Both the position numbers and the translations under genes were made by a program. Positions 1-64,000 of a DNA stretch of 64,000 bases are shown piece by piece; positions within the stretch are counted from its first letter, which is position 1, and every line of letters begins with the position of its first letter. This DNA comes from Nepenthes gracilis (lineage: Eukaryota; Streptophyta; Magnoliopsida; Caryophyllales; Nepenthaceae): assembly GCA_033239525.1 (NCBI GenBank), contig BSYO01000030.1, positions 5,493,119 through 5,557,118 of the forward strand, in the 5' to 3' direction. The notes under the pieces are model-generated. The model was not told where the DNA came from. It searched no databases and saw only the letters and a list, made by a program, of their open reading frames with translations.

Positions 1-1097
1 GTTGTCAATGTTTGATTTTGGAGTCAGCATCACAGGATTTGGAAGATCCAGCGTCATTGTTTATAAGGGGCTGGGACAGGTCACAATAGTTCCGCTTTTG
101 TAACAAGCATATGGCATATTGTCATGTGAAGAGTTACCGGATTCACAGTACCACTATAAATACAGTACATGCAACCAAGTACAAAGTTTGTTATACATAA
201 AGGGTTGTCACTGCAAATCAAATTTCCACACACTTCCAAGCTAGTTGTCCGCATGAGGGTTAGAAATTAGATAACTAGGTTACTGCTACTAATGAATTCA
301 AATGCAATGTGGACATGGCTTATAACTAGTTCCCAACCATAGAGCACTTGTACACACAACTAGAAGTAGTTCTATTGCTTTCTTATCTCTTGAATTTCTC
401 ATTTTTGTGATTGGAAGAGTATAAGCTTTATCGGAGTGTAAAGGCAGGCTTTGCAATAGCTATTCTGGTGGTTTGGTATCCCATTTAGTTCATTACTGCA
501 GCAAAACTTATAAACTATTTAGTGCTTTGTTTGTTCACGTATAAGCCCACCATCCAAAATCTAAAATTACAGAAACATTCTAAACAAAATTCGATTTCAT
601 TTGAGATAGGCACATGCTCCTAGCGTTCCGTTTCCTCATAAACAACTTTCAATTTCCATTAACATGTGAGCAATACTACCAACGTTTACTCTAGAAACAG
701 AATCACTTACACTCTATGCAACCAAGCACTATAATTCACTCACCATGAGACCTACAAATGAGAGTATTATACTGCCTATCAAAAAGTGATTGCTAACAAC
801 ACCGACCCAAAATCTGTATAATTCACTCACCATGGGACCCACAAATCAGAGTATTTAAACGTCAGATCAAAAAAGTGAGAGCTAACAACACCCGCCCTAG
901 GAAAAATCTCGGTGCCAGTATTCTTAACGGGTTCCTAAGTCACAGCCCATTTTTATACACAGTTATTACACTAGTTCTATTGTATCTGTTTTCATTTGAA
1001 ATTATTTCATCATAAACCTTGTGAGGGGAAGATAAGAAGTATCTCCAAAACTAAAAATTGTCTTGAAAGAGCCTGTGTTGAGAAATTGGCCGCACAC
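1..1097. other. No exon recognised; probably intron of the HAD-hydrolase gene
   Basis: No stretch on either strand reads as the next exon expected for the FMN-hydrolase-like gene on the minus strand, which would encode the conserved part following the phase-1 donor at 1097. The rest of that gene therefore probably lies beyond the left edge. The only structure seen is the 87-bp tandem duplication at 731-897. Confidence 0.5.
731..897. repeat. 87-bp tandem duplication, two copies
   Basis: The block starting ATAATTCACTCACCATG at 731 recurs at 818. Both copies continue through ACAAATNAGAGTATT and end in GCTAACAACACC. The copies differ at several positions, so this is an old local duplication. It lies in the probable intron downstream (gene sense) of exon 3 of the HAD-hydrolase gene. 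Confidence 0.8.
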
Positions 1098-3035
1098 CTT
1101 TTAAATCAAATGGTCTTCCATCTTTAAAGAACTTTCTGGCTAATTCACCCTGCGATGGAAAATATAACTACTCAAACATAATCAAAAGCCCCAAAATCAT
1201 AAAACCATCTCTTGACTCCAAGCAAAGAACACCAAGCATTTATACTTCTTTTCACAAACATTTGGAAACTTGCTTTATTCTGCATTTTTTTTTTTTTTGG
1301 GGGATGGTGGTAATGAGGAAGCTACACAAAATGAGATTGTTGTTTATAAGGTTGAATCCAGCCACAGGTGGGAAAGGCACCAAAGGCTACTTCTTGCATC
1401 AATATAGTATATACATTTGGATGAGTGTGCAGTGTGCATACAGCTTTACTGGTCAATGAAAGATGTGGCAGCATAAGGGCATAATGTCAAAACCATTATA
1501 AGCATTGATATAATGAGGCTTCCACAGTTATGATTCTTAGAACTGAACGGGATTGGAGGAGCATATCCAAATTTCATATATTATTGTGAGTTTTTTATTT
1601 TTTTTAAGGGACGGAAGAATGTTCTATTACCTGTACTTCTCAATTCTCCAAAAGGACAGAGAAATAAATCATATTTTTTAATGAGGAATGCTTGGTTTAG
1701 CAGGGTGTCGAAATTGACAATTTTAAAATCAACTCTCTGATGCTAGAGATTAATGAGGTAAGAATTGCTCCAACACTCTCTTCTAATCAATTTATATATA
1801 CAAGCAAATATGTGTGTGTGTGTGTGTGTGTATTTACATGATAACGAGGGATACAGACGATAGTCCAGATGGCCATCAAGTCATCCAATTATACGTTTTA
1901 GTATGGTAGAAAATTTTATTACTTTTCATAGTGACACCCAAGCATACCTCATTAATCAAACCCTTTTCAAACTCACTCCAGGCAGTTGGATGCTTGCATT
2001 CCATCAATTCCTTCAAAGACAAGCTGAACAAGAAATGCAATGACCACATAGGCATATCTTGAAATAGAACAAAAAAAGGAAATTCAAAAGGTGTAACTTA
2101 AAAAAGAAATCGAAACCTCGCAGGTATAAAGACAAATGGACCATAGAAACAGCAGGCACTAGTACATTTAAACAAATTTTTTAAAAAACAATGTCGACAT
2201 TGTACAGCATTTGATGCTTGATCGCTTACTATACCCTTCGGGCATTGCAATCCGTCCAATTAGTCCTAAAACCTTTAATCCCTAAGTTTCTAATAGAACA
2301 TCATGGTTTCTTCCCCTCCATTCCCTTGGTTGGAGAGATATAATATAATGTTCAGCACAATAGAAAATGCAGTGTTTCTATAATGTTTTCTTCATTTGAT
2401 TGCATTACATTACATCCTACCAAACACATGTTCAACGGAATCGGCAAAGGACAAACAAAAAACACGATTATAAGACGAGGCAAAAATCATTTCTGTTTTC
2501 CCCGTCAGATCCTATAGAGGCTTACAGATTTATATTAAGACATTCTAAACTGATTAGAAACTAAACTAGACTTTCTATTTATCTTTTCCTCTCAACCAGG
2601 AGAAGCTCCATTTGAATCTCGTTTGTTATGTTTGGATAATGCCGCCGAATTGGCGAGATATTCTACATCCCAATCAGACTTATATGCAAACACATAAAAC
2701 AAGGCCACCAGATTACGACTGAGATTCTTAGCTCGTTCACTTCTCTGAACAAACAGATGCATTATATCAAAATGTCTTATTCCGAATGGGAGTGTAGAAT
2801 GGTACCCGAAGAAAGCAGGGATGTCCTCGTAGAAAGGATCCCGAACAATGGTATCCATCACATCAAATAACAGCACTGGAAGCTTTCTCGCAGCATTCCT
2901 GGCATCAGATTGACCCGCAGAACTACTTCTACTGGTGCTGATGCTATAACTATTCATATTTGTAGGAAAACGTTTTGGGGATTTTGATGAGATTTTTAGG
3001 GAGAATGAAGAGATTGGTCTTAAAAGAAGGGCCAT
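1098..3035 (-). CDS. Plastid FMN hydrolase-like HAD-family phosphatase, first three exons (partial)
   Basis: Three minus-strand exons join cleanly: 2806-3035 (start ATG at 3035, 230 nt), 1948-2023 (76 nt) and 1098-1149 (52 nt). Each is bounded by GT donors (GTACC, GTATGC, GTGTGC) and AG acceptors, with matching phases 2 and 0 and a phase-1 exit. The N-terminus (about residues 1-48) is rich in Ser and Arg like a plastid transit peptide. HAD motif I follows, DVMDT with Asp58 and Asp61, in the context RKLPVLLFDVMDTIVRDPF. Exons 2 and 3 encode KELMECKHPTAW and ELARKFFKDGRPFDL. This pattern matches from memory the plant family that includes Arabidopsis At1g79790, a chloroplast FMN hydrolase that dephosphorylates FMN to riboflavin. 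The later HAD motifs must lie left of position 1. No stop or frameshift is seen in the exons, so this is likely an intact host gene. A 24-bp duplication precedes the ATG. Confidence 0.85.
1811..1831. repeat. (TG)10 microsatellite
   Basis: A perfect run of ten TG units lies between exons 2 and 3 of the HAD-hydrolase gene, that is, in intron 2. Confidence 0.9.
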
Positions 3036-3078
3036 CTATCGACAGATCGTGAGGGTCATCTATCGACAGATCATGGCT
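3036..3078 (-). promoter_or_regulatory. Two short upstream ORFs ending exactly at the next ATG, made by a 24-bp duplication
   Basis: Reading the minus strand toward the main ATG at 3035, an ATG at 3074 opens a 4-codon ORF ending in TAG. The next base starts an ATG at 3059 that opens a 7-codon ORF ending in TAG, and that stop is directly followed by the main ATG. All three are in one frame, because ATCTGTCGATAGATG is duplicated with a 24-bp period. If the mRNA starts upstream of 3074 these could lower translation of the main ORF or favour reinitiation. The transcription start is unknown. Confidence 0.55.
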
Positions 3079-3239
3079 TTCGTCTCTGTTCTCCTTGTGT
3101 ACAGCAGATTCAACTGACGGGGAGGAGAGCAAGCCGCGCAAATACTAGTCAACTGGTCGAATTTAGGGTTGATGAAGAGGAGAAGACGAGGAAAAGAAGA
3201 AAATAAAATCTATAAAAACTAAAAACTAATAATAAATCG

Positions 3240-5340
3240 AAAAATGGTAGAAATTAGCAAAATTGATATCAATTCTTAATAGATTTAATTCGTTAATTTG
3301 TAATATTATTTTAATTGTCATTTTTATTTAATATTTTCCCTAACTTGGTTTTCAACTTATTATTTAAAAATTAAATGATAGAAAAACATTTATGGAATTT
3401 TAAATAATTTTTTTAAAAAAATATTTTTTAATTTATAATATTAATAATCAGAAAATAAGAATACATGATTAAGTAAAGGAAGTTTCAACTATGCTATATT
3501 TATACCTCAAAAATAAATAATTACAATCCTATGAATATTATATCTTATAGTTTGTCTCACATCCTATAATTTATAATATAAATAAAAAAAATTAGAATAA
3601 TTTTTTGGTGCCCTCTAATCCAAACCAATACTTAGAAAAAAAAATCTAAAAGAAAAATATCGTTATAAAAAAATAAAAATAATAGTAAGTGATAACCTTA
3701 GAAATAAAAATAGTCAATCATCTTATTATTAAAATAATTATATTTTTTTCATTAAATTTAAAAAAATATTTAAAGTTTTCTATTTATAAAACCAATAGTC
3801 AACCAAAAATAATTTATACTACTCAAATTTTCATCAACTACAAAATATTTAGATTAAATGTCAATTGCGTTACATTTTAATATAAAATTAGGTAATTGAA
3901 ATCTAAGAAATATCATATTTTATAGTTTAGTCCACCCCATATTTTTATGATATTAAATAGCTTTTTTAAGGAAAAAAAAAATCTATTGATGGCCTCTACT
4001 TAAACCCAATGCTAACCTAAGAAAAAATAGGAGAAGAAATATCGTCCTTAAAAAAATTAAAATAAAAAACTCAAAAATAAAAGTAGTCGATCACTTTATT
4101 GCTACAATCAATAACATATTTTCTTCCTAATTTTTGAAAATATATATATATAATTTTTTAATTTATAAGATTAATAATTACAAAATAAAAAAAAATATCT
4201 GATTTAAATATTTATAAATTACGAATTAGTATATATTAAATGTGCTATTATTATGTTTCAAACTTAAATAATTGAAATTCTATAAATGCTGTATTTAATT
4301 ATTTATCTCATCATTTTTATTTTATATTAAATAATTTTTTTAGAATAATACACTGGTAGGCTTTAATTAAACTCAATACTTACCTAAAGAAAAAATTAGG
4401 ATAAGAAATATATTATAAAAAGCGGGGAATATGGCCTCAAAACTAAGAGGAGTCAATGTCCTTTACTATAAATAATAACATATTTTCTTACCAAATTAAA
4501 AAATTAGTAATTTCTTCTAGTCTATAAACTAATACGGTTTGATATTATGCTATGGTGATGCCTTAAAATTATATAATTGAAATTTCATGAGAATTATATT
4601 ATGAAGCTTATCCACCACCCATATTTTGTAATTTAATTTTTTTTTTTTGAATAATCGATTGGTGGCTTTAAATCAACCCAATGTTTACCCAAAAAGCAAG
4701 TTAGGAGCATAAATATTTTGAGCAAAATATTAAAGAAACAAAGATCACCTTAAAAATAAGTATCATCAATCACTTTATTATTACAAATAAAAATATATTT
4801 ACTTACTATATCAAAAATAATGTAACTTTTTGGCTTTAAAGACTAATAATCACCAAATAAAAATTGGTATGATTCAAAACCATATCAGATATAAATTCAT
4901 ATAAAATAAAAGACAACTGTATTATATCTGAAAAATAAAAGTAGTCAGCCGCATTATTACTACAAACAGCAGTATATTTTTCTCACCAACTCTGAAAATA
5001 TAACATTTTAATTTATAAGACTAATTATGAACAAATAAAAAGATGTGTGATTTAAATTCACATTAGATATGAATTAATATAGATTAAATTGTTAACTATA
5101 TTATTCTTATATCTCAAAATGGCATAATTAAATTCCTATGAGTAATATGTTATAGTTTGTCCCACCGCTTATGATTTATAATATTAAATAATATTTTTAG
5201 AATAAAGCATAGGTGCACTGTTTAAATACTCATTAAGTATGAATTGGTATATATTAAATGGCAATTGTGCTATTATGCTTCAAATTTCTGTAATTAAAAT
5301 TATGACGTCTCATGTACTGATATATATTTTTTTATACCAT
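3240..5340. repeat. Diverged AT-rich tandem repeat, long period (about 310-380 bp)
   Basis: Two landmarks recur in the same order. One resembles GGCYTYTAATYNAACCCAAT followed by an A-rich CTTAGAAAAAA stretch, near 3612, 3991, 4359 and 4664. The other resembles AATAAAARTAGTCAATCA followed by TTTATTATTACAAATAA, near 3701, 4073, 4440, 4753 and 4930. Spacings are about 370, 367, 310 and a shorter last one. Units are heavily diverged and no ORF runs through them. It lies just upstream of the HAD-hydrolase gene. Confidence 0.65.
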
Positions 5341-5959
5341 AATAGGGATGTGAGCCTTTCTTATATTCATTCATTTATGGATAATAGTCTTATCATACAA
5401 GGGATCTAAATGTCAACCAAAATCATAATGACTCGAACATCGCATTATTAAACTGCGGTGTTAGTCTTATTAGGGAAGATGCATTCTGAACATTCATAAG
5501 CCATTTTTTTTTCATTAAACTTGGCTGAAACATATATGATTTATCAAAATAACAAAAGCAATTTCTAAGATCATCAAAACAACATATTATAACTTTTAAG
5601 TTTACAACATCATTAGGTGCACGTTCTTTTTCTTTTCTATACTAAATTCAAAGTGTACATAATTCTAAAATACCACAAAATGTAAGGAGTCTCCAAGCTT
5701 CCTTCTTACTTTGATCATCAATCGTCAATTTTTGTGATCCATCTGAAGGGAAGAAAAATCGCAAGAAGTGAGCCAAATGCTCAGCAGTGTACATATTATG
5801 CAAGGATATGCAATGTTTATATAGAACATACTTTATATACATATAAGGATCGGATACATGAAATACAATGCCTTTATCTTTCTTTCTTTACTAAACTTTT
5901 ACCAAACTTTATTCATAACTTTCTTATCTTAAGAAGCATTCACTGAACTTTATTTACTT
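5341..5959. other. AT-rich stretch with nothing recognised
   Basis: Only short chance ORFs are present (for example 5648-5842). No repeat boundary or coding similarity was recognised. The left boundary of the following LTR-like block could lie within this interval. Confidence 0.4.
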
Positions 5960-8803
5960 TTCCTTATTGTGAGGGATTAGGGCAAGCAGGCCTCACCTCC
6001 ATATTACTCTCCGAGGTGAGTAATATTACCTGTATTATCCGTAGACGGGACCAAAAGTCGACATCCTGCAACTACATTTGAGGATAGATTGTATTCAATC
6101 AACATAATCAAAGGCCAATATCCCGAGGACGGCGGTCATATGATATCATTTCCTCATTGTACAACGCCCCGAGGACGGCGGTCATATCATATCATTTTCT
6201 CCTTGTACAACGCCCCGAGGACAACGGTCATATCATATCATTTCCTCCTTGTACAACGCCCCGAGGACGGCGGTCATATAATATCATTTCTTCCTTGTAT
6301 AACGCCCCGAGGACGACGGTCATGTTATATCATTTTCTCCTTGTACAACGCCCCGAGGACGGCGGTCATATCATATCATTTCCTCTTTGTACAATACATC
6401 GAGGACAACGGTCACATCATATCATTTTCAGTGGTCATTTTATGGCTAGTTTAATGGCTGGATCAATTTACCCAAATTTTATTAACAAAGATGAGTATCG
6501 ATTTGGTCGGGTGACCGGTTCAATGTCGGTTCGATATCCAAATTAGGTCAAATTTAATATCCTAATATCTTAAGATTATCTTAACATTCTTAAGTTGAAT
6601 CGGATGTAGGTTGGGCAATTTAGGGGCCAGTTCGGATGGTCTAAACAAAAAGGCTAAAGCGGTTCATTTAGCTTATCCTTTAGTAGCATATGGGTGCTAA
6701 CACCAAGTTCTTCAAAGGGCCGGTTCACTATTCAATTTAAGGTATTTTTGGACTCAAATTTGTGTGTTGGTAGCTTGACTCTTGTACTAAATAACTTGGC
6801 CGGAGCGGCTCCTGCATCCTCCGGTTTATGGCCGGTTCGGTCGTCTGTTTCCAGACTATCATATTCTACTTCAACAGGAAGGTGCAGTGAATAGTTCTGT
6901 TTGGGAGACCTTTATGGCCAGTTCAAGGCCGGTTCTTAGTTGGTCCATGGAGTTTAATAATAGCTAAAAGACTCAAGTTTAAGAATTGGTTGGGATTGTG
7001 GCCGTTTCCTACCAAAATCTGGCCGGTTCAGGCCTGAGAAATGGCCACAAATTCTGCATCAGCAGTGTTCTTATGCAACCAGTTTTCTGTTACTATCTTG
7101 GGGGCCGATTCGTGACCGGTTTGGGTTCAACTTTTTCAAAGATACACTTTGTTATTATCATGATAATGTCAAGCTATCACGGCTGCCTGTTCAGCCCATT
7201 TGGGCATCGGTTTGGTGGCCAAAAGTTCATATATCAGCAGAATTGTTGAATCTGGCCGGTTGCTGATATGAAGGCCAGTTCAGTGACCGGCTCAACTCGG
7301 CTTTTCGAGCTGTTTGGTCACAACTTAGGTAAGGTACTGAAATTATAGTATACCGAATTTGGGCTCAATTGGACATTGTTTGGTTGGCTGTTTGGCAAAA
7401 GTTCAGAAAATAGTTTCTTGGTCGGTTTAAACTTCAGATTCCAGCTCAACAATTTCATGAAATTTTGGATAATTATAATCAAATTCATACAATTTGCAAG
7501 TATTAGATCAATAATACTTTGCCAATTAACAATGAAAAACAACAAAGAATGAAGAAATCAGAGTACACTTGCCAGCAAATATTCAGATACACCCTTGCTG
7601 TCTTTGGTTTTCTTTCTCCCTTCTGATTTTTCTCTCTGTTTTCCTTTCTGTTTTTCCTTCTTCTCTCCCACGTTTTCCTCTCTTTTCTCACGATTTCCTT
7701 CTCTTTTTTCCCCTCTCTAACTCCCTAACATGACCTTAAATAAAATTAATTGAGAGGCTTACTCATCTCTTGCTGGAAGGAGCTGCTGCCACCTACTTCA
7801 ACAACTTGCAGCTACTGCTGCCGTGGGAGGTGGCTCCTCCAACAGCTGTGAAGAGCTGCTTCCGTGGCTCTTCGTCTTTTCTGATTTATCAGCAATTATA
7901 TATTGCTACTGTGTCGTGTGGTGGTGAGAAGCTGCCGTGAAAAATTCTGCTGTTTCAGCAGTCAACATAAGCAGCTGTGGTTACTTTTATCTTTCTTAAA
8001 ATTGGGCTATTGTTTTATGGTTACAACTGCCGTAAAATGCTGGCCATCAGCTGATTAATTGGTTGCCATGTGTACTTGGCTTGCTGAAGAAAAATGTGTA
8101 TATATATATATTCTACAAAATAAGTGGCAGCTGATTTTGTGTGTTTTTGATGCAGCTTGCCGTGGGGGATTTCCTTTCTTCTTTATATATATTTATATAT
8201 ATATACATATTATATTGCCTCAAGTGAGTAGCTGAAAGCTGTTTTATTTTACTCTAATTTTGACTAAGTGTGTGAGGGAAAATTGCTGCGTGTGCCTTGT
8301 GCTGCTGAAGCAAGTTTGTTACTGCGCTTCTTGCTGAATTCAGAATAATTTCAACATACTATGGAGTGTGTGGAGTGTTAGGATTTATTAATTTTTACTT
8401 AGATAATTTTATTCATACTAATTTTAATCAATCGAACTAATTTCGGTAACTAATCGGGTCTAATTTTCTTGATTAGTTCATCTTGTAATCAGTCGAATTT
8501 AATTATTAATCGAGTGAGAATTGTTTTATCGAATTAATTCCCTATCGTTGATTCTCTCTTTTATTAACCAGTATTGAAATCAGTTTCATTAAATAAATTT
8601 TTATAACATTTTTTCATGAGTTCCTGGCTTTTGGGTTTTAACTGTTCATTATTCTAAATTGTTTTTTACCGATATCCTTAAATCGATGGAAGCTCCAAGT
8701 CCAAGTATTTTATTTTTAGTAATTCTCCAAATGTCGGACTTCTTTGCATCATTTGACCTTGATAAATTATGCTTTACTTGATCAAGAGATCTCGGACTTT
8801 ACA
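5960..8803 (+). mobile_element. Large LTR-like block, same family as the one at 19,555-23,433
   Basis: The block has the same internal order as the better-defined LTR at 19,555-23,433 read on its minus strand: a section full of GGCCGGTTC-type motifs (6,600-7,300), a pyrimidine-rich section (7,600-7,730), a GCTGCTG-rich section (7,780-8,340), an AATCAATCGAACTAATTTCGG section (8,430), then CCTGGCTTTTGGG...CTGTTCATT (about 8,620). It ends ATCTCGGACTTTACA at 8803, where the other copy ends ATCTCGAACCTTACA. That supports 8803 as the 3' end (CA). The left end was not found, so 5960 is a guess just before the 46-bp array. No coding capacity was recognised and the ORFs inside are chance. Confidence 0.55.
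6105..6436. repeat. 46-bp minisatellite, about seven copies
   Basis: GAGGAC occurs at 6125, 6171, 6217, 6263, 6309, 6355 and 6401, exactly 46 bp apart each time. The unit contains CCCCGAGGACGGCGGTCATA then TCATATCATTTCCTCCTTGT. Because 46 is not divisible by three, the apparent ORFs through it cycle through frames and are not genes. Confidence 0.97.
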
Positions 8804-9954
8804 AAAATCCTTTGAATTTGTCCCACCACACACCGTTTGTAATGTTAAAAATTAATTTTAGGATCGGGGGCTATTATGTAAGCGTGAGTGACAACCCCTT
8901 CTTTCGGCTATCTGTTAATTGGATTAAAATTCAATGAGTGTGATTTAATGTTAACAAAAAATTACAAAAAAATAAGTATAGTGTTTTGTTATTATTTATA
9001 TTATAAGTATTTAGATATTTAAATATTTTTACGGAAAAATAATTTAAAAACTTTTATATTATATACTTTTTAAAATATTAAATTTCGTATGTTAAATCTT
9101 CATAAACCAATGGATAAAATGTGAAGAAAAGATATTGCTATATACACTTGCGTAAGTGCCCATTTTTTTTGGGCTTGGTGTTAGCAAATGATGTGGCTTA
9201 AACAACCACTAAAGCGGAATAATGAATCAAGTTTATACCTCCCGCCATTTTGTGTGTTCTGTTTTCGAACGTGAGATCCGGATCGGCTTTGAGCTTCTGG
9301 ACACTCCTTCCTCCTTTAGATAGTGTAATGCTTGGGTTGGGTGCCAGGAACAAAGTCAGAACGCTCAATTTATAGGCAAAACCATCATTTGTCTCAAACG
9401 TGCGTTTCAAACTCAAATCGGCTGAGAATTGATTTGTCAATCAATTGGAAAGTTATCAACACTAAATGAACCACTAATACTTAAGCAATTAGCTGAGTTA
9501 AACGGTAGATGGAGTCAAACACATCGAGGAAGACGAAGCGAAATCGAAACTATTTACGGCTCAAAAACAGCTTCGAAAAGGCTTGATGAAGCCGACTCTC
9601 GGCTCGGCTTGGCGGCTCGCTTGACGGCTAATTGGCTGAAGCCTATATTATCCCACTTGGTCCATGTTTTACTTGATGTGCTAACCAAACTTATCAATTC
9701 TCAAACTTAAGAAATAAATATACGAATCATGACGATAAGTCCTCTAATAATGAGTAATATCTTTAATGTATTACAATATATTACATTTCTCAAGTTATTT
9801 TTGTATTCGGTAACTTTACTTTATGAATAAACCCTATATTTATTCTTTATTCAATAATTAACGACATTCTCAAACCAATTAATGTGTACACAATTTTGAG
9901 AAATATCACAACAAATAAATAGAAATTTTTCAATATCATTGTCCATACAATAAA
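8804..9954. other. AT-rich stretch, probably includes the 3' LTR of the copia remnant
   Basis: The copia body on the minus strand ends near 9,960, so its 3' LTR should lie immediately to the left. The minus-strand text around 9,650-9,710 (forms such as ATGGACCAAGTGGGATAATA) recalls copia LTRs, but no matching 5' copy is present to set boundaries. ORFs at 9198-9440 and 9429-9710 overlap on opposite strands and have no recognised similarity. Confidence 0.35.
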
Positions 9955-9959
9955 AATTA

Positions 9960-10500
9960 CAAAATGGAACTCAATCCCATTTTTATTACAAGTTCCTTGA
10001 ACCTCAATGGTGGCATGTCTTTCGTCAAAGGATCAGCGATTATCAATTCAGTACTAATATGCTCAATAGTAATTTTCTTTCTTTTAATGCGCTCCTTTAT
10101 AGCTAAAAACTGAATATCGATGTGTTTATTTCGAATGCTACTTTTATTATTTTTAACTAGAAAAATAGCAGCTGAATTATCGCAAATAACTTTAATGGTC
10201 TTGAGATGGAATCAATCACTCTAAGCCTAAATATGAAATTTCTCATCTATACATCATACTTTGTAGCCTTAAAACAAGCAACGAACTTGGCTTCCATAGT
10301 GGAAGTAGCAATCAAAGTTTACTTTGCACTCCGCTAGGATACAGTTCCACCGGCAAATAAAAATATGTAACCGGATGTTGATTTACGTGAATCAACACAT
10401 CCAGCAAAGTCTGAATCGGAATACTCCAAAACTTCCAAATTATCGGTCCGTTTATATGTAAGCATATAGTCTTTGGTACCTTGAAGTTACCTCATGACTT
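9960..10500 (-). pseudogene. Copia RNase H remnant
   Basis: The minus strand reads ICDNSAAIFLVKNNKSSIR, then KHIDIQFLAIKERIKRKKI, then ADPLTKDMPPLRFKELV, the standard end of copia RNase H, finishing near 9,960. The first part (10,500-10,210) has stops. Its position immediately after RT fits the copia order. Confidence 0.85.
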
Positions 10501-10513
10501 TCTTGGCAGCTTT

Positions 10514-11480
10514 CTAGTATTTCATACCGTGATTACTCTGAAATCTTTTCAATATTCTAACTACAAATGCTATGACAGGTCTTGTACATACTTGAGCATA
10601 TATCAAACTTCCAACAATGGAAGCATACGGAATGTTTTTGATCTGTTCCCGTTCCAAATCATTTTTCGAGCATTGGCTCAAATTGAGCCTATCACCCTTC
10701 ACAATGGGTGCTACACTTGGTGAACAATCTTTCATCCGAAATCTCTGTAAAACTTTACTGATATAGGTCTTTTGAGACAAATCCTAGAACACAACGCGGT
10801 CCGTCTCGATGTATCTTGATACCAATGATATAAGATGCATCACCCATATCTTTTATTTTAAATTTATCAGAAAGATATTACTCATCATTGGATGCCAATA
10901 AAATATCATCCACATACAAAATAAGGAAACAAATATTACTCCCACTGACTTCCTAGTATATACATTGATCTAAAATATTCTCTTCAAAATCGAATGAAGA
11001 GATAATTTCATTAAATTTTAAATACCATTGACGGGAGGCTTGTTTCAATCTATATATGAACTTCTTTAGTTTGCATACCAATTGCTCACCATCACTAGAG
11101 AAGAATCCTTCTGATTGTTTTATGTAAACTTCTTCCTCTAGATCACCATTTAAAAATACTGTTTTTACATCCATTTGTTATAATTCCATATCAAAATAAG
11201 TAACCAATGCTAAAATTATGCGAAGAGAGTCCTTTTTAGATACAGGAGAAAAAATCTCGTAATCAATTCCTTCTTTTTGAGTATATCCCTTAGCAACGAG
11301 TCTTATTTTATATCTTTTGATATTGTCCAATGAGTCTTTCTTTGTTTTAAAGACCCATTTATACCCTATAACTTTCACCCATTTAGACAATTCAACAAGA
11401 TCCCAGACTCCATTGTAACTCATAGAATTCATCTCTTCTTTCATGGTATTGTACCATAATTGTGATTCATTATAACCCAT
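10514..11480 (-). pseudogene. Copia reverse transcriptase remnant
   Basis: RT blocks appear in order across three short frames: [10 protein letters not shown] and [13 protein letters not shown] (11,480-11,178), then DVKTVFLNGDLEEEVYIKQ and FIYRLKQASRQWYLKFNE (11,174-10,953), then LYVDDILLASND near 10,910 and SIVGSLIYAQVCTRP (10,780-10,514). The YVDD catalytic box is intact but stops and frame changes separate the blocks. Confidence 0.88.
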
Positions 11481-12028
11481 AGCTTATAAAAATATTTCAG
11501 AAATATTTTTAGCTCCTACATTGTAGTCTGACTCTTTCATATATACAATATAATCACTAAGGATTGCTGACTTTCTCATTTTAGAAGACCTTATTAATGT
11601 TGTGTCATCATCTTCAATAGGAGTATGTTATATAACTATTTCAAACAAATCATGAATTTCATAGTCAACTGAAATAGGATCAGTATTTTGTAAAATGACA
11701 TTGATTGATTGTTTAATACCAAATTGATCTTGAGGGGTATTGTGTACAACAATCAACATATCATTTGAAGTAAAGGGTTGAGAAACCAAATGATCAATTC
11801 TTGATCGTTTTCTCCCACTCATTAAGTCATTCTCAAGAAATTTTATATTTCTTGATTCCATAATCCTAATGCTGTGAGATTGACAGTAAAATTTGTATCC
11901 CTTGGACCGTTCAACATATCAAATAAAATGCCCACTAATAGTCCTTGGATCCAACTTCTTCTCATATGAGTTATAAACTCTTACTTCGGATGGGCATCCC
12001 ATATGCGTACATGTTGTAAACTCGATTT

Positions 12029-12751
12029 TTAACCTTTCCATAATTCAAAAGAAGTTTTTGGAACAACTTTTGTTGGGACCCGATTTAATATATACACCGC
12101 CGTTTTAAGAGCTTCATTCCACAAAGATTTTAAAAGTTTGGAGTTACTAAGCATACTCCTCACCATGTCCAATAATGTTCGATTTTTTCTTTCTATTACA
12201 CCATTTTGGTTCGAAAAACTAGGCATAGTATATTGGACAATAATCCCATGTTCTTGAAGAAACCTTTTAAATGGACCAGGCATTTGTCTATCTTCAGTAT
12301 ATCTACCATAATACTCTCCACATCTATCTGATCTCATAATTTTGATATGTTTTTTTGATTGTTTCTCTACTTCTACTTTAAACAATTTAAAAATATCCAA
12401 GGCTTCATATTTAATATGAAGTAAGTAGAGATACATATATCGTGAGAAATCATCAATAAATGTGATAAAATATTTTGGACCATATGAGTCAATATCAGGA
12501 TTATAAATGTCAATATGTATGATCTCTAATATGTCCAAACTTTTCTTGGCATTTTTCTTAGTCTTGTTAGTCTGTTTTTCTTTAATACAGTCCACACAAG
12601 TTTCAAAGTTAGTAAAATCTAGAGTACTAAGCACTCCATCATTTATCAATCTTTTAATTCTATCAATGGAGATATGATCTAATCTCCTATACCACAATAT
12701 AAAGGAACATTCATTCATAACACATCGTTTAATTTCAATATCAGCATGCAC
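12029..12751 (-). pseudogene. Copia integrase remnant (240 codons open)
   Basis: This is the longest open segment of the copia element. The zinc-binding part is degraded: WYRRLDHIS stands where WHRRLGH is usual, while CVDC is kept. The catalytic core shows IHIDIYNP (first Asp), [14 protein letters not shown] (second Asp region) and [14 protein letters not shown] (Glu), then the usual [13 protein letters not shown] segment (here [15 protein letters not shown]) and the RVPTK region. Integrase inserts element cDNA into chromosomes. It is open over 240 codons but isolated from gag and RT by stops. Confidence 0.9.
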
Positions 12752-12772
12752 AGTATTAAAAGAGGTATTATT

Positions 12773-13880
12773 TTATAAATGTAAACAATAAAGACCATCA
12801 GACAGTGTACCATTTCCAACAATATCAGACTTATAATATAAAGTAAAAAATGAGTTTGAAAATGTAATGGAATATCCATAAGGTACAAGTCTTGAAATAG
12901 AAATTAAATTTCTAGAAAAATTTAGAATGTAAAAGGTCTTTTCCAGTGTCAAAATAAAATCACTACCCAAAACTAAGCTGCATGTGCCAATGGCCTCCAC
13001 ATGTGAACGCATCTTGTTTTCGAAGAAGATGCTTTGTTCACTGCCCACTGGTTTTCTTAGATTTTGCAAGCACTGTAAGGAATTTGAAATATTGATTGTT
13101 GAACCAGAGTCAATCCACTATATATTATGTGCAACATTAACCATATTAGATTCATAACATATAAAAGAGAATGGATTACCTTTCTTTTCAAGTCAATTCT
13201 GATACTTGAAATAGTCCTTCTTAATATGTCCCTTCTTTTTATAGAAGAAGCACATGGACTCCTTCTTGATATCAGATTAAGGAGGTATTTTATATTTTTT
13301 CTTCTGTTTGGCTTGCGTCTTAAACTTTCCTTCTTTGAGCATGTAAACGCTCTCATTTTGCTCCATCATATGCACTCCTTCGTCTTGAATATACATGGTC
13401 ATGAGTTTATTCATTGACCATTTATCCTTATGTATATTGTAAGAGATTTTAAAAGATCCATATTGTGGTAGAAGCGAATTCAGAATATAATGCACAAGAA
13501 AAGGTTCAGACATTGCCACCTCTAAGCTTTATAATTGAGCTGCAACATCCCTCATCTGCATTATGTGTTCACGCACACCCTTAACACTGGTGAGCCTAAT
13601 AGATAAAAATTTTATTATTAGGGTGCTAACAAGTGCTTTATTTGAAGTCACAAACTGCTCATCAATAGCCTTCAATAAATCCCACACTTTATTATACTGG
13701 TCGACAGAACTACAAATACCAGCAGAAATCTTAGTCTTTATAAATATCAAACTGAGGCAATTAGATCGCTCCCAACGTTCATAAAGAGTTATATCTTCTG
13801 GAGTGCTTGTAAGGGTAAGAGCAGGTGGTTCATCTATGTATAGTGTCCAAATAGTATTTGCATATAGTACGTTATAAATA
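12773..13880 (-). pseudogene. Copia gag and protease remnant
   Basis: Gag similarity begins about 13,870 (EDITLYERWERSNCLSL) and runs through GVREHIMQMRDVAAQL to the zinc knuckle near 13,220. There CFFYKKKGHIKKDY has two of the three Cys positions changed to Tyr (TGT to TAT), so the CCHC box is broken. The protease catalytic triplet is still present as WIDSGS near 13,110, and the protease/pre-integrase segment runs to 12,773. At least three frames are needed to read through. The capsid would package element RNA and the protease would process the polyprotein; neither is expressible here. Confidence 0.8.
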
Positions 13881-14099
13881 TTTTTACAGAATTTTGTTTG
13901 AAAACTTTAAAAACTTCTTCTCATAATTTTCAAAGTTATTGATGACATTTAATAATGTTACTTTTCAGTAACCGACAAGTAATAATGGAGTATTAAATTT
14001 TTGTTGCGTAGTGTGAAGATAACGTAGATCCTTCTGTCAACATAGAGAGTCCTACGAGTCCTTCTGTTAACATTGTCGAAATTGTGGGGATCGATATCC
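13881..14099. other. Short stretch with nothing firmly recognised
   Basis: This lies between the copia gag start and the caulimovirid-like fragment. An imperfect roughly 32-bp duplication (GATCCTTCTGTCAACAT and GAGTCCTTCTGTTAACAT, about 14,028-14,073) is the only feature seen. Confidence 0.3.
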
Positions 14100-16000
14100 A
14101 GTAATTCAGTCAAAATTAATTTTTGTGAATTTGGCTTTGACTATTGATTTTAAAATGGTGTATATCTGAGATGTCTTTTGCGAATCTTGATTTGTTTTTC
14201 TTGACACATATACTGCCAAATTGCTGATGATAAATTTGGACGGTCGCTAGTTCGTGAAGGTGATTGAGTAAATGAATCTGATACTTGATCGTCATCTGAA
14301 ATATCAGCCCATTAGACTTTAAAGTCTTAGACTTGCTTTGAGAGTTGTTGCATTTGGGCCATCTGGACCATCATTGTATCTAATTGGGCCTTTTGGGCTT
14401 CCATTTGCTTAGTAGTTTTAGTAGATCGTTTGGATGAGATAGATAAAGTTAGAGATCCAATTACTTGAGAATTTCATGGTTTTGACTTGAAAGTACTTAG
14501 TACAATTGGGTGTTTTGGAATATAGTGAGTTGGTATAGTTAGCAGAATTTTTGAGACAAGTTTGATAGTTTGGGCTAAAGTTTGGTTCTTTTTATAATCA
14601 ATATCAATCTGAGTGTAGCTAACCATAACATAGTCAAACTTATCCCACCATTTGATTCTGAATTCTGGAACAATAGATAGAGGAATATCTTGAATAGTTA
14701 ATTATAGATCTTCATAATACTGATAACTGGTAAAGTGCCATGACATAATCCATGGGACTTCATAATCAATATGGAAATCGATTATTTTATGTGGTAAGAA
14801 CATATCTTTATGTAATTATTCATAATGCATTCTTACGATGTTGACAATAGTTGGATAAAGGACTGGTAATGATCCGAAGTAAATTCACTATTCTGTAAAC
14901 CACATTGATAATTATTTTGGACAGATTTTGTCAAATCGGATAAATCAGGAATGAATATATGACCGGAAGTAAAAGTATTATACCATGCTTCTTTGTAATC
15001 TTGATAATTGTATCCCTTTGGTTGATAATGAATAGAAAATGGTTTAGTATCCCAAGTGTTAAGACCAATATCTTAGAAAAGTTTAACGTGTTTAATTTTA
15101 ATAGCAGAAAAGGTAATCATATTATCTCGAGGATTGCGGTGATGTTTGATCTTAACAGAATCAGAATCAATTAAGATTAATTCGTAATACTGTTGAGTTT
15201 TAGAAACATCCGCAGTTTGGTATAAGCAATTGGGATAAAATATTTTATTTGTCAAGGTAATTAGCTCATTTAGTAATGGTTTTTAATAGGAGGAGGTAAG
15301 AATAATATGGAGTTTGAGTAGTTTGATGATATAATGGTTATAAGTGGAAGTAGTGATTGGTTGAGTAGAGGAGGAAGTAGGAATGACAGCTTCCTTGAAA
15401 TTTAGTGGTGAAAATTCACGTAAGGTTGTGTATTTGTTGGATGTTTGTATAATCTGTGGTTTAGATATTGCATAATCATGAACAGATTATTTTGATGGTT
15501 GCTTTACTGGAATATAAGGAGATGAAATATCTTTCTCTTTTCCTTTAGGAGGTATAACTTTTTGTAAAAATTTTTTTATTAAAATATCTAAAATATGTGA
15601 TTCAATAAATTGTTCAATATCAAAATATATTTCCCATCGTATAGAAGTAAAATCCTTTATATCTTTGCGTAAAATAGTATGAATGTTTTAATAAATAAGG
15701 TGATAGATAAAATTATTTTGACTATTTAATATGCAGAAAGTTCCTTGTTAATATATGAAGAAAAATAATTAGATTAATGAAATGATAATGCTTTATATAC
15801 GGAAAACCTAGTATTAACTTTGTATGGTCTAATGTATTGTATTTCTACATTGGACTCTTTATTATTATTAAATGTTTTTGATTGTGTAATCGGTTCTAAA
15901 TTTGTTTTAAAACTAGTACCAAATTCTATATTAGGATATTTATTATTTTTACTCATTAATTTTATTGGCTTGATTTTAGTATATTTATAATTTTTCATAA
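14100..16000 (-). mobile_element. Endogenous caulimovirid-like fragment, N-terminal capsid/polyprotein region
   Basis: The minus strand shows, across several broken frames, a domain known from plant endogenous pararetrovirus-like polyproteins between movement protein and zinc-knuckle capsid. It has YYELILIDSDS near 15,180, YNYQDYKEAWYNTF near 14,990, and a degenerate WW-containing segment near 14,640. An acidic DDDQVSDS stretch lies near 14,290. Stops and frameshifts are frequent, so this is an old inactive copy. Assignment is from recall of the family, and the exact genus is not claimed. The upstream part, about 15,770-15,998, is AT-rich coding-like sequence (74 open codons) that fits the same element. 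It is immediately followed on the plus strand by a movement-protein copy in the opposite orientation. Confidence 0.6.
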
Positions 16001-16689
16001 TTAATTTTGTTGGCTTAAGTTTAAAAATAAAAGGTTTTCTAATATTTTTGTTTCTTATTAAATATTTTTATGAGTGAAAATTACTTGGTATTTGATTCAA
16101 ATATCTAATAATGATTGATTTTTAAATGTATTTTAAAAATCTAATTAATTTTAGAAATAAATTAGGTTTAGAGATACTTAATCTATACTTTTTAATTAGT
16201 TGTTTATTTATTTGATTTATTATTTATTTGGCTAAAGTCTGTCTTTCATAATGTTATTTTTTATTATTTTGTAAATATTTTAATTTTTTATTGTATGTTG
16301 AAAAAATATTTATTTTTTTCTATAAAATTATTTTTGTTAAGGTTATGATTTATTTGATTTTTATTTTGATCATATAAATTTGGTATCAAAGCCACGTTCA
16401 TTTTTTATGCATGATATAAACATAATCCACTATTTTTTCTACATTTGAGTAAGGCATAATCACTTGCACGATAGCTTTGAAAATGATAGGGAATGTTAAG
16501 CCTGTGAATCGACGTGTTTGCCCGTTGAGGTAATAAAAGGGCGTTGTTTGTCGGGGGTGTTCCTGTTTCATTAAATTTGCAAGTAATGTTATATATCATC
16601 CGTAGAAAATTTAGTTTTATACATCATTTGTAGAAATTCTGATAATGACTTCGAGACTAAAATGAATATTTAGGGGTAGTAATTTGAAT
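16001..16689. other. AT-rich junction between oppositely oriented caulimovirid-like fragments
   Basis: No coding similarity was recognised. A chance minus-strand ORF lies at 16,405-16,599. The interval separates the minus-strand capsid-type fragment from the plus-strand movement-protein fragment, so a rearrangement breakpoint is expected somewhere inside. Confidence 0.4.
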
Positions 16690-17575
16690 CATAATACAAC
16701 GACAAACACTTGAGAATCACTAATTATACCTAATAATGGTCAAAATTATTTTGGCTGGACTATACCAACCAACACATCGAAAAAATTTATCAGATAGAAA
16801 CTTTTTATTTTAAAACTGCTTTAGCAATGAAGGATCATGAACAAACTACATCAATTAAAAATGAATACAAAGAAATTAAATTATTATCATCTTTATCCAT
16901 TGAAATATTTAAACAATAAGGTTATAATTACATTCATTATAGATTAATTCAAATAGCAATTAAATTATTAATTAAATTAAGAATTGATATACCAATTTTA
17001 TTATGTTTAAGAGATCAGACATTATTAAAATATAAAGACTCCATCTTAACAATTATTCAATCTAATTTATGTAATGGACTAATTTATTATAATTGTGCAC
17101 CCAACTTTATAGTTGATCTAAATGACACAACTATAATTAACACATTAGTTTTTAATATTCATCTCCCTGGATTAACCCAATAGGAAGAAAGAAGAAAATT
17201 TTTAATTTTTTATTGAATTTATTTTAAATTACTTACTAGTCAGTTTAATCTAAGATATCTTATTCAGACTCCACCTGGTGAGACAATCGTATTATAAGTA
17301 GAAGTTGAATATGCTACTACTTTTACTCCAAAATTATTAAAATGAGATGAGATTACTTTATCACAAGAATGGCAAGTGAATCTTCCTGAACCACCTAGAC
17401 ATATAACAAGAAGAGAATTTATAAATATGACTGAAACACCTGAAAATAATATTATTTTTAATTTTAGTCAATCACAAAATTATCTACCTAGATCATTAAG
17501 TTATAATAATACAAGACCTCCATCAATTACTTCATAATATGAAAATTCTCGACCTGATCATTAAATTAGATTGTT
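16690..17575 (+). mobile_element. Endogenous caulimovirid-like movement-protein fragment
   Basis: The plus strand reads, with several in-frame TAA/TGA stops, as a viral movement protein of the caulimovirid/30K type: KLLSSLSIEIF near 16,880, IPILLCLRDQTLLKYKDS near 17,000 and SNLCNGLIYYNCAPNF near 17,070, then YLIQTPPGETIVL near 17,265. It continues into LPEPPRHITRREFINMTE near 17,400. A clearly homologous copy is present on the minus strand at 53.6-54.7 kb. The movement protein would normally modify plasmodesmata for cell-to-cell spread; this copy is interrupted and inactive. It ends where the LINE begins. Confidence 0.75.
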
Positions 17576-17599
17576 GAATGGCATTGCTAATACGATCAA

Positions 17600-19549
17600 G
17601 AGTGCTTAATATTCTTTGAATAGCTAGCTAGAATGAAAGCGTGTGCAGTGATCTACTGAGGTCTCCAAACAAGTTGGGATCATACCATTTTGTCTTTGGA
17701 TCCTTGGAAAATTTTGTATGTAGGTTTCACAGTGAAAACATCATTTGGGCTTTCACTCTCTTTGATCTCATCTTTCTGAGTTGAGTTTGGAGAGTATTTT
17801 GGCATATTGTCGACAATACTAGTCACCTCTATATCGTGCTCATTGAGCCACCTCTATGCGCTGTGACAAATGATTGTTTGAACTTTAGCATCTCAGGATA
17901 GGCCAATGATAGTCATTAATAGCTTCGAGTATTTATCACATAGAGGCTCCACCAGATGCAAATTGTCTGGTCCATAGGAAGGTCTTGGCACCATCTCCAA
18001 TTTGGTAGCAAATCCTTAGGCAAAGATCGGGGCATAGCTTCATTATCTTCTTCCAACTCTATGTCATAGAGTTAGGTACTTTTATGGTCTATATGTGTCT
18101 ATCTTTAATTCTATATGTGTAAATCCATGTGGACTACACTGAAGCAGGATCTTTAGTAACAATCCTACATAAATGTCAAGCTATTAGAGCCTTACTATTT
18201 GCAAGGAGATTTTTTAGTCCCAAATCTCCTTCATCCTTTGTTGTACATACATCCTCCCAAGTTACTTTTTCCGACATTCTTCCATTAATGGATCCATGCC
18301 ACAAGAACCGTCGGATGTAGCACTATATCTTCTTTAGAATAACTTTGGGGATAATGAAGATCAAGGCCTAATAGAAATGAATTATAGATAGAATGGAAGA
18401 GATAAGTTGGAGCTTACCACTAAAGGATAGCCATTTGTTTTTCCAAGACGACGCTCTCTTCACCACCTTCTCTGATAGCTGAGATGTGATAAGTGAAATT
18501 TCTAAATATTTCACCGATAGTTGGCCCGCTTTGTGGACCATAATATCTTGGATTACCTTCAATATGCTATCATCTTTGGTACATATAAACATTTTACTTT
18601 TATCTCTATTAGCTAATAGCCCTAAAAGAAGTTTAAATTCCTCAAGGCATCCATGAAGCAATCTTACTGAATTGGCATCAGCCATGGAGAAGAGCAGGAG
18701 ATCGTCTGCAAAGATGAGCATCACTGTACCCATGCATTCACACTTCCAATGGTACTAAAAGAGCATACTCTAATGTGCCTTCATTTCAATGATGCCATTA
18801 AGAACTTTCATAATTAGCACAAATAGGTATGGTGATAACGGATCACCCTATTTCAGCCCCTTCTCTCCTTTAAAGAAACCGATCGATTCTCCATTGATAT
18901 TGATATAGAAAGAGGTGGTGGTGAAACATTGATGGATCCAAATGACCAACCGGGGGGGAGGGGGGAGGTAGCCTATTGATTCCATAGTAGCAATAAGGAA
19001 GTTCCACTAAATAGATTCATAAGCTTTTATCATGTCCAGCTTCATTGCACATTGTGGAACACTACCAGAATGATATTTGTGGAGAAGTTCTTGAGCAAGC
19101 AAACTATTATCACCAATTTGCCTTCTCGCCACAAAAGCAGTTTGCCATCTATCAACCAAAAACGGTAATGTGGGTTTGATTCGGTTGGCTATAATCATTG
19201 AAATAATCGTGTAAATGACGTCACAGTACGAAATAGGTCTAAAATTAGTCACCTTGGAGGGAGATGTTGTTTTTGGAATTAAGCTTATAATGGTGGTGTT
19301 AACTTGTTTGAGCAACTTCTAATGTAAAAAGAAGTCATGAACCACCTCAATAACCACAGGACCGACAATATGCCATGCCTTCTTAAGGAATTTTGATGAG
19401 AATCCATTAGGATTGGGTACTTTGTAATCACCAATAGAGAACAAGGATTGACGAACCTCCTTGGCACTCACTAGACAGGAAAGAGAATCTCTAAGATTAT
19501 CAGAATTAGTACGAATGAACAGGCAAAATTTATTTTTATCCACTAGATC
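17600..19549 (-). pseudogene. LINE ORF2: reverse transcriptase and C-terminal region
   Basis: The blocks run SLFSIGDYKVPNPNGFSSKF, then ISLIPKTTSPSKVTNFRPIS, then a degraded ANRIKPTLPFLVDRWQTAFV segment near 19,150. The catalytic MLIFADDLLLFSMAD lies at about 18,720-18,680 with both Asp residues intact. The region continues to a WKNKWLSFSGKLQLIS segment and a degraded zinc-finger-like C-terminus near 17,900. Several frame changes and stops show it is inactive. A poly-C/G run (CCGGGGGGGAGGGGGGAGG) at about 18,950 sits between RT blocks. Confidence 0.85.
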
Positions 19550-19554
19550 ATTTG
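19550..19554. repeat. Target-site duplication (ATTTG), left copy
   Basis: ATTTG directly precedes TGTAAGGTTCGAG and matches ATTTG at 23,434-23,438. It is the 5-bp duplication of the LTR insertion in the LINE. Confidence 0.9.
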
Positions 19555-22500
19555 TGTAAGGTTCGAGATTTTACAAATCATAATTAAGCTAGCTAAAATA
19601 GTATATATAAAACTGATGTTAATGAACGGTAAAAAACCTGGAAGCCAAAGGCTCAACCCGAGACACAGTAGCGGTACAAAAATTAATTGATGGAACTGTT
19701 TAGCAACTGACTTAATTTCAATTGATAAAAAGACAACGCTAATTACAAGAACACAACTCAGTTGCTGTATTTTCAACCGATTAGCAACCAAATTAATTTC
19801 GGTTGACAGAAAGATAACTCAGCCGTCGAATTTTCAACCGATTAGCAACCAAATTCAGCTCGGTTGGCTAAATGACAGCCTGGGCAAGGGGCAGCAGCCA
19901 TAGAGTTAAAATTCAGCGGGAGACTTAAGTTTAGAGCATGCTACAGGATGTGCGGCAGCTGGAAACAATATGAAAGCAGCTTACTTCAGCAAGCAAGCAG
20001 CTGCAGCAGCTTCAGCAGCAGCATCACACGGGCAGCAGCAAGGCAACAATGATTTCCATGGGCAGCAGCTGAAGCAGGCAGTACAGATCAAATTAATTAA
20101 GTAATATTCAATATACTTCAGCACACAACACACACGGCATCAACATACCCCAGTTGGCAGCCTTATACTTCAGAAAAATTCAAGAATTCAGCAAGAAGAC
20201 AGCTGCCACACAGCAGCATCATACTTCAGCCAATTTCCCAATAATTCAGCACGAAAACAATGCACACACGGCACAAGAATTCAACACACACACACAGCAG
20301 CTTTATCAACCAGCACGTGAGGCAGCAGCAGCATCATGCTTCAGCAGCACAAACACCAAGAAGTTGATGAATTCAGCATGCTTCAGCTGCCACGCGGCAG
20401 CCTCATAATTCAGCTGAATTTCCAAGAATTCAGCAAGAAGACAGCAGCATACACAGCAACACATGGCAATACCATAAGGCAACAAATCAAGGGGGAACGT
20501 GGAAAGAAAAGGAGGAGAGAAGGCTGATGAATTAACCTTGTATGTTAGGATAAATTCAGGAAAACTCAGCATATGAATGAAGGAGGAAAACCAGGGAAGA
20601 GAATATAGAAAAGAGAAAAGAGAGGAGGGGAAACTGAAGGGAAGAAGTGGAGAAGGAAGAAGTGTTCCACAGTTCATAGCAGAATTAAGTATGGACCCTG
20701 GGTACTTCAGATTAAGGCAAGTGGAACCATGCTTTTCCTTCACTTGTTGCTGATCTTGCCGTTCTCTTTGATTATTGTTGGTCCAATACTCACTTTCTTT
20801 GCTGTATCAAAGATTGAAGCATATATATTGCTGAAATTCTATTGCTGTAATCTGAAATTTTAAGCTACTAATTTTGTATTTTGTGCTGCTGATTTTCTAG
20901 TTTTCCTGTATCACATTGCAATCTTTCTTCCCAAGCTGAAGCATATGTCTTGCTGATTTAGGAGTCATGCTGTCTTGCTGTTTTCCGCTGGGACAAACTA
21001 TGCTGATTTTAAACTCTGAATACATATGTTGCTTCTGAAATTTAATGTTGCTGTTCCACATGTGTTGATTCTGAAATTTTAAGTTGCTGAATTTTAAAGC
21101 TGTATTATGTCTCCTAACTTTTGAAGGTGCATATTTAAGTTTATGCTGAAAATACATTGAACCGGCCCTGAACCAGCCGGCAGCCAAACCAGCGGGAATG
21201 CATCAAGTGTTGATGCTCAAATTCACCCAGTAGAAATCAGCCTGAACTGGCCATTGAATCAGCCCCGAACTGGCCCCCAAACCAGCTGGAGTATTCTTGC
21301 TGATGCTGAAGTGTAGGCTGTAGAAATCAGCCTGAATCGGCCACCGAACCTGCCCCAAACCGGCCACCGAATCAGCTGAAGCATCCTTACTGATGCAGAA
21401 TGTTAGGCTATAGAAATTAGTCGGAACTGGCCATCGAATCAGCCACCGAATCAACTGAAGTATCCTTGCTGATGTAGAATGTTAGGCTATAGAAATCAGC
21501 CTGAATTGGCCACCAAACCAGCACTGAACCGGCCACTGAACCAGTTAAAGCATGCATGCTAATGCAGAATTTTAGGCTGTAAAAATCAGCCCGAACCAGC
21601 TCCCGAACCAGTCACGAACTGGACACCGAACCAGCCAAAGTATAATTGCTGATGTTGAAATTTCAGCCTATGAAATTATGTTGAATTGGCTACCGTACCA
21701 GCCTGAACCAGTAATCAAAATAGCCCAAAACATCATTGCTGATGCAGAAATATTCAGCCTACGAAAATGTGTTGAACCGGCCACTGAACTAGCCCCTAAA
21801 CCGGTAACCGAATCAGTTGAAGCATCCTTGCTGATGCTGGATTTTAAGCTGTAGAAATCAGACCAAACAGGCAACCAAATCAGCCACCGAACCAGTAGTA
21901 AATCAGCTGGAGCATCAAGTGATGATGCAGAATTTTTAACATCTGAAAATCAGCCGAACCGGCCACCGAATCAGCCACCGAACCACTAGTAAGCCGGTCA
22001 AAGCATTAAGTATTGATGCTGAACTTTAGCCTATAAAAATGGACTGCTCTGGCTATTAAACCGGCCATCTAACCGGCAGCCGAACCTGCTAAATGCACTA
22101 TGTGTTGGTTCTGAATTGTCAGTATATGTAGAATTAATTTTAAAGTGACTAAACCAGTTAATATAATTGAATTTTCGGCATCTAATATATTACAAATTAT
22201 TATTTTAGCATATGAAAAATTTGTAAAACTTACGGTTCACTACTAAATGTTGGATGCTAAATTTCAGCTTTGATATTATAAAGGTTTAAGTGGAAACTCT
22301 ACAAAGTTCTAAGAAGTATGATTATTTTTTCTGGGAGTTGAGAAAATTAAAAAGAAGTACCAAGAATTAATATAGAGTTTCTACAATGAAAGTTAAAAAG
22401 AATTAAGAAATTGGACCAAAGATTGATCAATAAATAGTATATTCTAACATGCCTTAATATATTATAGTGAAAGATTGTTGTCTGATAAGTAAGTTATGCA

Positions 22501-23433
22501 ATATGATTTAAGCCCCATCCACAGAGAATAATATGTAGATAGCCCACATTCAGAAGCTTAAATAGGAGCGTAGGCTTTTGATTGTGTAGTCAAGAATACA
22601 ATCTAGACTTTGATTGACCGTTCCTTTAGCTAATAAGGCCTATTAGCCCTAGTTCCTAAAGAAAGATAAGAAAATGAAATTTTTAGCATGGTTTGAAAGA
22701 AAGAATAAGAAAAGATCAAGATAAGAAATTAGAAAGAGAATTATATAAATATTCTGACCATGTTTTAAGCTATTATGTTCTATGATTATCCCTATTTCTA
22801 CTATTATATTTTAAGTGAAAAGATTGCATGATGTTTGCTACAGATTATGTCTTGTTGAGCATTTGGCTCACTCTCTTACTGTTTTACTAGCCATTCAAAA
22901 AATTTGCATGAGCCAATGTCTGATGAGTATGAGTGAAGCTCAAAGAATTTAGTATATGCTTCTGAAAATATTATTTTGCTGACCTATAGCTATGGGATAG
23001 TATGTATTGTAGTTAGTTTTATTTTATAATTGACTTTAGATGTAGATGGAAAAAGGATATGATGTAAAGTATCTAGATAAATTTGGATGGCTATATAAGA
23101 AGCAATATATCTCAATGAAGATTTTATATTAGTTGGGCAAATGTTGTAAATGTTTACTACTTCCGCAAGTTGTATTTGATTGATTTAGCAGGTATTTTTC
23201 TTTAACATGAAGCTAACATCTTGTTGTTGTTGGACTGATGCTAGGGCCATCGATGATGTGGCAAAGTATTTGGATTTTGTGTATGTTGAGGTTATTATTT
23301 ATGTACAGGTGAATTTAAGTAATTACAGGAAAAATTCATATCCCCCTTTAATTATAACTAGCAACATTGATGAGTAAAAGATGATGTGTTATGAATAAGA
23401 TTAATAATGGGTTTTAGGATATGGTTCATCACA
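19555..23433 (-). mobile_element. Solo-LTR-like insertion (3,879 bp) in LINE ORF2
   Basis: On the minus strand the insert starts TGTGATGAACCATATCC and ends AATCTCGAACCTTACA, giving TG...CA termini. It is flanked by the identical 5-bp ATTTG, and removal restores a plausible LINE reading. No internal copy of either terminus was seen, so it is best read as a solo LTR left by LTR-LTR recombination, or an unusually large LTR-derived unit. It contains a 90-bp tandem array, a purine-rich block (20,500-20,690) and a CAGCAGC-rich block (19,960-20,460), in the same order as the block at 5,960-8,803. ORFs inside (for example 20,306-20,743) are low complexity and not considered genes. Confidence 0.8.
21160..22100. 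repeat. About 90-bp tandem array, nine to ten copies, inside the solo LTR
   Basis: The landmark CTGATGCAGAATTTTAGGCT and variants occur at 21,300, 21,390, 21,469, 21,559, 21,649, 21,739, 21,831, 21,922 and 22,013. Steps are 90, 79, 90, 90, 90, 92, 91 and 91 bp. Between landmarks each unit carries two to four CCGAACCAGC/CCGGCCACCGAA motifs. The 79-bp step marks one deletion. Confidence 0.92.
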
Positions 23434-23438
23434 ATTTG
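23434..23438. repeat. Target-site duplication (ATTTG), right copy
   Basis: ATTTG directly follows GGTTCATCACA, the right end of the solo-LTR-like insertion, and equals the left copy at 19,550-19,554. Confidence 0.9.
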
Positions 23439-24658
23439 CACGATCCATCCCTACTATCTGCATAAAGTGAGCAATTATCAATTGTTAGTTGGGGAGCCGT
23501 CCTCTTTAACAAAGGAAAGGATTCATATGTGATTACAGTTCCCAACAACAGAACAGAAAAAGAACTTGGTACATTAATCTCCTTCTTTAAGCCATTTGAT
23601 CTTAGCCTTTTGCTGGAGAAAATCAAGTTCCTGAGCTATAGCTTGGAGGTAACCTGATTTAAAGACCCTCTCCTCCTCGTCGGTACCTACTCTAAGTGGA
23701 AGATGAAAGTTCGTCCATTGATATTCCTCCAATGCCTTTCGTGATCTTACAACCTCCTCAGAAGCATTTCCAACTTGATCATTGAGCCTTTTAAGAATCC
23801 TTTTTGTGTTCCTCAACTTGGATATAAGCCTGAATATCGAAACGTTTTGTATTTCCTCTTGATAGGCCTCACGAACAACTAGGGGAAATTGTAGATTCTT
23901 GGTATGAAAATTATTAAATCTATACATACCTTTCCACGCCCATTTCATGCCCTTCGAATATAGCATACAAGGAGAATGATCCGATATTCTAGCCAGAAGG
24001 AATGAAACTTTATATGTCCCAAACTCTAAAAGCCAATTTCCATTAACCACAATCTTGTCTAGCTTTCTGTAGATACAAACGGCCACATCTCTTCCATCAT
24101 TCCATGTGTAGAAGACACTATCATGACACAAATAATTAAAATCACAATCATTGAGATAATTATCTAAGTGCATGGTGCTCCTAGCATTCCAGTTACCTCC
24201 CAGTCCATTAAAAGGCGATCGGATTGCATTAAAGTCCTCCAGAGCAGCCCACGGAACCTCATGTATAGGTTTACTTTCAGCTCATAGGCTGTCCCAAAGA
24301 ACATGTCACTCAATATCCGAGTTAGCCCCATAAATAAAGGATACATAGAATGCCTTATTATTAACTTTGTTGAGTGCTTTTTAGTGAAAAATTTGGTCCT
24401 CTTTAGAGAGAATCTCCAAATCCACATGCCACGAATCCCATCCAAACCATATATGGCTTATAGATGTTATAAAATAATTCATAACCCAATTTCAGTTAGA
24501 AATTAATTGCTTGGTAATTTTATTAGCATTTCTTTCTCTAACTTTAGTTTCAACTAAACCTACAATGGAGTAGCAAGAAGAAAGGATGAATTGCCTAACC
24601 CCGTGTGCCTTGATATGACCATTCTGCCCCGAACATTCCAACATGCCACACTAATCAT
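23439..24658 (-). pseudogene. LINE ORF2: N-terminal endonuclease and linker
   Basis: ORF2 probably starts at the ATG at 24,658 (MISVACWNVRG, the usual plant LINE opening), with a frameshift soon after. LVETKV follows near 24,580. The later endonuclease part is open at 23,574-24,173: FTWNDGRDVAVCIYRKLDKI and RISDHSPCMLY, the latter containing the conserved SDH motif. It then enters the linker QAIAQELDFLQQKAKIKWLK and the TKFF segment. The endonuclease nicks target DNA to prime reverse transcription. The stretch ends at the target site of the LTR insertion. Confidence 0.85.
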
Positions 24659-24663
24659 GAGGA

Positions 24664-26900
24664 TGAGTTGAAGAGAACAATTTCCTTTTAGGTCCCCTTG
24701 GTTTTTTTCAATATTGACTTAAGTGGTTTTTCCTTGCATAGAGGCATTCCCAACTCTGACAAACCACGAGATTCCAACTGAGAAACTGAATCCACTTCAG
24801 TTGTGAATTTTTGAAGTGAAGCAATTTGCTGCCCAACAGCAGCATCAGTCGCAGAGTAATCAGACGGCATCTACTCTATAGCAATAGGCTGTGTGGGGGG
24901 ATCTTGCTCACCTTGCATTGGAAAAACCAATGATACAGTACGCTGCCTTTCAGCTCTAACAATCGATAGCCCACCATCCAAAGAGTGCTGCTGTTTTGCA
25001 TCCACGGTTGCCTGCTGATCAGAAGCACTAACTGAATGGCCGGTTAGGGAGCAAGCTTCATCACTTGCTAGGAGAGCAGGTGCATCAGCTGAAGTACCAC
25101 TCAATGAATCAGATGCACCGTAATCAGGAAGAATGGCACATGCATTAGTAACAGCCTGCATATCAACATGAGTAGAAAGTTAAGTACCTGCACCCTCAAG
25201 AGTTGGAGGGTTTTCAATGGAAGGCAGCTTATCCTTCACACAACATGAAGGAACCATGTCTACAAAAACATCAAACTGGCCATCTGTGGGGCAAGACTCA
25301 TCACCCTCTTGGAGGGCTGGAAATGCATTGGCAATAACCACTATTGCTCCCAGAATAAAACTGTCCTGATCACTAACTCTGTGAACGTGTTTCTTCAGAC
25401 CTAGAATTGCCATTTTCAAGTGAGTACTTGGCAGCGTTCAGCCTGTAGGATGATATATCTCTTAGGATTGCATTGGGAAGAACTATAGCCAATTTGTTGG
25501 CAAATTCCACATCGAATAGGTTTCCGTTGATAATCAATGTCCACCTCTATAACTTGTTCAATCTCTAAATCTGAACATCTTCCTATATTCAACCAGACTT
25601 TGGAAGGTAGAGAAGCAGTAGCACCGACCTCTATGCAGACTTCAGCGAAACCCATGCGCTCCATTCTAGCCATGGTGGCATCTAACTAAATGGGCTTTCC
25701 TATAGTACTCGCCAACTAAGCCCAAATGGAGTCTGGAATTCCACAGGTACATTAATCAAATTGATCCAAATCGGGAAGGATTTATGCTCATCCGTAGACA
25801 ATGCCATCCCAAGTTTCCATCATTTAAGAAACAAAGTTCTCCCCGCAAATACCCAAGGACCATTTGCCAAATATTTATCCATCATCTCCTGGGAGGAGAA
25901 CTAAAGAAAAAGAATCCATTATCATTTTCAGCCACAAAACAAATCCCAAATCGTGTCCATATTTTTTGAGCAATGAAGTTCACTATATGAAAATTCAGTG
26001 GTTTCTCATAGAAATACCCAACCAAAGTGGCACTCCATACATCTTCCCCCTGTTTAAGCACTTCTTTTAGCTTGGTTATTTCTATGACATCCCAATCAAT
26101 TTTCTGTGGGGGGAAATATTTTAGAGCCAAGCTATTTAAAGGTTCCTCCTACTGAACAATAGTGGACCAAGAAGGCTGACACATACCTCCCAACACCACT
26201 TGAGAAGCCCTTGAGATACATGGGAAGGAGAAAGAATCTTACCCACATTCGTTGCAATTTTCTAATTTGGCTCCCCCAAAACATCATCCGAAATTGAAGA
26301 ACTGCCCACCATCTGAGGAGCACACATTGAGTCAACCTTGTCACTAGGAAGAGAAAGTGCTTCAGTTTCTTGTGAAGCTGTCGGAAGAACAGAGAGACGC
26401 CTCTTGTGTTCTTTCGAATCTTGCTCAGAAACCTGGGGAATCCCAACATTCTCCATTGAAAGCGAATTATGGGCTACCACTACATTCTCCATAGAAAGTT
26501 GAAGGCTTTCATCCATAACGTCTTGACCAACCAGTAAAGTTGGAAACTTCGATGTAGAAGGAGCCGCCCTGTTAGATGAAACTGGAACATGTCAAGAAAC
26601 AGGGAGAGGCGAAAAGCGATCCAGGGAGAGATAAGGCTGAGAGGACAAAGTAGCCACAGATTTGTCAGATGGAAAGCTGGAATGAGGATGGCCAAGAGAG
26701 AACTGTGGACTAGACGCGAAGGCTCCTGTGGAGGTTAATGATGATGCCAGAAGGGCGACGCCACTGGAGGACACCGGCAGGGATGAAACAACAGTTCGGG
26801 GGCATGAAGAGGGAGACTGAGGAGAGGCCAGCGGACACCCCCAGAAGGCCAACCATAGCTGACTCCGCAGGGGGAAGCAATCTACAGTAGAAGTGGCGAA
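24664..26900 (-). pseudogene. LINE ORF1-like protein with CCHC knuckle (DUF4283 type)
   Basis: Read on the minus strand with frameshifts, this shows STDEHKSFPIWINLINVPVE near 25,780, then FAEVCIEVGATASLPSKVWL and a zinc knuckle CGICQQIGYSSSQCN near 25,490, the usual plant LINE ORF1 order. Ser/Gln-rich low-complexity tails follow at 25,419-24,688, ending KPLKSILKKTKG, a basic end typical of this protein. The upstream part (26,516-26,262) is Ser-rich. The protein would bind LINE RNA. At least four stops or frame changes are present. Confidence 0.75.
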
Positions 26901-26937
26901 GGGCGAATGAAAAAACTCGAGAGAGAAGGGAGAGCCA

Positions 26938-26942
26938 CTCTC
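26938..26942. repeat. Target-site duplication (CTCTC), left copy
   Basis: CTCTC abuts the LTR terminus TGATACAG at 26,943 and is identical to CTCTC at 31,129-31,133 on the other side of the element. Confidence 0.9.
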
Positions 26943-27239
26943 TGATACAGTCTCCATGTAGTCGCCTGCGATGATGAGAAAAGTGCAGCGGAAGGAGAGA
27001 TTTGCAGAGGAGGGCGAGGGGAGCGTGCGCGAGAGAAGGAGGAAAAGGGAAATAGGGAGAGGAAAATCGAGGGAGAAGGACAGAGTGAAGAGGGAGACGG
27101 AGAGAGAGAGAGAGAAAATTAGAGTAATAATTTCTTTTTTTCTCATTACGGATGTAGCCTTATAATTATAGGAGAATGGGTAACTGAAAGAAACAGAGAA
27201 CGGGAAAACGGGAAACGGCGTAATATTAGGCTCGTAACA
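26943..27239 (-). repeat. 3' LTR of the gene-capturing element
   Basis: This matches the 5' LTR along its full length with roughly 20-25 substitutions or small gaps counted by eye (about 93% identity), indicating an insertion that is not recent. A GA/CT-rich tract at about 27,090-27,117 is the main length difference. The ORF 26,592-27,146 through it is a chance fusion of LTR and LINE. Confidence 0.9.
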
Positions 27240-27376
27240 TTGCCCCGTCCATCAAAAGAACATTGTCCTTAAGGTTAGACACGAAGATAAAATTCGAAAG
27301 CATCATGATCCAACGCAATTCAATATTTCCCCGGGTCCCATTGTCGTCTGCATTTGTCGTAGCTCCACTCGTTACC
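27240..27376 (-). other. Element tail before the 3' LTR, possible integrase C-terminal remnant
   Basis: The minus strand ends SNLKDNVLLMDGAMLRA and a stop inside the LTR start. From memory, many plant Ty3/gypsy integrases end in a NLEDKV-type sequence next to the polypurine tract, so this may be the original 3' coding end of the parent element. The match is short and not conclusive. Confidence 0.4.
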
Positions 27377-27526
27377 CTGCAAGATGTTGACAGAGTGTTC
27401 AAACTGGCCGCATTTTTTGTACAGCATTGTTGCTGTCTGCAGTGTATCCAAATTATTAGGACCCAGTTGAAATATCTGCTCATAGGATTCAGCAGCTTTC
27501 TCATAATTTCCAATCTCTATGTACCG
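27377..27526 (-). pseudogene. Captured TPR-protein fragment (TFIIIC subunit-like)
   Basis: Fifty uninterrupted codons starting RYIEIGNYEKAAESYEQIF and ending KKCGQFEHSVNILQ have the helix spacing of tetratricopeptide repeats (NYEKAAESYEQIFQLGPNN). They resemble from memory the TPR region of plant TFIIIC subunit 3 / tau131 (SFC4-type), a subunit of the RNA polymerase III assembly factor. The preceding DILVLH, read in the BIG frame, may be part of the same fragment displaced by a single-base frameshift. It is in a different frame from the BIG fragment and has no start codon of its own, so it would not be made as a protein. Identification as a TPR is firm; as TFIIIC it is probable. Confidence 0.6.
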
Positions 27527-29079
27527 TGAAGCACGAGGATATCTAAGAGTAAGATCTGGTCTGCCAAACTACCATATTTTTCGCCATCTTCATCCCTTAT
27601 TACCACAGCACTAATGATTTTCCTCATGTCTTCGTTTGTGGTTACTTCAAAGAGATTCCTGACGGAAATATTGTTGAATTGTGTCTTCTTAACAGTCCTA
27701 GTGGAACCTGGCCCAGGACAATTTATATAGCCCATCAACACATATACAACACTCGGTAGTTGAGACCTCACAACTGTGAACAAAGTGACAAACAGATCCA
27801 CTAGACCTTCTGCTGCCACAGAAGTAGTTTCAGAATCCCATGTACTACATTGAGTAAAATGACTGGAAGTTAGTGACTCCTCGTCATCAGTTATTTTGTT
27901 TTCGTTCTTGTCGTCCACACTATTGAATATGGGGGAAATGACATATTTGAAAAGAAGACTCCAAAAAGGACGTGAAAAGAGACGGTAGTGATCCCCGAGA
28001 ATGTTAAAGAGCACTTCCAAGGAACCTTTTCGATAGTTGCTGCTGGGATCGGATGTCAATTTTGATAACCCAGAGAGTAGAGGCATCCAAAAGGAGACAT
28101 TTTCATCTTTAGTGGTAAAATCGTATCCATCAAAACCACCCTCCGTGCTCGCTAAGATGTATGAATAATCATCCTTCTTATCCTCATTACAGACTAATCC
28201 CTCTTCTGCAAGTTTGACAGCACAAAACCTGAGGAAAGCAATGGCATTGAGGCTAACATCACTGTTAAATCGACTACTTGTGAAAGTGATTAGGCATCGA
28301 ACGTAGTTAGTGAAAGTCATCAATTCCATAGTCTCAAAGGCCAATGCCACTACACTTTTCCTCTCATCAGCTGCAACAACTGTGAAAACCATAAACATGC
28401 TTTTCCAGCCAGATTTCACATTGCTGACACGAATGAGGACCATCTGGGAAATGCACCGAACTATAAATTCTCTACTTTCAGTAGAGCTGCTTTTCTGCAT
28501 AACAACAACAAATGGCCTCAAAAATTCATTTTGAAATTTATAATTTGCAAGCTCTTCGCGCTCTAGAAATTCCATTGCAAGCTGCCGCAATGAATACATC
28601 ACAAAAATTGCTACTGAGAGGTTCTCTGACAAGCCAACTGATACAAAGAAGTCTGAAAGAACATTCCATATGCGAGACCAAACTAGTCTGATCCGGTTCA
28701 TATTGTAGTGCGCAACTTCAACAACTTTTGTGAGGCTGAACACACGAGGATCGATAGGAGACTACAACTCTGACATCGCAACTTTGCAAAGGGCCTTCAC
28801 AAATGATACGATTGCGTCGCTGTTTAGCCTTTGGCTATGGGCAATTATGTGATTCAACTCATAGCTTCCAATTTGATCAAGCAGATTCAAGTTTGAAATG
28901 AAGTTATTGACTTTCTCTGGAGTCACTAGTTTGGAAGCGTGATGGGCAAATCGCAGAGTGCGGTGCGAAGCTGAAGGGCACTGTAACAAGAGATAACAAC
29001 GACACGTGAAGCTCATTTGCATCCTCATAATTGTCACGAGCAATTCCAAAGGACTATGGGCCAATTTCAACTGCCACAT
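27517..29079 (-). pseudogene. Captured BIG-type ARF guanine-nucleotide exchange factor fragment, intron-free
   Basis: About 520 codons in one frame read as the C-terminal (post-Sec7, HDS) part of plant BIG1/BIG2/BIG3 proteins, which activate ARF GTPases at the Golgi/TGN. Landmarks are LNLLDQIGSYELNHIIAHSQ, FVKALCKVAMSEL, TKVVEVAHYNMNRIRLVWSR, REELANYKFQNEFLRPFVVV, NVKSGWKSMFMVFTVVAADE, SDVSLNAIAFLRFCAVKLAE and VRSQLPSVVYVL. One in-frame stop (TAG at 28,762-28,764) sits where the family has Gln, a single C-to-T change. After AFETM, about 14 codons usual in the family are missing before TFTNYVRC. The catalytic Sec7 domain is absent. Similarity fades after about 27,690 (GPGSTRT). No intron interrupts the reading, so the copy came from spliced RNA. 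The 408-codon part downstream of the stop is fully open. Confidence 0.88.
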
Positions 29080-30828
29080 CTTCCTCTATTAGCTACAATG
29101 TTACAGCCCTCTGGATCTTGATTGCTGTTTCTGCGGTTGGAAATGTTTGCAGTTGGGATGAGGGTATGATGCGGAACAGAATGGCATCATCTCGGTAGAA
29201 CAAAAGTATCTCCGCAGAACAGCAACAACTCGGCAGAACAGAAGCATCACGGCAATACAAATGAATCGCGGTAGTTAGAGTCAAGTGCAATCTCAACTTT
29301 GCACATGTGTGTGAAACTAACAGAGAATACATGAGAAGAATGTATGAACGCCAACCCAGCAATTCAACCGTAAATGGAAATGTAGTCCGCAATTCGGTAG
29401 GATGGTTGTAGCGCCCGATTGCTCCGTCTGGGGCCTCGTCCCAAACCATCGAAATTTTCCAAGAAGTGTCGTCAAATAATGTTGCCGTTTCCAGGGGTGC
29501 CCATTCAGGAAAAACTTCATAATGAAATCGTGGGATGATAGACAGTTTATCTGCAAGAGTGGCTAGCAATTGTGCCTGTCTAATTGTCCAGACAAGGAGG
29601 TGAAATTGCCAGCGAATACAATTTTTCTCGATGCCCCAATTTGATGTGCGCAGCGCTTGTAGTTGAAGAAAAGATGTTGCGTGCAGCGTTCGAAATTGCA
29701 ATTGGAAGGAATCTCGGTTTGAGCTACAGTAGGACCTCGGTCCTGCGCTACAGTTGAACCGAGAGGAAATGAACCGAGGTGATGGAGAAGGACTACGCAG
29801 AGAGTAGGGGAGCCATTGTCGATTCTTCCCACACGAGCATGGATTCTTTCCACAAGAATCCAACATGCTTTTCTCAAGCATTGGAAGAACAGAGGAAATC
29901 ACGGACAGAGATGCTTGAGCAAGAGTCGATTCTTTCGACTGTGGCACCTCATCATCTCCACCAAGGCTACCAAGGCCCGACAATTTCATAGCCAATTGGT
30001 CGCTTCGTTGCTGTTCGATTCGGGCCAAGTACAGCAAACTCTCAGCGAGGGGTGGGAGAATTAGTTTAGTGGTGGATGCGTTAGAGGTGTTACCGGATGC
30101 AGGTGACAAGTTTGGTAGATATGCGTGAGGCTGTTGTAGGTGGATTTGGTTCAAGGGAGGGAAAATGTCCGTGTGGGTGGTTCGAATCTGTGTGATAGTA
30201 GAGAAGGAGGAAACGATTCGAGCAGCAGGTGATGGTACTGACGCCGTGCTCGAAGTAATGGAAGTGTGAGGAAAATTTGCAAAAGTGGAAGCCGAAATCG
30301 GTGATGAAGTTGAAGACGACGAGAAACTTGTAGTTGACAACGGTAGTCGTCGATGAGGTTGATGCGGTAATGCCAAATTTGTTCAGAGGTGGGAGTATAA
30401 TTGGCGATTTGCGGTACAGGTGGTTGTACGGAACCAGCGATGGAAGCAATTTCTGGTTGAAGTAAGGGAACAGGAAGAACGGTGTTGACGTCTAGTAGAA
30501 TTGGTGGCATTCTGAGAGAGATTTGGGTTGTAGTTTGAGGAGACAGGTGTGGACTTACACTTGAAGGCTCCATGAACGAATTAGTAGGTAAGAGCAACGT
30601 GGGCGCCAGAGTATTTCGCTCAAATCTTGTGAGCGATTGCCGGATGTCAGCCATGAAATGTTGAATTTGTGCTGTTGTTGAAACCGTGGTGGACAAGGTG
30701 GCTCCACATCTGTCGGTATCACGTCAGAGACCCTTCATCTCGTTGGCCAGTGCGGCGACAGACCTCTCGAGCGCTTCGAGAGCTTGTGCTTCGATCTCCT
30801 CTGCATTTCTCTCAATGAAAGCACCAAC
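29080..30828 (-). pseudogene. Gag-leader-like and unidentified region of the gene-capturing element
   Basis: The first part after the 5' LTR reads ERNAEEIEAQALEALERSVA then, after a stop, MADIRQSLTRFERNTLAPT, resembling the coiled start of gypsy gag proteins. A long Ser/Thr/Pro-rich stretch follows in overlapping frames (30,696-30,151 and 30,376-29,093, the latter 427 codons open). No gag core, protease or zinc knuckle was recognised. Near 29,460-29,380 APDGAIGRYNHPTELRTTFP distantly recalls the chromodomain-like end of gypsy integrases, but frames do not agree. What the 29,080-29,800 part encodes is not known. Confidence 0.45.
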
Positions 30829-31128
30829 TGATACAGTCTCCATGTAGTCGCCGGCGATGATGAGAAAAGTGCAACAGAAGGGGAGATTTGCAGAGGAGGG
30901 CGAGGGGAGCATGCACGAGAGAAGGAGGAAAAGGGAAATAGGGAGAGGGAAATCGAGGGAAAAGGACAGAGTGAAGAGGGAGACGCAGAGGAAGAGAGAG
31001 AGAAAATTAGAGTAATAATTCCTTTTTTTTTTCATTACGGACGTAGCCTTACAATTATAGGGGAACAGGTAACTGAAAGAAACGGGAAACGAGAAAACGG
31101 GAAACGGCGTAATATTAGGCTCGTAACA
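30829..31128 (-). repeat. 5' LTR of the gene-capturing element
   Basis: This is a 300-bp direct repeat of 26,943-27,239, beginning TGTTACGAGCC and ending CTGTATCA on the minus strand. The right edge meets CTCTC at 31,129-31,133. Confidence 0.9.
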
Positions 31129-31133
31129 CTCTC
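31129..31133. repeat. Target-site duplication (CTCTC), right copy
   Basis: This matches 26,938-26,942 exactly and abuts the LTR terminus CTCGTAACA. Confidence 0.9.
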
Positions 31134-31149
31134 ACTCTAGACTTCTAGT

Positions 31150-33731
31150 GAAAAATTAAATGACACTGGAAGATATTTTGTTAGAATTAATCCTTATTGA
31201 AGATAATTTTGATTAGTACTAGTGTCCAAAGAGTAATTAGTTTTAGGTGTTATTTATTGTTAACTATTAAGATAATTTGGCAATATTAATTTTAAAAATT
31301 AATATTTGTTATGAGTTGTAAATATTTTTCTTTATTTTATTGATTGACTTCATAAGTAGGTATTGATAGGTTGATTTGTGCAGTGGAAGCTTTATTTTGG
31401 ATTGGTTGTAATACTTTTGATTCAAATAGTAATAATATGAAGCCTAATCGTAATTCTGTAATTTTATATTGTTAAATTTAATTTGTTTTCAATTCTTTAA
31501 TCTCTAATTTTAATTTCTTAATTTTGTCTTATAACTTTCGTATGGTGATTTATTTAAATAAAGATTGAGAGGGATATTTTTAAATACTTTGTTAAACTGA
31601 ATGACTCTAAGTTTTCTTATATTTGCTTTTGGGTTAATAAGTTTTCTAGCATTAAATAGTATTAGTATTTAATATCTGAATTTTCTATTTTATCTATAAT
31701 ATTTATAAAAAATTTTTTCTTATCTTTTGTACTTAATATATTAACTTGTTAAAATTTATAGTAACATAAATGTTAGATTTCATTGTCATTTTGTTATGAT
31801 TCAGATTCAGAATAGGATGATGAATTGCTAGATTTATTTTTTTGGACTTCATAAATCTAATTGTCCTCATTTTTTGTATGATATTCTTGTGCCTTAGAAT
31901 CATGGAGTGACAAAGAGGCTATGTTATAACACATTTGCTCACATTCTTTAATTGATTCATATATTCTGTTTTTAAACTTATATTGATCAAACTTATGATC
32001 AGGTCATTTATATTTCTAACATATTATCCTGAGAGGTTGATGATTTGGTTTAGATGTCCTATTAGCAATTTTAGTTTGTCTTATATATTTTTTGTATGGC
32101 TTATTATTTTGTGGAGTCGGATTAGATTGCATATAAAACTTTTTGAAATATTTTGGTTTAGTTCTAAATGATGCTCTTAATTTTTTTTATTCCATATTAT
32201 TGATAAAATACTCTCATTTGGGCTTTGAATTATTTGTCATTATAGTTTTTTTTATTATTTATATTCTTAGCATAGTTATAATTCTTGCGTTTTAATAAAA
32301 GTAAAGAGTTGTCCATATGTCATATTATTCCATAAAATAGCTCTACCACCAATTAAGCCAGTCAATTTCATTAAAATTCTTTTTGAAAATAAGGTTGGCA
32401 ATTCTACAACAAATCTTTCTTTTTAGAAATATTCATTGTAGTCTCTTCATTTGAAAATATAGGTAATAAATAAATCTTTTACAATTTAAAGTTATGTAGA
32501 GTTAGACATTTTAAATTAGAGAGAATTATTTTGAGCTTGCTACTTCTTCATTAGCATTTCCAACGAATGCTTATGATATTGTGATAATAAGAATTTCTAC
32601 AGTATTTTCTCATTGTTCAAATTGGTTTATATCATCTTCACCAATAACTTGAACGAATTAAGTGGTTGAGGATATACTCTTTCTGATATAAAGTCAAGCA
32701 CTATCTCAATAGAATTTGAGCATGCTCATAAAACCAGTAATAATAAATTTGCATGCTTGATAATCTCTAATATGTTGAAGTTGGCAGGCCATAGCAACCA
32801 TGTCAATGTCATGGAGTAAGCAACTTATTTTGTATTCAAACGTATCATCAATGTTTTATTTATGGATGACTTCTTTGTTGAATACTTTAGATTGAAACTG
32901 GATTCTTTTTTTGCATTAAATATCTAGTGGCGTCGGTCGAGAATAATTTCTACGTTGATATATTCTAGGAGGATTAGTAGTATACCTTTGTGATTGCCGA
33001 ATTTTGTTGATTTCTTGATCTTTATTAGAAGTGTCTTCATTTTTGATCTATGGTTTGGATTGTTTTGATCAAATTAGGTGGATTGGAGGAGAATGGAGTT
33101 AATTGTTATATTTTTTGAGTGAGTTTTTGTAATAAGACATTAGTCCCTTTTTAGGATAATTGACTAATATCCTTTCAAGATAATGTGCATGGTGAACTAA
33201 GGCATGGAGAAATACTGTGATGAAAAATAATGGTTGATTTTGGCTTATTATGTAATATATTTTATATTTTATCTAATTATTTTGGTATGGTATGTAGCAT
33301 TCAAAATTGGTAATTATTTTGCTTATAAATCTTTTTAATATCTTTTAAAGTTGCCACATTGGTTGGGTCTCTATCAACACCTTTCTTAAAAGGTGTTAGT
33401 GTGATTTGAGTGTCATCTATATTTTGTTTGAGTGATGCTAATGGGTTGTCCATTAATTTGTTATCCTTCTATTAAAATTAATTTCTTTGTTAATTTCATC
33501 TTATAATAGGAATTTTGGCATAAGTTTGTTTCTATTAGTACAAAGTAAAAACCATTCAAAAATTAAGATGTCTATTTTGAGTTCATTCACAGTTTGTTTC
33601 CAAATATCTCTATATTTGCTTGTTTATTCTTTGGTAAAAAATAAAAAATATCATTTTCAAAGATTATTTTTTGTCTAGAATTCTTTTTTTAAATAATCCA
33701 TATTTGGAATTGATGTGTCATGGGTCCAAGT
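31150..33731 (-). mobile_element. Endogenous caulimovirid-like capsid / zinc-knuckle region
   Basis: The minus strand reads in broken frames as the gag-like capsid part of a plant pararetrovirus-like polyprotein. A segment near 32,440 contains NEYF and KERFVVELPTLFSKRI, a YTYGQL-like segment follows (MTYGQLFTFI), then a basic linker KKFYMQSNPTPQNNKPYKK near 32,110. A degraded zinc knuckle near 31,990 has lost its Cys residues, and an acidic tail is followed by IDKIENSDIK near 31,700. Many stops are present. The left limit is uncertain because the gene-capturing element and LINE abut it; the right limit is the Tat LTR. Together with the minus-strand movement-protein region at 53.6-54.7 kb it has the order expected for one element split by the Tat insertion. 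Confidence 0.65.
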
Positions 33732-34639
33732 TGTTGATGGGTTAGGGTGCCACTAAGTTTTCGGGTTGAACTCAAGTGGGTCTGGTCCCCATACTCTTTG
33801 GCTTAGAGCTTGCATACCACAACTAGAAAAGTAAGATGTTAGAGGATTGGTGAGATTCGCTTTTGGATAAATCTTTTGATATTTAAGTCAGTAATCTTCT
33901 ATAGGAGATAAAAGATGTGAGAACAAAAATATACGAATGATGATGCAATGAAGGAGTTTTTTGAGTCTAATTCAGAGGTTTCGCTTGGCGTGGAGTAACT
34001 TTTGTGGTGGTGCGCTCGTGGGGGGCGGCTTTGATGAAAAGAATGGCGTGGGAATTCTCCGAGGCTCTGTGGATAGAGTGCAATCTCATAGGAGCTCTTT
34101 AGAAGTAGCGTTTGAAAGTTGGTATCAGTGTCAATGTAGGCGTTGATGTGAGCCTGTCTTTGGAGTCTGTCATAAGGGTTTTTTATAGCCTTTAAGCTAG
34201 CTCAGCCTTGCTTGGTGGCAAGGTTGGCTATCTGCTGCCCTGCGCAAACTTGGTGGGTTGCCGTGAGGATTGCGGACACCAATTTAGGCAACTGTGATCA
34301 GTCAAAGGGGATTTTTCCTTCATTGGGGAGATGTTGCACGCGAAAAATATTAGGATTATCATTACGGGAGATACGTTGAATTGGGAGTTCCCATTTTTAA
34401 AGAGATCGTAATCTGGGGTAATATTCGGGGTTCTAACCAGTTAAGGTGGGTGATCTTCAATGCGCGAAAACGGTGTTGTGGGCCATCTGAATTGGGCCAT
34501 AGCCAGTCGGCTAAAGTGTTGCTTTCAGTCAATGGAAGCGTTGACTGGCCTCTGAGCCAGTGGGCCAGATGCCTCTTGGGCTGGCCACCAAATCTGTGGA
34601 TCTTTGCATTAGACTAGCCCATTTTTACTGTCCTCATCA
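33732..34639 (-). repeat. 3' LTR of the Tat element
   Basis: This matches 52,712-53,602 along its length: both copies start TGTTGATGGGTTAG on the plus strand and end CATCA. Shared internal landmarks include GGAGTTTTTTGAGT and GGAATTCTCCGAGGCTCTGT. The copies have diverged substantially, indicating an old insertion. Confidence 0.88.
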
Positions 34640-36255
34640 CAAGTTCCCATGGCAAGAGATTTGAATTTTCAACCCCTTGCATGTTTATGATAGGATGTGA
34701 CATGCCATGTCATCTTTCCCTTTCTTCTTCTTCCCCAGGTCGTCTTCAAATTCCCTCATTTATTGTTTCTTGCGTGATTCCTCTACATCTACGATTTCCC
34801 ATAGAATTGTTAAGATGGAGGTGCCTTGGCATTTAGTTGCCCATTGATTCCTTCATTTGCTATAAATCCAAGGCTCACTGCACTTCTTCGCATTGCTTTT
34901 TGCCTTTATTAGCGAAGGCCATGAGGCATGAGAGCTCAAAGTAGCCATGAGGCGTGAGAGCTCAAAGTAGCCATGAGGTGTGAGGTGTGGGTCTCTAGCT
35001 GTCAGTACCATTGGGAGCTAGCTCCGGACGTTCGATGGCATCATCTTGGGACGTACTTACAGTATGCTTTGGTCACCCTTTTTTGTGTAGGGAGCTACCT
35101 TTGTCACCCCTTTTCGTGTCCCTTTTTGAGCTATGCCTGCCGCTATTTCTGAGTGGGGTGAGGCTTTCCTTTCTCTCTACCTTCGTCTTGGGAGGTGGCT
35201 TGCCTCTGGAATGGGCTTAGGTGCCTCGAGAACAAATGTCTCCGTAGTCTTGCCCTGCTGCTGATCGGGTTGGTGGCAGGTTCCCTGGCTTGAGGCTATT
35301 TCCTCCTTATCGCGAGGTGAAGCTCTCTTTACCCTTTGGCTCCCTCTTTGCGGCAAGCTCCTACTTTGGCTCTTGATGTGCTATTCCTGGGGGCCCCACT
35401 TTGTTGCTTGTTGGATGCAAGCTAGTCTCTTGCTTGGGTTTTTTTCCTTCTGGTGACATGCTTATTTGAGAGTTTGTTGCGGTTGAGTTTCATGTATTTC
35501 TTTTTCTTCGTTATCTCCTTTTCTTGTATGCCAGCTTGTGGAAGCCTTGTAACCTGTAAAGGAAAATGAATGGAACTAGCAATTATTTTTGCCTGTGCTG
35601 TTTTCATCTTCGTTTTTTTAGCTGGGATGGATTGAATATTTGTCGTCTGGCTGGTGGCTAGACTAGATCGTTGATTAGTCATACCAGCTAGTCGCCGGAC
35701 TCGGTAGCTGAGTAGGTGGCAAGCCGGATCCAGACAAGATTGTTGACCAGTCAAACCGGCAAGATGCTGGACTGTGTAGCTAGTTGGTTAGCCAAATCGA
35801 AGCCAGAATGGTTTGTTAACCTTCAAATCAATAAGAGTAGGACTAGGTAATTGATCAGTAAGGCCGGATGGAATCCAGAGTGGGTCACTAGCCTGTTAGT
35901 CCAGCAATGAGTTCATCATATCTGCCGCTGCCAATTTGGTGTCCTCGAGAAGTGGAGTGTAGTGGCCTGGGAGGTTGCGTTGTTCTAAATTTTGACCTAT
36001 CTGTACCTGCCACATGTTTGCCGTGCGTACAGTGGCAAGTCGCCATTAATGGCGCCAGACAATTGATCTGCCCACACGCCCTCCGGTGCTAACGCGTTTC
36101 GGGCCATTATGTGCGCGTCTTTTTGAGACATTGTTTTGAAATTCGTGTGGCATCCCTTATGAAAGGATGCCACTTCGCCACTCTACTTCACCTCTCTTCT
36201 TCTCCTCGAGTCACTTTTTCTTTTGATTCTCTGCAACTTGCTATTTTCCATTTTT
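34640..36255. other. Tat 3' non-coding region between LTR and antisense gene
   Basis: No pol-type coding is seen. A TATAAATCC at about 34,861 could serve the plus-strand gene. Pyrimidine-rich sequence (36,150-36,250) precedes its ATG. Short ORFs such as 35,011-35,220 have no recognised similarity. Confidence 0.4.
34918..34985. repeat. 26-bp tandem repeat, about 2.5 copies
   Basis: CCATGAGGCRTGAGAGCTCA followed by AAGTAG is repeated twice, then a partial CCATGAGGTGTGAG. It lies upstream of the antisense gene of the Tat element. Confidence 0.8.
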
Positions 36256-38044
36256 ATGGCCTCTAAAGTCGACGTGATTGGTTCTGTTCTCACTACTGCC
36301 GATATTGTAGTGATATGTCTACAATACAATATTCCTACTGCGATTTTGCATGCGGTGCTAGAAAGCACGATAGGGTCTATTCTCATTCGAAGGGGTTCGT
36401 TACCATCTACAAGGCTCACTTGCGAAGTGGTCTTTGCCTCCCTGTGTCGAGGGAGTTGTTTGAGATCTTGTTGGCCCTTGGAGTTCCAATGGCCAGATTT
36501 CATGTGAATGCCATTAGGTATTTGTGCTCCTTGTGTATATTCTTTTGTCAACACAGGAGGGCATTGATTGCAGTGGCGGTGAAGGTAATTTTTTCGGTTC
36601 TACCAGAGTGGGGATTGAATTTCATTGTCCCCTCGAGAGCTGCACAAAAGCGGGGTCATTCCTATTCTATCAAGAATAGAAAGAACAAGTTCTTTTTTAT
36701 TAGGGTCTCTTGTGACTGGCCCCTATCTAAGGATTGGGGCAATGTGCTAGCGCCCTTCACCGGCAAGGCCTCACGCGATGAGGTAGAGTTCGTCAAGTCA
36801 TTGACGGAGTTGGTCCTGGTGATCCGGACAAATTCAAGAAGGATCACCTCCTATTTTCTGAGGCGCTTGCACTGGCTCGGTGGAGTCCCCATTTGGAAGG
36901 TATGGAGGCCACCACTCCTCTGCCGGCCCAACCTAAGAGGAAGGCTAAGAGCCTGTACATTAGCGACCCATCTGACAGTCCATCTTAGCGACGGTCTTTT
37001 TCGTCTCCAGCACCCTCTTCATCTTCCACAACCCAGGGTCTGCCCATGGCGGAGCGGATGTGGGGCATTGGTGACTCGTCAAGAGGATTGGCTCCTGTTG
37101 CACCATCAGATGCTGGGACCATAGAGACCGGTGCCGGAGTGACTATCGATGGCAGGCTGCCTGCTCCATCAGGTGTTTTAGGCGAGTCGACAGTAGGGGA
37201 GCCAACTAGGGCCCATTAGGAGTCCTAACAAGAAGTCCAACTAGAGGCTCAGCAAGTAGGCCTTGGGGAGGATCAGAAGGAGGCCCGTTCGGCTGTTCAT
37301 CAAGAGGCCCCACAGGTGGCCCAACCGAAGGTCCAACAGGAGGTCCTTGCTTCATCTTTACTGGAGCAGGTGGTGCCCAACGTTTTAGGCGAGTTTGGCC
37401 GAGAAGGACCAGACATGGGCCACCTGGCAGAGTCCTAGCTAGAGGGTGGTGTTAAGGAGGTGATGACCACAGAGGCGTCTCGTCAAGAGGCTTTTGCATC
37501 AGATTGGCCCCGACCTGAGCATGCATCCACTCCTGCCTCTTCATCTTTGATGCTCTTGAGCGTTGCGATGACCAAACTATCTCACATCTGGGTAAGTTGC
37601 TAATAACTTATCTACTTCATCAGAAATGGTTGATTTTAACCTCTTTCTCTTGTTCTGTTTATAGGACGACAAGATAATGCATGTCCTACAGACATGCTTA
37701 TACTAGTGGTTATCCTAGATCTAGATGTTAGAAGGGGAGGTCCACCATTTGACCCAAATGAGGGTCGAATTGAGCATCTTGGAGGAGATGTAGGGTTGGG
37801 TAGATGCTGCCCCCTCTGAGGTACAGTAGTACTGAGATTGCATGTCGACTCTTGAGCTTTAGCTTTCCGAGGTCATGGGAGAGCTGCAAAGATCTAAGGA
37901 CGCCTTGCAGATGGTTGAGCAGGATCGTGCTAGTCGCCGGAGTGAAAATGTCAGACTTAGAGCTAAGCTGACGGCTTGATTTAGTCCGAAGGAGGTGGGC
38001 CAGGTTATGAATGCGAGGTTTTTAGATGGCATTCAGCTATACTG
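36256..38044 (+). pseudogene. Spliced antisense gene of the Tat element (Transposase_28 / PF04195-like)
   Basis: This gene runs opposite to gag-pol. ATG at 36,256 opens MASKVDVIGSVLTTADIVV; a frameshift near 36,315 leads into the main frame, open to 37,124. Conserved pieces are GFVTIYKAHLRSGLCLPVS, FEILLALGVPMARF and SYSIKNRKNKFFFIRVSCDW, matching from memory the putative gypsy-type transposon domain found in plants. A 73-nt intron with GTAAGT donor at 37,592 and TTTATAG acceptor ending at 37,664 interrupts the C-terminal half. The exon after it encodes a charged coiled-coil-like segment (ALQMVEQDRASRRSENVRLR). Stops occur in the later part. AATAAA lies at 38,261. Antisense genes of this kind are known in Tat-lineage elements; their function is unknown. 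Confidence 0.75.
37592..37664 (+). other. Predicted 73-nt intron in the antisense Tat gene
   Basis: GTAAGTTGC donor and a T-rich tract ending TGTTTATAG acceptor separate LSHIW from DDKIMHVLQ. Both splice sites agree with plant consensus. Splicing is inferred, not shown. Confidence 0.7.
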
Positions 38045-38260
38045 GTGAATCGCCTCCCTTTTTGATCCCTCCTTTCCGGTTGGTATTTCTAATTAGAGGA
38101 TTAGGGCTACTCAACGTCGATTCGATCTGACTGACTTTGCTAATGGGGATCAAAGCCCTCATCATGCCTTCTGGCCAGCCCCTAGTCTTACGGCAGCCAT
38201 CCTCTCATTTTTTCTCTTTTTTTGTATATAATATGGCCTGTACAATGTAAAATTTTGATG

Positions 38261-38266
38261 AATAAA
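38261..38266 (+). terminator. AATAAA polyadenylation-type signal after the antisense gene
   Basis: AATAAA lies about 220 bp after the last coding-like part of the plus-strand gene and before the end of the converging integrase region. Confidence 0.45.
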
Positions 38267-38759
38267 GGAGGATTCCCCCAACTATCGCCATGATGTTTAT
38301 GTTATTTGTACGACTTTACTTACATATTGTTATTTGCCGACTAAAGATGGTTGCTGTTGCAGCAGGGGTTTTTGAAAGAGTTAGGGCTATTGTCCACGTG
38401 TGACCGCGTCGAAATCTAACCCTTTAACCATTATTGTCTGATAGTGCTCATCCCTGCTAGGAGAGTCACCGTACACGTGCTGAAAATCCTCCTAAGGTTT
38501 TTGTGTTTGACTGTGTGTGACCCGCTTGGTGCAAGTCAGAGGTTCGAATTCGATCACATATGGGTGGCTCGGTGTAGGACCGAGGTTTAGCAATGGGCAA
38601 ATGAAAATTCATCCAATTTAGGGGTAGCCTAGGTTGTTCGAATTTATGCAACATCACACACGAGCATTCACATGGACAGACAAACAGGAAATTACAATTA
38701 ATAGTAAACAAACAAACAAATTGTTTTATTAAACATAATACAATTTTACAAGCAGACTT

Positions 38760-39886
38760 GATAATGCATGTTGGACATGCCTAGGTTAAGTAAGAGTTAC
38801 TGGTAGTACTTTTTTAAATGGATGGCGTTCCAAATCCTTGGGACTAATTTGTCGTTCTGAGCTCGAAGCTTGTATGCTTCGTTTCGCGCAGACGACCGAA
38901 ATGAGGAAATGGCCCTCCCAGTTTGGGGAGAGCTTGTTTCTGTTAGTGTTCTTACCCGTGGCTTCTATACTTCATAGGACCACGTCTCTTATCTCGAACT
39001 ATTGAACCTTCACCCTTTTATTGTAGTACCAGGAGATCCGCTGTTGCTAGGCGGCTATGTGCATTTTGGCCACATTTCATGCTTCTTCGAGTAGGTCAAG
39101 TTGCTCCCTAAGTCGTTCGGAGTTATTAAGCAGGTTGAATCCCTCAAACCAAAGACTGGATAGTCTGATCTCGACTAGGATGCTGGCCTCGATCTCATAG
39201 CACAAACAGAAAGGTTCTCACATGTTGGTTATGTAGGTGTCGTTTGGTACGACCATAACACTAAAGGTAGCTCGTCTACCCAGGAGCTCCCAGGGTCTTC
39301 TAACTTGGTCTTCAGCCCATGTAGTAAGGTTCGGTTGGTGACCTCCACCTACTCGTTTGCTTAGGGGTAGGCTACCGAAGTATGGACCAACCTGATACCC
39401 AAATTGGTACAATATTTGGTAAAGTACTTTCCTATAAATTGAGTTCTGTTGTCGGTTACGATAACATCAAGAACCTCGAATCTGTAGACAATGTTCAACC
39501 GAACAAACTCTGTAGTGTTCTATTCAGTGATTCGGGCTAGTATGGAGGCTTTGACCCACTTTGTGAAGTAGTCGATACTCAATATAACAAACTTTCTTTG
39601 TTCAGATGCGATGGGAAAGGGGTTGAATATGTCAAGCCCCCATTGTGCAAATGGCCAGGGGGTCTGAAGGGTCCTCAACTCCGTGGGCGGTTGATGGGGG
39701 CATGCTGCCATGAATTTGACAGTTTTTGTACTTCTTTATGAAGTCCATAACATTCCGCTTCATCGTAAGCCAATAGTAGTCATGGCGTATTATCTTGAAG
39801 GCGAGATTCTTACCTCTGACGAGTGACCTATAGATGTTAAGGTGCATGGGGGTGGAGTACCCTCGACGGTACAACCTTCCGTCCAT
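38760..39886 (-). pseudogene. Tat integrase remnant
   Basis: The zinc-binding start reads RRGYSTPMHLNIY and HDYYWLTMKRNVMDFIKKYK with CQIHG (39,886-39,632). The core follows: WPFAQWGLDIFNPFPIASEQ containing the first Asp, SIDYFTKWVKAS, then VIVTDNRTQFIGKYF near 39,450 with the second Asp, a degraded Glu segment near 39,340, and SWVDELPLVLWSYQTTPT near 39,280. The C-terminal part near 38,800 ends in WNAIHLKKYYQ and a stop, typical of the clade. Several stops break the frame. Confidence 0.85.
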
Positions 39887-40065
39887 GATGGTATACTAGC
39901 CAGTCGTCTTCTTTATGCATTTGGTGTAAATGCAGGTTATCGTAGGGAGCCATCCATAATATACCTCCAGTAGGGTGGCATCCAGCTCTCACTGTCAAAG
40001 ACCGGTAGTGCTTTGAGCTCTTCTATGTTTAGAGAGGTCAGAATCTCTCGCATGTCTCTTGAATA

Positions 40066-40374
40066 CTACTCTAGGCTTTCGGTTATAGTTGCCCTTACAA
40101 GCTGGTCAGCCTTTTCGTTGTCCGCCTTAGGGGTGTGTACCATCTCAACTTTGTTAAACTTTCGGACCATATTTTTTACTTTAGCGAGGTATTTTACGAG
40201 CACTAGGATCGACACCTCGAAGCTCCTACGGATTTGGTTGCTAATTAGCTCTGAATCATTGTAGACGGTTACATGCCTTGTCGAACATTCCTTTGCAAAC
40301 CGCAACTCGGCAAGTTGGGCCTCATATTCGGCGATATATTGGTGGTCGGGAACCCAAGTTTTAAAGAGTATCAC
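40066..40374 (-). pseudogene. Tat RNase H remnant
   Basis: One 102-codon frame reads QYIAEYEAQLAELRFAKECS, NDSELISNQIRRSFEV, then EMVHTPKADNEKADQLVRA. These correspond to the NEAEYEALI (Glu), DS(Q/E)L (Asp) and N..AD.LA (Asp) blocks of gypsy RNase H. It degrades the RNA strand of the RNA:DNA hybrid. Surrounding sequence has stops. Confidence 0.85.
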
Positions 40375-41219
40375 CCCTTTAGTTCGTCAGGGGTCCTTAG
40401 GATCACTCTGGCCCCATTGCCAGTGTGGGTCGATGATCCATCCACGTTGAGAATCTAATTCGATGCCTTAACTGGGCGGTCGACATCGCTGGAGTAACCG
40501 GTGCCTAGAACCGGGGTCATGGTTTACACAATAAAGTTGGCCAAGGCTTGCTCTTTTACGACTGGCCTGGGTTTGAACTCTATGTTGAATTCACCCATTT
40601 TGATGGCCCATTTGATTAGTGGTCCTTACACATATGGCTTCTATAGGATTTCCTTTAATGGCTAGTTGGTTAGGACAATTATCTTGTGTGCTTGGAAATA
40701 GGGCAGTGATTCTTTGGCCAAAAAGACGAGTGCTAGCTGACCTTCTCGGCGTTCGCATATTGGGTCTCGGCGCTTGTCAATGTTTTACTGACATAGTGTA
40801 TTGACTGCTGCATGTCGAACTCCTATCAAATTAAAACAGAGCCTAGTGCCACCTCTAAAACCGTCAAATAGAAGTACAGCTTTTCACCCTCTTTTGGTGA
40901 TGTATGGAGAGGGAGACTGGTTAGGTACTCCTTTAGTTTGTCGAAGGTGGTCTAATAGTGGTCTGTCCATTGGAAGCCATTTATCTTAGTCCTTCATAAG
41001 GCTTTGAAGAAAGGGAGGTATTTGTCCCCAGATTTAGCCAAGAAGCGGGAAAGTGCTGCAAGCCTCCCAATCAGCCTCTAGATGTCTTTCATGTTCTGTG
41101 GTATGGTCATGTCCTTGATAGCCTTTATTTTCTCGAGGTTAGGTTCGATCCCCCATCGAGAAATGATGAAACCCATGAATATTTTGGATGATATTCTGAA
41201 GACGTGTTTGACTGAGTTA

Positions 41220-41780
41220 ATTTCATCTGGTGTGCCTAGAGTATCTCGAAAGCCGTACTGAGGTCCCAGATATGATCATTGGTGGTTTTACTCTAAACGA
41301 GCATGTTGTTGATGTACACCTCCATTTTTTGATTGATCTAGGTTTGGAACATTTTATTCACAAACCGTCAGTACGTGACACCTGTGTTCTTCAACCCGAA
41401 TGTCATAACCTTATAGCAATACGTCCCTTGGTTCGTTATGAAGGAGGTATGCTCCTTATCCTCGAGACTCATCCAAATCTGATTGTGACCAGAGTATGCA
41501 TCCATATAATTGAGCAGTTTTTGCCTGGAGGTAGTGTTGATGAGTAGGTCAATTCTGTGCAATGGGAAGCTATTCTTCGAGCACGCCTTGTTCACATCAA
41601 TAAAGTTGACACACATCTGTCACTTTCCATTACCCTTCTTGACAAGGATGATATTGGAGAACCAATCTGGATATTAGACCTCCCTGATGAAATCGACGTT
41701 GAGTAGTTTCTTTACTTCCTCTCGGATAGTGATGAGTTTTCGATAGAGTGGTTTCTTCATTTTTGCTGAACAGGCTTGTG
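41220..41780 (-). pseudogene. Tat reverse transcriptase remnant, catalytic box lost
   Basis: Upstream WFSNIILVKKGNGK (about 41,660) precedes CVNFIDVNKACSKNSFPLHR, YMDAYSGHNQIWMSLEDKEH, FITNQGTYCYKVMTFGLKN and a stop, then MEVYINNMLV at about 41,300. The usual YIDD is YINN (41,305-41,316), so both adjacent catalytic Asp codons are changed to Asn. The enzyme would be dead even without the stops. Downstream thumb sequence to about 40,400 is heavily decayed. Confidence 0.88.
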
Positions 41781-42599
41781 GTTTGGATCAAGACCCAACT
41801 TGTGGACTATTACTTCAATTGGGATTTTGAGCATGTTGACCAGAGTCCATGCGAAAATATTAGAATGCTGATTGAGGAAGGTGACCAGCCAGTCTCGTAA
41901 TAGTCTGGAAAATGGCCTCCTATTTGCACGCGTTTCTATGGATCTTTGGGATCTAGGGGGATGTGGTTAGTAGGCTCACCGACTTAGGCCTCCTGTACAG
42001 TTGCCTCATCTCTATGATCCAGATCATCTACCTATTGGTTCGGAGTGGTTTGGGTGACCTAGGACCGGTAGCATATCCAGCCGGTCACTTGGTCACCCAA
42101 CACCTCTCTGATGTTGTAGGCCGTAGGAAACTTCATTTTTAGGTGTGTGATTGATGTCAGGGTGCCAAAGGCAGTCAAGCAAGGCTAGCCTAGGATGGCA
42201 TTATAAATTGAAGGCCGATCAACTATGAAGAACTTCGATAAGCAGGATTCCGTCCTGGGATATGTTCCTAGAGTGACTTCCAACTGGATGATTCCTTGGA
42301 CGGGCACTGGTTCGTTGTCTTATCTGTAGAGGAGCCATTCAGTCGGCTATAACTGACTCTTTTTTAGTCCTAATTTAAAATAAGCATCTATGTAACACAA
42401 CTCACGTGAACTTTTATTATTAATAAAAACTCATTTGAGTCGGTAGTCGACAGTACCATCTAGAATGAGGGCCAATACAACTAGATGGTCGGAGTGGGGA
42501 GTCATTACATATGACATACCCTCTTTGTTAAAGTTAATGACATCGTTCCTAACTTCTACACCTGATTTCTTCAAAGCGGTCTCGAGCTAATCTGACGGG

Positions 42600-43773
42600 T
42601 GGTTTGGCCAAGTTGCCATTATATTGACCACTCTAACGGTGACTTGATTTCTGAGCTACTATTGTTCGGTCCTCTCCTTACTTGTCCTGTTGGGCTCTTG
42701 CTCCGCATTTTGTAGCAATTTAGTCAGGTGTTCACTCTGGATAAGTTCTTCAATTTCTTTTTGTAGGGTTCGGTAGGCCTCTATGTTGTGATCTGGAGAT
42801 CGATGGTAGTGACAATACTTTGTTTGATCTCCTTCCTTTGGGTTCTTGACCCATTTCGGCCACTTTAAAATTTTTTCTTCTCTAATTTGTATTAAAGTGT
42901 TAGTCCAAAAGTCGTTTAGAGGGGTTAGGTTCAAGGGTCTGAACTCCTTTTAGGCCCTCGACTCCACTCTGGGCTGCTTCCTTGGATCCCAAGAGTTGAA
43001 ACGATTTTCATTTCTCTTTCTCTTTCCTGGTGGTTCTCGGTGGAGGGGGTTCCTGTGCGCTAGATGCTTAGCCTAATTGGCCTCTTCACCCACCATGTAA
43101 GCTCAGGTGATGGTCTCGGTTTTGCAGAAGGTTTGGGAATTCTTATGGGTCAGATGCTTGAAAAATTCCATGGCTCTAGAGTGGATGTGAAGGTGCTTAG
43201 CTTCACCTCGTTAGTCAGTTGGGCTATTCGGCAGGCTTCCATAGTGAACCTAGCCAGAAAGCTCCTCAGACTTTCGTTTGACCCTTATTTGATACGGGCA
43301 AAATGTCAAGGCTGTTTCTTTTCCGTGTGACTTGAGGCAAATTGGGTCAGTAAGCTATCTGTAAGCTCCTAGAATGTTTAGATTGAATTTGGCGATGAGT
43401 GATAGAGCTAAATCTGATTGTCCCCTTTTAAGGTCAGTGGAAAGCATAGACACGTAGTGGCCCTGGAGGCTCAGTAGGATATAGAAGTGGTCTAGGTGGT
43501 CCATCGGATCGGTACTTCTATCTCAGGGCTCCAAGGTCGGCATCCTGAACTTCTGAGGGAGTGGCTATGTCCGAATCTCCATTGTAAATGGTGATTGTCT
43601 CAGGTTTGTGGAGCGTCCAGAAGTATCTCCCTTGAACACGTGATATCATATATTTCCTACTCGCTCCTCCACTGAGGGGAGACTACAGCTCTTTTTGCAT
43701 TGAGGGAGGTCCTTGACTCTGGGTGGTTTGGCAAGAGGTGTGAGGTTGTCTGACTGATGCCAATAGTTGACAG
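42600..43773 (-). pseudogene. Tat gag remnant, central and C-terminal part
   Basis: The open part 42,934-42,659 reads NLTPLNDFWTNTLIQIREEK, LKWPKWVKNPKEGDQTKYCH, DHNIEAYRTLQKEIEELIQS, the usual Tat gag segment with the degenerate knuckle YCHYHRSPDHN. Capsid core sequence upstream to 43,773 is present in decayed form. It is separated from its N-terminus by the Del/Tekay-like element. Confidence 0.8.
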
Positions 43774-46314
43774 TGTGATATCCCGAATTTTTATTTGAAT
43801 TAATTTAATATTTATTATAATTTTGGATAATTTAGATATAGTAAAAATTAATTAAATATTATAAAATTTGGAACGATATTTAAATCGGTTGGGCTGGCAC
43901 TCAAGGTGGGTCAATATTGTTGCCTGGATATTGATTTTAAATTTAGAATAAAAAAATAAAAGAATAGAAAATATAATAATAACAATAATAATAATAATGA
44001 TAATAATAATAATAATAAAGGAAAAAAAGAAGAAAACAGGATAAGGAGGAGCGTTTCGGGGAGAGAGAAGGAAAAGGGGGAGAAGAGAGGAGAGAGAGGG
44101 AGGCCAGTGCGGCCATTGCAGCTGCTATCGGTGGAGGTTCCAATGCCGAGAATGGAAGCCGGCGAAGCCCTCTCTATGATGCTACTGTCTGTTTTGTGCT
44201 CTAGTGCTTGTAGAGGAAGAAATGAGAGCCAAAGTGAAACGGCCGTCGTCCGTTTGCCACCGTTACCGAAGAGAATCAGTGAAATCGATGCAAGTTAGTT
44301 GTTTCCTTCTCCTTGTGGATGTTGATTTTGGGATTGCATGTACTGATTTTGTGTAAATCGGCTGAAATTTGATGGATTTTGGTGTTAGAGACGTGGTGGA
44401 GAGAGAGAGAGTTTCACTACCGTTATTGCAGCCTCCAACGCTATAGTGCTATCACCATGATGCTGCCGCCTTCGTCGCCCATGCCAAAGCTGTCGCTAGT
44501 AAAGGCGACAGGGAAAGAGAGAGTGGCAGAGACGGGCGCGGAGGGAAGAGGAAGGGCCGCGGGTCGGCAGGATAGAGAGGTGCTATTTAGGTCTTTCGGG
44601 ACATCATTTCTTCAGATTTGTAAAGTTTGAAGGCCAGGTAAGTGTATGTAAAACCCATCTTTGGTCTAATTTAGAATCTGATTTATTTTGGATATTGTTT
44701 AAAATTTTTACTAACATACATGTATTTTTATATACCTGATGTGTTTATTTTGAACATGTATACAGTTCATTGGATGATTTAGGGGTTTTTGGACTAGATT
44801 TTATGATTTTTTGAGGGTTTAATATTTTTCTAAAAGCCCAAATAATTTATAAAATATCGTTTATTTTTATATCAATATATTTATATGAAAATAAACATGA
44901 AACTTTACATAGGCCATGCAATTACATGCATGTATCGGGTTGTAGTCACTATATTTAGATTTAAAAATTAGACACTCTAACCAGCTTCCAATAGGGAGAT
45001 ATTGTTATTTGAAAATCCCTTTCCGTCGGCAGAAAAGGTTTGGAGTAATAACCCTTCTCATTTGGATAATTTGACTTGACCCTGAAATATATTCGAACGT
45101 TATAACATATATGACAAGTTTAAGGATTGCTCCCAAAGTCATAAGTGGCAAATAATAGTGAATAACCTTATCTATGAGTATAGAGTATATAGATGGCCAT
45201 ACATGCTAGCCTAATTTACATTTAATTTAGTCTAAGGTTATCGGAATTATATGTAACCATTTCTCAAATTAATCTTTAAATAATTAGAATCTAAATTTGG
45301 TGTATAATTTGTATTTTTGCATTGATTAATATTAGATTTTGATCTAAACATGGATTTGAGATTCGTCAATTTTGCTTTCAGTTGGGTCTTAGTATGTCTC
45401 ATCCAACGATTTTGATTATATATTTTGATCCAAACTTTTGGAATATCTGTCGTGATAATATTTCGACTTCTACGCACACTATTAGATCATCCGACTATCG
45501 GGTTCTATCCCAAATCACAAACTGATTAGGCCTTGGACTCGGACTCAAATTGGATTTGGATTAGACATCGACTTTAAAATTGGTCCAGATCACATTTATT
45601 TTGTTTATATATATATATATATATACATCACGATGAGGACTGTTTTTGAAATTTGGATATTTGCTTTGAATTTAGATATTTATTTTGAATACAATACTAC
45701 CATTGGATTTTGGATTTTGAATCTTGAATTTTTATTGGATTTTTGCCATAGGCGATTTGGATTTATCCTATTATTTATTTAGATTTTATTTATTTGACCT
45801 TTTTTCTGTTTTTTTTTTGGACTCCTGATTAAATATAATACTTACTGAGTGATTGGGTCACATTTTTTATTTTGTCACTTCAAAGTAGAAGGTTTGGATG
45901 CATTGTAGAAGTATAGACGTGATCTGTCAGCCATTGATTCGATTTAGTGAGTTTGAGTTTTATTATGACTTAAATTGGTATTTAATATAATTGGATTATG
46001 AAATTGGCCAAGTACAAGCCCATCGTTATATTTTGGGAATAGTTCAGATATTATATCATGTTATGTCTGATTATGATTTTGGTCAATTTATTACCTCCAT
46101 TATGATATTTGTAGAGTAGGTCGTATTTATTTTATCTGGACGGTTGTCCAATGAGGTCCCGTGTGAATTTTAATTTGTCAGATCCTATTTCTTTGGATTG
46201 TCATACCTAAATTTTTTGGACCTAGTATTATTTATTGAATTTATTTAAAAATTTAAATTTTAGAAATTATAATTAATTATTTTAAATTGATCTGTTTGGT
46301 TCGAATTTGTGACA
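43774..46314 (+). repeat. 5' LTR of the Del/Tekay-like element (2,541 bp)
   Basis: This matches 49,631-52,193 from TGTGATATCCC to GTGACA. It holds an (AAT)n tract near 43,972-44,018 and a GA-rich tract near 44,040-44,100, followed by GC-rich sequence. A (TA)n run lies at 45,605-45,625. ORFs such as 44,107-44,298 are shared with the other LTR and are not genes. Confidence 0.9.
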
Positions 46315-49300
46315 GAAGTGGAATTTGAGAAAGTCGTAAGGAGATGTACTTTGGGTCATTTTGAATAAATAATTTGCTAAATATTTATATATAATAAGTA
46401 CTGTCTTTAATTGATAATAAAAAATTTAAATTGTAGAGACTTGGGTTTAGATTAGAAGGTCAAGTTGTAGAGGTTTTGGATTTGGATTGGAAAGATGATT
46501 ATCTAATTTGATGAGTCATGCAAATGACATAATATATGATTTGATATAGCAGTTGAATTAGAATTTTATTTGATTTTAGCAGATATGTGGATATTTTATT
46601 GGATTTTGCGATTGTGGAAGAGTAGCGGCCTTGGATTATGTTGGTCCGAAATCTCGTGGAGTAGAAGGAGATTTTGGTCGATAGAGAGGTAGGTGATTTA
46701 ATTGGCCGGTCCGAAATCTTGCGGAGTAGAAGGAGATTTTACCGATAGAAAGGTTAGTAGTGGTTTGGGGATAATGAGAGCAAGAGTAAAAGTATTTATG
46801 CAAGATTGTGATGGTTTGAGACCCAAGTGGGTCGATATGTGATAATGATGGTTGAGTAGATGCAGATGAACCGATGGCAATGCCTTATCTTGGGTTGGGA
46901 GAATGAGGAGATTTCTTTGAATATCTCTTTGGAGAAATCTAATTAAATTGGAATGATACAAAGAAGATTGGCGTGGTTCTGTGCAAGGATGTGATGTTTG
47001 TGCAAAGCGAGAAGTAATCGTTGTATTTGATTGATCAATAAAGGCTCGTCAAGATTGGATGCTGCAGATAAAGATGAAGATGCTCAAGTCAAGTTAACTT
47101 GTTTCTCTTTGTAAGAGAAGTTGTGTAGTTTTGATGGATAACCTCTGCCAGAAGATAGGATAATAATGTGCAAGTCTGATTTTGTTAGCAACGAAGATGC
47201 TAATCATGTAAAAGTTTGAAGTTATGGCTTCGTTAAGAGAAAGACTCAAGGATTGCCCACTTTCACTCATTGTTGTGATCGGATGGATGGTCGCCTCCGC
47301 AATTTATTCGTCATTGAAAAATTAATGGACAAAGAGCTCAAGATTCGGCTTCTAAAATGATGCGTAGGAAGATGTTGAAGAATCTGAAGGATTTTATTGC
47401 AGCATGTAAGTAGCGGAGGATGATGTACAATTTATGAAGTCATCTTGATTTCCGTCCCGTATGATTGCGGATGAGGCTTGAGAGCCCAGAAATTTTGGTA
47501 TGGACTTTAAGATTCAATTTGAAAGAAGTCGGTATCGTTCCGACTCTTGACTCATGGCGAAGAGCTGGACCAGACGTTGTTGATCGAGTAGGAGTAGTTT
47601 CGGGAGAAGCGTATCCCGAAGAAATCAAAGTATTAGAGTCAGAGTTCGAAGGATGGATTTGTTTATCTACTAAAAGACAAGCTAAAGAAAAGTTAGATGA
47701 AGCAAAGTCTTTCCCCCAAAGTTCAAGTTTATAAGGTCAGTCTGTAAGTTTAGCAGAAAGATGTGTACAAAACGAGTATGCTTCGTCAGAATGGAAGTCT
47801 GCTTTAAATTGCAGTCAGATATACCATTTGTCAAAAAATCGTTTGAATCCCAAGCATCTGGATTACAGACCTTCGGATAGGAGTTAGACGATTCTAGACG
47901 ATTTCAAATTGAGCAATTGCAGTTGCAGCTCATGAAGTTAGAGTCGGATCCTTTGTTATGGAAGACTGTTTTGATAAGATGGTTCCATTCTGCATCTTAG
48001 GATACGAGTCCTCGGAGTTTCAACGATGGTTCAATAAGAAGGCTTAAAGGTAGATTTTCGACGTTATAAGCGAGTAATCTGTTAAGAGATGGGTGCTGAG
48101 TTAATCTGGCATATATGGTCACACTCGGGAGTTATTATGTAACCATTGAAGACATTTTGGTTATCTACAAGTTTGAAGATATTTTTCTAATGATTTAACT
48201 GGATTACTCCTGGATCAAGAGATCAAATTTATTTTCAATGTTGTGCTTGGATTTGCATCTATTCAAAGGCTCCGTATGAGGTAGTCTTGTTTGAATTGAA
48301 GACATTGAGATAGAAAATACAGAATCTGTTTGAGAAGGGTTTTATTCAGCCAAGTATCTTGGTGTAAAGTACTTCAATATTCTCTGGTGAATAAAATTGG
48401 ATTGATAGATCTATACTTAGATTATTTGAAGAATTGCATATATATCAGCTCTTAAGGATTGAAGATTTGTTTGATCTATTCCGTGAAGTTTGGGTTTTCT
48501 CTAAGATTGGGTAGTATTCGAGGTATTATTGGTTGACAATTAAGTGGGATGATGTGCATAGGACAGCTCTCAGGTCAAGGTGTAACCATTATGAAATCTT
48601 GATGTTACTTTGGATTATTGAATATTTTAGTATTTATTTTATGGATATTATTGATTGGATTTTTGATCGTTGTTGGATTAGTTGTGATGTTTTTATTTGT
48701 GATGATTTTATCAATCTTGATTTTATTTCGAGTCTGCCTCAAGCAACAAAGAATTTGGTGGCTATTTGGATGAGGATGAGCTAGTTGATAATGGTTTAGA
48801 TGATGAAGATGGTTTTTTGTTTGCTGAAATTTGAGGTAAATGATGGATAAGCAAATGAAGTTAGCGTATCGCTTGTCTATTAGGACATCATTTTTGAGAT
48901 TGGTCATTGGCATATTTTCTAGATGAGAAGATTGAAAAGTATTCCTACTTTAAGGCTTTTGATTATAATCTAAGGCTGAAAATTGATCAGAGTGGCGGAA
49001 TGGAAGCGTGTAGACTCGTGACTATCGGTTATAAGATTTAATTGAAAGGTTGAAGTAAGAGATCAGTTTTGTAAACTAATTGGAAGTTCGAGAAGATTGG
49101 CCAGATTTTTCTGGAAGCATCTTGAAGAGAAGATTTTTTAAATTTTGGAGTCAAGGGTAGTTTGAAGTAGTGGTTATTGAGACATCCGAAGTTTTCAACA
49201 AATTAGAGAAGTGGCCTTCAGATTGGCCTTTCTTCTAAATTTGATGGATAGATATAATATGTTTTATATGAATGATCCTTTGCATGTGATTGGATCGAAG

Positions 49301-49630
49301 TCGATATTGATCGATGAGAAGTGTTTTAGGTTAAGGCTGTGGTTTTGATTTTTGGGATAGAAATGATTTGGAGCAGATGAATACGATAATTTCATTGGCT
49401 GTTATACTTTTGAGGAATCTTCTAATTGAAGAAGCGTTAAGAGATTTCAAGAACGAGTTTGGGAAAATATCCCTATTTGTTGAGGATCAAATTTGGAAGA
49501 ATCCTTTGATCGAGAAGTGTATTGAAAAGTGTGAAGATCAAAAGTCAAATGAATATTCTCATTGTTAGATAATTGAAATTAATATTGAGATGCATAAATT
49601 TTGATGACGAAATTTTTAAGGATGGGAGAA
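46315..49630 (+). pseudogene. Decayed body of the Del/Tekay-like element with RT remnant
   Basis: At about 48,190-48,480, in shifting frames, the plus strand reads LTGLLLDQEIKF, FASIQ/KAPYE, LFEKGFIQPSI, and a LRIEDLFDLF-type segment, the opening of gypsy RT. The end of the body reads NFDDEIFKDGRM just before the right LTR, like integrase ends in this group. Gag, RNase H and most integrase could not be picked out. The body is shortened and the element non-functional. Confidence 0.65.
49614..49630 (+). promoter_or_regulatory. Polypurine tract of the Del/Tekay-like element
   Basis: TTTAAGGATGGGAGAA lies directly against the right LTR start TGTGATATCCC at 49,631. It is the expected plus-strand primer and fixes the orientation. 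Confidence 0.75.
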
Positions 49631-49830
49631 TGTGATATCCCAGATTTTTATTTGGATTAATTTAATATTTATTATAATTTTGAGTAATTTAGATATGATA
49701 AAAATTAATTAAATATTATAAAATTTAAAATAATATTTGGATCTGTTGTGTTGGCGGTCGAGGTGGGCCCATATTATTGCCCGGGTATTGATTCGGAATT
49801 TGAAATAAAAGAAAAATAAAAGAATAGAAA

Positions 49831-49880
<50 letters not shown>

Positions 49881-52193
49881 GGAAAAAAGAGAAAAAAAAA
49901 TAGGATAAGGAGGAGGGTTTTGGGGAGAGAGAAAGAAAAGGGGGAGAACAGAGGAGAGAGAGGGAGGCCGGTGCGGCCGTTGCAGCTACCATCACCGGAG
50001 GTCTCAACGTCGGGAATGGAAGCCAACAAAGCCCTCTCCATGATGCTACCCTGTGTATTGTGCTCCGGTGTTTGTTGACGAAGAAATTGATAGCCAAAAC
50101 GAAATGGCCATCGTCCGTTTGCCATCGTTACCAGAGAGAATCAGTGAAATCGAGGCAAGTTAGTTGTTCCCTTCTCCTTATGGATGTTAATTTTGGGATT
50201 GCATGCATCGATTTTGTATAAATCAGCTGAAATTTGATGGATTTTGGTGTTAGAGCTATGGTGGAAAGGGGGAGAGTTTCATTGCTGTTGCTGCCACCAC
50301 CAATGTGTCGTGCTGTCACGAGGATGCTGCCGCCTCTATTGTCTGCCGTCACCCATGCCAGAGCCGTCGTCGGTAAAGGCGACAGGGAGAGACAGAGTGG
50401 CAGAGAAGGGCACGATGGGAGAGAGGAAGGGCTGCGGGTCAGCAGGAGAGAGAAGTGTCGTTCGAGCACTTCGAGACATCGTTTCTTCAGATTTGCAAAG
50501 TATGAAATCCAGACAAGTATATGTAAAATCCTTCTTTGGTCTAATTTAGCATCTGATTTATTTTGGATGCTATTTAAAATTTTTACTAACATGTATGTAT
50601 TTTTATGCACTTAATGTATTTATTTAGGACATATATGTGTAGTTCATTGGATGATTTAGGAGTTTTTAGATTGGATTTTATGATTTTTAGAGGGTTTAAT
50701 ATTTTTTTAGAAGCCCAAATAATTTATAAAATGCTGTATATTTTTATATCAATAAATTTGTATGAAAATAAATATAAAATTTTGTATAAGCCGTGCAGTT
50801 ATATGCATGTATCGGATTGTGGTCACTATATTTAGATTTAAAAATTGGACACTTTGGCCAACTCCTAATGGGAAGATATTATTATTTGAAAATCGTTTTC
50901 CACCGATAGGAAACATTTGGAGTAGTGACCATTCCCATTTAGATAATTTAACTTGACCTTAAAATATATTCGGACATTCTAATATATCTGATAAGTTTAA
51001 GGATTGTACCCAAAATTACGGGTGGCAAATAATAGTAAGTAACCTTATCCATGGGTATAGAGTACATGGATGACCATACATGCTGGCCTTATTTGCATTT
51101 GATTTAACTTAAAGTTACCGAAATTATGTATAACCCATTTTCAAACTAGTTTTTAAATAATCAGAACCTAAATTTGGGGTATAAATTGTATTTCTATATT
51201 GATTTATATTGAATTTTGATTTGGACCTGGATTTTGGACTTGAATTTGATATTCGCCGATTTTGCCTTCAGTTGGGCATTGGTATGTCTCGTACAACGAT
51301 TTTGATTATATATTTTGATTCGAACCTTTAGAATATCTGTCGCGATATTGCTTCGGCTTCTGCACGTTATTTGATCATCTATCTATCAGATTCTACCCAA
51401 ATTTACAAGTTGACCAGGACTTAGATTTGGACTTGGATTTAGACTCGGATTGGACATCGGCTTTGGAATTGGTCCGGATCACCTCTATTTTGTTTATATA
51501 TATACGTTCTGTTGAGGACTGTTTTTGAAATTTAGACATTTGCTTTGGATTTGGATATTTGTTTTGAGTATGAGACTACTATTGGATTTTAGATTTTGAA
51601 TATTAGATTTTTATTGGATTTTTGCTATTGATGATTTGAATTTATTCTATTATTTGTTTGGATTTTACCCATCTGACCTTTCCTTTGTTTCTTTTGGACT
51701 CTTTCTAATTAAATATGATACTTGATGAGCACTTGGATCACGTTTTCTATTTTGTTCCTTTAAGTAAAAGGTTTGGATGCATTGTAGAAGTATGGACGTG
51801 ATCTGTTAACCATTTATCCGATTTAGTGAGTTTGAGTTTTATTATGGTTTAAATTGATATTTAATATAAATGAATTATGAATTGGCCGGGTATAGGCCTA
51901 TGGTTATATTTCAAAAATAGTTCAGATGTTATATCATATTATATTTGATTATAATTTTGGTTAATTTGTTACCTTCCTTACGATATTTATAGAGCAGGTT
52001 GTATTTATTTTATCCGGATGATTATCCGATGAGATCCTATATGGATTTTCATTTGTCGAGGTCCTGTTTTTTTAGATTGTCACATTTGAATTTTTGGGAC
52101 TTAGCATTATTTGTTGAACTTATTTAGGATTTTAAATTTTATAAATTATAATTAATTATTTTAAATTGACATGTTTGGTTCGGGTTCGTGACA
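49631..52193 (+). repeat. 3' LTR of the Del/Tekay-like element (2,563 bp)
   Basis: This is the direct repeat of 43,774-46,314, with the same order of (AAT)n (49,832-49,878), GA-rich and GC-rich blocks. The (AAT)n tract is longer and purer here. Overlapping ORFs at 50,128-50,614 on both strands are low-complexity by-products. Confidence 0.9.
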
Positions 52194-52711
52194 TGTTGGA
52201 TGTTACACGAGGCCCTTTCTCAGGCCGGTGCCCTTTATTTGTCACTTAAGTAATGAGGGTTTCGTCACTCTGAACTCTCTTTCAGTGTCTTGTGGCCAAG
52301 CTAGCCCTCCAAATTCGATCGGGCCTCATCACTTCAAGCTACTCAGGCTACAAGGTCGCCCGAGTGTCCTACCTTCCAAGTCGGTCATTTTTTTCTCTGG
52401 CTTCTACATCTCGACGCCGAAGTACGGGTGGTGAAGGAGGCCCTAGCCCAAATCGGTGCGCACAAAGGGTCTGAAGCATCTGGGATATGTTATCCACCTG
52501 GTCGGCTAGTGCATGCATGATGGGTGCTAGTCACTCTTCCACATGGCTATCCGCAGAGGGATTGTCACATTGGGGGATGACGTTCTTGGCCAGAGCATTA
52601 GTATGGGTTCTGGTGTTGACCATGTCTTGTTTTGTGTAGATGGTGGTGAGGCTTTTCGTTCGCCCCTCTCATGCATTTGGGCAGTGCGAATGATCCGTCC
52701 TTGATCTGGGT
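52194..52711 (-). pseudogene. Tat gag N-terminus
   Basis: After the Tat 5' LTR the minus strand reads a leader and then ATG at 52,623: MVNTRTHTNALAKNV, HVEE and a stop, then APIMHALADQVDNISQMLQT, close to usual Tat gag starts. It breaks at 52,194 where the Del/Tekay-like element inserted and continues beyond 43,773. Confidence 0.75.
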
Positions 52712-53602
52712 TGTTGATGGGTTAGAGTGCCACCAAGTTTTTGAGTCGAATTGAAACGAGTCTGGTCCATATGCTTCTCAGCCTGAATCCTATACATTAC
52801 AACTCAAAAGTAAGACTTCAGAGGATTGCTGGGACTCACTTCCTGATATATCCTCTAACGCTCAAGTTAGTAATTGTTTACAAAAAATAAAAGCTGCAAG
52901 AATAAAAATATATGAATGATAATGCAAGAAAGGAGTTTTTTGAGTTTAATTCGGAAGCTGCGTTCGACGTGGAGCGATTTTGATGGCGAAGACCGAGATT
53001 GGAGTGGGAATTCTCCGAGGCTCTGTGGACAGAGCGCAATCTCTCAGGAGCTCTTTAGAAGTAGCATTTGAAAGCTGGTATTAGTGTTAATGAAAACATC
53101 GATGTGAGCCTGTCCTTGGAGTTTGTCATAAGGGCTTTTTATAGCCTCTTGGCCAGCTTAGTCTTGCTCGGGCAGCAAGGCTGGCTACTAGCTACTCTAC
53201 GCTAACTTGATGGGTTGGCGTGAGGATTGTGGATGCCGATTTGGACAACTGTGATTAGTCGAAGGGGATTCCTCCCTTCCTTGGGGAGATGTTGCATATG
53301 GAAAATATTTGGATTACCATTACGGAAAATACGTTGAGTTAAAAGTTTCCATTCACGGAGAGTAAATTGGGGGCAGTATTTGGGGTTCTGACTAGTTAAG
53401 ATAGGCAATCTTCAATGTGTAGGAACGGTATTGTGAGTCATTTGGATTGGGCCATAGCCAGCTTGGGCCATAGCCGATTGTCTGAAGTGTTACTCTCAAT
53501 CAATGGAAGCATTGATCAGCCTCTAGGTCAGACGCCTCCTAGGTCGGTGACCAAATCCGTGGATCTTTGCGTCGGGTTGGGCCATTTCTACTGTTCCCAT
53601 CA
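52712..53602 (-). repeat. 5' LTR of the Tat element
   Basis: This is the counterpart of 33,732-34,639. On the minus strand it starts TGATGGGAACAG and ends CCCATCAACA. Confidence 0.88.
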
Positions 53603-54665
53603 GAAATAAAATTTATTATCTAGTGTGACTACATTGATAAATTACATGTTTGATTAAGTGTGAGATTGAGGAGTGATTTGGTTAATAATTTTTGAAATAG
53701 GACTCCTACTTTCTACTTGCCTAGTTTTTTTATTTTTATTTTTTTAGTATAAATTGATTAGAATCCGGCACTAGTGGATGGTCTAGAAACTTCATATTTT
53801 GACGTTATTTTATATGGTCTTGATATATTGGATCTTAATAATCTTGGTATATGAGTTGGCTTGAAATTAAAGATAATGTTTTCATTAGAAGTTTCAATAA
53901 TGTCTGTAAAGTACCTTATGGTAACATCTTTTAGTAGTTGAGTAATATCTATCTGCCATGCATTTGGTAGAGTAATTTTATTTTATTCTAACAATTTTGG
54001 AGTAAAATATGGCTACATGATTAGCTTCTAGTTGGAGTACGATTGTTTCTTTTGGTGGTATTTGGATTAAATATTTTGGATCAAATCGGATTGTTAGTAA
54101 TTTAAATTAAGTTCAATATAATATTAGAAAATCATAGCGGTCTTCTTGTTGAGCAAGTCAAGTGATGCGTATATTTAGGACTAAGGTGTTGAGAATAATA
54201 AGATCTTTAAAATTTACAGAAAAATTTGGTCACAATTAAAATAAATTGGTCCGTTATATAAATTTAATAGTACTATGGCTAAAATATAATCTTTATATTT
54301 TAATACTATTTGGTCTTTAAGGATTAATATGACTGGAGCATTTATTCCTAATTTAATAAGAGGATTAATTACTATTTGGATTAAACCATCGTGTATATAA
54401 ATATAATCTTTTTGTTTAAACTTATTAATTGATAGGGATGATAGTAATCTTATTTTTTTTATATTCATTTTTTATTAATATAGTTTGTTCATGGTCTTTG
54501 ATTGCCAAAGTAATTTTAAAATCAAAAGTATCTATCTTATATTTTTTTTTTTATTTATTGGGTAAGGATTGTCCATCTTGAATAATTTCTATTATTTAGG
54601 ATAATGATAAAGTCTCTTGAATTTTCTATCACGTTAGTATTTAAACTATTGCCTCTAAGTAGTTT
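53603..54665 (-). mobile_element. Endogenous caulimovirid-like movement-protein fragment
   Basis: One frame is open at 54,214-54,468 (84 codons) and contains KIRLLSSLSINKFKQKDYI, APVILILKDQIVLKYKDY and NLYNGPIYFNCDQIF, the 30K/caulimovirid movement-protein core. Downstream in broken frames lies YLIQIPPKETIVLQLEA near 54,080, paralleling the plus-strand copy at 16.7-17.6 kb. The downstream side ends at the Tat LTR. With the capsid region at 31.15-33.7 kb it forms the movement-protein-then-capsid order of one element. It has many stops and is inactive. Confidence 0.75.
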
Positions 54666-55699
54666 TCAAAATCTTGACACCATTTTATGTAAATACATTA
54701 ATTAAATATTAAATAAAACTCAATTTACACAAACCTAATGCACTCGGGAACACCAATTATTTATTTGAACCGCCTAATGACAGGCTGACAAATGGGTTTA
54801 GCAGACTTATCAATGCTTACACTAAGTTAGATGCAAATGGAATACGTGCAATACTCTATGGATGCAAAAATTAAGGAGTTTAAATTTCTTAGCACTTTAG
54901 GCTTCCGTGAGTTCCTTGATTGTGTGTGTTGTTAAAAGTACATCAAATATATATGGTTTTTGATATTATTCTTGTTGAGATTCCTCAAAAATAAAAATAT
55001 GCACACAATTAAAGCAGTAGAAATGAAGCTCTAAATTCTTTATTAATCATCAGTTACTAAATATCGTAATAGTATAAAGAATAAAATATGTAACCAAACA
55101 TACACAAGTTATATGATAATATTTAATATAAAAAATTTTTCTTTACCAAGGGATAAATAATATGTTTAGACTTAGAGCTTATAGGTACTATACTTAATGA
55201 TATATTTTCCTTTGGATTATAAATAATATGTATATATATCATCACAAATTGCCTTATATATACTAAGAGAAAGCATAGTTATTGAATCAATTATTCTTGA
55301 AAAAACTATTCTTCTTTGAGTTGCCTTATTATTATATTGTTGATTACGAGTTTGTAGAAAAGATTTTGGCCAACCTAACCCAAATAAGAAAGGAAGAGGG
55401 GTGATCTATGAAGCGTAGAATGATATTAGTAAGTGCCTAAGCTAGTAACAATTTAGATGAAAAGGCGGGTTGGATCCGATTTCACTACATTTGTGTTCTG
55501 TCCTACCTCATGCAAACATTGATTCACTCTTAAAGAGTGGTTTCCTTACTAATTGTTGTCATTATTTTTACTGTTTTTCATAAGTAATTAGTTGTATAAG
55601 AAAAAAAAAGATATATACATAATCAAATATCTAATTCTAAGTCATGGTTATACCTCAGACTTTAAATTAGAACTAAGCATACTAGGACATTTTTCGAGC
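54666..55699. other. AT-rich stretch with nothing recognised
   Basis: No coding similarity, repeat or LTR terminus was recognised between the movement-protein fragment and the LINE. Only chance short ORFs are present. Confidence 0.4.
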
Positions 55700-58600
55700 A
55701 TCAAAATTAATAACCTTGAACAACAAAGGCCCAAACAAATTTGTCTAGTACATGCCAAAAGTTCCATCTTTTCACGAAAGATTTAGTAAAAGTGTCATTG
55801 CCAAAAGCAGCCATCACTAATTTGTCCCTAACCTTCACACATGTCAAGCTCACCAATTGTATCTTGGTCATTAGTGGTGAGGCATTGAATGTTCTTTAGT
55901 TTCATTCTAGATAAATGAAATACACCAAAGCTGCCAATGTTAACCAATGAGAGTAGACTTTTATATTCTTACCACACCATTTGAGAGCTTACCCAATTGA
56001 TATTCCTTACCCACTCATTGTATGGCCAACTAACCTCACCATCTCTGAGCTCCATAGGAATAGGGGTATCACAAGAAAATATAATTATGACTTTCTATAG
56101 CATTGTTGCAAAATACACACACATTCGATTGGTTGATAAAGTTTCCAATGCAAGCTAATTTGCTTAACTTCCTATAGATAGTCAACCAAAGTATAAAAGC
56201 ATGTGCTAGGATTTGAGTAGGACCTCACACTAGTTTGCCCTATACCACTCAATCTTTCATGTCTTGGAAGACCTTTAATGTAGTTTTGACCATTAATGAA
56301 CCATTGTACTTGCATGTTGAAACGATCTCATCTCTTTGTAACTAATTTGGTGTATAAGTTGGCATATCCGTGATGATACTAGCTACCTCTACATCAAACT
56401 CATTCGGCCACTTCCATTACCCATTGAAAATGATTTCCTTAACTTTTGCATCCCTTGGTGGCCCAATAATCATTATTAATCTCTCTAAAAATCAGCCACT
56501 AAATGGACTTAAAAGATGCCAATTATCCATCAAAGAAATTTTTCGACACCATCTCCAATGTGGAATAGAGTCATGGTTTGAATAATCAAACAGAGCTTTA
56601 TAATCTTCTTCCAACTCTATGTTGTAGCTTCCTAAACTTTAATTGTTCAAATATAATGATCATTGATTCTAAAATTGTGGATCCATGAGGACGGAACCGA
56701 AAAAATATCCTTAGTGATGACTCTCCAAAGAAGCCGAGCTATTAGTGTCTCATTTGAAGTATAAAATTTTCTAATACCCAATCCCCCTCATTCCTTTAGG
56801 AAGTTATGCTTTCAATGGTGCCATGCCAAAAGAATTGCCAAATGTAATTCTCAATATTCTTCAACACAGCTTTCAAAAAAAATGAAAATTGATGCCAAAT
56901 ATACATGGAGTGTAGTGAGAATGGAAGAGATAAGTTATAGGCGTCCACCAAAGGATAACTTTCTATTCGTTCAAGAGGACACACACTTTGTCACCTTATG
57001 CATGAGTAGTTTGCAATCTCTCATCAAGAGTCTTATAGTGATAAGAGAGACACTTAAATATCAAATTGGAAGAGTCTCGTAGTTATAAGAGGGACACTTA
57101 AATATCTAATCGAAAGCTTTCCACTTTGATGTTCCATAATATTTATAATTTCCTTTACATTGACTTCATTACTTATGTAAATAAATATTTTACTCTTATC
57201 TTAATAAGCTGATAGCCCCAAAAGAAGCTAGAATTCCTCTAAGTAGCCACATAGTAGTCTTATTAAGTTGACTTCAACTTTGGAAAAAAGAAATAGATTA
57301 TCCGCAAAGGCAAGCATCACAGTTTAAGTACGATCAAATTTTTAACGGCAATGAAAATTGTTATTTTGGGGTGTCTTCATTTTGATGATACCATTAAAAA
57401 CCTTTTGCTCTTTTGAAGAACCTAACTAATTCCCATTAATGTTGATCAAGAATGAGGTTGTGGTAATGCATATGCTTTTATAAGGTCCACATTTATAGCA
57501 TATCTTGGCACGTCTTTTTTGGTATGGTACCTATAGAGCCTTCCTTGAGCAAGCAATATATTATCTTCAATTTGTCTTCCTATCATAAAGGCAGTTTAAC
57601 AATCATTAATAAGAAAGATGTGGGTAGGTCTAATTCGGTTAGCAATTATTTTAGATATAATCTTATAAATTACAATGTAATACAAATAGGCCTAAAATTT
57701 TTCACCTTAGATGGAGAAATCACCTTAGTAGGAGGTTAATGATGGTTATGTTGCCTTGCTTGAGAAACTTTTCATGAGTAGAAATCCCGAGCCGCTTTAA
57801 TAATAAGTGGACCCACCGTATTCCATGATTCCTTGAAAAACTTAAAAGAGAAATCATCAAGATTGGGTGCTTTAAAATCCCCAATGGAGAACAAGCTCTT
57901 TCTGATTTCCTTTTTACTAACCCGGACACAAAGAGATGGTTCGTAAAATGAAAGGAAAAAGCCTTTCCCTGTTGATGGGGGGATTTGCATGATTAGTAAC
58001 TAGGAGTCTTTTGAAGTGGTTGATAATCAAATTATGCACTTTCTCCTTGCTACTTGTCAATGTACTATCCTCTTTAATAAGGGAAAAAAAATAGTTACAA
58101 TTGCAATTACTAGCCACTGTTTGGAAGAAAAATTTTATACATTGATCTCATTTTTTAAGTCATTTGACCTTAATCTTTTGATGAAAGAAGTCAAGTTCAA
58201 CCATGGCTTGGACATACTCATATTTCCTTTATCATTCCTCTATTACAAGCCCAACTTGATTCGGGTGGTGGCTACTTATAACTTGGCAATCCTCCGTTGC
58301 CTTCCTCATTCCATAAACCTCTTTGGAGGTGTTCCTAGTACTATAATTCAGTTGTTTGAGCTCCATTATGGTGATCCTCATATTAGATATGAGCCGGTAC
58401 ATAGGGACACTTTCTACACCCATATTTCTAGGCCTCACTCACCACCTAGGAAAATTATGAGTTCTTAATGAGGAAATTGTTGAATTGCTACATCCCCTTC
58501 CGATGTTTGGGCGTAGCTTCCAAAAGAAGTAAACATGTTAAATGATCTGAGATTTTAGTTGGTGTAAAAGAAACTCTATGTATTAAAACCAATTAACCAT

Positions 58601-59170
58601 GTCCCATTTACAATAACACAATCTAGTTTTTTGTATATATAAACTGTTGTATTACTCTTTTTTTTTTTTAGATAAGTATTACGGTTGCATCACGACTATT
58701 ATTTCATGAGTAAAAAATTCAGTTATAACATAGATCTTGTAGATCACAATCGATGATGCCTTTGTCAAACTCCACGGAGCTTTTTGTATTATTATTACTC
58801 CTAAAATTTCAAAAAAGTAGTCTAATTGCATTATAGTTACTCGAGACAACCCAAATGTGTTTTGTACCTTACTTAATTTTTTGTATAGGCTATCCTAAAG
58901 AAATCTTTGTTCAATTTCTGAATCTAACCCATAAATAAAAGAAATAAAAAAAAGGCTTTCTATTCACTTTGTTTTAGGCTTTGCAATGAATATTTTGGTC
59001 TTCCTTTAAAAGGTTTTCAACCTTCATACTTTCATGATCCCACATTGGCTAAATTTGGCCTTGAGAAGACGTAGAATAGTTCATAACCTAAGTCCAACTT
59101 GGCATCAAATTCCTCACAATTCTCTTAGCAATTTTCAACAGTTTGATAAGTTTATATATTTTTATTTATT
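55700..59170 (-). mobile_element. Second L1-type LINE of the same family, 5'-truncated
   Basis: The minus strand carries endonuclease text (WDHESMKVENLLKEDQNIHC near 59,020; IYKKLDCVIVNGTW near 58,620), the linker SNCNCNYFFSLIKEDSTL near 58,100, RT opening KSLFSIGDFKAPNLDDFSF near 57,870 and SPSKVKNFRPI near 57,690. RT continues with decayed text to a zinc-finger-like CVFCNNA segment near 56,110. ORF1 is absent, so the 5' end is truncated within or just before the endonuclease, as is common for LINEs. Wording is very close to the LINE at 17.6-26.9 kb. Stops are frequent. Confidence 0.82.
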
Positions 59171-59452
59171 AATTTTTAAGTTACAATATTTTAGAGAGAG
59201 AAGCTCTCCCTCCTATCTAGGACCTGCCTCAACCTAAGTCCTTGTTCAGCATCCTCGGCCTCCCCTGACCCTAGGGCCTTCCTAGTCACCTTTGCCCCTC
59301 CACCCCCTCCTCGTCCACCCTCTCCAACTTCCACGGCTACCTCTCCACCACCCCCTCCCTTTCTTCCTCCCCAATAAAAACCTCCCTTTCTCAACTCATA
59401 TCCTTATTCTTCCCATCCGTCCCTCTCAAACTCATCCCTTCTCCGAGTCTGC

Positions 59453-59836
59453 ATGACCATCACCATGTCCACCTTCATTCCATTGTCGGCCAATCCTAAA
59501 CCCGCCCTAGCACCCCCGTTTTCATCATATGAATGTTTCCCCTCTCTCTCCACTTCTTTTTCTTCTCCACCACCACCAAACTCTGCTCCACCTCCATATT
59601 TGAGTTTTTCATCAAACATACTTGCTCAAGGTTACAATGATGGTAGCTCTTGTATAAATAAGCAAAATCTCTTGGGAGCTAGTATTTATAGTCAAGTCTA
59701 TGAGAAGTTGATTAGGAAGCTTCCTAAGCTTCCAATGGACTATATTGAGGAGCTTGAAGCTATGGTGTCTACTGTGCAAGCTAAGCTCCATATGCCTAAA
59801 GAAGTAAGACTTGAGAAATGGAGTAGTTTTAGTTGA
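59453..59836 (+). CDS. Unidentified 127-codon ORF
   Basis: The N-terminal half is Ser/Pro-rich (SSPPPPNSAPPPYLSFSS). The C-terminal half is less biased and looks coding: ILAQGYNDGSSCINKQ, then YEKLIRKLPKLPMDYIEELE. The opposite strand of the Ser/Pro part is also open and Gly-rich (59,191-59,619), an effect of composition. It sits between the LINE and the copia LTR with no known partner. It could be an old host exon, part of an unrecognised element, or chance. No function is proposed. Confidence 0.3.
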   Translation: MTITMSTFIPLSANPKPALAPPFSSYECFPSLSTSFSSPPPPNSAPPPYLSFSSNILAQGYNDGSSCINKQNLLGASIYSQVYEKLIRKLPKLPMDYIEELEAMVSTVQAKLHMPKEVRLEKWSSFS

Positions 59837-59856
59837 ACCCTCAACTATGGAAGAAG

Positions 59857-60547
59857 TGTTGAGGTCACTCCTGAGTAGCTGATGTCCGCGGACTCCATTG
59901 GAGAATGGACGAGGACTTCGTTTGATGCGTCATGACCGAGAGGACTTGGACGAGAACTCCATCCACGCGTGCGTTGACTTATTCTCTCATTAATGATCTA
60001 CGGCAGCAATAAATGCGGACAGGCTACTGGTGTAGCCTGATTGGAAGTTGGTGGCGACCACAACTTCCAAGATGTTGCAGGCCTGCCAGGCGTGCGCCTG
60101 GCAGGCAACATGCCCTGCCACCCTAGGGGCTAGGGTGGCTGGGTAGCCTCCTAGGATGGTGAATATATATATATTTATTTACATGTATATATATGTGTGG
60201 AGATCATTTAATGTTAAGTGTGAGAGGTTGGTGAATTGTAGTATGTGCCTTTGTGAGCAACCACTTTGTGAGACTTGTAAGAGAAACAAACACTTAGTGA
60301 GAGAAAGTTGTACACTTGAGATTGTTTTTCTTTAGTTTGAGCTTGTGTAGCTAACACTTGTAAACAATCCTTTTATAGTGTATTCTTTCGTGATTTTTTC
60401 CTTGCTTATAGAAGGGTTTTTCACGTTAAACTCGTGTGTTCCCTCTCATATTTTCTCTCTACCTCTCTCGTCCGTCCGAGAGCCTTTGCTCTCTGTTCCT
60501 GTCCGAGCGTTGTGTCCGCTCGGCCTTCCGCGCGTTTTGTTTCAACA
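59857..60547 (+). repeat. 5' LTR of the Tork/Tnt1-like copia element
   Basis: It starts TGTTGAGGTCACTCC and ends CGTTTTGTTTCAACA, followed two bases later by the primer site. A TATATATATATTTATTT stretch at about 60,164 may be promoter-like. The flanking 5-mer on the left is AGAAG; its partner is outside the window. Confidence 0.8.
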
Positions 60548-60549
60548 AG

Positions 60550-60560
60550 TGGTATCAGAG
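60550..60560 (+). promoter_or_regulatory. tRNA-iMet primer binding site
   Basis: TGGTATCAGAG is the standard copia primer site complementary to the 3' end of initiator tRNA-Met. It lies two bases after the LTR end. Confidence 0.92.
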
Positions 60561-60600
60561 AGAAGGTTGTTTACTCGGTGATCTTTGCTTGTTATCAGAA

Positions 60601-61344
60601 ATGGAGTTTGGCAGCAAGATGGTTTGTCTGAACGGTTCAAACTTTGACATCTGGCAGAGCAAAATGTCTGACTTGCTTTTCGTCAAGTCTATGCACGATC
60701 CGGTCTTCTCCTCAGAAAAACCGTCGACGAAAACGAACGAGGTCAGGCGTTTGGAGCACAAACAGTGTGCGGGTTCATCAGGCAGTTTGTGGACGAGAAC
60801 GTGTACAACCATGTTCGTAGGGAGACAAATGCCAAAGCCCTTTGGGAGAAGTTGGAAAAGCTCTTTGCCTCCAAATCGTAACAATAAAATTTACCATTTG
60901 ATGAGGTTGGTCCATATCCAGACAAGGATCGGATCTTAATTGCCGACCACTTAAACGAGTTTTGAGGGATGCGTGGACCGGCTCAACAGTATGGGCATTA
61001 AGTTCGAGGACGAAGTGCTAGGACTTTGGCTCCTAGCAACCCTCCCGGACTCATGGGAAACCATGAGGGTCACGATCGCCAACACAGCTCCGAACAGTGT
61101 GGTGACACTGGAGATGGTGAAGGGAGCTGTGCTGAACGAGGAAGTACGACGGCTTTCTCAGGGTACGTCTACCTCTCAGCAGCCCGAGGTCCTTGTCACT
61201 AATCAAGGGAAGAAGCCAAGGACGTGGCCCAAAGTCCAAGACAAAGGGCGGAGTAAGTCACGTTCTCTGTACCAAGATATGGAGTGCCATCATTGTGGCA
61301 AGAAGGGCCACATCAAAAAGTTCTCTTTACAAATGGAAGCGTGA
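60601..61344 (+). pseudogene. Copia gag with zinc knuckle, frameshifted
   Basis: ATG at 60,601 opens MEFGSKMVCLNGSNFDIWQS, the typical copia capsid start. The frame changes near 60,730 and again near 60,960. The second half (60,973-61,344) reads FEDEVLGLWLLATLPDSWET and has the knuckle CHHCGKKGHIKK at about 61,285. The fourth ligand Cys is lost to a small deletion just after it. The protein would coat element RNA. Confidence 0.88.
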
Positions 61345-61439
61345 GAACGTCGGGAAGCAAAAGGGCGAAAAGAGACGAGGCGAGAAAAGTCCTCGGTCTC
61401 ACAGGACAAGAGGATCTCCTCTTAACTCGCGAGTCCGAG

Positions 61440-61720
61440 GACTTGATGGTCGTGGGCGAACAGTCCTCTGATTGGGTAATGGACTCACGCGCTTGGTCCA
61501 TGTTACCTCCGTGAGAGAATCGTTTTCTCCACTTATGCTCCTTGTGCCCGGTGAGTAATGAGAATGGGCAGCGATAGCGGGCGTCCGAGTTCATCGGACG
61601 AGGAGATATCACGTTGGTGATGAGTACTGGAGCCCGGCTGACTTTGAAGGACGTCCGGCACGTCCCTGACATCAGGCTGAACATCATCTCAGTTGGGTGA
61701 CTGGATGATGAAGGTTACTG
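61440..61720 (+). pseudogene. Copia protease remnant with altered active site
   Basis: The frame 61,284-61,514 reads WVMDSRAWSMLPP and a stop, where copia proteases have D-S-G-A. The Gly is Arg, and a frame change follows, so the aspartic protease could not fold its active site. Downstream text (GARLTLKDVRHVPDIRLNI-like) is in other frames. Confidence 0.7.
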
Positions 61721-61748
61721 CAGCGTCTTCTGTGACGGCAGTATCAAA

Positions 61749-62780
61749 ATGACCAAGGGCTCCATGGTCATTGCCCGAGGAACTAAGGCATCTGGCCTTT
61801 ATATCTTGAAAGCCCAGGCTGAAGTAGCTGAGGTGAATGCCACCAGGAGTGCGGAGTCCTCGGATCTCTGGCACAAGAGGCTCGGACACATGAGTGAGCG
61901 TGGCATGGATCACTTGGCTAGGAAGGGTCTCATCCCTGAGGTGGATGGAGACATGTCGAGGACGTGTCCTCACTGCATGGCGGGGAAACAAAGAAGAGTC
62001 TCCTTCTCCAGAGACGTAACTTCCAAGAAGTCCGAGATCTTAGAGCTTGTACACACGGACGTGTGTGGCCCTCTCCGGGAGAAGTCTTTTGAGGTACACG
62101 TGATGCTTTGTGACCTTCATAGACGATTGCTCGAGGAAGTCAGGTGTTTCCATGAAGACCAAGGACTGTGTCGCGGAAACTTTTCACAGCCCACGTCCTT
62201 GTTGAGCGGGAGACCGGGAGGAGACCGAAGGCAAGAGGAGCGACAACGGTGGCGAGTACATTGACAGTTTAATGCCTATTGCAGAACCCATGGCATCAAA
62301 CATCGAAGACTTCACCAAAGACGCCAAGGTTGAAGCTGGTGGCCGAGAGGATGAACCGCACTCTCATGGAAAGGATTAGGTGCATCTTGCCCGAGGCAAG
62401 GTCGCGAGGATCTTTTTGGGCCGAGGCGTTGAGGACGGCCGCCCATGTTATTAACCGCTCACCTGCGCAAGCCTCCTGCACGGGAAGTTCCCTGAGCTGA
62501 TTTGGACCAAGGAAAAGAACCAAGATCTGAGTCATCTGGACTTTTTGGCTGCAAGGCCTTTGTCCATGTTCCGAGAGATGAGAGGACCAAACTGGAGCCA
62601 AAGACACTACAATGTGTTTTTCTAGGCTATGGTGAGGAAGAATTTGGGTACAGACTTTATGACCCAAAAACAAAGAAGCTGGTTCGTTCCCGCGACGTGG
62701 TCTTCATTGAGGACGAGACCATAGAGGACGTTGGGAAAGATGTGAAGTCTCTTCCAAGACTCCCGGACGGACATGATTGA
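61749..62780 (+). pseudogene. Copia integrase
   Basis: The zinc-binding part is complete: LWHKRLGHMSERGMDHLARK with CPHCMAGKQ. First catalytic Asp is in LELVHTDVCGPL. The frame breaks near 62,090, and second-Asp and Glu regions occur in shifted frames: a degraded GGEYI region near 62,250 and ERMNRTLMERIRCILPEA at 62,350. C-terminal RDERTKLEPKTLQCVFLGYG lies at 62,570. At least three frame changes make it inactive. Confidence 0.88.
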
Positions 62781-62875
62781 GATTGAAATCGTCCGTCCCT
62801 GCACTTCTGTATCCGATGTCCGCGGATCAAGGGTAAACCGCCAACCAGAACGGGCGAGTAGTACGCCTCGGGATC

Positions 62876-63800
62876 GTGGATGAAGATGTGGTACCTCAGC
62901 AGGGTGAGGTAGCCCAAGTGAGACGGTCGTCCAGAGTGAGACGTCCGTCCGTTCGCCTTCCAGCCAGTGAGTTTGTCCTCCTCACTGATGCTGGAGAACC
63001 AGAGGATTTCGAAGAGGCCATGAGCAGCGCTGAGAAGGATAAATGGTTTAAAGCCATGAAGGAAGAAATGACTTCCCTTCATGAGAACCATACGTTTCAG
63101 CTGGTGGAATTGCCTAAGGGGAAGAAGGCTCTGAAAAATAAATGGGTCTTCAGGCTGAAGGCGACCGAGGACCCGAGCGCCCCAAGACACAAGGCAAGAC
63201 TTGTGGTCAAGGGATTTGGTCAATGAAAGGGTGTTGACTTTGATGAAATTTTTGCGCCCGTTGTGAAGATGTCCTCGGTCCGTGTAGTGCTCGGACTGGC
63301 AGCAGCGTTGGACCTGGAGGTTGAGCAACTTGATGTCCGGACGGCCTTTCTCCATGGAGATCTAGAGGAAGAGATCTACATGGAGCAACCAGACGGTTTT
63401 GAAGTTAAAGGAAAGGAGGGACTTGTTTGTCGTTTGAAGAAGAGCTTGTATGGGTCAAACAAGCTCCGAGACAAAGGGCACCGGAAGTTCGAGTCTCATT
63501 ATGGTCAAGCAAGGTTACCATAAGACCTCCTCGGACCACCGTGTCTTTGTGCGTAAGTTCTCGGACAACGATTTCGTCATCCTTCTCCTTTATGTGGACG
63601 ACATCTTGGTTGTTGGATGTAATAGTACTCGGATCATGGAGTCAAGAAGCAATCGGGACAGTCTTCGCCATGAAAGACCTCGGGGCCGAAAGCATTCCGA
63701 AAACTGATTTCTCGCGACCGAGAGCAAAGAAGCTTGGCTGTCCCAGAGGGTTATATTGAAAAAGTACTTCGCGAGAGATTCCATATGGAAGGGTCCAAGT
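62876..63800 (+). pseudogene. Copia reverse transcriptase
   Basis: Blocks in order are WFKAMKEEMTSLHENHTFQL, KARLVVKGFGQ and a TGA stop at 63,224, GVDFDEIFAPVVKMSSVRVV, QLDVRTAFLHGDLEEEIYME, then after a frame change FVILLLYVDDILVVGCNS near 63,570-63,620. The YVDD catalytic residues are intact. The region continues with frame changes toward the window edge. Confidence 0.9.
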
Positions 63801-64000
63801 GTCAAGACTCCCATCGGCCAACCATTTTAGATCGAGAAGCGGCAGTGTCCCGTCCTCGGACACCGAAAAGGCGCGCATGAGTAAGGTTCCTTACTCCTCG
63901 CCGTTAAGGGCATATATGACGCGGCCGTGTGTACACGGCCGGACATTGCTCATGCATTGGCCTTGTGAGCGAGATTTCTCTCAAACCCGGGGGATGGAGC

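Follow-up and report, generated by a model that had tools for sequence, protein, structure and literature searches.

How pieces of unrelated plant genes came to lie between two long terminal repeats (LTRs) is the question raised by a 4.2-kb element of Nepenthes gracilis, which occupies positions 26943-31128 of the 64-kb stretch of DNA analysed here (the window) and reads along the minus strand. LTR elements that have taken up a single host gene are known; the present one, with its intact ends, its plant-gene pieces, and predicted genes elsewhere in the genome that look like related mosaics, offers an unusually clear case of possible gene shuffling in nature. Direct reading of the sequence placed the two copies of the target-site duplication CTCTC at 26938-26942 (left) and 31129-31133 (right), while repeat search and LTR alignment placed a 3' LTR of 297 bp at 26943-27239 and a 5' LTR of 300 bp at 30829-31128, both on the minus strand and both with TG...CA ends. 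The duplication directly abuts both LTRs with no offset; coordinates and alignment agree with the boundaries given in the original prediction, and the paired direct LTRs, their ends and the target duplication together identify an LTR retrotransposon. The LTRs are identical at 276 of 297 aligned bases, with 20 transitions (5 in CG, 3 in CHG and 12 in CHH context), one transversion and three gap columns. At substitution rates that we assume to be 1.3e-8 or 7e-9 per site per year, the K2P divergence of 0.076 corresponds to 2.9 or 5.4 million years, an age to be read as an order of magnitude only because 20 of the 21 changes are transitions. No second copy of the element was found within the window (blastn, E 1e-3, no rows).

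Beside the two LTRs, primer-site-like and polypurine-like sequences sit where they are expected. The probable primer binding site TGGTGCTTTCATTGAGAG (30809-30826, minus strand) follows the 5' LTR at a distance of 2 nt and presumably matches tRNA-Thr; no tRNA gene was found in the 64-kb window for comparison with it. At the other end, the purine-rich tract GATGGACGGGGCAA (27240-27253, minus strand) adjoins the 3' LTR, a position that suggests a polypurine tract, and translation of 27240-27276 on the same strand gives what are probably the final codons of a pol gene of Gypsy type (NLKDNVLLMDGA...). We take this peptide to resemble plant Gypsy pol ends, and this likeness is why the element is called probably Gypsy-type. 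A leader sequence (LGSLGGDDE...PKESTLAQASLSVISSVLP...) at 29684-29995 on the minus strand is common to the N. gracilis protein models P0121, P0122, P0123, P0124, and P0126. The remaining 5' leader (29996-30808, minus strand) may be a decayed gag, an assignment worded cautiously because a Pfam scan of the leader ORFs returned no relevant match. In line with the original prediction, no polymerase domain was found: reverse transcriptase, integrase, protease, and RNase H gave no match in ten minus-strand ORFs of the element. Since these ORFs hold no gag or pol domain of the element's own, we term it non-autonomous.

Between leader and 3' LTR, the cargo runs along the minus strand in the order GLR3-like glutamate receptor, BIG-type ARF-GEF, an open frame designated piece X, a TPR piece, and starch branching enzyme I (SBE I). 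The four host-gene pieces share one sense, which is that of the element, and their identities are uneven in strength: BIG is strong, whereas the SBE, GLR, and TPR pieces are short and weaker. The BIG piece (27697-28935, minus strand) was identified by Pfam, PDB chain, and protein searches as about 413 codons around the HDS domain, and it matches PF09324 at E 4.1e-30 and the Sec7 chain 8ucq_B at E 8.7e-45. It had been described as intron-free and about 520 codons long; the identity holds, but the 523-residue frame behind that length also takes in neighbouring pieces. As to introns, the BIG piece has no insertion across residues 126 and 233/234, at which 9/114 and 9/114 non-Nepenthes gene models begin, end, or show inserts or gaps. 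The breaks in these other models lend indirect support to the absence of introns from the BIG piece, the one piece that this comparison covers. Breaks at residues 294/295 and 336-340 were rejected as intron evidence because they lie beside a divergent linker, at which local alignments start and finish.

Residues 126 and 233/234 also bear on the idea that a DNA transposon (Helitron or Pack-MULE) built the mosaic first and that the LTR element took it in later. Several short pieces in one sense are reminiscent of Helitron cargo. Published accounts describe Helitrons and Pack-MULEs as collectors of fragments from many plant genes (PMC13317346), but Pack-MULE captures include introns as well as exons, whereas those of the maize LTR element Bs1 are described as exons only (PMC4717578), and BIG lacks insertions at both positions of implied introns. 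Inverted repeats were not reported inside the element either (minimum 25 nt); the one inverted pair in 24000-34000 is weak (37 nt, 70%) and lies outside it. We regard this origin as unlikely.

The other pieces were identified as follows. The GLR3-type piece (about 28936-29101, minus strand), which has two stops, was recognised via relatives: the stretch in the window matches P0065 and P0124, and these match GLR3.4 (7lzh) with E values of 0.0086 and 6.1e-4. Used directly as a PDB query, the GLR stretch of the window (32 residues) found no match, and no Pfam receptor domain was found in P0065 and P0124. Piece X (27560-27696, minus strand; about 137 nt) separates BIG from the TPR piece; its best PDB match (E 0.82) was not usable, and its only protein relative among 7 candidates was its own gene model. 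The TPR piece (27380-27559, minus strand) was assigned by PDB chain search and Pfam as most like TFIIIC tau131/GTF3C3. Its best natural chain is yeast tau131 (E 9.7e-5), followed by human GTF3C3 (3.4e-4), but designed TPR proteins outscore tau131, OGT (3.1e-4) is level with GTF3C3, and all Pfam TPR matches fall below the curated cut-offs. The predicted TPR fragment stands, and its probable TFIIIC label is only narrowly ahead of other TPR proteins. SBE I was recognised by sequence match at 27290-27379 (minus strand) as two collinear blocks with one stop, which correspond to residues 541-555 and 630-644 of the rice enzyme, with the intervening part missing; the whole sequence matched at E 1.8e-6, block 1 alone at 0.0032, and a second search gave E 0.009, while block 2 alone was not significant (110). 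Accordingly, more than one unrelated host gene lies between the LTRs, namely BIG, SBE I, TPR and, via relatives, GLR3. The original proposal that an LTR element captured host coding sequence is well supported; that of two captured genes joined directly at a BIG/TPR junction is not, since piece X lies in between and the GLR3-like and SBE I pieces, which had been missed, bring the host genes indicated to four.

The cargo has decayed. The BIG piece carries an in-frame stop (28762-28764) and a 14-codon (42-nt) deletion, the GLR piece its two stops and the SBE piece its one, and the reading frame changes between BIG and TPR; this copy probably yields no functional protein. The public annotation nevertheless places a gene model here (P0001, Nepgr_027772), as would suit a transcribed, still functional chimeric host gene that lies between two LTRs by chance. 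Against such a gene stand the stops, frame change, and deletion, the exact fit of target duplication to LTRs, and the course of the P0001 model, which exits the element through the 3' LTR into the flank (compared with the ORF at 26592-27251). We find this explanation hardly credible. Successive insertion of LINE-made processed pseudogenes into an LTR element is also very improbable. The BIG piece does resemble spliced mRNA, and an open frame nearby (23574-24281), which had no Pfam match, is one that we take to be LINE-like. However, LINE retrocopies normally include the 3' end of the mRNA, whereas the identified pieces are internal and of one sense, and none of the six displayed joins has a run of A longer than five.

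Eleven further protein models of N. gracilis, all of them predicted proteins, share pieces with the element; told apart by length, the contigs that carry them number nine besides that of the window. In the annotation these models are Nepgr_018982, 022611, 028204, 017185, 030779, 022518, 017309, 021035, 003638, 023832, and 013062. The GLR|BIG join of the window recurs in P0035 and P0065 on two other contigs, so that the predicted movement of the chimera as a unit finds support at the protein level. A GST-theta|BIG join occurs in P0057, P0104, and P0125, one of which also has the SBE motif. Leader and Agenet sequences are joined in P0121 and P0122, and leader occurs with CNGC-like sequence in P0122 and P0123; one model has the whole leader|Agenet|CNGC arrangement and two have part of it. 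The joins in these other members could partly reflect mis-predicted introns.

The reading that we prefer, with a probability of about 0.78, is that one spliced host mRNA after another was acquired through template switching by a non-autonomous LTR retrotransposon, probably of the Gypsy type, which then spread. Its own pol and most of its gag would have been replaced by pieces of spliced host mRNA (GLR3-like, BIG, X, TPR, and SBE I). Host mRNAs would have been packaged with element RNA in the particles of an autonomous relative, where reverse transcriptase may have switched templates, repeatedly in one lineage. As a result, later copies would differ in cargo, retaining some pieces and gaining or losing others, with GLR in one branch and GST in another. 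The chimera would then have moved as one unit by means of its LTRs, primer site, and polypurine tract.

The kind is already known from Bs1, which likewise combines pieces of several unrelated host genes, those for H+-ATPase, xylan endohydrolase, and beta-1,3-glucanase in the account of PMC13317346. What would be new is four or more genes and cargo swapped among relatives: Bs1 has three genes, whereas the N. gracilis element has four indicated plus piece X, and apparent relatives with other cargo. The Bs1 hybrid gene is reported to be transcribed and translated (PMC13317346), whereas the N. gracilis chimera is broken. Retroduplicated NLRs of pepper are also host genes in non-autonomous LTR elements; these elements mostly lack gag/pol coding potential, which is taken to imply help in trans (PMC5664825), and they centre on one gene family where the present element joins unrelated pieces. 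Gene fragments inside LTR elements have further been counted in 425 intact elements of maize (PMC2774510), and 672 and 1343 LTR-captured genes are given for rice and sorghum (PMC3726574). Pack-MULEs and gene-collecting Helitrons resemble the element in their amplified cargo of host-gene pieces (PMC13317346) but are DNA transposons without LTRs.

More tentatively, the N. gracilis lineage may be a combinatorial shuffler of host exons, in which leader parts are shared and the cargo varies freely (GLR3, GST-theta, BIG, TFIIIC-like TPR, SBE I, Agenet, CNGC15-like, and perhaps others). Its copies, on at least ten contigs, would have gained, lost, and exchanged spliced host pieces by template switching over many rounds. 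If so, the recurrent joins and swapped pieces would preserve, in legible form, the steps of serial template switching within a single lineage, the order of capture could be reconstructed, and bulk exon shuffling by LTR elements, beyond Helitrons and Pack-MULEs, would become testable. As many as a dozen genes in the N. gracilis annotation may likewise be mosaics that belong to mobile elements. Among 7992 scored candidates sharing most words with the leader, the leader search gave 8 proteins, all from N. gracilis. A 19-bp tandem array of 3.5 copies, detected by repeat search at 29188-29254, encodes a peptide (YCRDASVLPS...) that is also present in P0065, P0104, and P0125.

The element (26943-31128), read on the minus strand, is bounded by paired direct LTRs as the original prediction had claimed, with the 5' LTR running from 31128 to 30829 and the 3' LTR at 26943-27239; the TG...CA ends and the CTCTC target duplication, which flanks the element on either side, were also confirmed. 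The LTRs are identical at 276 of 297 aligned bases and differ by 20 transitions (5 CG, 3 CHG, and 12 CHH by context), 1 transversion, and 3 gap columns. On the minus strand, a primer-site-type sequence, TGGTGCTTTCATTGAGAG, which we take to match tRNA-Thr, begins two bases after the 5' LTR, and a purine-rich sequence, GATGGACGGGGCAA, adjoins the 3' LTR; the translation beside this LTR, NLKDNVLLMDGA, presumably resembles the ends of plant Gypsy polyproteins. The claimed absence of a polymerase held in the ten minus-strand ORFs scanned, which showed no RT, integrase, or protease domain; no gag domain was found in the same ORFs. No second copy was found by blastn in the rest of the window.

The element proved to be real and richer in content than reported: the two claimed host genes, BIG and TPR, are present, and with a GLR3-type glutamate receptor and starch branching enzyme I (SBE I), four are indicated. 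All identified cargo pieces lie on the minus strand. First in 5' to 3' order is a leader of ~1.7 kb without a gag domain match. It includes a 19-bp tandem array (29188-29254) whose repetitive peptide (YCRDASVLPSCC...) is common to the N. gracilis models P0065, P0104, and P0125. The GLR3-type piece (about 29101-28936) was identified via its relatives P0065 (85% identical to the window over 103 residues) and P0124, which carries the same piece; their matches to plant GLR3.4 (7lzh) have E-values of 0.0086 and 6.1e-4, respectively. The window's own 32-residue GLR stretch matched no structure chain, and Pfam detected a receptor domain in neither P0065 nor P0124. The BIG piece (28935-27697) comprises ~413 codons rather than the ~520 claimed, and matches the HDS domain (PF09324, E 4.1e-30) and a Sec7 chain (8ucq_B, E 8.7e-45). 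It is 58-65% identical to the ten best proteins (P0002-P0011) after the window's own model, two of which (P0005 and P0010) bear a functional name, in both cases BIG protein 1; we take it to be of the BIG1-4 type. It has one in-frame stop and lacks 14 residues present in most site-spanning relatives (12 in P0010). The public Nepenthes gracilis model for this locus, Nepgr_027772 (P0001, 600 aa, on a 14.5-Mb contig), is identical over 393 residues (BIG search, among the best 120 of 122 proteins). When compared with the window ORFs, this model (26592-28701, minus) begins in the BIG piece, skips the remaining cargo, and passes through the end of the 3' LTR into the flank; it is probably a spurious gene.

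The BIG and TPR pieces do not meet in the direct junction that had been claimed, since an open frame, X (27696-27560, minus), separates them; X has no relative in structure-chain or protein searches. The TPR piece (27559-27380) is in a different frame from BIG. Designed TPR proteins score highest against it; the top natural chain is yeast tau131 (9.7e-5), with OGT at 3.1e-4 and human GTF3C3 at 3.4e-4. A presumed resemblance to the plant subunit would favour assignment to TFIIIC. The SBE I piece (27379-27290) is split into two collinear blocks, which correspond to rice 541-555 and 630-644, and lacks the stretch between them; the whole sequence matches at E 1.8e-6, block one alone at 0.0032, and block two alone at 110.

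As a proxy for introns, we aligned proteins to the BIG frame and scored starts, stops, inserts, and gaps in the 114 non-Nepenthes models passing E 1e-10, many of them metagenome-derived, considering positions with two or more models. At residue 126, nine models break (six from named plants), three of them with inserts of 14, 30, and 38 residues; at residue 233 or 234, nine models break (three from named plants), four with inserts of 24-31 residues, and one further insert of 49 residues lies at 236. These inserts look like retained introns, and the window copy spans both sites (126 and 233/234) without insertion, which indirectly supports a spliced RNA template, for BIG only. Other clusters were not counted as intron sites: models start at 129, 163, 171, 196, and 215; the cluster at 254-264 largely reflects the window copy's 14-codon deletion; and those at 294/295 (3 and 12 models) and 336-340 (33 models) lie next to a linker of divergent sequence.

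Pieces of the element recur in 11 other N. gracilis models: P0012, P0035, P0057, P0065, and P0104 from the BIG search (best 120 of 122), and P0121-P0126 from the leader search, which also recovered P0065 and P0104. They apparently occupy nine contigs, none that of the window's own model, and all eight leader matches, scored among the 7992 candidates with most words in common, are from N. gracilis. An all-against-all comparison of the predicted proteins revealed recurring joins. GLR meets BIG (...YA[IV]AHH followed by ..KLVT...) in P0035, P0065, and, by tblastn, the window, while GST meets BIG (EVMQLEV followed by MLD[QR]IGSYEL) in P0057, P0104, and P0125. The array peptide precedes GST in P0104 (GST theta, E 1.4e-16) and P0125; P0057 starts inside GST and has the SBE motif RGNEWSFDKYRR at its end (12 residues, E 0.004). 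The leader is joined to Agenet in P0121 and P0122 and accompanies CNGC-like sequence in P0122 (CNGC15, E 5.5e-73) and P0123. Agenet (P0121, P0122) and UMP1 (P0121) score under their cut-offs. MFS (P0123, 8.9e-25), AAA (P0126, 1.3e-8), and UMP1 could come from adjacent host exons that gene prediction merged into the models. P0123 (Nepgr_021035) combines the leader, CNGC-like sequence, an MFS transporter, and a part labelled GDPGP1-like (precomputed), a composition reflecting either capture or the erroneous fusion of adjacent genes. P0124 combines leader and GLR but lacks BIG, P0012 contributes BIG pieces only, and P0126 has just 44 leader residues in common. A combinatorial family of elements is plausible from these predicted protein models.

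The cargo pieces are internal, abutting, and in the same sense within an element that retains its ends, and no A run longer than five was found at the six joins inspected; this pattern fits template switching, which would have occurred between co-packaged RNAs inside the particle of an LTR element. In the GST branch, GST occupies the place of the window's GLR and first BIG codons in a similar remaining order, suggesting that cargo was gained or exchanged once BIG had already been captured. The captures would have been serial, and the element would have been mobilised in trans. The diverged LTRs, their excess of transitions, and the stops and broken frames of the cargo indicate that the window copy is inactive.

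Maize Bs1 carries three host genes (PMC13317346), compared with the four indicated here, and TRIMs, as Bs1 does, contain exons only (PMC4717578). LTR-captured genes number 672 in rice and 1343 in sorghum (PMC3726574), pepper has elements devoid of gag or pol that took up host genes (PMC5664825), and captured sequences lie mostly in the gag and pol sense (PMC7264820), with which the window element agrees. Titles and abstract openings, in a scope mostly outside subscription journals, yielded nothing on this family. In the related N. mirabilis genome, Gypsy elements account for 35.5%, and the accessible part of that account contains no mention of gene capture by LTR elements (PMC12244726).

Elsewhere in the window are Copia-type fragments at 12029-12772 (minus; GAG-pre-integrase and integrase core) and 61701-62264 (plus; GAG-pre-integrase). 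An open frame at 23574-24281 (minus) has no Pfam match and presumably resembles a piece of a plant LINE ORF2. At 6020-6546 (plus), open frames in two phases repeat one motif (YHFLLVQRPEDGGHIISF...) and may represent a tandem array.
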